NCBI RefSeq assembly: GCF_020921035.1 | Contig: NC_063157.1 | Coordinates: 10,080,001-10,144,000, forward strand | DNA length: 64,000 bases | Source: Rhodamnia argentea | Taxonomy: Eukaryota > Streptophyta > Magnoliopsida > Myrtales > Myrtaceae | Direction: 5' to 3' | In this document: positions 1 through 64,000 of the stretch, one piece after another | Layout of the letters: each line of letters begins with the position of its first letter | How positions within the stretch are numbered: position 1 is the first letter of the stretch | Notes under the pieces: model-generated | The model's database searches: none | The model's input: the letters and a program-made list of their open reading frames with translations, nothing else | What the model was told of the DNA's origin: nothing | Translations under genes and position numbers: made by a program

Positions 1-553
1 TCTTTCGAAGAATTAAGGGAGTGATGCCCTATCCAAAGGTTTTGAGCCAAAAATCATAACCTGTTCATCAGATACATAACTTGTTCTAGTGACCTCCTCA
101 GCAATCTACGCACAAAATTAGATGATCTTGACATCACGTGTAATTCTTCTTGATCCTATCTTTTCATGTCTCCCATTGAACAGAGTTCTGTGGAATCTCT
201 TGAGCTGATTAATTGTATTTTGTTTAAGACTAAATCCTTCGTCGGGACTTCGTGGTAAATAGACAAATCACAAACCGGTTGTCGAGCTGCCCGATTTATT
301 CTTTTCAATCTATTCTCTGCCATGTCAAATCAATTGTCCATCAAGAAAGGAGAGGGGGAGGGGTTTTAGATACGTTTGCACGAGAATTCATGTATAAATT
401 TAGATATATTTTCACGAGAATTCATATGATTATACATATAAAATATCGGATATGTCATGTTAAACACGCGAGATATAAGATGGTTTTAACTACTCTAGAC
501 GCACGATGCACCCACCTACCCGACCCGACCCATGTCAGTCATCTGAGTGGTTC
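1..553. other. Left flank without recognised gene
   Basis: AT-rich sequence leading into the promoter of the methyltransferase gene. A 113-codon open frame at 252-593 has no family resemblance I recognise and overlaps the likely promoter, so I treat it as chance. Confidence 0.5.
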
Positions 554-560
554 TTATAAA
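554..560 (+). promoter_or_regulatory. Candidate TATA box of the GAMT-like gene
   Basis: A TTATAAA string lies about 150 bases before the chosen start codon at 708, a reasonable distance for a plant TATA box with a 100-120 base leader. No other good TATA candidate is nearer. The call is positional only. Confidence 0.4.
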
Positions 561-707
561 TTTCTCATTTCTGTCGAATCCAATCATACCTGAATGTACA
601 GACACCATGCTGTAATAGTTTGAGCCACGAGAGTGGGTGAGAGAGGCTTATCCACCTTCTTGAGAGAGTCTTGTTCAGGTGTCTTTCATCTTGCTGAGGT
701 AAAAACA

Positions 708-3700
708 ATGGAATCGCTGCCACTGATCAGTGCGACGATGGTATCATCAGCACCGGCGAAGGATGTCACGCCGGAGCCCAACAGTAACACGATAGAGTGG
801 CACAGCAGGCGGTGCACGTGGGGAGGGCCGATGAGCCTCCACAGAGTCCTGTGCATGCAAGGCGGCGACGACGACGGGAGCTACGCCAAGAACTCGGACG
901 CGACCGCATCTGCAATCACCCTATCGAAGCCCTTGCTCCTGAATGCCATACGGTCCATGAAGCTCTTCCTCACATCCAAGCACGACGACTCGTTGAGGGT
1001 GGCCGACCTGGGCTGCGCCACGGGTTACAACACGCTGGCCACCGTCAACATGGTCGTGGAGGGCCTGAGGAAGAGGTACGCCGAGGAGCTGGGGTTCGAG
1101 CCTGAGTTTGAGGCCTTCTTCTCCGACCTCCCCTCGAACGATTTTAACTACTTGTTCAGAATGTTGAGCGGGGTGGTGTCCGCCGATTGCAGGCAGCGCT
1201 ACTTCGCAGCCGGCGTGCCCGGATCGTTCTACCACCGTCTCTTCCCGAGGGCAAAGCTTCATGTGGCCGTGAGCTTGAGCGCCTTGCACTGGCTCTCTCA
1301 GGTGATGATATTTCTGCACTTCCACCTATTTTTGCCGTTTCTTCTCCTTCTTGCTTCATTTTCTGCTTTCATTCACAGTGGGCATTCTATGATTCTTCGC
1401 CGTAACACGCAGACATTTAGAATAGGGTTCATTTTTTTCTTTTTCCCCCAAATTTGCAAAAACATATCTTATGAACTTGTGTCTCTCTAGGCAGATACCG
1501 GAAGAAGTCACGGACAAGAGCTCGCCGGCGTGGAACAAGGGAAGAGCATGGATCGACGGGGCTAAGGAAGAGGTGGTGGAGGCCTACGCGAGGCGGTCTG
1601 AGGAGGACCTGGACAACTTCCTGCGGTGCCGGAAGGAAGAGATCGTGGAAGGCGGGGTATTGTTCATGCTGATGGGAGGGCGGCCGAGCTCGCAACAGCC
1701 CTGCGACCAGTTGGGCGATCCGGACTCGAGAGACAAACACCCCTTCACCACCTCCATGGACCGAGCTTGGCAAGACCTCTTGGACGAGGTATGTGCATTG
1801 CGTCTTGTATATAGGTACATACGTACGGTTTCCTACTTGACGTATACGTCGTCTGATGCTGCACGTATGATCCACACACGGTCTTATCTCTTGCCGTTTC
1901 ACGTCGAACTTAAGAGACATTTGATACAAAAGTCATCATCATGCCTTTTACTTAAACCTGTCAAAATGAGTTATAAACTCATTTCTTAACTCATATATAA
2001 TATTTTGACAAGAAAAAAAAATCCTCATATATGATGCATAATAATAGGATTTAAACATAGTGCAAGTGCTGAATGGATCATAAACGGATATACAACTTAA
2101 TTAGACCCGATCCACCTCTATGACTCTCTTTTCATTTCCTCTTTTCCTCACTTGATCTCGCACTTACTTGCTCCGCATTCTCACTATAGTTTGGGTATAA
2201 ATTTTACCTAAATTGCGTTAAATGTGGAAGTGATTTGGGAATACGGGTTAGGTTGATTATGTATTGAGTACGTGTCAGGTTTGGTAGGACTCACTAATTT
2301 GTGTTACATGAAAGTTGATCAAAATAGGTTAAATATGGTTACTTAGGTCAGACTATTTTAGATCCGACCCGACTCATCCGTTTGACCGGTCTACTTCTTA
2401 CTGCAAATGCAATGCAATATCCCTTCTTGCTTTCTCCAACTTCGTAACCGGCATGACATCAGAACATAACACTTTTCTTTGCTAATTTAGGAGCCCTCCT
2501 CTCTGGATGCTATGCACGGTCAATAGTTCAATGTTTTCTTTTGTTATTCGAAGTTTTTTATTCGTGTGATGCATGGTCATATGACTAGATGTATGCGGTA
2601 AATTTCAAGCAAAGTAAAGTACCATGGAAAGTTGGGAAAATTATCCAAAAATTATTAGACCTATTGCACTTTTACTAATTCAATCCTAAAGCTTTCAATT
2701 TTACCAATTGAGTCCTAAACCTTTTCATGTTTTGTCAATTGAATTCATTCAATTAATTTTTACCGGAAATCACTGTCGTGGATGCCGACCATCCTAGGTA
2801 ACATAGTTGTTGCTGATGTGTATAATTTTAATTATATTAAAATTTTTATTCTTTGATGGCTGCTCATGAAGGCCCTAGGCGAGGCCATCGTTGCCTCGCT
2901 AGGCGTGGGCAAGGGCACGAAGGCCCTCACCAGACTCGGGTGAGGATGCCTCACCCGTTGCCGTCGGGGCTACTAAGCCCCCGCCTAGGGCCATCGCAGC
3001 CTTGCCGGACGTGGGTGAGGCTTCTAGGTCGGTGAGGGTCACCGGCGATCCATGCTAGCCTAAAAAAAAGCAAAAGAATTTTTTAAAAAAAAAATAAATA
3101 AGTTATCCATGTCAGCACCGTCCATGCCACGCAGGGCATGTAGGACGGCCGGCATCCACATCATCAATTCCCGGCCAAAATAGTCCGGATAGACTCAATT
3201 GATAAAATGTGAAAATATTTATAACTCAATCGGTAAAATTATAATTTTAGGACTCAATTGACAAAAACACAATAGGTTTAGGACTCTTTGTACAATTATC
3301 CCATGGAAAGTTTGATGTAAATCAGTTACGTGCGAGGAGAGATAAAAATCTACTGAAAAAATGACTTCCTACTCTATTTTTTTTTCAACAATCGGAGTAT
3401 CATTTAATGTGAAGTATCCGAAATCTTGAAAAAAATGGAATGATAATTGGCATGGCATTGATATAGGATACTTCATGAATTCAACAATTGCATAAAAAAA
3501 TCAATCATTTTTTATTTTATTTTGAAAAATCAAAAGAAACGGGCTTTCGGAACCGAAGGAGGCAACGGGGATTTCAAAATTTATAGTACATAGAAACTAA
3601 AAATTACTACTGAGCGTCTCGGTAGCCAGGGGTTCCATCATCGGTGGCCACCCAAGCATAACGAGTTGATAGTCAAGTCTCACCTTTAAGGAACATGGTG

Positions 3701-4638
3701 ATGTATCACCATCACGCGCCCGGGAGAATCATCCACATAGTTCTGAACTTATCGTGCGGCCGCCAATTCCTTCCAAAACCTTTTGATTTGGTAGGTTTAG
3801 TCCTAAACCTTTTTGACGGTTTTTCAGTGTAGTCATTATAGCCAATTTTAACTAGTAATCGCCGATGTGGCGTTCGGTTAGCACCGGCCAGGGCGCCGTG
3901 GACCTCAACTGTGGAAAGAAAAGAAAAAGGAAAGTAAAGAAATGGAAAAAAAAAAACTAAATCCGGAGAATTTTAAAAAATATTCATAAAAATTTTTAAC
4001 GTAAGTGAAAATCGGTGCTGACTAGACTGTCATGTCTTATATTTTCGATCAAAATTGTCCGGAAGGACTATATTAGAAAATTGTCAAACGGTTTTTAATT
4101 ACATTGGCTGAATTGAAAAATTCAGGATTGAATTTGTGGTCGTATAATTAGTTTAGGGCTTCCTAGACAATTTTCCCGTCATCACATGTATAGTTACCCT
4201 ATATGCGTTTTCACATGTTCTCAATTTTTTTTTTCATAGTAAAAAGTTTGCAATTTCGTTTGAAAAAAAAAAAAGGGCTTGATAGATGAAGAGACTAGAG
4301 ACGGGTTCAACATCCCGGCGTACATGAGGAGCATGGAGGAAGTGGAGAGAGCAATGGCCAAGTGCGGTGGGTTTGAGATCCAGAGGATGGAGTACCGGAG
4401 GATCCGAGAGCACTCCGAGGAGAAGCAAGAGGAGTGGGCCCGCGACCCGGCTTCCTACGGCCTGTCCAAGGCCAACCTGGTCCGGGCCACCCTCGGGCCC
4501 ATCGTCGAGGCGCACCTCGGCCGGTCCCTCTCCCACGAGCTCTTCGACCGGTTCCGGAGGCGGGTCTCCGCCGAGCTCGGCCTCCTCGCGAAGACCCGCT
4601 TCTACGGGGTCATTGTGGTCTGTGCTATCCGGAAGTGA
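708..4638 (+). CDS. SABATH carboxyl methyltransferase, gibberellin methyltransferase (GAMT) type
   Basis: Predicted to transfer a methyl group from S-adenosylmethionine to a carboxylate. Closest by memory to Arabidopsis GAMT1/GAMT2, which methylate gibberellins in the cytosol. Exons 708-1301, 1495-1788 and 4276-4638 join in frame to 415 residues. Seen: MQGG around residue 50, SYAKN (58-62), the SAM loop ADLGCATG (99-106), FSDLPSNDFN (138-147), GSFY (172-175), SALHWLSQ running over the first splice into IPEEV, then GGVLFMLMGGRPS, DPDS.KHPFTT and DGFNIP. The QGG.DD.SY and GGVLFMLMGGRPS strings favour GAMT over salicylate or jasmonate methyltransferases. About 40 extra residues precede the usual family start; Met42 is an alternative start. 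Intron 2 (1789-4275) is enlarged by two inverted-repeat elements. Substrate is inferred, not shown. Confidence 0.88.
2634..3302. mobile_element. Mutator-like miniature inverted-repeat element in GAMT intron 2
   Basis: The two ends are long imperfect inverted repeats, starting GGGAAAATTATCC and ending GTACAATTATCCC. They are flanked by an exact 10-bp direct repeat, ATGGAAAGTT, at 2624-2633 and 3303-3312. Long terminal inverted repeats with a 9-11 bp target duplication fit a non-autonomous Mutator-like element. The middle (about 2855-3055) is strikingly GC-rich in an otherwise AT-rich element and carries only a spurious open frame. No transposase is present. The exact target duplication suggests a fairly young insertion. 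Confidence 0.82.
3721..4178. mobile_element. Second inverted-repeat element in GAMT intron 2
   Basis: The left arm (CGGGAGAATCATCC...) and the reverse complement of the right arm (CGGGAAAATTGTCT...) align over more than 100 bases, sharing the phrase for 'tagtcctaaacc' and 'tagtcatt..agccaatttt'. This is the same broad superfamily as the element at 2634-3302. A diverged CATCAC direct repeat lies close to both ends, but I cannot fix the target duplication exactly. No coding capacity. Confidence 0.6.
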
Positions 4639-4890
4639 AGGCGGGTCGGGCTTGGTTTACATGGGTCACGAACCGCGGAGATATTCATTCTTCAAGATAG
4701 GCTATAATGTCGGACTTCTAGAAAAGAAATGGCGAATAAATCTTCTCTTTTTGTAATGTTTTTTTTTTTATATAAATTTTTTGAGGGACGCAAATGTCAT
4801 TTGCTTGCTCTTTTAGCTACTATCCTACACAACATTATATTCTCATAAGTCTTGGACATGGGAACACTTCTAGAAAATCAAGGGTGGATT

Positions 4891-5086
4891 TTTTTTTTTT
4901 TTTTTTTGTGATCCGGGGAACCCCCACACGGCCGGCAGCCGGGGGATAAACCCGGGGGGCAACACGTGCTAGCCAGCACACACGTGCAACCGGTTAAGTC
5001 ACCCTGCAACGCTCCTGGGATTCGAACACTCGACCTTTTGCGAGAGGAAGAGTGCGCGAACCAGCGGCGCCACCCAAATGGGTGGT
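4891..5086 (-). mobile_element. tRNA-derived SINE
   Basis: Read on the minus strand it begins ACCACCCATTTGGGTGGCGCC, has a tRNA-like 5' part with a perfect box B match (GTTCGAATC at about 5019-5027) and a plausible box A, and ends in a long A tail, seen as the T run at 4889-4907. A direct repeat AATCAAGGGTGGATTT flanks it at 4876 and 5087. Promoter, tail and target duplication together make this a textbook SINE. It lies in the 3' flank of the GAMT-like gene. Confidence 0.85.
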
Positions 5087-5103
5087 AATCAAGGGTGGAT
5101 TTT

Positions 5104-6254
5104 GGTCTTTTTAATATAAAAAGAAGTGGAAAAATCATCCAAACAATCCTAAATCTATTGTGGGTATGTAGATTATCGGATGAAGAGTAAATGACCCTAT
5201 TTATAGGCTTCATAAGATGGCTATTTAAAGCAGCAGGTCATAAAACACAATCAATCGGGACCAATCAAAGAGGTCGAAGTCGAGGTCCCGTTTATGTTTG
5301 TGTGTGTCTCTTTGTGCTAATTGTGCATGAAACAAACATAGCAGAGAGAGAGATTCCAAGAAGAAGAAGAAGAAGAAGAAAACATAGGCGAAGAGAAATA
5401 AACAAGGAAAATGCCTTCAAAGCTTGTAACAACATGATAGCGAAATTATAAAATTCAGCAATGAGAGATAGACCGCGGGATTATAACATACAAGAGTGAT
5501 CTACATTTACATTTTACTGCTTTAGGGATTTGCGTTTCTCTCCTATTTTGTTTGAACATCTAGAACTTGCAACAAGTTCAAGATTAGAGGATTGCTTCCA
5601 AGAAGATAACCCTCAAATTTTTTCAATCTATAGGGCCAGTTCTTTCGACCTTCCAGAGCGGTTTTCTAACTTATATATATTTGACTCCCTACTCGTTCCG
5701 TGGTCCAAATGCAGACAATTTGGATTGGGGAAATGCTTCTCTAGGAGTTTAGGGACGGTACAATCTCAACCGCCGATGCACAGGCCATCACCGCGTGTTT
5801 TGCTTAAAGCACTCTTTGATTGGGAGATCGAGTGATCAGAAATAACTTATAGTACTGTTGAACTGTCGGACTTGCAGTTTTCGATTAGCACAATCTTGTC
5901 ATCAAAAACCTGTCCTATGAGCGCTCTCAATTCTTCGACCTAATGTCAAGGTCCTATAATACTAGATTACAACAAATAACCCACATCCGCCCCGGAAAGA
6001 ACGGGGGCATCTCTACTGTCTCCGGCAAAATTCTGAAAGAGGATAACCGGCTTGCTTCCCTCGACGAGCGACCGGACCGGACTTGTTCTTTCCCAGGAGC
6101 AACTACGAACCGAACTCGATACTCAAGCTGTTCGGTTCATGCATGCTCCAAGACAGCCTTAAAGAGCTCGACTTAAGTGACCTGGTGCTGCATATCATGC
6201 TTCTTTCCGCTTTATTTTGGTTCTACAAGACGCCGTCCCGTTGGCGGAGCAGGG
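5104..6254. other. Region without recognised gene
   Basis: Contains a short (AGA)n stretch near 5360 and open frames at 5530-5835 and 5943-6176 that I cannot assign. The stretch just before the GAMT fragment (about 6090-6230) reads as a plausible hydrophobic peptide, but I recognise no family. It may be other duplicated gene debris carried with the GAMT exon. Confidence 0.35.
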
Positions 6255-6517
6255 GTGGGCTTGAGATCCGAGAGGGTGGAGAATCGGAGGATCAAAGAGC
6301 ACCTGGAGGGGAAGCAAGAGGAGTGGCCCGAGGCCCGCCTTCCCGCGGCGGTCCAAGGCCAACCTGGTTGGGGGACACACCGGGGGCGCATCGTCTCGGA
6401 CCGTCCCCCTCCCACGAGCTCTTCAACTGTTTCCCGAGACGGGTCTCCGGCGATCGGGGCCTCCTGGCGAAAACTTGCTTCTATGGGGTCATTGTGGTTG
6501 GTGCCATCCGGATGTGA
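6255..6517 (+). pseudogene. Broken copy of the GAMT last exon
   Basis: Aligns to the last exon of the intact gene at 4276-4638. It runs from the codons for GGFEIQ through the shared ends SHELF, LLAKT.FYGVIVV and AIR, to a TGA at the same place. The N-terminal part of the exon and both upstream exons are absent nearby. Several small indels shift the frame between the two well-matched parts, so it is not an exon of a working gene. It lies about 1.6 kb downstream of the parent in the same orientation, so a local duplication followed by decay is the simplest origin. Confidence 0.85.
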
Positions 6518-7297
6518 AAACGGTTGGGCTTCGTCGACATGATCTGTAGACCAGTTTTTTTTTCTGTCTTTGGTCGGAATTCGTAGACCAGTTCAATATT
6601 CATTTTTCGAGAGAGATTACACAATTCCAAAAAAAAGAAAAATTCAAGATATTCATAAAATGAAATACTCAACCAAATGTGACAGTACAAATGTACAATA
6701 GGACATTAAAAATTATTTTTCAGTGGACATAATCGTTTAGATTTACTTTATAGAAATCACTTCTTTAATCACATGTGAAACCAAATGATTTTTTGGTATT
6801 GCATTTAAATAGTACTTGAACTTTGGAGATAAAATGTATCGTTCATGCCGATTACGACGAGTTAAAAACCGTGTCTATTGCAAGAAAATTCAATTTTACA
6901 TGTCGAAGAATGGCTTAGTGGTTAATACCTGACTACTCGAGGGACACATTAGACCGATGCATTGCCGTGTCGCGGATTTTGTTCAGATTTATCATGCAAC
7001 ATGGCTTATAAACATACATACCCGACTTTGTTTGCAATGCATTGAATTAGATTAGAATCATTTGATTAGATTAGAGGACAACCAAAGAATGAGATTCACA
7101 CACCCCACAGAACAGAAGAGAATGATGCCCAAGATGAAACAGAGATCAGAAAATCGTATTAGAGTTTACAATGCTCAGGAAATCTCGACAAGGTGGCTCG
7201 ACAACATTTACTCTCTCTACTTCCAGACCACCACTGTTTTTATGTTTTCCTTTTTTACTTTTCTAGGTACGAGATTTCTCGTGACAGAGCAAACACT
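6518..7297. other. Intergenic, AT-rich
   Basis: Space between the GAMT fragment and the 3' end of the first SKS gene. The far right should hold the 3'UTR of the minus-strand SKS gene. No gene, repeat pair or RNA gene recognised. Confidence 0.5.
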
Positions 7298-9179
7298 TTA
7301 GATGGTGTAAGGGGCAGGCAACGGCAAGCCGGTGATGGTGCCGCAGCGCTGGGCGTTGTCGGGGAGGTTGTACTCGTCCCTGAGGGATCGCTCGGGTGAG
7401 AGGACGCTGATGTACATCTCCTGGCCCAAAACCCGCCTCTCCAGCAACTCCGACCTCAAGTTCCACATGCCGGCGTTGTCGAACGTCAACATGATCGCCG
7501 CCCACGACTTGGGGAACACCTGGATCGTGTGCCTGCTCACGGCATCGAGGAGGTTGTAGCTCTTCCTCTTCTCTGGTGTCCACCTCCCGGGCTCAATGCT
7601 GAAATCACACGAGAAAACGAAAAAAAAATAATGTGAGTCAACTTGTTCGATCAATATTCGAGTCGGACTATACTTTCGTTGCGAGAAGCAACATTGTCGT
7701 TGCACCGGCAATGGGCGTAGGTGAAAGAGTACTCACGCGACGGCGAAGAAGGAGTAGCCATCGAGGTGCCACGACTGGACACTCTTCTCGTGGTTCTCGA
7801 AGATGATCTCAACGAAGGTCCGGAAAGTGATGTTGGCCACATTAGGCTCCAAGGTCACCAACTTAGGTTCTTGCTCTGGTGGGCTGTCGGGGATCACGTT
7901 GTACTTGAAGACCTTCTCAGCGGCTCCAAAGTACTCGGCGAGCTTGAGTGGGGTCACGGGATTGACGTGCGAAACGCCATTGATGGCATAGCGGAGCTTG
8001 CCGCCAACCTTGGAGGCCGAGTTCACAAGCTTGATGGTGCGGGTAATGTTGATCTGGCCGTAGTGGTAGGATCCTTGAGGGTTTGGCCTGGCGGCGCTGG
8101 CGGTCAAATTCCATCGGAAGGATCGGAACTGATTGAGCGACCATGCCCAGCCCTCGGGAGCCGGGGGGAGGACAGGGGAGGCAGGTCCCTTGCCGTTGGT
8201 GTAGCGGAGGATACGTGTGGCAGTGATCACTTGCTTGGTGAACCGGGTGGAGGCGACCATGTAGTAGTCACGGGGCTCCTGATCGGCGGTCACGAGCACG
8301 CTGAAGCACTGCCCGACATGGACGTCAAGGGACTCGTATGTGTTCTGGACGGTGTGTGATCCCTCCATCTCGACCAGCTTCATTGGGTGCCCTTGGATCC
8401 TGAAGTTGAGGGAGTTCTTCAAACCAACGTTGCAGATCCGGTACTTGTAGGTCTTCCCGGGCTTCATGGTGAAGACGGGCTCATCGCCGCCAGGGCCTTT
8501 CCCAGACTTGCCATTGATGACGACGCCGTCGGGCCTCGCGAGGGTCCGGCCACTCTCCAACAGGTCCTTGAGCTGGGTGTGGGTCTTGGAATACCAGTCA
8601 CCAATGAGGACGGTGTAGTCGTCCTCAGGATCGGCATAGGGGACAGGGATGAGGAGGCGGCTGTTCACGCGGAGGCCACCGAACCCACCGGCCGCCCGGT
8701 GCGTAGAGGTGCTGGGGTAGTAGAAGTAGCTCCCGATCTGATCCTTCACCTGGAAGTGGTAGGTGTAGTTCTTTCCTGGAAGGATAGGGCAATTGGTCCC
8801 CAAAACTCCGTCTTGCCAGGAGTTCTTCCTTTGCTGGATGCCGTTCCTGCAGTCGATAAAAATAAACCGTTAAGTCTAGTCGAAAGGTTTCGGATATCCA
8901 AAAAGAGAGAGAGAGAAGGAGGCGAAGGGGGAACCATGTCAATAGGAATGGCTCGTCGAGGTTGTTGAAGACATTGACGACGATGTTGTTGTTGGAGGTG
9001 GAGTTGATGTTGGGGCCAGGGAACTGGCCGTTGATAAGAATACCCCGCTGGGGGACGCCGAGGGGCGAGATGGTGCCGTAAGTGACGTTCCACTCGAAGA
9101 AGAAATAGGGATCCTCGGCCATCGCCACGGTGGCTCCGGCCAGGAGGCAGAACAGCGACACAAGCGTCACCCTATTCAT
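7298..9179 (-). CDS. SKU5-similar (SKS) pollen BP10/NTP303-type multicopper oxidase-like protein, copy A
   Basis: Secreted or cell-wall cupredoxin-fold protein of the SKU5-similar family, closest by memory to the SKS11-14/BP10/NTP303 pollen-tube group; enzymatic activity is unproven for the family. Exons on the minus strand: 9179-8935, 8846-7737 and 7598-7298 (245, 1110 and 301 bases; 551 residues). A signal peptide (residues 1 to about 21) precedes EDPYFFFEWNVTYG. Three cupredoxin-like domains follow with family marks PLGVPQ.GILINGQFPGP, QDGVLGTNCPI, VKDQIGSYFYYPS, AAGGFGG and SWHLDGYSFF. Laccase-type HxH copper clusters are largely lacking, as usual for SKS. Introns are 88 and 138 bases. 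Its divergent paralog at 14188 has exactly the same exon lengths. Pollen expression is inferred from the family only. Confidence 0.93.
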
Positions 9180-9330
9180 CCTCTCACCCCCCCGGCTTTT
9201 ATTTTCACCCGCTTACACAAAAGATAAAGTGGGCTGTGTTTTTTTTTTGGTTTTTTCCCTCTCTCTTTTCCCGGAAGAAGAACAGTTTCCTCTTCTTCTG
9301 CCTGGGCTGTGCTCCTCCTAGCCCCCTCCC

Positions 9331-9340
9331 CTTTTATAAC
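9331..9340 (-). promoter_or_regulatory. TATA box of SKS copy A
   Basis: On the minus strand GTTATAAAAG lies about 155 bases before the ATG at 9179, followed by a purine-rich leader. Position and quality fit a TATA-driven promoter with a leader near 125 bases. Confidence 0.65.
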
Positions 9341-9485
9341 GCCCCAGTGCCCCATAGTACGTTTACGCCTTCCTAACCGTTCGTCTCTCGACAATCTCTC
9401 CACGCCTCCCGTTGTCCCCCTCTCCCCCTCTTCTCTCTCCTTCCTCTTGAATAGCGCTTGGCTGGTTTCGTTATTCTTAGCTCCC

Positions 9486-9511
9486 CTCTCTCTCTCTCTC
9501 TCTCTCTCTCT
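9486..9511. repeat. (CT)n microsatellite upstream of SKS copy A
   Basis: An uninterrupted run of CT dinucleotides on the plus strand, so GA on the coding strand of copy A, about 300 bases before its ATG. The paralog at 14188 has a (GA)n run at a matching position. Confidence 0.9.
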
Positions 9512-10440
9512 AAAATTAGCACCGTTTGGCCGATTTCAGGAGATTCAACTACAATTTAGGACGACTTCATAGCCTGTCGCTTTGCCAACATGTGCTCGAG
9601 TAAATTGAGGTTCGCGGCCACGGACGGTTAACGGCTTCATTCGATATTAACGTGCCCTCCCCCTAGGTGATCATGTCGGATGGGCAGAATCGACCGCGAA
9701 CCGTGGAGTTCGAATTTGATATGACCTGAATGAAGATCAAAAAGTTTTCGCATGATGAGAAGATTTCACATTATGGATGAGAGCCCATTTGATAAACTAG
9801 ATTAATTATCTCCTACCAAAATAGATTCAATTTGTTGGTATTGTTATATATGCATATTGTTTCTAAGATTGTCATCCATCGACCAATACCCCAAGGCACC
9901 CGTCGCTTCCGACTAGGAAGACGGTTCGGTGGTTCAGGTCGATGGCTTCCCTATCCTGTGTTCGCTGGCGCAAGTCCATCTTCGAGGTCGGAACTTCGAC
10001 AAATTCCTCAGGACCGTTCGTGCATCAGCAGCCCGGATCCGGTCCGTGAACTGAAATCTACTTGATGCAAGCCCCCTTCTTTGCCGAAATCCCTGACCCC
10101 ACCAAACCTCTCCAGGTGCGTTTTAGGGGGCTATCAGCAAAACTCTTAGTGCGATACTCGTATAGGATCAGGCGGGAAAGCGATGCCCAACTACACTACA
10201 AGCCAGATCCTGGAGGGAGCTAAAACTCGATATATTGCCATTGGAGGAACTGTGCCTTTGCACTTCCTGTGACTGCTGGGTCGTGACGGCCGCCTTGATT
10301 CTTCTCAGACGAGCATAATCGAAAGTGTTGGCCGATCGGCCTATGCACGCGATATTACATAAGCTTGGATGTGCCGGGGGAGGATGATGAAGTGGGTCGA
10401 ATTTGCATCGACTGACCATAAATTTACTATCATGCTCGAC
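9512..10440. other. Intergenic, no gene recognised
   Basis: Upstream region of SKS copy A up to the retroelement fossil. A GC-richer patch at about 9890-10130 could be read as a fragment of an old coding sequence, but frames are short and I cannot name it. Confidence 0.4.
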
Positions 10441-13400
10441 ATTGGAACCAAAAGAATAATGATAACTTTGGATGTTTGGAACAAGCGAACAAATAAAGAG
10501 CGGGGGGAAAACTTATTGAACTGCAAATGCTTTTGCATTTGGTGTGTATGCTACTTCGAACTTCACAGCCTTTTATAGTGGCTATTCGCAAACAACTTAG
10601 CACAAATTGCTGACAACATTAAGAGAAGAAACGCAAGAAAGTCCACAAATTATCAAAAGCACATAAACAAAGTCAAATGAAAGACAAGACAATTAATGCC
10701 CTACGTGGCCTTCCGTGGAGAAATCTTTATTGACCTTTGTCACCCTACACTAAATGCTTGTAGCTTTTGTCTTCGTTCATCTTTAGGCGCCTATCGCGTA
10801 TCAAGGCTTTCTTTGAAGAACACCAACAACAAATTCAGAAACAGTAGCCAACATGCTCAAATCTTCAACAATCAATTTTATTTTTCAAATAACCTCCCTT
10901 AAAATTGATTTTTTAATTTAACAACACCAAGCATCACTTTCGAACAAATCCTCCTTCAATGTTTGCCAAAATATCTGCAATCTGATCTTCTGATATACGT
11001 AAATTAAGCTCAATTTCACCATCTTTGACTCGCTCATGAATATAGTGATACTTGATGCCGATATGTTTGCTCCTGTCATGAAAACTAGATTCTCGGCTAA
11101 TGCAAAAGCCGACTTATTGTCACACATCATTTTGATAGGACATGTTTGTTCATTTTTCAATTCACACAACATCCTACGAAGCCATATCGCTTGACATACC
11201 ACCGAAGCTAACACCATGTATTATGCTTTAGCTATTGAGAGTACAAAACTTGTTGGTTTTTCGAAGACCAAGAATTTACTCCTAATCCAAGAAAGAAAGC
11301 ATATCCGAAGGTACTTTTCCCGGTCTCTGTATCACTTGCGCAATCATTGTGTGTATACCCCATTAGACTGAAATTGTCAATATAGGAATATAAAATCCAT
11401 AGTCACAAGTTTCTCTAAGATACCATAAAATTATTTTTGCTGCTTGCAAATGTAATTGATACAATTTTTTCATGAACTTGCTAATAATTCCCACTCCACG
11501 GGTAATATCTGGCCAACAATACTTTTGAAATAAGTAGGATTTACTAATTCACCTGTGCCTTCTTTCTTCAGCTCCAACCGCTCTACGATGAGAGTCCTAA
11601 TTGGTTTGAGTGATTCAATTTTCAATCGCTTCAATATATCATTAGCGTATTTGTGATGTGAAATAAATATGCTATTATACATGCCTGCTTCACTTCAAGA
11701 GATAGAAAATATGATATCAATCCCAAATCTCTCATCTCGAACTTGCTAGTTGTAGTCTCCATGAATTTAACAAACATCTTTTCGCCGCTCCCTGTAAATA
11801 TCAAGTCATCAATATAAAGACACATTATTATTATGTCACTATTGATATTTGACTTGATATGCAGTGTATACTCATACATGCTCTTTTGAAAATCATGCTC
11901 TAATTGTAGTGTTGATTCACGTGTATCAACACGAGGTGAATGTTTTAGCCCATACATTGCCTTTTTCAGCTTGTGTACTTAATTTTCATGCCCTTTCTTC
12001 TCATAACCCTATGGATGCTCCACATAGACTTCCTCTTCAAGGATGCCGTTAAGAAATGTTGATTTTACATCCATTTGATGGATCCTCCAACTGTTTTGAG
12101 CTACAATTGCTAAAAAAATCCAATCGGTATCCATTCGGGTTACTAGTGCAAATAATTCAAAATAATCAATGCATGACTTTTGCTTTTAACCCTTTACAAC
12201 TAGTTTAGCTTTGTAGAGGTCCACCTGACCATCAGGTCTTTACTTCGCCTTGTACACTCACTTGACACCAATGGGCATCTTACCGAGTGGTAAAGAAGTT
12301 AGCATGTGTCATTCTTCTCAATGGAGTGGATTTCTTCATTCATTGATTGGATCCACTTCTCATCTACAACTGCTTCATCATAGGATACAAGTTCACATTC
12401 AACAAATAAACAAAAATTTACCATAATTTCATAAGTTCTATCACTATCACTTTCATCGTCTTTTGTAGTAAAGAAGTTAGCATGTGTCATTCTTCTCAAT
12501 GGAGTGAATTTCTTCATCCATTGCTTGGATCCACTTCTCATCTACAACTGCTTCATCATAGGATACAAGTTCACATTCAACAAATAAACAAAAATTTACC
12601 ATAATTTCATCGGTGGTTCTGTCACTATCACTTTCATTGCTCTTGTGACCACATAATCCCTAAGTTTTGTTGGCGTCTCCCGCAATTTGGTGATTCTGAA
12701 GCTGTTGTCGGTGAAGAAGATGTACCACCAGTCGAACATCATGGAGGTTTTTATATCTCTCCCTCTAATGGTTCATCTTCGTTGATGATGCTTTTCCGGT
12801 CACCCTTTTGGTTCCAGTCCCAAACTCATTTTCCAAGAACTAAACATCTCTGTTGATGATTATGTTTTTAATGACTAGGTTGTACAGCTTATAAGATTTA
12901 TACACTTCTCACTTCTGTCATCCAATTTTTTCCTCCGTTCATCTGGTATATGGGGCTATGCCACGCATCCAAATACTCTTAGAAATGAAACATCTGGCTT
13001 GTTGCAGCTCCAAGCCTCTTTTGGAGTTCTTCCATTCAACACAAATACAGTACACGCAGTTGCTTCTGCCCAAAATTGTTGGAACCGAAAAAACAATGAT
13101 AACTTTGAAAGTTTAGAGCAACCCCATAAATAAAGATCGGAGGGAGAACTTATTGAAATGCAAACGCTTTTGCTTTTGATGCATATATACTATTCTAAAC
13201 TTCACAACCTTTTATAGTGGCTGATCGCAAACAAGTTAGCACAAATGGCGGACAACATTAAATGAGGAAAAGCAAGAAAATCCACAAATTATCAAAAGCA
13301 CATATACAAATTCAAATAAGAGAGACAACTATAAATGCCGTTGAAGACACCCGTAGCCTTCCGTGGAGAAATCTTCAATGACCTTTGTTAAGCGTTTTTG

Positions 13401-13573
13401 GTCTCCACGCTTCAGCAGCTACTCTTCATTAAATGCTTGTAGCCTTTTGTCTTCATTCTTCTTAGACGTCAACCGTGAATTAAGGCGTTCTTCGAAGAAC
13501 ACCAACAACCACATCCAAAAACAGCAACCGACGTGCTCGAATCTCCAACGATTAGTTTTATATTTTTCAAACA
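10441..13573 (-). mobile_element. Broken Ty1/copia LTR retrotransposon (fossil)
   Basis: Two direct repeats of about 450-495 bases, 10441-10892 and 13079-13573, match along their length and behave as LTRs. Read on the minus strand the right-hand copy starts TG and ends CA. Between them, on the minus strand, are remnants resembling copia integrase, reverse transcriptase (including a MYGLKHSPR-type block) and RNase H (a CDNKSAFALAEN-type block). The internal region is incomplete and broken in many places, so the element is not functional. The two LTRs differ visibly, so the insertion is not recent. It sits in the shared upstream region of the two divergent SKS genes. Confidence 0.88.
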
Positions 13574-13893
13574 AAAACCTACGTGTCCCGGAGAAGAAAA
13601 GCGAACGACGTTGAGGACCGCGAGTAAGAACTTGGACGAACCTACCCACTCGAATTGGACAATGATGACCCCCTTGCGGCATTCTTATACTTATCGAGAA
13701 GTGGGATTCTTATGTTAGGACCGCATTTTTCCAACAGCCACCAATTTTGTAAATTGTCACATTCTACTCTGATTTATAAAAAAAAAACCAATAGACATTT
13801 GATTAGAAGGTGCAATCAACTTTCTTTTCACTTTAGGCCCCAGAGTTTAAGGTATTTTCAAAAAAGGAACCTAATGGAAGTTACTGCAAAATA

Positions 13894-13914
13894 AGAGAGA
13901 GAGAGAGAGAGAGA
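13894..13914. repeat. (GA)n microsatellite upstream of SKS copy B
   Basis: A run of GA dinucleotides on the coding strand about 275 bases before the ATG of copy B, mirroring the run upstream of copy A. Confidence 0.9.
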
Positions 13915-14043
13915 TAAGTATTACTATATTAGGATATCACAACGAAAACAGATGGTGGAAATTAGAGCACAAGACAGGAGGAAAAGGCTGGAGAATTTGA
14001 CGGGGATTTCTACGGTTGACAGTGTCAACGCGTCGCTATTGAT

Positions 14044-14054
14044 CTCATATATAA
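14044..14054 (+). promoter_or_regulatory. TATA box of SKS copy B
   Basis: TCATATATAAG about 140 bases before the chosen ATG at 14188. The spacing is similar to that of copy A. Confidence 0.6.
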
Positions 14055-14187
14055 GAGAGGTGAACTAAACTTGGATGGTAAACAAGAGAATAGCAAAATA
14101 GAACAAAGGTTAGACAGATCCATGGAAACTCAAAGATCGAACGAGAAGAACAAGCCGCCGGGAGGCAAGCCGAGAGATAGTCGAGAC

Positions 14188-16213
14188 ATGGGTCTGCGAA
14201 TCCCGATCCTGTTCTTGTGCCTCTCAGCTTGGGCCGCGGTGGCTCGAGGCGAGGATCCTTACTTGTTCTTCACGTGGAACATCACCTATGGCACGGTCTC
14301 CCCCCTTGGGGTCCCCCAACAAGCCATACTCATCAACGGTCAGTTTCCAGGGCCGAACATCAACTCCACCTCCAACAACAACGTCGTCGTCAACGTCTTC
14401 AACCACCTCGACGAGCCGTTCCTGATCACATGGTAAATGAGCTAAACTCATATCGAGCATTAAAGCGCTCATCAGGACCCATACTTTTCGTTCTTCGTTT
14501 CTTGATTAGCAATGCATTTTTTCCCCTAGTTTTATATGTGTATCATCCTATCCCATTATAATTTTGTTTAAGATAAGAAATTGATTACGACACCATTTAC
14601 AAATTAGATTATTTACAGTGAAAAATAAAATTCGAATTCAATTGGATTCTTATTATTACCCTTTTGTTTTTGCCCTAGGAACGGAGTGCAACAAAGAAAG
14701 AACTCTTGGCAAGATGGTGTGCTTGGGACCAACTGTCCAATTCCTCCAGGAAAGAACTACACCTACCATTTCCAAGTGAAGGATCAAATTGGAAGCTACT
14801 TCTACTATCCGAGCACTGCCGTCCACCGGGCTGCCGGTGGCTTCGGCGGCCTTCGCATAAACAGCCGGTTGCTCATTCCTGTCCCTTATGCCGATCCCGA
14901 GGACGATTACACAGTCCTGATCGGCGACTGGTACACCAAGTCACACACCCAATTGAAAAGCTTCTTGGACAGCGGCCGAGCACTCGGCCGACCCGACGGG
15001 GTCCTCATCAATGGGAAATCGAACAAGAGCGGAGGAAAAGATGAGCCCCTCTTCACGATGAAACCCGGCAAGACCTACAAGTACCGGATATGCAACGTTG
15101 GCCTCAAGAACTCACTCAACTTCAGGATTCAAGACCACCCGATGAAGCTCGTTGAGATGGAAGGATCTCACACTGTCCAGAACACCTACGAGTCGCTCGA
15201 CGTCCACGTTGGACAGTGCTTCTCGGTCTTGGTTACAGCCGATAAAAAGCCTAAGGACTACTTGATGGTCGCTTCGACCCGCTTCACCAAGACCGTGCTC
15301 ACCACCACCGCTGTCGTCGGCTATACAAATGGCAAGGGACCGGCTTCACCTGAGATCCCAGCAGCTCCAGTTGGATGGGCATGGTCGCTGAATCAGTTCA
15401 GGTCCTTCCGATGGAACCTGACCGCCAGCGCTGCTAGGCCCAACCCTCAGGGATCATACCACTACGGCCAGATCAACATCACCCGCACCATCAAGCTTGT
15501 CAACTCGGCCTCTAAGGTCAATCACAAGCTCCGCTACGGCATCAACGGCATCTCCCACATGGACCCTGAGACCTCGCTCAAGCTTGCGCAGTACTACAAC
15601 GTGGCCGACAAGGTCTTCAAGTACGATCTGATCCAGGATGCCCCAGCCGCCACGGTCGGCGACAAACTCACGGTGGAGCCTAACGTGGGCAACATCACAT
15701 TCCGCACATTCGTCGAGATCATCTTGGAGAATCACGAGAATACCATCCAGTCATGGCACCTCGACGGCTATTCCTTCTTCGCGGTCGCGTAAGTCAACCA
15801 CAAGTCTTCCTATTTTTCCTAACAACATATCATCAATGTCTCAATCGAACGTTGTCTTCTAGCGGCTTCACGTGACATCTAACCGTGAGAAAACCCGATG
15901 TGATTGCGTCAGGATTGAGCCGGGGAGGTGGACTCCGGACAAGAGGAAGAACTACAACCTCCTCGACGGGGTGAGCAGGCACACGATCCAGGTGTTCCCG
16001 AAGTCGTGGGCCGCGATCATGCTGACGTTCGACAACGCCGGGATCTGGAACTTGAGGTCGGAGTTGCTCGAGAGGCGGTACTTGGGACAACAGATGTATT
16101 TCAGCGTCCTCTCCCCGGAACGTTCGCTGAGGGACGAGTACAACATTCCAGACAACGCATTGCTCTGCGGGATCGTCAAGGACATGCCCAAGCCTCCACC
16201 TTACTCCATATAG
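14188..16213 (+). CDS. SKU5-similar (SKS) pollen BP10/NTP303-type multicopper oxidase-like protein, copy B
   Basis: Paralog of the gene at 7298-9179. Exons 14188-14432, 14679-15788 and 15913-16213 (245, 1110, 301 bases; 551 residues), with introns of 246 and 124 bases at identical positions. I chose the ATG at 14188 because MGLRIPILFLCLSAWAAVARG is a good signal peptide directly before EDPYLFFTWN. Earlier in-frame ATGs at 14071 and 14122 add a charged stretch that would spoil the signal. Family marks as in copy A, including an identical NLTASAARPNPQGSYHYGQI stretch. Probably a secreted or cell-wall protein of pollen by family analogy. The pair is head to head, 5 kb apart, so it arose by an inverted duplication or a duplication plus inversion. 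Confidence 0.93.
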
Positions 16214-16850
16214 AGAAGCTCCGGGGGGTTTTTTTGTTTTATGGTTTTTCCAAATTATAATGGTGATACAAGATAGGACAGGGAAAGTGATGAGAACTGA
16301 CATGGGGGACTAAGAAAAAGGAGTGAATTTTTTCTTGGGAAAGATGTGGTAAGAGGGATCATTTTTGTTCTACACAATATTTAAGCAAAAAGATTATAGA
16401 TTCGGTGCACGAGGTTTTCCGATGCGTTCGTTTAATTTTTCCGGTAATTTCGTTCCGGAGATTGTTCGGTTATTGTTGCCATCGCTTTGATTAGACATAA
16501 TTACCATACTATCGGTGTGTTTTTTCACCCCTAATGTTCCGTGAATTGTTAGCTATTGGTGACCTCCATTAAAATTAAGTTCATGAGATGAGCTTGATTT
16601 CTTGCTACCCTTAATATACTAGCTAATTAAGTTAATCAATTCCTGAACTTTAATATAATGTGTAATGTTGCGCGTATACTTTTAGTCCGGGGATGAGGGA
16701 AATATAACGACCAATTTTTAGTTTTTAATCCAATATCACTTTGCATCCTCAACTTGCAAAAGTGCACCTTGAGTTGGATACCGCTTGGCACCTAAAACTA
16801 GTTAATGCTGTCTTTATTGGGCTAATTCCCTTAAAAAAAATTAATTTTTT
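16214..16850. other. 3' flank of SKS copy B
   Basis: The first 200-300 bases are likely 3'UTR. The rest is AT-rich with no gene recognised. Confidence 0.4.
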
Positions 16851-17191
16851 TTACTTTAGGTCCAATCTCAATTATATCATGAACTTTTTATGTCTCATAA
16901 AATATCTCCAACTTTCACTCTAAATCTCAAATCTTGCCACCTGTCCAAAACCTACCACTAGTTTACTCAAAATTATCGACAGCAAAACTAATTAAAAGTT
17001 CATTATCGGAACCTACGTTTTCATCAATACCCTTATCTCGTAAAGAAGAATAACGACCTCATGATGTTGATCATATTGAAGCAATCAATGACGATTTTTG
17101 GACGAGCGGGTAGACTTCGGACTAAAGTAAAAGTTTGGGATTTTTTAGGAGACAAAAAAGAGATTGGAGCAAATTGAGACTGAACCTAAAA
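16851..17191. mobile_element. Miniature inverted-repeat element
   Basis: The left end (ACTTTAGGTCCAATCTCAAT) matches the reverse complement of the right end (TTTTAGGTTCAGTCTCAATT), and the inverted similarity continues inward past a shared GTCTC.TAAAA phrase. Arms are diverged and no clean target duplication was found. Phrases resemble the element at 63527-63984, so the two may belong to one superfamily. Confidence 0.55.
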
Positions 17192-20083
17192 TTTGAATAT
17201 TTTTTTTTTTACAATTAAGCCGTCTTTACTTTCAAAATTGTCAATTTATTCTTTCAAAATTGCCCCCATGCAAGACTTAGATTCCCCACCTAGTCAAAAC
17301 CCCAAAATCATTCGGACCAAAACCCCCGGTCAGCCGCCACACACCTCCAAGGTCGTCACGCTGGTCTCTGATCTCCCATGCCGTTGGCCGCTGTCTCCGA
17401 GCCATACATTAGGCATGTGAATGATATTGACATGCTGCATCGTTGATTCATCAATGATAGGACTACCTAAAGCACAAGAATCAAGCTAGACAAAATCGAA
17501 TGGCAAGAATTCAGCCATCTTGTTTGATCAGTTCTGTTTTCAACTATTGAAGTTGGGCATGCATATCACAAGTGAAAAGGTCACAACCCCATCGAGATCA
17601 GTGACGTGATCGCTCAACAGCAAGCGAGGCAACCTTATTTACACCGCCTCTTCCATAGATATGGCAAAATGGGTCTAGAATACATACATTGACTTATATT
17701 TTGATGGTGTGGGTCATTAATGGGTTGACTTAGCTCTAAAAACGTGCTTAATGTGTCATAAACGTCGTGTTGCCTAACAACCGAATGGGTCTTAAATGGA
17801 TTAAGAATTGGCCTATTTCAAACCCATAAAGTAAGTAGAGAACTTTTTCACCAGTGTTCTAGTAGTATATAAAGCGCCTCAAGCATCAGGTGGAGTTGGA
17901 GATGTCAAGACAATTTTTATAATTTTTATCAAATTTTCTATTTTTTTATAATTTTTATTTCTTTCTTTTCCTTTTTTTTTCTAATAAATCTGGTTGACTA
18001 GTCGGTTACAGGTGAGGATGGTCAAGCCCTTGCTGGTCGCGACCCTTGCCCAAATGGCCACCGGGCAAGGCCGCAATCCTTGCCAGACTTAGAAGAAAAA
18101 AATAATAAGAAATTAAGCAAAAAATAAAAGAGGAAAAAAATTTATAAAATTCGAATCGTTTCTTTCGCAAGGAGCGCATGAGAAGAAACTCTCATTTCCA
18201 GTTCTGTGCTAGAAATGGAATTAAGAAAGAACCATCAACTTCTCGGAATGAGGGTGCTAGAAATGCGACGCTTGCTAAATTGGTATACAACGAAGATAGG
18301 TAAACAAACATTTTGATCAAAAAGTGTGGTTATCCACGCCAGCAAAATGCGCAGTTAAGAAGATAACAAGAGATACCATCGAGTCTCTTGATCACAAAGG
18401 AAAATACGATAGATTTGACAAGATGTAACATTGCCTAATAAGCATCGTGAAAAATATGATCACAATTTTTTCCATTGTGCAAAAATTATCCTCGTGCACA
18501 ATTTTTTCTATTGTGCGAAAATCGTGCGAAATTTGCCACTGAAGTTCAGATCAATGGGTTGTGAATGTTGTTGTTGTCAAACAAGGTACGCTAGTTGTCC
18601 TCGTGGATATCCAACTTCATTTTCCAGTTTAACATGACACGTGATGCGAAAGAAGCGAAAGAACCGAGGAAGAGATTAAAAACTATAAAAATTGTCCACG
18701 TCGTTGTCGGACTTGCCAAGTAGGACGTTTGACGTCCACGGAGCGATTTCAGATCAAAATTGATTGAAATGACTAAATTGGTACATCATCAATAAGGTTT
18801 AGTACTGAATTGACAAAATTAAAAGATTTATTCTTGAATTGGTACAAGTGTGATAGATGTATGACCTTTTTTTGGTAATTTCCCGTTGTCATAGCACATG
18901 CATACTTTTCTAGTTCTTTATGAGCATTTCAATCTTTAGGTTCCTTACTTTTTTTTTCTCTCTTTTTTTACTAACAAATTTTATTTTAGTTTATTTATCT
19001 TTCAATTTGATTAAAAAAATTATCCAAGTAACATATCCTTATGAAGAGTTTAAAGTAAGTTAAATGTTTTTGTATGATTATGTATGTATATATAGTAATA
19101 TGGGTTGGGTTGGGTAGGGTTTGGATTGCTAAAATTGTGCTACATAAAAATGTACCAATATGGATTAAACGGGTCGAATTTTTTTTGTTGGAAAATGGGT
19201 CAATTTGAGTAGAACCATTTTCGACCCAAACCAAATTCGATCCAATCCGATTCACCCGTTTGATGAGCCTACGCTCCTGTGACAAATGCAAGCTTGTAGC
19301 GAGGTCGTGTCCTCTCCTCACCCCTCCAACGCAAACCTCCCCTCTCGAGCAAAAGTAAAAAAAATATTATCGGATATTATCAGACTATGAACACAGATAT
19401 TATCGGACTATCAATCAGGTGGGACCAATGTAATAACATATCTCCATACTTATCTAACTTGCGAAATATTAAGATGTCACATTTAGCACGTCAAGAGTTT
19501 AACTTAGTAACTAGTGGCTGACAAGAGAAAGATGGATTACCCAGCTTAAATAAATGAAAATTTAATTGCAAAAAGATAATTTGGCTCAAACCAAAAGCAA
19601 GGAGCAAAATTACACTTAACCTTCGACCAAAAATAAAAGTACACTTGAGCTCCGTTTATTTCGTTGAAAATAAAATATTTTTAAAAAATATTTTTTAGGA
19701 AATCATTTTTCAAAAAAATAACAATATTTTCCTTTATTTGGCTCAAATCTGAAAAAAATATGAAAAATAATTTCCTTCATTTGGTATAGAAAATCGAATT
19801 TGATTTTCCTTGATGTAAAAATTGGGAAGAGAAATTGTTTTCGAGAACGGAAATTTTATGTAGTTTTTTTTATAAAATTTTTTATATAGTTACCAAACAC
19901 ATTTCTATTTTGAAATAGAAATTTTGTGCAATTATTAAACTCGTCCTGATTCTCTAAAATTAATAAAAAAAAATCAATTCTTAATCAAAATTGATTTCTG
20001 GGATCAGAATCATTGTCAAATGCATCCTTCACCGGTTGATTAACCCTTTATAAAAACAAAGAGAAAAAACGTCGGCGTTTTCG
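17192..20083. other. Repeat-rich intergenic region
   Basis: Holds a stretch at about 17655-17840 related to the element at 43743-44175, a GC-rich core at about 17995-18090 like those in other miniature elements, and a right-arm remnant at about 18700-18895 of the 2634-type family. A hAT-like stretch with an ACCCGTTTGA end lies at about 19090-19275. From 19640 to 20040 there is AT-rich repeat sequence of the GAAAATAAAATATTTTT kind. No gene recognised. Confidence 0.45.
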
Positions 20084-20305
20084 ATGTTGGGGGCCTCGAA
20101 GGTCGCAGGACAGGATCATGTGAGATTCTGGGCCTCCGAGAGACTATTTCCATTGGTATTAGCTCTTCCTTCTCTCTCCTTCTTGATCTTCGTCGGAACC
20201 ATTATTTTGCTCTTGGTCTCCCAGAATTTCCAGCGTCTGGAAAAGCGGAAGATTGCGAAGGAATCGGGCACAAGCAAGCCACTCGTTCCAGGTTCCCAAC
20301 TGTAA
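20084..20305 (+). CDS. Possible small single-pass membrane protein
   Basis: A 73-residue frame with one strong hydrophobic segment (about residues 22-45, LFPLVLALPSLSFLIFVGTI onwards) followed by a basic tail (EKRKIAKE). A TATA-like TTTATAAAA lies only about 35 bases before the ATG, which is too close for a normal leader. Codon composition at the start is GC-richer than its surroundings. It may instead be an upstream frame in the 5' leader of ALKBH6, which begins 1.3 kb further on. I recognise no family. Confidence 0.3.
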   Translation: MLGASKVAGQDHVRFWASERLFPLVLALPSLSFLIFVGTIILLLVSQNFQRLEKRKIAKESGTSKPLVPGSQL

Positions 20306-21608
20306 TTCTTCCTACGTTGATTCGTGCTCGGTCAAATTACACGTGCTTGATTCCTCCAGTTCTGCGTCGAATGTGGAGTAGATTGCGGATATGTTGTATG
20401 AGCTGCCGGCGAAGTTGCTGTAGAATTTGAACGCCATGGTTGTTTCTTGAGTGCCACGTGTGATGATCAAGTGGGTTTTACTTCTCTGCACTGCTGGCTT
20501 GTGAAACGTAGCAGCTCGTGGACTCCTGAATTTGCCGTAGTTTTTTTTTTTTTTTTTGGGTGGAACTTGGAGGGTGTTTGATTGGGATGACTCAATAGAG
20601 AACCTAGAAGCATGCTTTTTATTTACGGATGTTGAATTGATTTTATTTGAATATGGCTGGTATTATCCTGGATTCAAAATCCGGAGAAGCTACAGTTCTT
20701 CTTAGAGTGTAATGCCATTCTCATTTTGTGCATCAGATATCGAATTGTCTCAATTTGTTCCTTGAGTTTCAGTTCGCAAATAGTTCTTTTTGTCCTAAAC
20801 TTCTAGTTCTGATTTCTTTTCAAGTGATGGGTCATCCTACCCTCGTCTCATAGCTGGTTCTTTAACTTCATAGATGACCATATTTGTCCAAATTCATCAC
20901 TTTGGCACTCAGATCATTCCTTTAATAGCTAACAAGTGTTTTGTGGTGCAAATTCTTAGATATTAGGCCAAAATGCCTCCCTGGCTTTGCCTCATTCTCA
21001 AAGCCGTTCCTCTTTAAGTTGCAAAACTCTGCCCCACCCTCAGCTTGTGTCACTCTCATGCGACTGCGGATTAAAGAATTGCATGATAAGCATGCCCTTA
21101 AACCCAAAGTTGTGGGCTTTGACGAATGCGTATATGAAATCGAAATTCAGTCATATGAGGAGGGCTCCATTGCCTAAAAAAAGTGTCTTGGAGTGTTTAA
21201 ATGTCAAACAAATAAGTATTAATTTCCAAGGGGTATAAATGAAATTTATGGGGGGCAATGGGCATTCACACTTTTCTGGAATTTTTTTGGCTCAATTTCA
21301 GAGAGGGTGTTATGTTTCAAGATTATGATTTAGGGCAGAGTTTCCTCCTTGGTAATCAAAACAATTTTGTCCATCCTCACGAAGATACTCATTTTGACCA
21401 TGTTGGAAAGTTTCATATCTTCCATCTGTAGAAAAAAAATTCGAAGCCTAATGTGTGATAAGTTGGCACTCTTGAGCATTTCAAGTAATTTCTGGGTGCA
21501 AGAAGAATTGTATGATTATCATCCTTACGTAGAAGCTTTCTTTTTCCCCAAACTTTAGTTGCTCTCTGCTGATGTTTCCCATATCAATTCCTTTGAAAGG
21601 TGAGAAGA
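20306..21608. other. Region upstream of ALKBH6
   Basis: No gene recognised. Could be a 5'UTR intron of ALKBH6 or plain promoter. Open frames at 20941-21238 look like chance. Confidence 0.35.
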
Positions 21609-22702
21609 ATGGAATCAAAGCGGAATCTTGATAATTTTGTAGTTGGAACGGTGTCATCTGTCATGTATGTTCCAGACTTCATCAATGATGGAGAAGAAAC
21701 ACAGCTGCTAGATAAAGTATGATTCAGCATCTTACGTGGTTGTTCTATCCTGCTCTCTCATGTCTAATTGTGATTCATCTGTAATGCTGAGTATTGAGTA
21801 CCTGTGTAGGTATACAACTCTCCAGTATCAAAGTGGAAGTCTTTGAAGAACAGGAGGCTGCAGAATTGGGGTAGGATACCTACCATATCTGTGTGTGCGC
21901 ACATCTGAGCGTGTGGTTTGTACATACTCATAAAGATGTCCTATAAGTCCTTACATTGATCATAACTTCATTTATGATGGTTCCTGACAGGCGGCATTGT
22001 CCATGAAAAGGGTCTTCTTCCCCAAGAACGTAAGTCAAGAACAAGTGAATGATCATTTTGACACCCAGCCCATTTAGAATACATAATGCATGGTTTTGAT
22101 TTTTATTTTTTTTTGGGTGACAAGCATAGATCTTAGGTTTGTTTGCTCATAGCTTGCCTTAAATACCTGCCTTCATTTTCAAGAGAACAAGAATATGCTG
22201 ACACTTTTTTTTATGTCCATATCATGCTTTCACATCATGAGTACCCTGATGGTAGAATTTTTGTTCTAGCTGCCATTTAGTGTGTTTTGAGCTTGAGAGA
22301 GTAGATCCATACTTGCTAAAACTGTTTGCAAATGTCGTTGCAAGTTTTAATTTAATTTTTGTAAGGAAATTGCGTAGGTAATGGGAGTAGTTTGGTCCTT
22401 CTCATAGCTGGCATAATTGAAAAAAAAAAAAACAGCAGCAAGATGTAGTTGATTTTGACATTTTTAAAGTGTTTTGGTAAGAGCAGCAGCTTCAGCATTG
22501 TGGTTGGTGGACTGGTTGTCATCATGCAATTATTTTGAGACATTGATTGTAAAAGAGAAAAGGCTGAATAGTTGAAAATCTCAAATCAAATGCAGAGATA
22601 CTGCTGGTAAAGGAGGCTTGATGCTTTGCTCAGCCCTAGTTGATTGTCGGTTGCTGCTTTTACACATGCTGTATTGTTGCTCTTTTCACAATTGTGACAG
22701 AG

Positions 22703-22736
<34 letters not shown>

Positions 22737-23811
22737 GCCTCCGTGGTTGAAGAAGGTTACTGAAAAAGTATCTGAAGAATCAGGGCTGTTTCTTTCAGCA
22801 ATTAATCATGTCCTCATCAATGAATACCATCCCGACCAAGGCATAATGGTTTGTACTGAATTCCATGTTCTTTTCATTCAAGCATGTAGAATCACTGTGT
22901 CGCTTAGAATATACTGAAATGTTCTATTGAAAGAGCTTCAACAATTTTTACTTTCCGTGCTGGGATCCATGACACTGCATGGTGTTAGAATGAGCTATAC
23001 ATCTATTTTATTTGTTAGTGACTTTCAGCTGTGAGTAGCATTTTAGTTAACTTCACCATTCATTTGTATCACGCAGCCACACCAAGATGGGCCTGCTTAT
23101 TATCCAGTTGTAGCAATTCTGTCTCTTGGATCAGCTGCGATAATGGACTTTGTTCCTCATCCTAGTTTAAGGTCTTCCCCTGATACATCTGGCGGCGATC
23201 GTAAGGATAGTGAGCTTAATGGGGCTTCTGACTTGGGGACCGACAAATGGTTGAATAACCATCATCCCTTTTCTGTTGTGTTGATGCCTCGCAGTTTATT
23301 GATATTTAAGGATGACGCTTATTCCAGTGAGTGCCTAATTGATCCAGTTCTTATTGTGTGTTTAATTTTCTCCACTGGCTTCCTTGCTGAAAAATCTGAC
23401 AATGTGTACTTGCATTGCAGGTTATCTACATGGCATAAGAGATAGTTCGATTCATCAGTATGATAGGGTAAGACTGTTAGCTTGGGCGTGTCACTTGACC
23501 ACAGATATGAGATTTAGTACTGGATTTTACCTTTTAAATGTCTAATAAGAAAAACGTTGAAACTATCATCTTATATCTGTCTTGATTCGGCTGTAAAATG
23601 GTACATGCCGTTTAAGTCTTATGATTTCCTTTTTCTTGTCCAGGCTGTGAATGAAGCCGGAGCTGTGGGGCCTCAGCCGCGGTTGGTTTCAGAAGAAGGA
23701 GATGAGGCTGTAACAAGCGGGGATCGCAAATGTATTCATAGGACTGGCACTAGAATATCATTGACATGTCGACTAGTATTGAAAGTTCACCATAAGCTGT
23801 TCAAGTTTTAG
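21609..23811 (+). CDS. ALKBH6: AlkB homolog 6, 2-oxoglutarate/Fe(II)-dependent dioxygenase
   Basis: Member of the AlkB dioxygenase family, which removes alkyl groups from nucleic acids using Fe(II), O2 and 2-oxoglutarate. The plant ALKBH6 substrate is not something I can derive here. Seven exons: 21609-21716, 21810-21870, 21991-22029, 22736-22848, 23077-23326, 23421-23467 and 23644-23811, giving 261 residues, normal for the family. Seen: the family start VVGTV..VMYVPDFI, NRRLQNWGGIVHEKGL, INEYHPDQGIMPHQDGPAY with iron ligands His109 and Asp111, distal His194 in YLHGI, and the 2-oxoglutarate arginines Arg243 and Arg249 in TRISLTCRLV. All catalytic residues are present. Exon 4 is preceded by a (CT)n run that serves as the polypyrimidine tract. 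Confidence 0.93.
22707..22733. repeat. (CT)n microsatellite forming an intron 3 polypyrimidine tract
   Basis: A pure CT run runs straight into the CAG acceptor of ALKBH6 exon 4, so the microsatellite itself is the polypyrimidine tract. Confidence 0.85.
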
Positions 23812-24437
23812 ATGTCCTCGCTCCATCGCTCCGCATGTACTTCTCTCTCTCTCTCTCCAAACTTAACGTATGGTTTTAAACTTTAATAGTTCAGAAGCCT
23901 GTTTCATAAAGGTTTCATCCCCCAAAACGAAAGGTTTGACATCACGGTGAAGGTCAATGGACAAGTAGGGAGAGGAAAAGGTCTTGAATCGCAGATGTGT
24001 TTCTGGGGCATCTACCTAACCTGGAAGTCTCTTAAAGTAGGCAATGGCCTTCTTGTCGGATGAGTTTCTAAAGCCTTGGAAGGAATTTCTAACGGTGAAT
24101 AGATTGAGCCTCTCAAAATGGTAAGACTTTTAACAGAAGAAAACCATGGCATATTGCCTAGGAGTCAGTATTATAAAACGTCATCGTAAAGGAATCCTCC
24201 TCGTCTTTGATGGAGATACTTAAAATTAGTAATATACTCATTGAAACGATTTTAGATTTGGAAAAAGTATACATTATAAGAAATCATCAAGTGAAACGAG
24301 GATAATTTTTTGTATGAACTAAAATCCGTTGATATGCACATACTTTCTTATATGCATAGGGTAAGCAATTGTTATACTTTATCATTTTCAGTTCTTCATA
24401 TTTGAGTTTTTTGATTAATTGTGAATCACTAGTCGTA
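23812..24437. other. 3' flank of ALKBH6
   Basis: Includes the likely 3'UTR and a short CT run at about 23838-23857. No gene recognised in the remainder. Confidence 0.45.
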
Positions 24438-25020
24438 GGGAAAATTTCAAATAAGGACCAAAAGTGCCCTCATTTTCTTAAATAAAGGCCTGAAGTGGAT
24501 CTTATTTCAAAGAAGAACTTGAAATACTCTCCTTGTTTTGGAGAAGGGTCTATCCAAGGGTATTTTCGTTATTTTATATTTTTTGAATTGTTCTTTTTTC
24601 TTTTTTTTCCCTTCCTTTTCATCGGTGGCTGGTCTCAAGTGATGGCCGACCACCGATGAAGGCCGGCGAGGCCGACCTCACCTCTGGATAGGCCATTGCT
24701 AGCCTCACCCAAGCAAGGGCTGGCCACACTTGTGTGAGGCAAGGCCTACCGGCCATAGGCTAGGTCTGCAAGGTTGTTGATGAGTTCTCACCCGGCGACC
24801 CTCCATAGCAAAAAAAAAATAAAAATGAAAAGAAATAGAAAAAATGAAAAGAAAAAGAAAAAAGGAAAAAAAAATAAAAAAGTAAATAACGAAAATGCCT
24901 TTGGCCAAGTCTTTCTTTGAAACAATAAGGATGTTTCAGGTCTTTACTTTAAACAAGATCTACTTCAAATTCTTATTTGAGAAAATAAGGTTATTTTATA
25001 CCTTTATTTGGAATTTTTCC
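24438..25020. mobile_element. Mutator-like miniature element, family A, copy 1
   Basis: Ends are inverted: GGGAAAATTTCAAATAAGG on the left, and the right end reads AGGAAAAATTCCAAATAAAG in reverse complement. Flanked by 9-bp direct repeats CTAGTCGTA (24429-24437) and TTAGTTGTA (25021-25029), 7 of 9 identical. Arms contain the recurring phrases 'aaataa.ggcctgaagt' and 'cttatttgagaaaat'. The core at about 24615-24800 is GC-rich. No transposase. Related copies lie at 25865 and 62305. Confidence 0.8.
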
Positions 25021-25029
25021 TTAGTTGTA

Positions 25030-25864
25030 AAGGTTTGTAGTTCAAGAAAGTTTGAATCTGTTCACCCCGACTGATTCGTTTCCTTTAGTTAAGATGACTT
25101 TGATTCAATTTGAATGTGCCTCGCTAGTTCAAAAGTTTCGCAGGAGGGATCATGCCAATCTATAGGTGTCTCTATAAGACTATAAATAAAAAGCAAATTA
25201 AGTATACACTAAGTACGAAAAATAAGATTCAATTACAAATGAAGAGTTAAAGCTAATAAATAAGAATTGAAAATGTAATAAAAAGCAATAAAATAAATAT
25301 AAAAATATAGTAGGAATTTTTCACGGTCATGCAAGCTACCACATCGGATTTCAAGCGGTAGTGAGGACGGAAGGTTTTTTTTTTTTGGTTATAGATGCAA
25401 GTTTAGAATAAGACTTTGCTAACATAACAGTATTTTGGTGATTGTTGTGGGCCACAAATTTTTGAAAGAATGGACTCCACAAAATTTTAATAATTTATCA
25501 TTCATTTTTTGTTGCTCATAATATGCTATCAATCTCATACTATATTTCTTTGGTATGACAAACAAAAAAAGTATATTCCTTTGGAATATGAGTGAGATCT
25601 AGAACGAGGACTTTGTTAACATAGCCATCTTTGAGTGACTATGAGAATAACAATGTGATGTAAGCCACAAAATCTTATATGAGTGGATCCCACAATATTT
25701 TTAATTAATTATTATTTATTTTTTATGGCAAAAAAAAAAATTAGCATAATATTCATTCAATGACGGTTATATAATTATTATAATTAGAATTATGAGGTTC
25801 ATGAAAAATGCTTAAGATTTTATTTTTTATTTTTTTTTGTGGGATCTTTTCTCGAGAAAGGAAT
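25030..25864. other. AT-rich intergenic DNA
   Basis: No gene recognised. Two loosely similar stretches (about 25400-25530 and 25600-25720, both with a 'ccacaaaat...agaatggactccacaa' type phrase) suggest an old internal duplication. Confidence 0.35.
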
Positions 25865-27099
25865 GGGAAAATTCCCAAAAGAAGGCCCCAAATGCCCTTG
25901 TTTTCTCAAATAAGATTCTAAAGTGGATATTATTTCAAATAAGTGCATAAAGTGTCGTTATTGTGTCAAAGAAGGGCCTGAAGTACATATTGTTTCAAAT
26001 AAAGGCCTAGAGTACCTATATTAATCTCAAAAAAGGCCTGAGTCACTTTTTTTTTTCCGAAAGCATGGGTCACTTTAATTAGGGGCATTTTGATGATTTA
26101 TTATCTTAACCTATTTTTTCCTTTTTCTGTTTTTTTTAGAAATTTTTAAAAAAAGTAAAGAAAATAAAGAAACGCATAGGCGGAAGGATTAACCTCTCGC
26201 TTGTGGCCGCCACCCCACTAGTGATGGGGCGGCGGTTGTGGTCGGCGGGGTCGCCGGCGCCTCACCCTCTCACCTCTGGTCGGCGGGGTCGCCGACGCCT
26301 CACCAAGGTGTCGACGAGCCACAAGTGGGAGATCAATCCTCCCATTTGTGTTTTCTACTTTTTTTTTTTAACTTTTTGTTTTTATTTTAATTTAATTTTA
26401 AAAAATTAGATTAATCTATACTTTTACAAAAATGCCCTTTATCGGCCAAAAAATTTGGGCGATCGAGTGGACGGCAAGGTGAGACTCTTATTTGAAAAGG
26501 TTAATACTACAGAAATCCCCAAACCGGTACACCTATGACAAATTTACCATAAACTAGTATATCTATGACAAATTTACCCTCAGTTAATTTTTGTTAAATT
26601 TAACCATCAAATTGCTGATTTTGTGACATGTGATAGTTGACGGCTATACCAGTATAGGATTTTGACCCTCTGTTTGTCACAGGTTTATCAATTTGCGATT
26701 TTTTGTGATATTAAATCAATTTAACATGAGTAAATTTGTCATAGGTGTATTAGTTTGGGGTATTTCGTGATCAAAAGAATTAGTTTAGGATAAATTTGTC
26801 ATAGATATACCAGTTTAAGGTTTTTGGCGGTTAAAAAAATAATTTGGAGTAAATTTGTCATATGTATACCAGTTTAGGGTATTTCGTGGTCAAAAAAATA
26901 ATTTGAAGTAAATTTACCACAAGTGTACCAGTTTAGAATTTTTCATGGTATTAACCCTATTTAAAACAACCATAGTCACTTCAAGTCTTTTCTTGACATA
27001 ATAATGGTACTTTAAGTATTTATTTGAAATAAAATTTACTTTAAATTTTTATTTTAAAAAATGAGGGCACTTTTTAAGTTTTTTTTTTTTGTTTTTTCC
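25865..27099. mobile_element. Mutator-like miniature element, family A, copy 2, with a nested element
   Basis: Same family as 24438-25020: left end GGGAAAATTCCC followed by the 'ttctcaaataag' phrases, right end with 'atgagggcac' and a terminal TTTTCC. Flanked by GAAAGGAAT (25856-25864) and GAAAGGAGT (27100-27108), 8 of 9 identical. The GC-rich core is at about 26180-26335. A family B element (26498-26957) is inserted inside. The right end is only about 175 bases before the start codon of the FolD-like gene. Confidence 0.8.
26498..26957. mobile_element. Inverted-repeat element, family B, copy 1, nested in family A
   Basis: Ends AGGTTAATAC and GTATTAACCC are inverted repeats, and similarity continues inward through the 'ccaaaccggtacacctatgacaaattt' theme. 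Flanked by TATTTGAAA (26489-26497) and TATTTAAAA (26958-26966), 8 of 9 identical. The right half is a diverged tandem array of about 60-base units, each with 'taaatttgtcata.gtataccagttt' and 'atttcgtggtcaaaaaaata'. No coding capacity. Confidence 0.78.
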
Positions 27100-27274
27100 G
27101 AAAGGAGTGGAGCTAAAAATTGCAGACTTCCTTCGGGGAGCCTGGAGGTCCCTCTCATAAAGGTCGCAACTTTAGAAAGAGCAAGAAGGACCTGCGACAC
27201 CCATCCGAGCCATCCGAACCATATTTTTTTCAGTGGTGGGGTGAGCCAGCGACGCCAATCCTCGAGCACGTACA

Positions 27275-30200
27275 ATGCGAGGCGCGTGGGTGACGAATTG
27301 GCCGTCGCTACGAAGCAAGTCCCTCCGCTCATCATCTTCTTCATCGTCTCCTTCTTCGTCTTCTTCGTTGTCTTGGAATTTGAAGCTGCTTGGCCCGATC
27401 CTCCCCGACGTTTGGATGATGCCCCGCCCCAACTCCAACGCCTTCCGTTCCCAGTCTTCGGGCACTGTTCTCCGTGACTTGTTCCACCACCTCTTTTTTT
27501 TTTTCCCACCTGCGGTGATGAGCCTGAAACTGCTCTCGTTGCGTGTGAAATGCGTGTTTCTCGAGTCCATTGGGGTCGCTTCGAGGGTTGACGTGAGTGT
27601 CCTCTGTACGTTGCGTCTGCTTTTTCCGTTGTTCGAGACCCGTTCTCCATGTCTCGTTCGGCAGGATGCTGATTGCCTTGAAGCAGTTTTTGGGTTCAGG
27701 TGTTATGGCTTTTGACGTCGTACCGATTCGAATTCATTAGCGATCCTATGAAGTATAATGATGAATCCAGTGCCAAGTATGAGTTGTTGAATCCTGCCAA
27801 AATGACGGGTTTTTCCTTTTGGCATGAGAAAAAGTTTGGGTTCTTCTTGAGTGAAGCTGAGACACAACTTCCCTCGGTAGCTTTTGTAACTTCTGCATTT
27901 ACAACTCGTTGAGGATGAAAATAATCGGTGCAAATGTAGGAAAAGCAGAAGCAAAAAAAGGCCTAGGACTACTTTCGAAAGTCGTCCTTTTACTAAGCAT
28001 CGGCTTATGAAGGGCCGCAAGATGCTTCATTGGATCTGATGGACTTTTTCGTAACAGAAGTCACTCTCCAAAAGCACTAAAGATTTCACTGACATGATTG
28101 GGAATGGTTTATAGAGAACCCTTTTGAGAATTAGGAATTCCAGACAATCCAAATTGTAAGGTTGATTATTCTACCTGTGGAGGTTTGGTAGCTTCTTGTA
28201 TTGTAGCTGTATATAAGGTGCTTGAGCAGGACTACTTCTCTTGCTTCTTTTCTTGATTCATGTACCTCGTGCATAGCACGCTAACCTGTTTTAAATTTAT
28301 ACTTAAAGCAGCTAATGGGAAAACTGCTAATGTAATAAATGGGAACTCCATTGCAAGAGCTATTAGATCAGGAGTAGCCAATGAAATTTGCAGAATGAAG
28401 GAAACCATTGTAAAATCCCCAGGATTGGCCATTGTGTTGGTTGGTGGAAGAAGGGATTCACGAACTTTTATTCGTGTCAAGTTAAAAGCTTGTGAAGAGG
28501 TTGGGATAACGACCTATGTAGAGGAGTTACCTGAAGAATGTACAGAAGATGAAGTTCTGCGCGTTGTTTCCAGATTAAATAACAACCCATCAGTTAATGG
28601 TATTATTGTGCAACTCCCTTTACCACAAGTAATTTCTACAGCTTGACTTATGCTTAGTTCCCCTTTCTCTTTTGAATCTCTTGGGTAATCTGTACCAAAT
28701 GAGGCTGCTAAGTTCACAGTTGCCAATGGAACATTCACATGTTCCGACACATTCCACAAAGTAATAGGATGGTGTAACCTGTACATAATTCAATAATATA
28801 CCTTTTCATCTTCCGGTGTGGAGGATGATGCAATGACTAGAGCTCCCCACTGACTTGAAAATTTGCAACAACATGTTAGCATTCATTTAACACATCTTGT
28901 GAGGATATTTTTACCATTGTGCCACCTCAATGTGATGTCTGCCCAGCATGTGGACGAGGAAAGAATCATCAATTTTGTCAGCCCAGAGAAAGACGTGGAT
29001 GGCTTCCATCCCCTCAATATGGGAAATCTTGCCATGAAAGGAAGGGAGCCACTTTTTATTCCTTGTGCTCCTAAGAGTTGTATAGAGTTGTTGTTGAGGT
29101 CTGGTGTGGAAATCATGGGAAAGAGAGCTGTGGTAGTCGGGAGAAGCAAGATTTTTGGGTTGCCCACTTCTTTGCTGTTGCAGGTAAACATGCCTTTTTC
29201 CACATTTTTCTGGTTGTTTAAGATGCTCTCAATATCATTCTCTTCTAATATGTTCCTCTGTTAGAGGCACCATGCAACGGTCAGCACAGTACATTCTTTC
29301 ACCAAAGATCCAGAACACATTACAAGTGAAGCCGACATTGTGATTGCTGATGTGGGGATACCCAATTTAATCCGTGGCAGTTGGCTAAAACCGGGAGCTG
29401 CAGTAGTGGACATGGGGACCAATCAAGTTCAGGTACAAATAATGAAAGCTCAGCACCAATGGCATTCTCAAACTGTGTGGCCTCACTTAACTGCAAATTT
29501 ACATTCTAATGTGCATTGACTTATATAAGTAAGATGTTGGTTGTAGGATGCTGTGGTTTCTATCTTTTCTGTTGAAAAAATTGGAAAAGCAGGGGCAGGT
29601 ATATCTTCATGAGGGAAAATTAAAAAACTACACTCAGCTTTCTCTCAGTTGGCACTCACAGCCTCTACCCTACCCTTTGTGCCATAAGGTGTCAGAACCT
29701 TAGACTTTTTACCTTCAAGTTTAACGCCATTCGAAAATAACGGAAACTGAAGGGTGCAAAGATTAGCTCTTTTTGAAACCTCAAGATATATCATGTGGGG
29801 TCTTGGTAGATGGTGCAAAGTGTAGGATTTGAACTTAGAGGCAGCCAAGGTGTAACTATGGAAAATTTGAGGTGGATTTTATCTTTTTGCTTTTTATCGT
29901 TTCAGGCAGTCTCGTACCTGTGATCTACCCAACGCATATATGCAGGTGAAGTGCTCTATGCTCAGGGAAGGGATGTTTGAGGGGGGAAGGCTTAAAAAAA
30001 AGTGGTTCTTTCAGAAAAGAAATGATTAGTGAACAATCAAGGATTGAGAAAGGGCAAAGCCTTAGAAGATGAAAAGTCTACTTGCTGGATTTCCTTACGA
30101 AAGCTTTGATTCATGGTCATGAAATTAGCAAATAAATAATCTAGAACTTTAAGCTTCAACTCACAGTTGGGGTTGATGTACAAATGCTCATTAATGCCGA

Positions 30201-30567
30201 TAATCTCATATAAGTAGCTGCTGTGGTACGAGTGGTCAGTTAACAGGTGGTTTTCTGAGAACTAGTGATACTTCCTCGGTCCCACTCGAAAGAACTAGCC
30301 CCTCTGCTCTGTTTCCCTTTTGAGCAATTTCCTGTAATAGAAGCTTTACATGTTACTGGGAGGTTTGACTTTGAATTAAGAGTTTGTAATGTCCAGGATC
30401 CTGGCATTGATCGAGGTTTCCGCATCACAGGAGACGTTTGCTATGACGAAGCAATCAAAGTTGTGTCGGCCATTACTCCTGTGCCAGGAGGTGTCGGACC
30501 AGTGACAAACTCTATGCTTCTGTCTAATACTCTCGATTCTGCTAAGCGTGCATTCGGATTCATATGA
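27275..30567 (+). CDS. FolD-like methylenetetrahydrofolate dehydrogenase/cyclohydrolase, organellar type
   Basis: Bifunctional C1-folate enzyme interconverting 5,10-methylene- and 10-formyl-tetrahydrofolate with NADP. Closest by memory to Arabidopsis FOLD1. Exons 27275-27473, 28312-28628, 28947-29183, 29265-29432 and 30397-30567 give 363 residues. Exon 1 is inferred: a Ser/Arg-rich presequence ending [17 protein letters not shown] that splices in phase, but its donor (CC/GTGACT) is only fair. Later exons are secure: [76 protein letters not shown] and [12 protein letters not shown]. Catalytic Lys123 is kept, but the usual active-site Tyr is Phe119. IDG reads ING and the nucleotide-loop Val is Phe. 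The frame is fully open, so it is divergent rather than plainly dead. Confidence 0.85.
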
Positions 30568-32727
30568 AAGCTGAGGTTGGTCCCCGGTGAGGCAAAGGTG
30601 CTCCATTTGTCCTTGCCAATCTCTATATGTCAATGGCAATCTTTGCAGAATCTGGAGTTTTCTTCTCTGTAGTTCAATATTTCGCCAATTAGAGTCTGGT
30701 TTCTTGGATCACTTAATCCCACACTTCCGTATAATGGCAATGAAAAGAAAGGAGATGAGTATGGCATGTGTCGCGATCTCAAGATGTAAAATGGGTTTGC
30801 TTCATCTATACTAAAACCGGTTAACAAATTGATGCACCGAGTGATATGATACACTTTTAGCGGATCTTGAACTCGGGACATCGATTAGTATGACAATTTT
30901 GGTAAAGCTATTCTTAGTATACTTCGCAATATCGGCTTTTTCTTTTCTACTTTTCGGCGAACGCAGGCCTATGGTTTTCGTAGTTCTTTGCCATTGAATC
31001 CCTCTTCTTGATTTCTCTCGTGGAGGATAAATTATATATCCGCTTCTCAGCATGATATCATTGCAATGGCAAGATTCTGAAGATGTAGCTCAGGCTGAAA
31101 AAGCCTCTTCGTTGAGACCTCTCCAACGAGAGCCAATTTGAATGATACGTCTCGACATTTGCGTTCCAACTTCCAAACCTATACTCAATCGTTGGCCTTG
31201 GCAATGTCTTTGATCCTTCATTAACTTGAGCTGAGCAGAGGTCATCCATTCGACCCCATTGACTTCACCTCCCTATGCTTTCCTCCAGTTCCGATGCCGA
31301 ACACGAGGAGTTGGCGCCCGACTTTCACGGGAATAATCTTGTGGTAGACATATAAGATACTTTATGACATGTTCTAAATCCTAACAGATGAGAGACGACA
31401 CTTTCTCCCCATTCTCAATCTCCCATCTCCGGTGGGGCAACGGTAGCGCCCGGTGGCGAATCCCGACGAACCCCGACTCTCAATAAGTGAAAGTACTCGG
31501 GTTTCCGAAAGGCTATTTTTAGTGCCATTAGGTCTTAATGAAACGAAGTTGGGAAGATAAAACGAGAGGGTTAATGAGATTTGAGAGTTTGTAGCCATGG
31601 AGGAAACTTGAAAGGAAAGTGATCTGCAACGCCCTTGAGGGACGGTGATGTCTTATCTACTTTTCTGAACTCCCCCTTTCGAGGTTTTTCCCCAACCATC
31701 TCGGACGTCCAATGAAGGCTAAGAAAGTTATTATTGAGACATTATAGTCTTTCTCTCCACATGTTAGCTTTTAAGTAAAGGGGTTTAAGATTTAGACCAA
31801 AAAAAAAAAAAAAGTAAAGGGGTTTAAGATATCGTGCAAGGACCGCGGTTGCTTTTGTTTCATGCAAAATTCAAAATTTGAAAAACAAATTTAAAAAAAA
31901 ATGATCGTTCGTATTATTTGCGAAACTGAATGGATGAAAAATATTTTCGTCACCCATGAAGACAGTTAGTTATAAATTATTGACGATAATGAAACATTTT
32001 CTGTTGACTAATTTTTCTAAACGACATAATCAATTATTTTTAGAATTCGTTGCATTTTGCTCATACATACAAAAAACAAAAAGAACTTAGCCTGACCGCC
32101 ACCTAAGCGAATATTTCCTAATTCACCGTGAAGCATTTGTTATGATCTCTTCACCTTACTTATTTATTTATTTTTATAGAATCCCTTCACCTTAATGACT
32201 TGCCTTTTATTATAACCAATTGGCAAACGTGTTAAATATGAAAGGGTTGATATCACAAAAAAAAAAAAAAAAAACCTAAATTTGCAAATCCATGCCATAT
32301 TTACCTCAACTAAGTATACAAAAAATTCCGAGCATAATTAGCGATCTTTTAGCAGATTTTCAAAACGTTGGGGAGCTCGTAGTGCAAAAATAGCAAGTTT
32401 TAGTTGACTTGCCAATTTTAGTTCGTTTTTTTTTTTTAACCTGGCTTCCAAGAACTACGTCAATTAGGAAATTCATTTATCGTGAATTTTCATGCCGGAT
32501 TCACGTCACGTGATGAATACATGATCAATTTATTACGATTGTATCAATTTCGGGGTTATTTGTGATGTGAAAATTAGTTTGATTTGGATTGTAACATTAG
32601 CCCAATATGAAAAGAGTATTTATATGTATTGGGTTAATAAGAATGTAGGGAATTTTGGTTATGTTGTCCAATTAAAATTGTTTCATGAACCTTTGATTGA
32701 AGAATCATAACTTTTCATAAGACTATG
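30568..32727. other. Intergenic between the FolD-like and GRAM genes
   Basis: The first 200-300 bases are probably 3'UTR. Short open frames at 30630-31600 on the minus strand (for example 31374-31598, starting MATNSQISLTLSFYLPNF) have no family I recognise. The rest is AT-rich with A runs. Confidence 0.4.
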
Positions 32728-32735
32728 CCTAGAAT

Positions 32736-33014
32736 TAGACATGGTCAAATTGAACCGTGGGCCCGGAACCAGCCCATTGATCGGGCCCACGATTCCAACC
32801 CGGAACCGGAACCGCCCTCAAGGGCCGGTTCCGATTTCTAAATTTTCGGAACATGCTCGGAACAGCTAGTTCCGGGCCGGTTCCAACCTGTTTAAAAAAA
32901 AAAAAAAAAGAGGAGACTTGGGGGAAAATAGTCATTGGGCCTAGGAACCGGCGGTTCCGAACCGGAACAGGAACTGGCCCGGAACTGGCGGTTCCAAGGA
33001 ACCGGCCACCTCTA
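32736..33014. mobile_element. hAT-type miniature element with CCGGTTCC motifs
   Basis: A 279-bp element with ends TAGACATGGTC and, reverse-complemented, TAGAGGTGGCC, flanked by a perfect 8-bp direct repeat CCTAGAAT (32728-32735 and 33015-33022). Eight-base duplications and a TAG.GGTG-type end are hAT hallmarks. The interior is dense in GGTTCC/GGAACC, typical of a widespread plant non-autonomous hAT family. It sits only about 160 bases before the start codon of the GRAM-domain gene, probably in its promoter or leader. Confidence 0.85.
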
Positions 33015-33175
33015 CCTAGAATGTTCCCGGACATGTCTCTTCTCGGCCGAACCGACTCGTTCACGCCCTTCCTTTGTTCTTTCGTTCTTTCTTTCTTCCT
33101 TCTTACGCCCAGAAGTCTGCAGGCCTTCGAATTGATCTGATCATTCTCTGCGACTGGCTGCCGAGGCAAAGCGCG

Positions 33176-36155
33176 ATGGCTCTGAATCCTCAACTGTTCC
33201 AGAACGGCATACCCGTTCCATTCGTCAACGAGATGTTCGTCTTGGGCAGAGACGGTGTCGAGTTCGAGGTCGATAAGATTCCCGGGTAATTGTCCGATCT
33301 CGACATTCGTGGTGATCGAAGCTTTCACCTGAGAATTGCCTTTGATATTGGAAACCCTTTTATCCCTAAGACGAGAAGAAATGGTTTAAGGGGTTTAGGT
33401 TTATCTTGCGTACCCAAGTGTGATGGAATAATTGGACGTCGATTTGAAAGCCTCGCGATGATGCTGTAGCCGGAAAAGGGAGACCTTTTGTTTCTGGGTG
33501 TAGTAACTTCGCCTTGCTGGAGAAAATTTTGCGGGTTAATGTGGGATAACCTGGTGGGGTTGGAAGGTGGTCATGATAAATGGTCTTTAGTTCTTGTGAA
33601 TTGTGTTGTAGGATAGGATTTGAGTTGAGATATCTGCGTTATTTGTCGTGAATCGTTCCTAGTCTTTGATAACAGATTGGTTAATCTAACTAGGAACATC
33701 AAAAATGTGGAAGTTCGTAATATTGGAATAGGATTAAGGAGTGGGACGCATCTGAAGAAGCATAAATCGTTGGTGCAGGATGCTCGGTGCATCTGCAAGT
33801 TGCAAAGATTGGCTGATATGTGTATGGTTTACAGGGATTATTGTAGACTTTATCGTGTATGAAGGTTTTCGTGGGAAATCAAACATTCAGATTGTATTGG
33901 GAGTTGCTTTTTATTTTTGTTTTTATATCAATCTAAGTTGGCTTGATGATATTGCAAGTGTGATTGTCAAGCTATCAACTTCTGTCTTTAGCGCGTTTGA
34001 GATTGTGTTATTGAAATACATGTGTTTAAAAGAAACAAATAGTTTGCATTTAACTATCGAAGCTCTTTTAGACATTGTGTAAGACAAATTAATGAATGTT
34101 CTTTTGGATCCGTTGTCATTAGATCCCAAGGGGGCCGTGTGAAAGCAAAAGGAACTATCTACTTGTCAAACGTACGGATGGTCTTTGTTGCAAGCAAGCC
34201 AGTTGGGAGTTTCACCGCCTTCGACATACCCCTGGTTTGTAATCCAACTTTTATTTGCTTCCTATATGTATTGGCATGGATATTTGTGTTCATTTCATTT
34301 TGTAGATTGATGTATTGTTGAATATTTTGAGCTAGCATGGACTTCTGGTCTCGCATCTTCTTTATGTAATTTCCCCCATGAGTACTTTCCATGAAGATAG
34401 GTCTTTTGGTCTAATCTTTTTAAGCACAAAAATTAGGGTGTTTGTCGTGGAAACTTTTTTCTGACTATTGTTTCTTGAGACTAAGCTTGTTTTTAACCTC
34501 CAAGATGGTGTATTCAATTGTTTTCACCTAGTGGTAACTAAAGATTTGAGTAAACATTCGGAAGTTCTCTATTGTTTAACTTTCTTTGGGGGTTAGATAC
34601 CGTACTTTTGCATGTATCATTTCTTTCTGAAAAAGTGTCAAATTAAATGATATAATGAAAGCTTTTGTCATAGGAAAACATGTCAAGCGGCTCTTAGAAG
34701 ATATTCCAAATCAACAAAATATTATCATTCTTTTTATGGCTACAAATTTCAATAGTTTCTGGCCGTGAAATAGCTTGCTAACTGTAACATTTTTTGGTTG
34801 AACCTTCTGTGTTTACATGTTATTCTGTTGATCATGATGCAGCCATTCTCCGGATAAACATCAGCAGAGAAATTGGTTCAAACTGTTTTATCTGTTCTTA
34901 GTTGTGTGAGTTCAAGGCAACTTGGTTGATGGGAATTAGGAATTCACTTATGGTGGAAATATGTTAGCTGTATTTTGTATTTGCCTGTAACAGTTTTCTG
35001 TGGTTTGGTGCAGGCATGGACTTAACACAGAAAACAATTGGCTAACCAAAACCCTGATTCAATTGAAAATGTTCTCTCTTTAGAAGAGTTCTGATGACAA
35101 AAACCAAAACGAATAAGTACTTACTCATATAAGAACAATCATGTTCCATGTACTAAATGAGCTTTTTCATGATTTTCGTTTGATGGCCATGTAAAGCACA
35201 CAAATGATGAAGAATGGTGTGATTGCAATAAAGAGTAAACAACTCCTGCAGTAGATTTGCTGGAGTTTGTGAAGATATAATTGTTGTTTGCTGCACTTCC
35301 TGCATTATCTGTGTAACTTAATTTTCTTCATCTTACCACTGTCGTTGCTTCACTGTGCAGCTATATGTGCATGGTGAGAAGTTCAATCAACCAATATTTT
35401 TCTGCAACAACATATCTGGCTTTGTGGAGCCTGTAAGTACACAAGTTGTGATGCATCATTATTCATGACGAATTTGGACACTTATCTTTTGAAAATGACC
35501 CCAGGTGGTACCAGATGACCAGCACAGGGCACTTTACTCCACTCATGCGTTTAAGATATTGTTCAAGGAGGGTGGATGTGGGACCTTTGTGCCGTTGTTC
35601 TTCAACTTGATATCCTCTGTGAGGCAATACAATCAGCATGTTAACACTGAAAGTGCGCCGCGGGTGGATCCTTTACAAGCAGCAGCAACTCCGGTTGATG
35701 AGATGATGAGACATGCGTAAGTACTAGTAGCGTCTTTTATAGAAAAAATTTAGGAGAGAGAGAACCAGGAAGGCTCGTTATATTGAGTCACTTGGGGAAA
35801 TGTATGGAGGGCGAAGCATATTTGAAAAACTCCATTGTGTCTTGTAAATGAAATGCATTTTTTTTTTCGAACTTCTATTTAGAGAGAGGGGGCTTCAAGT
35901 TCTTAGGAAGATTTGCAAAAAGGATGCTGGTCCATGTCTTTTAATGTGGTCTGACACTGTTGTGATTGGCTTAGTTGTTAGCATATGACGGAATTCTTGA
36001 TTGAACAGAGGGATAAAGCCCTAACTTTCTGCTGTTGATTTTGCAGATACGTCGATCCAAGTGACCCTACCAAGATCTTCTTACAGCAGCCTACTCCGGA
36101 GTCACAGCTGAGGCGCCGTGCATACCATCCTCAGCCTGCTGAAAACTCCATATGA
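33176..36155 (+). CDS. WBP2-like GRAM-domain protein
   Basis: Plant homolog of the WBP2/stress-induced UPF0664 family, built around one GRAM domain. Its biochemical role in plants is not established to my knowledge. Exons 33176-33285, 34123-34234, 35361-35432, 35505-35716 and 36047-36155 join in frame to 204 residues. Seen: MALNPQLFQNGIPVPFVNEM at the start, GRDGVEFEVDKIPG, KAKGTIYLSNVRMVFVASKP, the IPL/LYVHGEKFNQPIF splice, VVP.D.HRALYSTH.FKILFKEGG, a proline/alanine-rich linker with PRVDPLQAA.TPVDEMMRHA, and SQLRRRAYH near the end. GRAM covers roughly residues 20-130. Length and exon pattern fit an intact gene. The coding start is directly downstream of a hAT miniature element. Confidence 0.93.
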
Positions 36156-36988
36156 TTGGAGTTGGATGTTTCCGGTACTAAACAATGCTGGTGTTCTGTA
36201 TTTGGTTTCTTCTATGTAACTGAAAATTGTATCATACTATGTTGGCGGTGATACTTATAATAAGAAGCATGTGTAAAGTTTGAATATACCCCCCTTGCCA
36301 GACTAGCTTCTCTTTTAGCTGGGCATGACCTTTAGCTTGCCCTTAGCTAATGAGAAGTGAAATATGAAGTTTGTAGGCGAATTCTTCGCAAAATCCAATC
36401 CAATTTATCTTAACCATATTCCGAAACATGAAAACCCTATTGGTTTCATCAGCTTTGTCTATTGAGCCATGGAAAGATCCAACAAAAGACGGTGGATTGT
36501 TGTAATTGAAATGCGCCTTGGGGGAAAGTGAATGCGTTGCACAACTTGGTTTTGGGTTTCTGCCTGCCTAGAGGCCGCAAATTGCAGTTAAACAGTACAT
36601 GATCCCATCTTTTTCTGGCTTAATCGCCTGAAAAAAAAGTTCGCATAAAACGAAGAAGAAGCAGAACTCGATGCACAATGGTAATTAGTATTTGATGTAT
36701 ACGACAATGTCACGTCGAAGAAAACAAGGACAGTTGCCTATGCAGAAAACAATCACGGCCAAACCAACAGCCCCTGGAAGATCATCTTACGCATTCAAAC
36801 GACAACACAGGCAAGAAGTCAGGTCGTCGGATACGGCCACGACCAACCCATTTTCTCTAAGTCGGTAACAAGCAAAGTAGAGCCGTAGTTCGCAAAATAT
36901 GAGCACGATCGACACCGGAAACACGAAGAAGAAAGCACCCTTTGAGAAGGAACTCCTCAGGGTTCAGAGCACCGAGGAGTCGTGGCGA
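36156..36988. other. 3' flank of the GRAM gene
   Basis: 3'UTR of the plus-strand gene followed by non-coding DNA. I looked here on the minus strand for the missing AP2 domain of the ERF-VII fragment (YRGIRQRPWGKW-type codons) and did not find it. Confidence 0.5.
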
Positions 36989-37300
36989 CTACAATGTCGA
37001 GTTGCTGAAGCAGCAGCAGAGGTGGGGAAGGGCTTTAGCTACCGAGTCACCATCACGGTGGTGTTGAGGCTTGGAAGCAGTAGCAGAGAAAGCAAAGGGC
37101 TTGACATCAGCGTCGACCTCGTCCTTGAAATCATGGAAATCAGCCTCGAAACTGTCATCCGCGACGGCTTCCGATCCGGCCTGCCCTTTCGAGTGGTCGC
37201 CTGACCATTTCTTCAGATCGGGCCATAGGAAATCCGCGGTCAATCTGCAGGTCCTGTGGCCGGGGATGAAATCGGTGGTGATAATAGCACCTCCGCTCAT
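36989..37300 (-). pseudogene. Orphan N-terminal part of a group VII ERF transcription factor, Cys2 replaced by Ser
   Basis: The 103-residue frame begins MSGGAIITTDFIPGHR and continues LTADFLWPDLKKW, DSFEADFHDFKDE and ADVKPFAFSAT. This is the conserved N-terminal half of ERF-VII proteins (RAP2.2/2.12 type), which sense oxygen through a Cys at position 2. Here codon 2 is AGC (Ser) instead of TGC. The frame ends soon after the KPF block, and no AP2 DNA-binding domain follows on this strand before the neighbouring gene. Either it is a truncated duplicate, or the second exon lies somewhere I failed to see. The conserved part shows no stop, so loss is recent or the piece is still expressed. Calling it a pseudogene rests mainly on the missing AP2 domain. 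Confidence 0.75.
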
Positions 37301-37521
37301 TGTTGAAACGGGACGATAAAATCAGGAGAAACAGAAAAAGTGGCGACGAGACGACTAGACCAAAAATGCGAGTAAAGTGATAGGGAGGATTTCAGAATTT
37401 TAATCCATATAACAACGTTAGCAAAGCACAAACCAGCGCGGATAGCCCACTGATAAAGAGACCATAGTTTTCTACGAAAGTGCGAGTGATGTTACGACAG
37501 CGCCAATTAAGAATCAATGAC

Positions 37522-37997
37522 ATAGATGATTCATGAACTTTGACTCAACGTGTAATTTCGACTCAGAATTTCTAATTTATTCGACGTGGTCCTTGAATTA
37601 ATGATAAATGTTCAATGTAATCCCTTCGTTTTTCCTCAAATGACAAAGTGAACGTTATTTGATAAAGTCTATTATTTACATGTTGAGTTGGATAATTAAA
37701 AAACGATGAATCAATAGGTCCATCTTTTTATCCATCTATATTAGGCTGTTGACATGTCCATCTTACTTGGATAATTTGAGTATAACTTTCTTTTTGTCCA
37801 CCGTTCAAACTCAACAAGTTGAGGTCACATCAGCAGATTATTCCATTAACTTGACTTAACATAAGGACGGCATTGGACAATTTCATAAAATTTAAGGACT
37901 ATATTGAACATGTACTAATCGTTCATTATCCAAATTAAATAGGTTAAAAGTACAGGGGTGACATCAATAGATCAAAGTTTAAGAATCATTCGTGCGA
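37522..37997. mobile_element. Inverted-repeat element
   Basis: The left end GATGATTCATGAACTTTGA and the right end, in reverse complement GAATGATTCTTAAACTTTGA, are inverted repeats. Similarity continues inward over 'gtccttgaatt...aatgttcaatgtaatccc'. Arms are diverged and I could not fix a target duplication. Non-coding. Confidence 0.6.
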
Positions 37998-38339
37998 TAA
38001 TAAAGGTGGATTACTCCTCTCCACCTTTTCATTCGGAAAATAAAAAGTACAAACTAGGCTAATCGCTAATTCTCAAAACATGCCTCTTGAATGTTTTTAA
38101 TGTTCCCTTATTTTCCACGACACGAAGGTTGAAGAAAAAAGAGATGAAAATTCAAGGATGTTTCCTCTTATCATTATTATTATTCAACCTTTGTAGCTGG
38201 AAATCGAGTGTCCAAGCGCTTTCGTTTCCGAGGTTAGCAACACGACGATTTCCTACTCAAAAGATACAATATTTCACTTTGAAAAGCAAAGTCAAAATAA
38301 AAGGTCAACAATCTTATGATATCTTTAAGTAAAGTAGGG

Positions 38340-39100
38340 CAACATTATCAATCAAGAGTTGTGAACGAACCAGATCTGTGATGAATTTAGAGTCAATCTC
38401 GATGATGATCGTGTGAAAATGAAATGGTTTCTTAAAGTTTGAGCTTCAACCACAATGCCCAAAATTCGAAAAATTCTACTTCGGACAATAAACATATTCA
38501 AGCGAAGATTGCAAAAACCACAGAACCAATCACTCGATTCGCTTCTGAACGGTCCCCGCGCGCCTCCAAGTCCCAAGTTGCCTTTAGTAGCCCCATTGGC
38601 ATTCGGTTTAATCGATCCGAAGGTGAAGGATCCCAACTGACCAAAATCAAAGAAAGTGCCTGATCCATTTCACGTCGAGTTATTCGCCAACGAAGCCTTG
38701 ATACTTCCCTTCGTGTGTGTGACCAAATGACTTGTACTAGATTCGAAGTGAAACCAAAATTGTCCTGGAAAAACTTGACTTGTACTAGTTTCCCCATTTC
38801 CTAAAACTCCACGAAGCTCCTCCCAATAAGGCCGGTCACACATTTACAATTGCCTTCCATATAAGTATAAGATCGAGTCATTAGGTTTAGCATGAATATT
38901 GAGCCTCTTCTCAAGATGTGAACAATATTCAGCAATCACAATTTCTGCCTGGAGATTATTGGGTGGAGTCTTGAGGCCTCATGCTGTCTCTGTTACGAAT
39001 CCTAGACCAGCCAGCACGAGAGATCTAATGCCAAGGCCACCACATTTGCTTGGGCTTGCATGGTTCATTCCAAATTCAGGAAGTGAATTCATATGAAAGC
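38340..39100 (-). mobile_element. LINE (L1-type) ORF2 3' remnant
   Basis: On the minus strand, the part near 39080-38900 reads as the post-reverse-transcriptase block of plant LINEs (CGGLGIRSL.LAGLGFVT then LKTPPNNLQAEIV.AEYCSH). The part near 38640-38350 reads as the LINE-type RNase H (FGSIKPNANGATKGNLGLGG then RSESSDW.CGF). Frames are interrupted and the upstream endonuclease and polymerase parts are absent, as expected of a 5'-truncated old LINE insertion. Confidence 0.75.
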
Positions 39101-39260
39101 ACGACAACTATTTTTCTATATCTAGACAAACTTGAATTGGAACCTTAGTGCACTGTATCTGATAGTTAGCTATAGACATATCCAAAGTAAGCTAAAGTAA
39201 TTCGACCTGCCATCAACAAGCTTGCACTATTTTCGTGAATTATCGAGCATCAAAATCACG

Positions 39261-39617
39261 TGAAAATTACCCGATCGTCCCTGAAATTTATTGTACAAAA
39301 CTCATTGTACAAATGCCATTTCAATCTTAAATTTTTTAATTTTACCAATTTAGTCCTAAATCTTTGCGCTAAATTTCAATTTGGTCATTTCGGTCAATTT
39401 CCGCCAGAAATCGCTGGCATGGCAATCAAGTCATCGGCGACCATTCGATTCGACACATCCGACACGTCAGCAATTTCCAGCGAAAATTGGCCGGAATGAC
39501 TATATTGAAATTTCACGCAAAGGTTTAATGCTAAATTGACAAATTTGAAAAAAAAAATTAAGACTGAATTGATGTCCATACAATAGACTTAGGACTAATT
39601 GAACAATTTCCACCCCC
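39261..39617. mobile_element. Inverted-repeat element, 2634-type superfamily
   Basis: Left arm from GTGAAAATTACCCGATC and right arm ending CAATTTCCAC are inverted. They share the themes 'caattgagtcctaaatc', 'tcaatttggtcatt' and 'ccggaaatcgctg' with the elements at 2634 and 3721. No target duplication found. Confidence 0.6.
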
Positions 39618-40566
39618 ATTTCTTTGTATATAAAAGGCCCAATTCCCTAGCGAGAGCATAGGTGACAACCAAAGGCCAAAGGGTTGGTGCTTTGTACACG
39701 GACGATCGAAATCTATCTACGTTTGTCCCTTCTTATACCTAATCCAAGTATGTGTTATCCACTGAAGTCTGTGGCCGAAGGAAGTAGTCCTTAGATTTTT
39801 AAGCGCCTGTCCTTTTTCAAATTTTCGATGAGTCCTTCAGGTTTTGCTTCTCTCTCGGCCGTAATGTGTATGGGAACACGTTTCTTGTCACGCTGAATCA
39901 TTCATTAGATGCTGAAAGCAGCGCTCTGTTAGCCTGAGAAGAAAAAAAAAATTAGGTTCCATTTGTTCTGCAAAAAATAAATGATTTGAAACCTAAAAAT
40001 GATCGTTTAAAATAATTAATTAATAGAGAGTATTTTTATTATGGACAATAATTTAAGTCTAAACATTTTTGTAAGCAATTAAATCTAAATATTTTCATGA
40101 ACGGTGAAATATTTTTTGTTTATTTGTTTTTGTAAGCGATAAAAGCAATCGAGTTCCGGAATATATATCTCAAACCATCTAGTTTTCTCAAAACAAACGG
40201 AGCCTCAGAGGATCAACTCCTGCCATAGAGAGGGGTGGGGGGAGAGAGAGGGTTACTGGGGAGAAGGAAGTTGAAATATGAGTCAAATGCACGGACTGAA
40301 AAGAATGGGTGAAGTAAAGTGAATGTTGGTCTGAACAAGACCTTCCTCGGAGTTTTTTGCAGTTCCAAAGGTCAATTGAAACTGAATATGCCCATCTTGT
40401 GAATTGAACAACATATAATCAACAAATCACTATTCAACTCGGTATATCGCAATCCAAAACTACGTTCATATGCCTACACGGAGCAACATCGCTCATTTAT
40501 TTGCATTGGCACCACCCTTTTTCTCAGTCAAGTAAACAGGGTAGATCCACGTGTGATCTCTGACCT
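39618..40566. other. Intergenic
   Basis: No gene recognised. The right end should contain the 3'UTR of the RAD52-like gene. Confidence 0.4.
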
Positions 40567-43368
40567 CTATACTTCATGGTATAAATACAAACCAAGACCA
40601 AATCGAGCACATGCTTTGCAGAAAGCCATTTCCTCTGCCGCAGCAACCGGATCTGCATCGTGACCATCAGCAGGTGATACGGTCCCAGTCGCCTCCCGAT
40701 GCGCCTGTTCAGGTAGGGTTGCAGACAGAGGTATACTCAACCAATTCAGTTTACAGCAGAACTAGTAATTTGAAAATTTTGCAATGGCATGTTCATTTTT
40801 CTGATTTTAGCCCATTGATAACAAGGACGAGAATTAAAACTCGGGAACACCACCAAAGCTCCCTTTAAGCTGATTTACAAGAAACTACCACACTTCCAGA
40901 TACTTCTTATCCTTTATGACCAAACAAAATGCATCTTTAGACTTCATGTTCTCTCAAGACCTCTGGAGACTTTATTGTCAATTGCTAGGATTAATTTGGT
41001 TGAAGCACATTGGATTCCAGAGCAAAAGAATCAAGAAACATTGTAGAATTGCAATTTTTGTTTGGATGTGCGTAATATTTATCATTCTTTCTTTTTGTTG
41101 CTAAAATTAACATCCACCAGTCATAAACCTTTAATTGTCCTTCCTGTAATAAAAGGCGCAGCACTTCTTGGAGATTTTGACCTAAAAGATTTCTATAACC
41201 ATTGTTCGATTATGAATGAAGAGCAACTAAGTTCTTCTCTCTCAGCTTTGATGGTCACAGCCATAAGTCTAGTAACCAGCAAACAAGCTACTAAATTTCC
41301 TCTTTCCCTTCTCTCCCGCCCACAGTTTTTCATTATAACTCCCACCCACAGTTTGCATTATACCTACTGTTCACAACCAATTTTGTCCTAAATCTTTCTC
41401 CTTTGTTACTAGTCTCTACCTTATGCCAATAATGAACCGCTGATAAGTTCAAGGGAACGATCAGATTATGTCTAATATACAATATGCCTCCATGTGTGGT
41501 ATTACCAAATATGCATCCAGTAAAACATATTCAAAATCAGTCGTAGAAGGGTTAATATAACAAAGAGAACACATTTGTCAAGCACTTCGTTTCTGCATTA
41601 GATGCATATATTTCTACCATTTGTGAGACACAGTAGTTGAAATTGTTCGAGCATATGCCACGTCCAAATTTCATAATAAACCAATCCCAAAACTCCGTAG
41701 GCAGAAACATCAGGTCAAAGGCTAAGTCATCCAAACACACGAAGGTCTTGCTAAACCAAATAATATTGCTATTTGATTTGTCTGAGATTACGCTAGTAAT
41801 ACTGATGATGGGAAGTGAAAAGAGTAAGGAAACCCCTGTTAATTTAAGAAACAGCACATGAATGCTGCAAACTCGCACAGCAGACAAATTGCAGGATATG
41901 CAGGTCACATGTGTGCATATTGTAAAGAAAAGAGCCCCACCTCTCCATCAGATCCTCGTACCGTGACCCGATACACCACGGTTACGCTTCCATTGTCCGA
42001 GAATATAACATCACGTATCTCTCCACACCATCCTGTGGAAAATAGTAGTGAATATCTGAAGAGATGCACAGAAACTCATGTTTCCATTTCATGCAGGCAT
42101 CAAATCAAGAAAATAGCTAGTGGCCAGTAGAAAATCAAGAGACGGAGTGAAAAGCAGTGCTGTAGAACTATCAACAATGCAATGAGAGGTTAGTTCCGAC
42201 ATAGACATCGTTCATATCCAAATAAAGTCTACCGATGGCTCCCAGCTGTTTACTGAACATGCTTGCCATATAACTGTTCCAATGATACTGAATACTTCCA
42301 TCGATGAGATCAAATGTCTCTTAGAAGATGTGGAAGTCCTAAACTATACTGACCACAAGAATAACTGGCAAGACTTCTTTGAAGTCTTCGCAGCGAAGAA
42401 ACTAATAATATAGTTAATGGAATAACAATGAAACGACTTTGGAGTAAAATTTAGGATGTGATGTGGCGGATATGCATTGATCAAAATGCAAGAGCTTCAA
42501 TACAGAGGATGGGATCCTGGGCACACAGCTTATGATCATAATCATGAAGCAAGATGCAATTTTTAACAAACCAAGTTGCAATGAAGCATCAACATTTCTG
42601 TTGGATTGAACTTGAGAGACCACAAGCAGAAACCAGAGCTCAAATTAACAAGCAAAGAGGTATTGAATCACGTAATGCAGGCTTTTATAGTACAGAAATT
42701 AGAAATTCATCAATTTCACACACAAAGAGAGAGAGAGAGAGAGAGAGAGAGCTGAGGAATTGAAGATACCAGGGGCATAGAAGCTTAACATCCGGTTCGC
42801 ATGAAACCTAAAAGACAGAATCGAAAATCATCCGAAGGGACAAAAAATCAGACCAGATCAAATGTTAGATCATCAGATACATGAGCACATTATCGACATG
42901 GCGAGTCAACTCAATGCTAAATGAAGGACAAAACTACCAGGGAATGTAATTGGAGGCCTGATCGGGGTCGTGATCGGGATCGCCGTCATGAGCAGTTGGA
43001 AGCGACTTGATGATGTTGTCAGGGATCTTCTTGTTGAGGTCCCGGAGGATCTCGGCGAGAGGGCGGGTTATGCACGAAGAGTAGGACGCGGACATCGAGT
43101 TGTCCAGCGGCACCACGTAGTTGGAGCTCGGCACCGAACCTTTCTTCTTGCTGCAGCCGCCGCCGCCGCCGCCGCCGTTGCAGTTCGTGGAGTTGCTGTT
43201 GCCGGCCGCGCGGACGAAGCCGCGGAGAAGGAGGCTGGCTGGTCTACGCGGCCTCATTTCGAGGACGGAGGCCGGTCTCGCGGAGTCGCCGTCGGCTCCG
43301 GCGGTTCCGGAAGGCGGAGATAGCAAGCTCTTCGGGAGGAGAGCGGAGGAGCTGATCCGCAGTGCCAT
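40567..43368 (-). CDS. Organellar RAD52-like single-strand DNA-binding protein (RAD52-2/ODB type)
   Basis: Plant RAD52-like proteins bind single-stranded DNA and aid homologous recombination and repair in organelles. The chloroplast RAD52-2 type is closest by memory. Minus-strand exons: 43368-42938, 42807-42770, 42032-41941 and 40704-40567 join in frame to 232 residues. Exon 1 alone looks like a complete 144-residue protein, but the family continues: TRPLAEILRDLNKKIPDNII (exon 1), then FHANRMLSFYAPG (exon 2, only 38 bases), WCGEIRDVIFSDNGSVTVVY (exon 3), AHREATGTVS and FCKACARFGLGLYLYHE (exon 4). Residues 1 to about 60 are Ser/Arg-rich, a likely plastid or mitochondrial presequence, followed by a poly-glycine patch. 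All splice sites are GT-AG and in phase, so the gene looks intact. Confidence 0.9.
42726..42751. repeat. (GA)n microsatellite in intron 2 of the RAD52-like gene
   Basis: A GA run on the plus strand, so (CT)n on the transcribed strand, starting about 17 bases after the donor of the 38-base exon 2. Confidence 0.9.
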
Positions 43369-43742
43369 TGGGCCGGCCGGCGGCGGCAGCGGCGAGAGCG
43401 TGATCGGTTCAAGCGAGACGCGACGCAGACGGTGGCTGTGTGTGGGGATGGGTAGACCAAGCTGGGGTAAGTGGCGTCATGGTGACAGTTGGCGGGGGTC
43501 TGTTGCTGCACGCGCTGGCTACCAACTCCCTCTTGCAAGAAAATTTCAATGAGTCCCTGAGGTGGAATTATTTTCGCAAGTGACCCATGTATTTGATTTT
43601 TGTCTCAAATGAGCCCCTACACTTAAAACTCGACCGACATATGTCAATTGGCCCTCCGCGCTCACCGCCGGTGGACAAAGTTGCCGGCGGCGCCGAGGCA
43701 AAGAGAGAAAGGCAGCAGAGCGGGAGCGGAGTGGAGGTCAGA

Positions 43743-44175
43743 CGTGGCAGTAAATGTGATAAAGTGGGTCTAGAATTCATATTTAATGATATGGATCATA
43801 ATGGGTTGTTTTGAGCTTCAAAAAACAAGCTTAAGTGCACCATAAATTAGTTATTTAACAACTTAATACATCTAAAATGGGCCGGACTTAGAATGAAAAA
43901 AGGAAAGGGAAAAATAAAATTAAAAATTTGGATTTTTTAAATAAATTATAAAAATTATCCATAGTGTTTTAGTGATATAAATTTTTTTTAAAAATTATGA
44001 AAAAAATAAAATTTCCTAAAATTGATTAAATATGAAATTATTCTAGCAATATGAGTCCGATCAGTATGGGTTGGGTTGGGTTCGGTATTGGAGTCCAGAG
44101 ATTTACGTTGTAATAAATGTGTTAGATGGATCGGATCACTTATGACTCAACCCCACGTTTGACACATCTACCGAC
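43743..44175. mobile_element. hAT-like inverted-repeat element
   Basis: Left end GTGGCAGTAAATGTGATAAA and right end, reverse-complemented GTGTCGGTAGATGTGTCAAA, are inverted repeats that continue into 'gtgggtc...gatatggatc'. The AGATGTGTCAAACG-type terminus is common in plant hAT-like miniature elements. A related stretch lies at about 17655-17840. Confidence 0.6.
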
Positions 44176-44399
44176 ACTCAAGCACCGAGAAGGATCCAAC
44201 ATAAATGTAGAGAGAGAAAGAGAAGGGAAAGGGAGAGGCAGACGGGAGGCCTGCATCGGCCAAAGCTCGAACATTCCTCCCCGAGTTCAGACGAACTCGC
44301 CGTGGTTAATTGATATACTTTGTCAAATGCCCCCGTGCACTGCCATCTCGGATTCACCGGAATCCGTCACCCATAAGCGCTCTTCAAACACCTTGCACT

Positions 44400-44600
44400 G
44401 GTTATTTTCAATATAAAATACCACTACCATGTAACTTGTCTTCATACAATTCCAACCAACTAAACGCCAATGCCGTCCAACACCTCACATGGTATCAGAG
44501 TAGGATATACTGAGTTCAAATATTTTCGGGCACCATATGCCTCTCCGATTAAATATTTCCACGCTTACTAGGCCCAAAAAAAAATCAAATTAAGTGTGAG
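44400..44600 (+). mobile_element. Possible LTR-element remnant with initiator-tRNA primer site
   Basis: TGGTATCAGAG at 44490-44500 matches the usual plant primer-binding site complementary to initiator tRNA-Met, preceded by a CA. This would place an LTR end just to the left. I see no partner LTR and no coding remnant, so it is at most a fossil scrap. Confidence 0.35.
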
Positions 44601-46011
44601 GAAGAGTACCGTAATAATTTAAACATTAAATCACATTGTCATCTAACAGTTTAAAATTTTAGAACAGTTGATAACGGTCTCACAAGACCTTACAATTTGA
44701 AACATAGCCAAATAGCCAAGTACATGGTTTTTCCTGAAAAGGAAGCCACTTTAGGGGGCTAAATGTACAAATTTCCTTTATTATCCGTGGTTAGTGTAAA
44801 AAATAAATTACACACAGAGTTAGATGATTCGCATATGAAAGCATTAACTTATAAAATCAACTCATGTATATGGTACCGCTCCTACGGAAAATGTGCAAGT
44901 CCTTTCCTTACACTTGCGATGGACATAATAGTAATCCATTTTTGACCCGGTAATTCCAATCTTTCACTAAGACGAGCTATTCATACGAAGGGAAAATTAC
45001 AATATCATCTCGAACTTTTCTCCTCATACCGAAAATAACCATACATACATTTCAAAACCTAAAATTACCATTCTCATTTACATTGTATATACGTACATAC
45101 ATATATTTATGTGTATATATAAAGGAAGAATTACCAACAAAATCATATGCTTATTATAATTATGCCAATTCGGTTCTAAACTTTAATCTTAATTTTTTTG
45201 CATTTATGCCAATTTTGTCCATTTGATCGGCTAGAGCTAATGTGGCGCTATTGGTGCTAACGAGATCAATTTTTAAAATAGTATTTTAATATTTTTTTGG
45301 ATTTTTTAGTTTTTTGTTTATTTAATTTAATTTTTTTTTTCCTTTTCCTTCTCTTCTTCCTTCTTCCTCCAACCAGCCGCTAAGCCTCACAACCGGCCAG
45401 AGGCAAGGGCTGGAAAGGCTCGGCCTCGTCGTCGCTGGCCCCCGGGCAAGGTCGAGCCTTGCCGGCCCTATTTCCAACATCTTTCGCATGTTTAGAACCC
45501 TTTTTCCATTACAATTTTAAAGTTGATACTTTTAGTGAGAATAATGCTTAACAAATACTAATCACAAAGATGAACAAAGGCAAACCGCGTTTTTTTTTTC
45601 TCTTCTTTTGTAGCTGAATTTGTTTTGGCCGTTCTCTGTTTGAAATGGAAATCCATTCATTTAAATTTCTGTAGTAATAATACGAATTTTTGTATCAATC
45701 ATGAAAAGATCCAGAGTATAAACTGATGAAATATTAGCATTTAATTATGAATTTAATTTACTAATGAACTAAACTATTACATTATGTGAGCCTCGAAAAT
45801 AGAAAATTACGTTATCGAATGGATTTCTATATCCCCGAACAATAAAAATAAATAAAAATAGAAAAATAGAGAAACAAAACTGCTGCTGTGCGCGCTCCTA
45901 GTAATCAAACCAAACCGTAGGAATAGCTGTCCAAGCCAGAGCCCGGCCCGACCCAGAGAAGGTCCGATCCGTCCATCGCGAATACCAGCCCATGGACCGT
46001 TAATAGGTTAA
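44601..46011. other. Repeat-rich intergenic region
   Basis: From about 45128 to 45480 lies what looks like the left part of a 2634-type element (phrases for 'ccaattcggttctaaactt' and 'gatcggctagagctaatgtggcg'), with a GC-rich core at 45360-45475 but no clear right arm. The rest is AT-rich with no gene recognised. Confidence 0.4.
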
Positions 46012-46211
46012 AAACCCAAAGCGCAGAAGCACATCGGCGTTGGTTGTTCTTGTTCCCTCCACTGCTGCTGCTGCTGCTTCAGCTTCAGCTTCTTCGAGCG
46101 TATTCACTTCCTTCTTCTCTGTAGCAGTAGAAATTCGTTGGGGGGAGGAGGAGGACGAGGACGAGGAGAAGCTGCAGTCGAGCTTGAGGAAGCCTCGCCA
46201 AGCAAGCGAAG

Positions 46212-49200
46212 ATGGTGAGGCTGACCGCGGACTTGATTTGGAAGAGCCCTCACTTCTTCAACGCCATCAAGGAGCGGGAGCTCGACCTTCGAGGTACTCC
46301 ACTCTCTACTTTCCCTAAATGTCCTTCCCTGGTGGCTTCCTCAGTGGAAGTATTTGATGGTTCGGTGACCGAGGTTTGTCCGTGGTTTTCTGTGATTAGG
46401 TAACAAGATTGCGGTGATCGAGAACGTGGGCGCCACTGAGGTTCGTTCGTGTTCTTGTAATTAGGGTTTGTGTGCTCAAAAGTTGCGTGAATGCCCTGGC
46501 TGGTAGCCAATTTTTATTAGTCTTGTGAGATATGATTGAACGCAATGGAGAGACTGGCATCATTTATACTGCAAAAAGGAGTTTCCATGCGAACGTGATT
46601 GTGGGATATTGGGGTTTTGATGTTTTTGCTGATGTGAGTTGCAAGCACAAGATGCTAGGAGAGTTTAATGTTTCTTAAGTGGAGTTCTTAGGAACTATTC
46701 ATGTGATGCTTAGGAAAAGCATCTGGTGGAGCTATTTTTTGGGTACTCCTGTCTTATGTTAGATGCTTGATATGTGGAATGGGCTAACATAGGCCGGGAG
46801 CACATGGGATTTGCATGATGTAATGGCTTATGCGAAATGTGCTAATGTAGGCTGGGAGGGCCTAATAGTTTCTCCATCTGGCGTCTTTTTTAAACTCAGA
46901 TTGCAAGATGCACACCTTGATTACAGTCTGGTGCATAGTTAGTGAAACTCTCTTGGCATTCGGAGCATCTCATTCACTGTTGTTCGATGGAGCTTTTGTG
47001 TTGTTTGTTTCGTCAAGTGGAGAGATACCTTTGATGGTATACTGCTTATTATCTGGTCAATCGTTGCTCAAAACCTGCCGACCCCTGTAATTTCCAGCTA
47101 CAATTCTGTTTTGCAACATTTTAGTTTCCTAGACCATTTCTGCCTCCATCAAAAGAATGTGAATTTTCTCTAGTCCATAAAATTGAATTCTTGTCATCTC
47201 TCTCTCTCTCTCTCTCTCAGTGTGTGGTACAGTAAAATAAAGCCATTAGTTTTCACTGTTTGCTATTTCTCATTACATGGTTCTCTTTTAATTTTATATT
47301 ACTAAGATGTTGATGCACGTGTAATCGAATAGCGTATGTGACATATCTTGCTCTTTCTATGCAATGCATTTTCATGCTTTATTTGGTGCAGGACCAATTT
47401 GACACTATCGATTTGTCCGACAATGAGATCGTTAAGCTGGAAAACTTTCCATACCTTAACCGGTTGGGTACTTTGCTTATAAATAACAATAGAATTACTC
47501 GCATCAACCCTAATATTGGAGGTAATAGCGGTAATCAGATAGCTGTTTTACTTCTCTTTTGTTTAGCCAAAAGTTAACATTACCTCTTCTTTTCCTTGGC
47601 AGAGTTTTTACCAAAGTTGCACACGCTGGTTCTTACAAACAACAGATTGGTCAACTTGGTTGAGATCGATCCTCTTACATCCCTTCCAAGGCTCCAGTAT
47701 CTTAGTTTGTTGGATAATAATGTCACAAAGAAACCCAATTATAGGTTGTATGTGATATACAAACTAAAATCGCTTCGGGTGCTGGATTTCAGGAAAGTAA
47801 AAAGCAAGGTTTGTTGACCGTTTGCAAGTTGTATTCATTCCCAGCATGCCTGTTCTCTTTATGTTTGAAATTGCATGGTAGTTATAGACTGATTGCTTGA
47901 CCTGCCAGAGCGAAAAAGCATTATCTGATGATGCTTCTATCCTCAGTCGTTCTTGTCTTACATAGATTTAGCATTGCATAGCCTTAGAAGCTGTTTGGGT
48001 GGACTTTGGGTTGACTTTTAAATTATCCAATAGGCCTCATTTCATGTTTCCTGCATTTTTTTTTTTTTTTGTAGTTTATATTCCAAAATAACATGTGAGA
48101 TAAACCTTATTTTATGTATGTTTTATTGGTAGTTAATGGGGTTCGGGTATTGTGGAATCCTTCAAATGGAGTCACTAAGTGGTCTTTTTTTTTATAGGTA
48201 AAATAGTCACTAAGTGGTCTGTTCATCTGTGATTAAGATTAAAATCTACATTTTGAAATCTTATATGGAGGTGGGTGCAGATCAAACATTTTAACTGCTC
48301 GTATTCATTGGAAAGACGCTAAAGAAGCCCTTAAAGAGGCCAAAGCTTCCATTTTCATGGCATGATCATTGATAAACTAATTTTTGCATCCTCTTTCACA
48401 CATAGCTTCAATACAAAACGATCCTTCTATACTCCTAACTATCTAGGGCCCAAGTGCTAGAGTTCCTTGTTTAGGTTGTTGTAGGGAACCATTGTGGTGA
48501 ATATATATTTACTTCAATATGATTTCTGTCTACACAGAGCAGGGAGAAGTTTTATGTGGGTTTCAGTGGGTTTTGTTAATCAATCTTTCAACAGCACATC
48601 CATTAAATAAGATTTTTTTCCTCTCCATGCTTGCCTGTATTTTTCCTTTTTAAATGCCTCCCTGCTCAATTTTTTTTTTATCAATACATTCTGCTTAATT
48701 AATTGTGATTTGATGGCCCAAAGTAATGGTTCTATTGAGTAAACTCTTAAGTCTTACTGTATTTCTGGTTTCAGAAAGAATTTAAAACACAATTTGCTAA
48801 TAATGTTCTGCGTAATAGGGGAAGATCAGAAGAAAAGCATATTTTTTTTATCTAATTGCTGATTAACTTATCTTGCGTCCTCTTTCTTTCACTCACAACA
48901 TCAGTGCAAAGTGGTCGTCCTTCCCTCCTTGCTGAATTGCCAGTGAGTTGTTTAGGTTGTTGACTGGAAATTATTGTGCTGGACTGTTGTTTGCTTGAAT
49001 AGCATTTTAAGTCTATACATAGCAGAGAGAAACTTTTAGCTTTTCTTTGGTTGCTATTGTTCATTGTTCCATGCAACATCCCGTAAAATACATTAACCTT
49101 GTCTTCTTCTGGGTTTATCTTTCGTTTTCTAGAGTTTGAACAACTCTTTTCTCCAAAGTAATGGCATCGTAGTCTACTTTTAGATATTAAATTATTCTAG

Positions 49201-52170
49201 TTTTATGTGTTACCTCGGAGGTCTTATAGTCTGTTTGGACTGATTTTTAGCTGTTGTTGTTTTTTTTTTTATTTTGCTTCAAATCTTGCACCTCATGCAG
49301 TTTCACTTTTTCTAAATCCAAAACTTCTGAAATTTTCAAGACACCCAAATGTTAACACATAGTCTCACATATAACTTTTCCATAATTTTCAGGAGTTTGA
49401 ATGATATTGTACATTCATGAAAGCAGAACAGCATTTCACTTTTGCTCAAGTGTAAACAGACCCTTAATTATTGCATTTCTAGTTTCACATAGAATTTCAA
49501 CTGCATTGATCTGTCCTTTTGTAGGTTTTGAATAACTATTTGCTCCAAATAATTGGTTTCATATTCTACTTCTACTCATTTTGGTAGTTAAGTCTAATCA
49601 TTGTACTTCTAGTTTCAAAAAGGAAAAGGTAGATTTATTATTGATTTTCCTGGATGATAGGAGAGACTAGAAGCAGAGCAGTTATTTTCATCTAAAGAAG
49701 TTGAAGAGGAAGCTAAAAAGGAGTCGACGAAGACGTTTACACCAGGAGAGGTTCAAAAGGTTTTGGAACCGATTGAAGAACAGCAGCCGCCGAAAGTTGT
49801 TGCCCCTACACCGGAGCAAATTATCGCTATAAAGGTATTGCCTTTACTTCGCAATGAACTTCCAGGGTTTGAGCAATATTCTTTTTTTCCTGTTTAAGAT
49901 GAGTGATAGATGTCTCAATTGTGTTGAGTGCTTTAATTGGTTTTGTGCTTTGAAATTGTTTATCGAGTACCTATTTGAAAAAACTGGATCTAGGGTTGAA
50001 TCTGTTATAATTTGCTATTTTTCAGTTAGATTTGTTTTCTTCTTCTTTTGCATTAGTGATTAGCACTTTCCGGACTAGTCAATCAGTTTTGGTCCACAAA
50101 CTTGTCTCTTTGAATCAATTTGGTCCTTGATATATAATTTGGTCCTTGAGCTTGTCAAGATTTATGTTTCTAGTGCAAATTTCAATCTCTCTTTGGGGAT
50201 GAAGTACATTTCTTAATTGACAAATTGATGCGTCCGGATTGATGCAACTGACAACCACAATTTCGAACTTTGAGTATTTCAATTAGAATTTTTTCCACGT
50301 TTACTCCTTATGAATTCTATTAATTGATCATCAATTCTTCAAAAAGTGAAAGTGAGGCCCATGGACTTCCCCTTACATCCACTACCCAAAAAGAAAAGTG
50401 AGGAAATTGCAATGGAGAGGCCTATTTAAGAAGTTGATAGCTTTAGGACCCAATTAGAAAAAGGGAAATCTGCACAAGAGATATACTACGGCTTCCTCCT
50501 GAGCAATCTTAGTTGCGTTGTTAAGGAGAGTTTGAACTTCAGAAAGATTTAGGACTCTTTTTACAGAACCCCCTGTGGTTTTAAGTAATTGAGCTGCTTC
50601 TCTTGATCATATGTTCTAAAGAGCTCATGATTGTCCATTTGCTAGTATGTTGAATGCTAAATGCAACTATACCGTGCCAATACATTTATGTTAGATAATT
50701 GATTTGTTCCACCAAAATGGCTTCTGCAAAAGAGAACCATCTTCTTCTTTTATTAAGCTGGGGATCATCCATAGTTTGGTTTTTGTTTGAACTTGCAGGC
50801 GGCCATAGTGAATTCACAGACTCTTGAAGAGGTTGCCAGACTTGAAAAGGTGGTTAGATCTTCCTGTATTAAATATGTGCACTTTTCCATTATGTATCCC
50901 TTTGTTTTGTGTCTAATATAATGCAGCGCTTATTATTGGAATAATCAGGCTCTGAAGTCGGGTCAGCTTCCAGCGGATCTGAAAATACCAGAGGACGTCA
51001 CTGGGGCTGGTAGTGTCAAGGAAAGAGATGAAGAAATGATTTCTGCTAATCAAGATGAAGCAGATGTTGATCTGAAGAATGTAGAGGAGCAAACAAACAA
51101 TGAACCTGCGCCCATGGAACAGGTATTACTCAAATGTCTTTGGTGTGTGAATAGCTGCCTGTATCTGAAATTCCTTTCTCTTTCCCCTGCTACGGCTTTT
51201 GGCAAAGTGAAGACTTTTCAGCATTTATTATGACTTTCTCCAGTTAACTCATTTACTTCCTATCAAATTTTGAATTTCTACTACCAGTACTGAAATTGCA
51301 TATATTGAAATGGACTAGTTATTGCCCATTGCTAAGCTGGAGCATCTAATGACTGGGTGCAAAATAGTAGGCATAACAAGAGTTCATCAAGCTAAGTCAA
51401 GTCCATAATTTTGAATTCAAACTTAGCTTACATGGAATTAGAAGTCGATTCACAACTAAATTTTGAGTCAATGATGAAAAGCTACACAAGTTTTGTGCTC
51501 CAGTTGATCTCAAAGTCAAACTCGAGGATCTAAAATGCTGTAAAAGTTAACTTTGTCATTTAGATAGTATTTGTACCCTCTCAGAGTATATAAAATAGAA
51601 GGAATGTATAAGCAACAACCTGTTAAGTATATAATTATCTGGAAGTATCTAAGATATGGAATATTGGCAGGACAATTAGGCTTGAACCACCTGGAGTCCT
51701 AAACAGTTAATTAAACTTGACAATCATTAGTTCAAATGCCTGCTCAACATAGTGAGTTCAACAAATGTACTTGACAATAAAAATTGGATTATTATTAGGT
51801 CCATTGCCAGTTTAGAAAAAGCTTTTCACAATTATCATTGGATGAATGACGTGTTTTTGGAGTTAATTTCGTAATCGAATTCTTTGAAATGTCAACAATC
51901 CAATGGTGAATGTGTAACTCATTAGTTTCGGTGCTTCAGAGGGTTGATTGCCCCTTGTAAAGCATAAGCAGTATTAGCACTGCCCCTGTTGAGACACACT
52001 TTGTTCGCTCACTATTTAGTTGATGGGGTCGAAACCTCTTTATCGCAATTCTCTCTGCTTGTTCTTGCAAGTATTTTGGTTCGATCTCATAATCATACTC
52101 TTTTGTTTGGGATATCTCGGAGCAGCTCAATCACTAAGTACGTATTTATTTCGTTCTCTTTCAGGAATAG
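46212..52170 (+). CDS. U2 small nuclear ribonucleoprotein A' (U2A')
   Basis: Leucine-rich-repeat protein that pairs with U2B'' on stem-loop IV of U2 snRNA in the spliceosome. Exons 46212-46293, 46400-46440, 47392-47521, 47603-47808, 49661-49834, 50799-50849, 50949-51122 and 52165-52170 join in frame to 287 residues. Seen: MVRLTADLIWKSPHFFNAIK, DQFDTIDLSDNEIVKLENFP, LGTLLINNNRI, HTLVLTNNRLVNLVEIDPL and LQYLSLLDNNVTKKPNYR, covering four to five repeats and the LRR cap (residues 1 to about 160), then an acidic C-terminal tail with PTPEQIIAIKAAIVNSQTLE. The last coding exon holds only a Glu codon and TAG, matching the family's PMEE-type ending. Arabidopsis U2A' is about 250 residues; the extra length here is in the tail. 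Confidence 0.94.
47197..47218. repeat. (CT)n microsatellite ending in CAG inside U2A' intron 2
   Basis: A CT run ending in CAG inside intron 2, about 170 bases before the true acceptor at 47391. It mimics a splice acceptor, but using it would add out-of-family sequence. Confidence 0.85.
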
Positions 52171-52529
52171 GAGGTTCCAAGCGGTTGGTTTATCGGACAG
52201 TTCTTGGTCATCAGCCTTGGGATGGAAAGAGCCCGTAATCAGGACTGGATGTTGTGCATGTACAATTATGCCAGGGCCAAACATGTTTTCCCTTTTCATC
52301 TGTTGGTTAGACCTGAATCTAATTTGTACTTTAATATCTCTCCTAGATTGCCAGTAGGATGAATCCTGCGTGTCTCTAATAGATATTCACCTCTATAGAG
52401 CCATTTTCTGGTAGATTAAGGAATTTTAGATGAATATTTTTAGTCCATTATAATTGCCTAAGCTATTGTTTGCGGAAAAGTATCAATCTCATGGAAAGGA
52501 AGAGAGCGTCTTTTGTTTGATCTGTAGTT

Positions 52530-52567
<38 letters not shown>

Positions 52568-53242
52568 GATGTCTTAGGATTTTTTTGATAACCATTCTGT
52601 TTCCAGAAATAATTTTTGACCAGAAATGATTTTTCCTAATTTTGTTATCGAGAACGAAGTAGTAGAATTTTTTTGCTTCTTGTTTTTGTTCTAAATTTGT
52701 TCCCTGACCGCTGATCTGATCTGTTATCGAGAACAGACAAATTAACTGACATTATTAAATATAATTCTATTCTTTTTTTGTTCCAAGGAGCGAAAGAACA
52801 AGAAATGGAGAAACATGATCATTACCAAATGGGCTCTTACCGATTGGAACTAATCCTCTCGATCACATCTCTCTCTCTGTTACACAAAGTTAGTCCCGAT
52901 ACCGGTACCACCTTATTTCTATTCGTTTATTCTGGTTTCGGTAAATGAGGAGAGCATAGATGGCAGCGGATCTTCGGGGTTTGAAGATAAACAGGTACCA
53001 GCAGAATTGCCAATTTGCTTGATTGGCTACATGTGGATCCTGGCTAATAAATGTCGTTGATCCTTTGTGCTATATCAACTTAATCACATAGCTATGGCTT
53101 CGCTACTTGTGAGTGAAACCGAGTGAAATATATTATTGCGTAGTGAATGGCAAGTGGGCGAGGGATAACAATTTAAGATCTTTTACACTATCAACCTAAT
53201 CACATATTAATAAATAGTGCGGCTCGTTTCTGCTTTTTGTCA
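52171..53242. other. 3' flank of U2A' and intergenic DNA
   Basis: Includes the U2A' 3'UTR, a (CT)n run with a CAG end at 52532-52565, and AT-rich DNA with two 'gttatcgagaac' phrases at about 52645 and 52720 that may be arms of an unplaced repeat. No gene recognised. Confidence 0.4.
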
Positions 53243-53989
53243 TTACCAAGGGTAACATTTATTGGCAGCATGGAATGTCCGAAGCCAATTGGTTTAGGAG
53301 GTAAGACGACTGGAGTTTCAATCCTGGAAATCGATGAACGTCGTATGATAGTCATAAGAGGCGTGATAGAACTTACCAAGAAATCCACATTGTGTTTCCC
53401 ACCCTAGAGGCAACTACGGTTGGACGTTGTCCCTCAAATCGCCGCGAATCAAAACAAACGAATTGTTGTTTACAATGTCGTCTACAAGGCCTTACCAAGG
53501 GTAACATTTATTGGCAGCATGGAATGTCCGAAGCCAATTGGTTTAGGAGGTAAGACGACTGGAGTTTCAATCCTGGAAATCGATGAACGTCGTATGATAG
53601 TCATAAGTGGCGCGATAGAACTTACCAAGAAATCCACATTGTGTTTCCCGCCCTAGAGGCAACTACGGTTGGACGTTGTCCCTCAAATCGCCGCGAATCA
53701 AAACAAACGAATTGTTGTTTACAATGTCGTCTACAAGGCCTTACCAAGGGTAACATTTATTGGCAGCATGGAATGTCCGAAGCCAATTGGTTTAGGAGGT
53801 AAGACGACTGGAGTTTCAATCCTGGAAATCGATAAACGTCGTATGATAGTCATAAGTAGCGCGATAGAACTTACCAAGAAACCCACATTGTGTTTCCCGC
53901 CCTAGAGGCAACTACGGTTGGACGTTGTCCCTCAAATTGCCGCGAATCAAAACAAACGAATTGTTGTTTACAATGTCGTCTACAAGGCC
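53243..53989. repeat. Three head-to-tail 249-bp tandem repeats
   Basis: Copies start at 53243, 53492 and 53741, each with TACCAAGGGTAACATTTATT, and are almost identical: I count three differences between copies 1 and 2 and four or five between copies 2 and 3. The unit is 249 bases, a multiple of three, so one frame of about 80 codons recurs and ends at the same TAG in every unit. Each unit also carries a perfect donor-like GGAGGTAAGA. The array ends about 200 bases before the START-domain start codon. I recognise no family for the unit. Confidence 0.95.
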
Positions 53990-54185
53990 TTCCCAATAAA
54001 CAAAGGCACGAGTGGAAACATGTCGCCTTGGAAATGTTGGATAGCGACTATAAAGAAGGAAGAGTGGGGACGAGGACATTCCTTTCTTCCTTCCTGGGAC
54101 GTCACAATGAGCGTCTTGCTTCGACACCGAAAAGTGTGAACCAAGTAACGATAATAGCACAGCAGGCCAAACAAGCTTGGAGAAG

Positions 54186-56570
54186 ATGGCGAATGATTTG
54201 TTCAGCAAGATCGCTCCGGAAGATGTTCCTGCTTTATCTTCCGTGTTTTCGGGACGAAATTTAGCAGTGGCATTCGTGTTTGTTCTCGTTGGACTGATTT
54301 CCTCTAGAAATTATAAGCATTGCTCTTATCTTTGGATGTGGAGGCCACGGAGAATTTGCTTCCGGCATGTTTTCGGCGGGAGGCTTCTGTGGGTGGGGAT
54401 TGCCTTCGCTCCTCGTCAGCTATGTTTGGTCCTGAACAGAATTTTCTGCCACTCTACTGACGACACCAGCATGCCGTCCGACCCCAACAATGTCGAAGAC
54501 CGTCTAGAGATGCCCGATAATGCCACCTCCAACCGTGTGTCAAGTAGGTATTCCGCTCAATCTGAGTGAAGAAATCTGAGAATTTTCAGAGATTGTCCCT
54601 TGTTGTAGTGTCCCTGCGATATTTGTCGGTCACGGTCACAGCTTTTTCCTTCTGCTGTTACTATATAGCTCTATCCCGACGGTATCTGATTCATGAAGCA
54701 ATGGTGCATATGCAGCCTTAGACGAAGCTGAGCTAAAGGAACTGATGTCTCACATAACCGAGTCTGATGGCGGTCCACCATGGCAGCTGATGATGGACAA
54801 GACAACTCCAACCCTGACGTACCAAGCTTGGTGCAGAGACCCGCCTGTAAAGTTCATCATTTTCTTGTCTAATAATCTGATCATCATAGATCGATGCTCA
54901 TCCACTCCCGAGTCAAACGACAATCTTCAAACCGACTGCCCTAGCTTGCCTTAAATTCTTCCAAGGAGTTACATGATCATGTAGATTTCTTAGGCCTTCT
55001 ACTTAATTCGGTACTGGGAAACTGTGCAAATAGTTTTGGCGTTCGCAACACCAGGCACATAATAATCTCTGGGACAATTGCTGTAGCACCTAGATCTCTC
55101 TTTCATTCAGGTTGAAAGCTGAAAAACTAGGAAGGTTTTCGTGAAGCCGTCCTACTTCTACCCCAATTTTTTTTTCTCTTTTACAAGGGGTTCTGGTTGA
55201 TAGTCTCACACTGCCACTCCTGATGGTCTCCTTCATTGTCCAAATTGTTGTTATTGTCATATTTCAGGTTGGCCCGACACGGTATTGCACCAGAACGGTC
55301 TTCACGGGCGTCTCGCCCGAGTTACTGAGGGACTTCTTTTGGGACGATGAATTCCGTCTCAAGTGGGAAAAGATGCTAGTCTCCTGCAGGACTTTACATG
55401 TCTGCCCACGAACTGGGACCATGGTTGTTCACTGGATAAGAAAGGTACTGAATCATGGTACCAGTAAATGGAACTATTCCCTTCCCTGTAGGAGCTAATG
55501 TTCCGATTTGGGTGTGTAGCTACCGCTGATCCGCACTGAGCGAGAGTACGTCATCGTTCGTCGCATTTGGCAATCTGAATCCAGATACTACTGCGTGACC
55601 AAGGTAAAATGTCGGTTCATATCTCCACTGATTCAGTGGATGATCCCGTGGAGGCTTCACTTCACATTAAGTGAAGCATTGCTTATATTTACTCTCATGT
55701 CAAGGGAGCGTCACTGAGACGAGTTCTCGAATTATTTTTCCTTTTGGTAGAGATAAGTTATGGGCATCATCCAAATGCATTTTAGTCGTAACTTTCGCCC
55801 GAAAAAGATAGGCAAGAAGGTCATTCTTGCCACTTTATGATGGCAAACCAAGAACCGACCTGCATAACAGCTCTTGGATCTTTACTATTGGTGAAGTTCG
55901 TCTGGAGATTAAAAGCGGGTTTTCATCAATTCAGGGAACAACATGTCCGTCTCTACCAAATCGCAGAAATACCCGAAGAGTAGAGGTTTACTATTCTAGT
56001 TGGTGCATAAATCCAGGTATTTCTTTCCTCATCCAGTAGCCATGTTTATACTTCTTTCTCCCATAGATTACACGTGGGGAGGTTTTGATGTTGACCAGGT
56101 TCATACTTCTTCCAGTAGGATCAGGGAGCCGGCAACAGCAGCCCGCATCAGAGGTAATCTTATTCCACCACGAGGACATTGGTGTACGAAAGGAGATAGT
56201 TAAGATGTGCGCCAGGGCGGGAATGTGGGGCCTCGTGAAGAAAATGGAGGGTGCAGTTCAAGCTTACAACCTCGCTCGAGCCAGCAGCACGCCTCGGTCA
56301 TCTTACGCGATCCTGGCGTGCATGACCACCAAATGCGGGCCGCTGGCGGTTCCAGCTCCTTATCTGGAAGTTGACAAGGATGAGAAATTGAAGGGTAGAC
56401 AGAGGAAAGACGTGAACGTCTTGAAATGGCTGGTGGTGGGCGGAGTATTGATAGCTTCCGGGCTGACTCTACAGGTCACTGGCAAGGTGGTGCTATTCCA
56501 GTTAGGAAAATGGATGACGCAGTTCAGTAGGGCAAAGGAGGATCAGCAAAAGCACGGAATCACGCACTGA
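54186..56570 (+). CDS. START-domain lipid-transfer-like membrane protein
   Basis: Plant START-domain protein of the At4g14500/At3g23080 type, resembling phosphatidylcholine-transfer-like START proteins; the ligand is unknown. Exons 54186-54543, 54716-54846, 55268-55444, 55520-55603, 55935-56016 and 56116-56570 join in frame to 428 residues, close to the family length. Seen: a hydrophobic segment at residues 26-41 and another near 65-85, then START (about 130-345) with MSHITESDGGPPWQLMMDK, TVFTGVSPELLRDFFWDDEF, CPRTGTMVVHWIRK, REYVIVRRIW, YYCVTK, VEVYYSSWCI and VILFHHEDIGVRKEI. A C-terminal hydrophobic segment (LKWLVVGGVLIASGLTL) follows. The exon 1 donor (A/GTAGGT) was chosen because it alone keeps frame. 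The 249-bp tandem array abuts its upstream region. Confidence 0.88.
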
Positions 56571-57872
56571 AATAATGATTCGACTTCAAAACATTTTCGC
56601 ACCTTGCACGGCTTCGGTTCGAGCCATGGTGGTTGCACCAGAACTAGATATCAGAAACAGAAGCTGCAGGTACTAAAGCATCTTTCAGTTTTGAAGAATT
56701 AGAGGCGCGACACTTCACCTCAGGGTGAGCACCAAAGTAAGCACCTATGGATGAAGCCCAGAATAATACAGGTCCTGGCTATTCTTAGGTTTTCAAAGAG
56801 GCATAGAACAATCGGTCGGGATGAACAAGAGACATTGTAATACGTCGTTGCCAATCAAGAATTTTTGCTAGACAATTGATAACCTCATAAATCTGTCTAG
56901 CCATCTCATGCCGGCAGAGCTTGGGTTTCATCTGTCACTAGGTCTTAGATCAAGCATAATGTACTCAGTATAGCTTTTGCTTCCGCTTCTCCTGATCTCA
57001 AGGACTACAACCAAGTCTCATCAAACCTGCAAAACGTGCGGCCGCACACGAGTATTCTTGCGAGACTATATGGGTAATCCAACACACATCCATTGAATGC
57101 TTCAACAATTCGAAGTCAGCATCTAAAGAACCTACTCACGAGCCGATGTTCTTTGTGCCACAAGTCATTGAATCGTATGTAGACCACTAAAATGAGAATC
57201 TAGAAGCACCGAATACGGATCCCGGACATCAAGTCTGTCCCATGCTCCTGTCGTGCCAAATTTCGAACTGCCATGTTGTGCTCCTGTACTCGGGACAATA
57301 AGCTTGCTATCCCAACAATGGGAGCTTTGCAAGCCAAGCTCACACTACCACCTATGATTCCTCAACTTAACAAGAACATTGAATATGAGCATTCAAAACA
57401 TCACTAAAGCAAAACCCCATCGCCTATAGCTGATGCTATTTGCCGATCAATCATACTTATGGAACCAAGATCGTTCATGTCTAGATCTTATCCATCTATA
57501 ACAAAAACAATCAATGCAAACCCCACAATCAAACTATCAAGCATATATACCAACAACATATATTCAACCCAAATGCAAACACACTAGGAACACACTAGTA
57601 ATAGTAGCAACATGACATGAACATCCACCACTCCAATAATAGTAGCTACATAACATTACAATCCATCACGTCACATGACCAGAACACCACCACAGTAGCA
57701 GCAACTAGTTATTATATCGAGTGGGACCACTCTTTTAAGTTCATACTGGTTGATAGAACAGCTAGTAGCTTGTAGCGAAACAGAAGTAGAGAAATAAACA
57801 GACCATACAAAGTCCACCCAACCAGCAGCATCCGAATCAGCAAAGGCAGTCCCTTACAGTCCAGACTTGAGC
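56571..57872. other. Between the START gene and eRF1
   Basis: Contains the 3'UTR of the START gene on the left and the 3'UTR of eRF1 on the right (convergent genes). No separate gene recognised. The minus-strand frame at 57712-57945 lies in the eRF1 3' region. Confidence 0.45.
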
Positions 57873-58242
57873 TTAATCCAGTATAGTGTATGCTTCTCCT
57901 TTCGATAGGAGGCAGCAGATTTGATCCATCGCAATTTTCAAGCACTCTCCGAGCAATATGCCCCCACCTAGAGCAAAACCATATCGTTAGCAGCCATTAC
58001 ACAGGAACTACCTAAAATGAAAAATGCCTGAAAAGAAAGTAAGGCAAAGGGTCCACAAACAGAGGACAGTGGGAGGTCCAGTTAAAAATCAAGGGAAGGG
58101 ACAGGGAACCTTGGCTAGGGTTCGCATAAATCTTCTTTCGTGCAGCGCCAAAGCAGTAGCATATAGCGCGAGAGCTCGCGCACTGGTGCAGGCATTTCGC
58201 CCCATCCTCCTGCACCAGCCGTGGGGGAGAGTTTATTGATTG
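57873..58242 (-). promoter_or_regulatory. eRF1 3' region: in-frame extension and probable 3'UTR intron
   Basis: After the eRF1 stop the same frame stays open for 76 codons (58242-58012), unusual for a 3'UTR. A probable intron lies inside it. The acceptor GCTCTAG/GTGGG, with a good branch point CTAAC about 25 bases upstream, sets its end at 57968. The likely donor is AAG/GTTCCC, starting at 58109. An intron more than 55 bases after the stop would make normally terminated mRNA a target of nonsense-mediated decay. Joined this way the extension stays open across the junction to a TAA at 57875-57873. The branch point and acceptor are seen; intron use is inferred. Confidence 0.55.
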
Positions 58243-58245
58243 CTA
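58237..58245 (-). promoter_or_regulatory. Readthrough-type stop context of eRF1 (UAG CAA UCA)
   Basis: The eRF1 stop codon and its following six bases read TAG CAA TCA, matching the CAR-YYA context known from tobacco mosaic virus to promote stop-codon readthrough in plants. Confidence 0.85.
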
Positions 58246-59556
58246 TTCAGAGTCATCATAAAATTCACCCTCATCAGAGAACTCATCAAACGAGCGGATA
58301 TCAATCTGGTAACGGAGGATCCCTCCAATCCCACCAAAACCTCTACAGAACTGGGATCCCTCTTGAGACTTGTTTGTGACAAACTCAAGCGTGCAACCAA
58401 ATCGCTTATATTCATTAGCAAACCACTCCAGAAGCGACAATTTCTCCTGAACCTCAAGCTCAGCTGCGGTGGCAGGATCCCTGAAGTTGTTCTGGTCAAG
58501 CTCTTGGTCTTTGTTCAAGTGCTTGATGATAATCTCACCAGTAGTGTTGTTCTTCGTTGTGAACCTATTGATATCCAGGTTCTCCCACACAATGAGAATT
58601 TCAACAGCACCCATCTCCAGAACTTTCAGCGTGTCATCCACACCGAAAACATATTTTCCAGTATCCTGGCTTATCTCCTCAAAGTATTTACCAATCAAGC
58701 GCTTTTCCTGAATGAACTTCACGTTGGCCAATATCTCTGAAGACAACTCGATGGCCTGGTTGAAACCATTCTCACCACCGTAAGAAACATCAACCACATT
58801 CAGTATCTTGGCCTGAAGACGAGGATCAAACATGTCAGATTGACTCAACTCAGTTTTGAAGTCTGCTGATCCAGCTAGGATAAGCCCTGAAACATTGGGC
58901 TGGCTAGTTGATGGATTAATGAAAAACTGCGTGGCTAGCTCAGCCGTCTTCCTCACATAGTTGTGGCGCTTCTCCATTCGAAGACGAGCAAAACGAAGAG
59001 CTGACTGCCCACCTCTTCCATGCTTCTTCGGCAGGTCCACACTGAATTTGTGAAGCACCTCCCTCGTATTACCACTCAGAGTCCCAAAGAGAGTCCCATT
59101 ACCATCCATAACAATGAAACCAAACTTATCATCGGATTCTAAGAGTTCATTCAGAGCTTCAGTATGGAACTTGTTGTCACACAGGTACAGAGACGCATTG
59201 ATGGGCCTGAAAGGCTCAAAATCAATTGTCACCTTCTTCTCCTTTCCATCTTCAGTAACAATTGTGCCAGTGTATAGCACAAGCCCATTAGAAGGAACCT
59301 TGCTGTAAAGCTTGAGCCTCTGCTGAGCAGACGTGATTGCGCCGAGCACAGATTGTCGATTCACCCTGCTCTTGATGTTCGATGCAGTACCAAACTCGTC
59401 ACCAAGCATTTTGGTAACTCGAGAGATTTGATCACGAGGAGGCATGATCAGAGAAATCATGCTTGTGCCATTGCCTCTTGCAGCTTCCAAAGCCTTGATC
59501 AATTTCTTGATCTTCCATATCTCAATGTTCTTGTCAGTCTCATGACCATCAGCCAT
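58243..59556 (-). CDS. Eukaryotic peptide chain release factor 1 (eRF1)
   Basis: Recognises all three stop codons in the ribosomal A site and triggers peptide release with eRF3. One uninterrupted coding exon of 437 residues, the normal length. Seen: stop-decoding motifs TASNIKS (NIKS at 60-63) and YLCDNKF (124-130), the catalytic loop GRGGQ (GGQ at 182-184), and the acidic end [11 protein letters not shown] 5'UTR intron is likely: acceptor TTTTCAG just before the leader (intron end near 59599) and donor CCCAG/GTTATC near 60366. The TATA box is at 60494-60503. The TAG stop lies in a CAR-YYA readthrough context followed by a long open extension. This fits the reported autoregulation of plant eRF1 by readthrough and nonsense-mediated decay. 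Confidence 0.97.
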
Positions 59557-60493
59557 CCCTACGTTTAAGAGCTAACAGCAAACGGTGCCAAGCGACCTGA
59601 AAATGACAATCCATCAACTCCATAAAACCAAGCACTACATCACTACAACCAGCACAATCATTCAGTAAGAACCAACAACTTCCAATCAATCGACACATTC
59701 GGTCAAGACGTTAAACCTACAATAGACATCTTCCAACCTATCAACTCCTCCAAACGAGATGACTGAGCAATCAAAACCATCTTCCCATCAATCAATTGAC
59801 ACCATAAAACACGCCATGAAGACAACAGGCACCCAAAGGCTCAGCAAGCACTATTCCATGACAATTCAGGGAAAAAAACAACATATTCTAAAGAACTGAC
59901 TACTCAAACACTGAACAAAAAAAAAAAGGAGCATAACTACAACATAACAGACTCCAAACATACGAAGATTTTCCCATCTTTCTCAGTGAGTCGCACCAAA
60001 TTTACAGATCTTCTCCACGAAAAAAGTAGATCAGGTAAAAAAGAACACCTTTTCATCATATGGGAATATTATTGTCATCAGGCATAAAAATATCTCCATC
60101 GACATGGAACACCAATGACCCATAATGAACAAACCAACTAAAACACTAAACAACAAAACCCTGACAGACAACAAGATGGGCAATCCTGAAAATCATCGAA
60201 CAACAAAATAACAGCCCGCTGCCATCCTAAGCAAACATGAAATGAACAAAACCCACGAACCCTACGAATCCTATGAACCCGAATTCAGAACAAGGTGATC
60301 AATCCAAAGAACGCAGAGAATCACAACACAGAACAAAATAAAGAGATAATATAGAGAAGGCGATAACCTGGGAGGTTATGTGGACGAGAGGTCGCGGGAC
60401 GATGGCACGACAAGGGATGATGGGAATGTCTCTGAGCTTTTTCCTCCGTTCTCGAGCGTTCCGATTTTAATAATGGGGAGGCAGGAAAGCTGG

Positions 60494-60503
60494 CATTTTA
60501 TAG
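60494..60503 (-). promoter_or_regulatory. TATA box of eRF1
   Basis: CTATAAAATG on the minus strand, about 130 bases upstream of the inferred 5'UTR intron donor. This gives a leader exon of about 100 bases. Confidence 0.6.
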
Positions 60504-61747
60504 CGGAAACCCTAACTCCGGTTCACTAACCATGGTTAAGGCGTATGCGTGAGATGGACCGACTTGCGAAGCAGATGATCCGAAGATGTAACAACAACGC
60601 AAGACACCATAGAATCCTAGTTTGACACGAGTTCCCAAACCCAAAAAAAATCAGAGGATTGGTCGAAACAGACAAAAAAACGATGATCAGCTTCACGGGT
60701 CTTATTTCGAGTTCAATTCACATAGTGGATAAATACACTCTTTGTAAAGTTTTGATACAAAGGCGATTAACTTGTTTAATCTGATGCGCTCCGCTTTAAT
60801 ATCGATGTTAATAATCTCAATCCCTACACATCCGTACATTGTCGACATTGATCGGGAAACAACATGAACACCATGATGTTCTAACTAACTAGTGAATTAT
60901 TGATTACACATAATACGAGCACAATCAATATATTGAGCGGTTAATAATTTGTATTAAGAGAATATAGCAAGGGGCGATTTAAAATTAAGCTTTCGATTCA
61001 TCGGAATGTGAATTTTCGTGCCTTATTAGAGTGTGATTCATAAACGGTATTAGAACGACATCATTTTACTTTGAATTTATCGATTCGCGCATTTGTATTT
61101 TCAAATTGAATCTTCGATTCTTTTTTATTTATTCATTTAATAAAGTCGGGTAAACTTGTAATTTTCTAATCGAATCTCCTTGGCTTCAAATATGGGTGAT
61201 TGGACCTATCGCGTTCGTTGGAGCTAACAAGAGTTTCGAAGTTGAAGGGTCGAGTAAAGTGTTCATGTTGCAAAAAAACTTTCCCTAGCTCGAGGGAAAC
61301 CTCTCTACTCACTTTATGAAGTAGCTTTTCCCTGCTTTGCTGAAGCAGACTGCCCTCTTTGTCTTTTCCTGCTTCTTCATCAACCCTTTTCCAGATGACC
61401 CCCTTTCCAAATTGGTTACTTCCTTTTCTTCTTGAGAAGGGTATAACACTCATGAACTGTTGTTATCCCCCGTGATTCTCTTCTCCTCACACACTCTCCT
61501 TTTCTGTTCGGGTCTCACCCACTGGATCTTTACTCACCTGCTTCTTCATTCTCTAAACCCTACCACATAATTACAGTTTTGCTTTCCCTTTTCTCCAGCA
61601 TCGTTTGAGAAGTTCTGGCTTCTCGCTGTTACTCAATTAGCTCCTCAGCTCTGCAAAACTTTTGCTCTACACCTTAGAAAAGGAAATTTCTACCCAGTTC
61701 TCTCCTCTTGCACCTGTTGCTGTTTACTTCTCTCTCTTTCTACATCT
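60504..61747. other. Intergenic upstream of eRF1
   Basis: AT-rich. The stretch at about 61446-61747 is pyrimidine-rich and may be the 5' leader of the DUF4283 remnant. No gene recognised. Confidence 0.4.
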
Positions 61748-62011
61748 ATGGAAGATCCTGCTGATGCTGCTTCTCGCCTAGCTGGTCTTTGCAAAAAGTT
61801 GGGTAAATTGATGAATCCAAGAGATAAAGCAAACATATCTGATGAAACAATAGAAGAGTGTCCAGCTACTTTAATTGGCCAGCTTTACAATACCCCTACT
61901 GTTAATTTTGCCGCCTTCCAGACAGCCATGAAAAAGGCTTGGAGAACTGAACAGGTTCATTTTACACCACTGGAGAACAATTTGTACAGCTTTGGCTTTC
62001 AATCGGTTTAA
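61748..62011 (+). mobile_element. DUF4283-type ORF fragment, probably a LINE ORF1 remnant
   Basis: An 87-residue frame starting MEDPADAASRLAGLCKKLGK and containing TLIGQLYNTPTVNFAAFQTA followed by KKAW and LENNLYSFGFQ. This is the beginning of DUF4283, the N-terminal domain of many plant LINE ORF1 and related zinc-knuckle proteins. The frame closes after the first part of the domain, and no zinc knuckle or reverse transcriptase follows. Its sense orientation and pyrimidine-rich leader suggest the 5' end of a LINE whose body is gone. A short domesticated gene is possible but less likely. Confidence 0.6.
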
Positions 62012-62304
62012 GAAAAGGACCGTGTGCTTTCTACTGGACCCATGTTCAGAAACCTCGTTACTCGATTTCCAATTGCGGCCTTTATTTTTTAGATTTGGGG
62101 TCCCGCACATTAGCAAATGATAAGCGGTTCCAACTTGGGATAATACACCGGTTTCAAGTAATCATATTTTACGGTCCTTGATTAAAAAAGTCATGCAAGG
62201 TCAAGAATTGGAATGGACACGCTAAAAGTTCAAAAACTTGATTGAAAAAGATCTACGAATTCAAATATCTAGAGTGATCTCTCGCCTATGGAAAATAATT
62301 CATA

Positions 62305-63279
62305 TAAAAAAAAATTTCAAATAAGAATATAAAGTGCAATCGTTTTCTAAAATAAGTGAGTGGACTTGTTTTCAATGATGATTTGAAGTGGCTAAATTTT
62401 CTCAAGTAAGGGCTTTTGGCCAATTGGTGAGCATATATGAATATTCTGGCCGACGAAAAAGGGGTATTTTAGTCAAAAATTCATTTCTTTCTTTTTTTAC
62501 TTTAATTTTTCGCTCTTCCCTACATCGGCCATCGTTGGGCCTCGTTGATGGCCAATGAAGGTTGGTCTCGGGTAAGGGAGACCCTCACCGGATCCTTCGA
62601 GGGCAACCCTTGCCCTTGCCTAACCTCGCTAGCCCAAATGAGGGCGAGGGTGCGTCAAGTGACCATCACCAGATCCGGCGAGGGCAATCCTCACCCTCGC
62701 CTAAGTTTGGGAACCTCCATTGGCCATCGACGAGCCCCATCCATGGCCGGCAGAGGAAATAGAAAAAAAAAATAGAAAAAGGGAAAAAATTTAAAATATA
62801 AAGGATGTAAATGCACCTCGACCGACGAGATTAAGACATTCTTTTGAGATTGATATGGCAACTTCATGCCTTTATTTGAAACAAGGTTTACTTTAGGCCC
62901 TTATTAGAAAATGGCTAATACCACGAAAAACCTCATCTCGTATGCTTGTGATAAATTTACCCAAAATAATTTTTTGACCACCAAAAATCTTAAAGTGGTA
63001 CATCTGTGACAAATTTAACTTTAGTTAGTTTCCTTTAAATTAGGTTCATACCATGAAAAATCTCAAACTGTAAAACCCGACACAAACAGAGGGTACAAAC
63101 CCCAAATCGGTACACATCATTCAACTCGGTAATTTGAATGTACAATTTGACGGAAAATAACCGATGATAAATTTATCACAGATGTAATGATTTGTCGTAG
63201 GTGTACAGGTTTGACATTTTTTGTGGTATTAATTCTTGAGAAACCGAGGGCATTTTAGGCTTTTATTTGGAAATTTTCC
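62305..63279. mobile_element. Mutator-like miniature element, family A, copy 3, with a nested element
   Basis: Left arm with AAATTTCAAATAAG and 'gatttgaagtgg', right arm with 'ccgagggcattttaggcttttatttgg' and a terminal TTTTCC, flanked by a perfect 9-bp direct repeat TAATTCATA (62296-62304 and 63280-63288). The GC-rich core at about 62525-62755 carries spurious frames. A family B element (62912-63235) is inserted in the right arm. Confidence 0.82.
62912..63235. mobile_element. Inverted-repeat element, family B, copy 2, nested in family A
   Basis: Ends TGGCTAATACCACGAAAAA and, reverse-complemented, GAATTAATACCACAAAAAAT match each other and the ends of the element at 26498-26957, with the same 'gtgataaatttaccc' themes inside. 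It interrupts the family A phrase 'cttatttgagaaa'. The flanking 9 bases (ATTAGAAAA and TTGAGAAAC) are only partly alike. Confidence 0.7.
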
Positions 63280-63526
63280 TAATTCATATGTATGGTTCTA
63301 TGTATGATTTCACATATCTAATCCAAAATCGAACGAGCTTATGACCGATCAATGAAATTAATTCAATAAGATGAATTTCTCTTATGATGATAACCAAGTT
63401 GTTTCGAATCGAAGTAAATTTAATGGTTCAACCAAATTGATTTTGGTTGATTTCCTTTTTGGCCACTCAATTTAGTTCAATTCATATTAAGCGTGGCCCG
63501 CGAGCCGTGAGGGACCCCAAAAAAGA

Positions 63527-63984
63527 GGCCAATATCCAAAAAAGTCTCCAATTTTAGCATTTATCTCAATAATATCCCTTTTTTTTTGTCTCATAAAAAA
63601 TTTTCAATTTTTACTTTTCTCCCAATTCTATTTGCTTAATATCCGAAAAAAACTCAAACTTTTATTTTTGTCTCAATTTTATCGGCCTAATACCCAAGAA
63701 AATCTCAAATTTTTACTTTTGTCTCAACTTTAGGATTAACAAACGGTAATTATGGATGGAAGGTTGACGATGATAGAATTAGGACAAAAGTAAAAGTCGG
63801 GATTTTATTTATGAGACAAAATAACAGTTTGGATATAACTGGAACATATGTTAAAGTTGGGGTTTTTTTTTGGTATTTGGCCGGTATAATTAAAAACAAG
63901 TTATAGATTTTTTATGAGACAATTTTTTTTTTAAATATGATTGTGATAGATGCTAAAGTCGGGATTTTATTTGGATATTCAGCC
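63527..63984. mobile_element. Inverted-repeat element at the right end of the window
   Basis: Left end GGCCAATATCCAAAAAAGTC and right end, reverse-complemented GGCTGAATATCCAAATAAAA, are inverted repeats extending about 50 bases. Flanked by CAAAAAAGA (63518-63526) and CCAAAAAGG (63985-63993), 7 of 9 identical, a Mutator-like duplication size. Inside are repeated 'aatatccaagaaaatctcaaa..tttacttttgtctcaa' units in both orientations. Confidence 0.75.
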
Positions 63985-64000
63985 CCAAAAAGGAAGTTCA

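Follow-up and report, generated by a model that had tools for sequence, protein, structure and literature searches.

Can the stop codon of a release factor gene act as a sensor for the release factor that it encodes? A gene for eukaryotic release factor 1 (eRF1) in Rhodamnia argentea raises this question: it ends in UAG within a viral-style readthrough context, and the reading frame stays open behind it. Autoregulation of Arabidopsis eRF1-1 by readthrough and nonsense-mediated decay (NMD) was reportedly described by Nyiko et al. in 2017. According to the excerpts available from PMC6755094, that gene has its first stop in a CARYYA context, followed more than 50 nt further on by an intron and, close to the poly(A) signal, by a second stop; levels of its mRNA rise in upf1-1, and the readthrough element rescues the mRNA from NMD only in part. 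A review sets out the same feedback that an earlier note had inferred for the R. argentea gene (PMC11062462). The plant eRF1 autoregulation that this note had brought up is indeed described for Arabidopsis eRF1-1 in the accessible text of both sources (PMC6755094, PMC11062462). Ribosome profiling found no footprints beyond the Arabidopsis eRF1-1 stop, as an excerpt of PMC9293766 has it. Since the feedback has already been described for Arabidopsis eRF1-1, the R. argentea gene would be a further case of a known mechanism. We here describe the stop codon, the 3′UTR and the second gene copy and discuss which explanation they favor.

The eRF1 gene and its surroundings

The window analysed is a stretch of 64,000 nt, C8:10080001-10144000 of a genome of 346.7 Mb in 74 contigs. 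It contains the following gene:

58243–59556, minus strand: eRF1 coding sequence, 437 aa in one unbroken frame (Pfam, PDB match and motifs)

All three domain families, eRF1_1, eRF1_2 and eRF1_3, exceeded the Pfam cut-off in the translated protein. The top PDB chain, 8ip8_bl, is annotated as 'eukaryotic release factor 1' and comes from a wheat ribosome structure (residues 1–437, E 2.5e-266). The translation also displays the NIKS, YxCxxxF and GGQ motifs. Searches for relatives gave none from 6 pattern matches in a viral contig collection and one from 13 pattern matches in a genome contig collection: an archaeal sequence with 31% identity, with no plant relative among the matches. Elsewhere in the window, the frame 624–1490 (plus strand) bears a SAM-dependent carboxyl methyltransferase domain (Methyltransf_7, Pfam). 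A similar pair of multicopper-oxidase-type frames lies in opposite orientation at 7733–8869 (minus strand) and 14629–15792 (plus strand), the former above three Pfam cut-offs and the likeness of the latter judged by eye.

The first stop codon lies in a CARYYA context

58243–58245, minus strand: first stop TAG (TC1), read from the sequence
58237–58242, minus strand: CAATCA, matching CARYYA, immediately 3′ of the stop; preceding codon GAA (sequence, base rates)

The earlier note had read the end of the gene as TAG CAA TCA, a CAR-YYA context, and this holds: TAG at 58245–58243 is followed directly by CAATCA, so that the end reads GAA-TAG-CAA-TCA and corresponds to UAG-CARYYA, the type I viral-style readthrough signal. 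This context is rare. In a sample of 264 kb, made up of the window and 20 stretches of C8 and read on both strands, CARYYA follows 11 of 6474 TAG triplets and 41 of 27599 stop triplets, the eRF1 site included; among the stops of 26 non-overlapping ORFs of at least 200 codons it occurs once, namely at eRF1. The type I signal UAG-CAR-YYA is that of tobamoviruses, as given in the available parts of PMC3542737 and PMC5382211. In viral signals of this type the hexamer is usually enough, benyvirus type I sites are tabulated with a compact stem-loop, and AA in the two positions before the stop stimulates readthrough in yeast and is common in viral cases (all from the accessible text of PMC3542737). 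The window eRF1 shares with the tobamovirus signal the UAG, the CARYYA hexamer and the AA before the stop, but its second codon is UCA instead of UUA. Unlike the viral type I sites, it belongs to a cellular gene, in which the extension probably serves mRNA stability. The other two signal types do not describe this site: type II consists of UGA followed by CGG or CUA with a stem-loop ∼8 nt downstream, whereas this site has UAG-CAA, and its nearest predicted stem starts 10 or 23 nt downstream; type III consists of UAG, a 3′ G or purine-rich octanucleotide and a 3′ RNA structure, whereas CAATCAAT follows the stop here.

A canonical AATAAA is located at 58237–58232 (minus strand), 5 nt past the stop and within CAATCAATAAAC. 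If used for polyadenylation, it would give rise to a very short, intronless 3′UTR and hence to an NMD-immune form of the mRNA. It may be there by chance, since 107 of 6460 TAG triplets have an AATAAA within 20 nt.

A 3′UTR intron is predicted downstream of the stop

57968–58109, minus strand: proposed 3′UTR intron, 142 nt, 133 nt past the stop, donor AAG|GTTCCC (splice-site scores)
57986–57990, minus strand: branch-point-like CTAAC, upstream of the acceptor at 57968 (sequence)

The branch point and acceptor named in the earlier note are both present, CTAAC at 57990–57986 and the acceptor CTCTAG ending at 57968. Splice sites were scored in bits with an approximate matrix. On this scale the donor AAG|GTTCCC at 58109 is weak: it reaches 3.5 bits, among the 3182 GT sites of the strand 694 do at least as well, and ∼12.5% of donors sampled from the matrix do no better. 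By its score, this donor does not stand out from background. For the acceptor we considered three sites, denoted by the first exon base: 58027 with 12.3 bits, 58011 with 10.2 bits and 57967, the site of the earlier note, with 6.3 bits. The two stronger acceptors are nearer to the donor, and introns using them would end at 58028 or 58012; of the three, the acceptor at 57967 alone has the CTAAC. A pyrimidine-rich segment, 58108–58013, starts no more than 1 nt from the proposed donor, and only 1 of 60 shuffles is as good. In Aethionema arabicum, eRF1-1 (Aa31LG1G8330) has a 3′UTR intron 124 bp from the stop, documented by full-length transcripts in the excerpt available from PMC8641386. This distance is nearly the same as the 133 nt in the window gene, although the intron of the latter is a prediction and not derived from transcripts. 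Taken as such a prediction, a 3′UTR intron in the window eRF1 is likely. We also considered a transposon origin of the 3′UTR and discarded it: neither 58020–58245 nor 57500–57968 has a second copy in the genome.

The reading frame stays open across the proposed junction

58012–58242, minus strand: open frame without splicing, 76 codons up to TAG at 58014–58012 (sequence)
57873–57967, minus strand: second part of the spliced extension, with the second stop TAA at 57875–57873, 92 nt past the junction (sequence)

The earlier note had counted 76 further open codons and had expected the spliced frame to stay open across the junction. We found the same: unspliced, 76 codons are open up to TAG 58014–58012, and with the intron 58109–57968 the frame comprises 75 codons up to TAA 57875–57873, at the lower end of the region named in the earlier note. 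Provided that the donor at 58109 is used, the frame passes the junction with each of the three acceptors, yielding 50, 58 or 75 codons and second stops 17, 41 or 92 nt beyond the junction. Among dinucleotide shuffles, 140 of 5000 attain 76 codons unspliced and 76 of 5000 attain 75 codons spliced. Of the 25 other long ORFs (at least 200 codons, some of which may not be true gene ends), 5 are likewise followed by at least 75 open codons. For this reason an open frame alone is weak evidence, and that of eRF1 is not clearly beyond chance. A poly(A) candidate, AATATA, was found at 57564–57559, ∼310 nt beyond the second stop.

The C11 copy of eRF1 has no leaky context

Two eRF1 genes are present in the genome, as found by a protein search and by an eRF1_2 family search alike. 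The eRF1_3 family gave a third, partial match on C6 (17–50 of 106, with one internal stop), which neither of these searches identifies as an eRF1. The second copy, on C11 (L003 2037–3347), is 93% identical to the window eRF1; the pair shows a dS of 2.5, i.e. saturated synonymous sites, and a dN of 0.043. The C11 copy ends in TAA AGC GAA, and CARYYA is absent. It has a strong 3′UTR intron at L003 3406–3743 (ATG|GTAAGT...CTTGCAG|GGA), 58 nt past the stop, and its spliced frame is open for 84 codons, a length attained by 165 of 5000 shuffles. With a strong intron, an 84-codon frame and TAA-AGC in C11, the intron and the spliced open frame are predicted for both copies and the leaky context is found in one. 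An open spliced frame can therefore occur without leaky context, as C11 shows; there, it is either a relic of an older circuit or due to chance. Since it ends in UAA-AGC, the C11 copy has probably lost the ability to sense how efficiently termination proceeds; the window copy would then be the remaining sensor. The contrast between TAA-AGC in C11 and the leaky stop in the window, with the strong 3′UTR intron and the 84-codon spliced frame retained, is new here. If the feedback holds, the genome retains the sensor stop in only one of the two eRF1 copies detected, and the pair would offer a natural comparison of a sensing with a non-sensing gene.

The distance of the C11 intron from the stop, 58 nt, is near the limit of ∼50 nt quoted for NMD. 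Despite the saturated synonymous sites, the first UTR exons of the paralogs (L003 3345–3405 and window 58242–58110) display a short similarity, GGGCGAA...GCTATATG-TACT, which 17 of 5000 shuffles reached under lenient gap settings and 134 of 5000 under stiffer ones. Over the whole 747 nt, the similarity of the paralogs is matched by 115 of 300 shuffles. We regard a putative conserved element between the two UTR exons as a lead.

The earlier note had also suggested that the tail peptide itself may matter. This idea gained no support: the extensions of the paralogs are unlike each other, with a local alignment score attained by 432 of 2000 shuffles and a semi-global score attained by 1113 of 2000, and none of the 3 extension peptides attains the cut-off of a Pfam family (a YetF_N match in the C11 tail remains at 13.0 bits, below the cut-off of 26.5 bits). 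With neither a Pfam family nor similarity between the tails, a functional domain was rejected. The tail of eRF1 is probably a by-product; sparing the mRNA requires an open frame beyond the junction, whatever peptide results.

Probable readthrough–NMD feedback and alternative explanations

We consider it probable that the window eRF1 is under the known readthrough–NMD feedback. When eRF1 is plentiful, ribosomes would stop at the UAG; the junction ∼133 nt downstream, the long 3′UTR or both would then mark the mRNA, and NMD would destroy it. With little eRF1 at hand, the UAG would be read by a near-cognate tRNA, and the ribosome reading through would clear the junction complex and halt at the second stop, so that the mRNA would be spared. 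The stop context for such a circuit is present, and the predicted geometry is compatible with it. Like Arabidopsis eRF1-1, as far as the excerpts portray that system, the window gene encodes eRF1, carries CARYYA directly after the stop and has an in-frame second stop downstream as well as a 3′UTR intron more than 50 nt past the stop, in our case a proposed one (133 nt, weak donor). It differs from the Arabidopsis gene of these excerpts in its weak donor and in that the intron is predicted. The second stop of Arabidopsis eRF1-1 is near the polyadenylation signal in the available text of PMC6755094, whereas the candidate AATATA of the window gene is ∼310 nt off. The second eRF1 copy without leaky context further sets the R. 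argentea genome apart from the Arabidopsis eRF1-1 system. In favor of the feedback we count the identity of the gene, the UAG-CARYYA with AA, the open frame, the position of the intron, the pyrimidine-rich segment, the C11 intron and the mechanism in Arabidopsis; against it stand the background-level donor, the frequency of long frames, the distant AATATA, the partial rescue and the absence of footprints in Arabidopsis, and the C11 frame.

The same feedback could in principle operate without an intron: the donor would remain unused, the long 3′UTR alone would trigger NMD, and readthrough over 76 codons would shorten the 3′UTR and spare the mRNA. A weak donor, 76 codons that are open unspliced and the naming of 3′UTRs longer than 350 nt as an NMD trigger in plants (in the accessible part of PMC6755094) fit this explanation. 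However, the pyrimidine-rich segment starts right at the donor, the position of the intron resembles that in Aethionema (excerpt of PMC8641386) and the C11 paralog has a clear 3′UTR intron; we judge the intronless variant unlikely. Alternatively, the feedback might involve a different 3′UTR intron with the donor TAG|GTAGTT, whose first intron base, 58011, adjoins the unspliced second stop 58014–58012. With this donor, the junction would come to lie 231 nt downstream of the first stop and would coincide exactly with the second. An intron starting at 58011 would have to take in 57967–57706, which with a T content of 0.31 is less pyrimidine-rich than 58109–57968 with 0.43, and the score of its donor is equalled or exceeded at 97 of the 3182 GT sites of the strand. 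We hold this variant to be highly improbable, although its donor is, with 6.8 bits, the top one within 800 nt of the stop and forms with an acceptor at 57495 the top donor/acceptor pair (17.4 bits). Finally, the CARYYA match could be a coincidence at an ordinary stop that is not subject to regulated readthrough. At a base rate of 11 in 6474 TAG triplets such matches do occur, and the open frame and the donor are unremarkable on their own. Yet the match would have had to hit the stop of the plant gene best known for the CARYYA element, and we rank chance as the least probable of the explanations considered.

Predicted RNA structure after the stop

58182–58219, minus strand: hairpin 1, 11-bp stem (10 Watson-Crick pairs and a closing G-U), 16-nt loop, 23 nt past the stop (predicted fold)
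58166–58181, minus strand: hairpin 2, 6-bp stem, 4-nt loop, directly 3′ of hairpin 1 (predicted fold)
58159–58164, minus strand: ATATGC, 5′ arm of a junction-spanning helix (pair probability)
57956–57961, minus strand: GCATAT, 3′ arm of the junction-spanning helix (pair probability)
58226–58232, minus strand: ACTCTCC, 5′ arm of a possible closing helix, 10 nt past the stop (pair probability)
57944–57950, minus strand: GGAGAGT, 3′ arm of the possible closing helix (pair probability)

The folding prediction thus places a perfect, GC-rich pair of hairpins behind the stop of the window gene. A stem of at least 10 with a loop of at most 20, limits set after hairpin 1 had been seen, occurs in 0 of 1000 shuffles and downstream of 1 of 26 long ORFs, namely eRF1. 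Taken alone, hairpins 1 and 2 yield a z of −2.61 (4 of 200 shuffles) for a stretch picked by eye. The arms ATATGC and GCATAT pair with a mean probability of 0.95–0.96 in the 9 contexts spliced 58109/57968 and of 0.0 in 2 unspliced and 4 other-acceptor contexts. For the closing helix, the pair probability is 0.99 without upstream coding sequence and 0.05–0.44 with it. A 7-bp pairing from the unspliced fold, CCCCCAC/GTGGGGG, was discarded, its probability being 0.0 when spliced.

Folding energies are unremarkable for the 120 nt past the stop (z 0.25; 109 of 200 shuffles were no less stable), for 341 nt of unspliced sequence (z 0.60; 74 of 100) and with either of the alternative acceptors (z −0.01 and 0.15); the mRNA spliced 58109/57968 gives a z of −2.57, with 5 of 300 shuffles as stable, a p-value that is worth less than it appears because three acceptors were tried. 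With 20, 40, 60, 80, 120 and 160 nt of exon 2, the spliced z amounts to −1.04, −2.64, −2.17, −2.76, −1.01 and −2.10, respectively. Overall folding energy was hence rejected as evidence for structure, the unspliced region being no more stable than shuffles and the spliced result depending on length. The energy gain on joining is the best among 630 pseudo-junctions, with correlated neighbours that tie or nearly so; in the C11 paralog 287 of 600 pseudo-junctions are as good, and the spliced z ranges from 0.21 to −1.99. Rfam gave 0 matches up to E 1 for 57000–60700. A limited literature search found no report of hairpins after a plant eRF1 stop. Altogether, the structural evidence for the 3′ region, which comes from modelled folds, is modest.

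In a further reading, the leaky stop would be armed by splicing and the sister copy would have lost such a stop, the two copies dividing sensing and constitutive supply between them. Removal of the intron would allow exon 1 and exon 2 to pair into a compact element composed of hairpins 1 and 2, the junction-spanning helix and possibly the closing stem from 10 nt past the UAG. This element would stimulate readthrough jointly with CARYYA, so that an efficient escape route would exist only for mRNAs carrying the junction mark. We regard this reading as very unlikely. Should neither the contrast in sensing between the copies nor the junction structure be borne out, the window gene would be an ordinary further case of the described mechanism. 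If real, the junction-dependent structure would represent a cellular readthrough signal that is completed by splicing.
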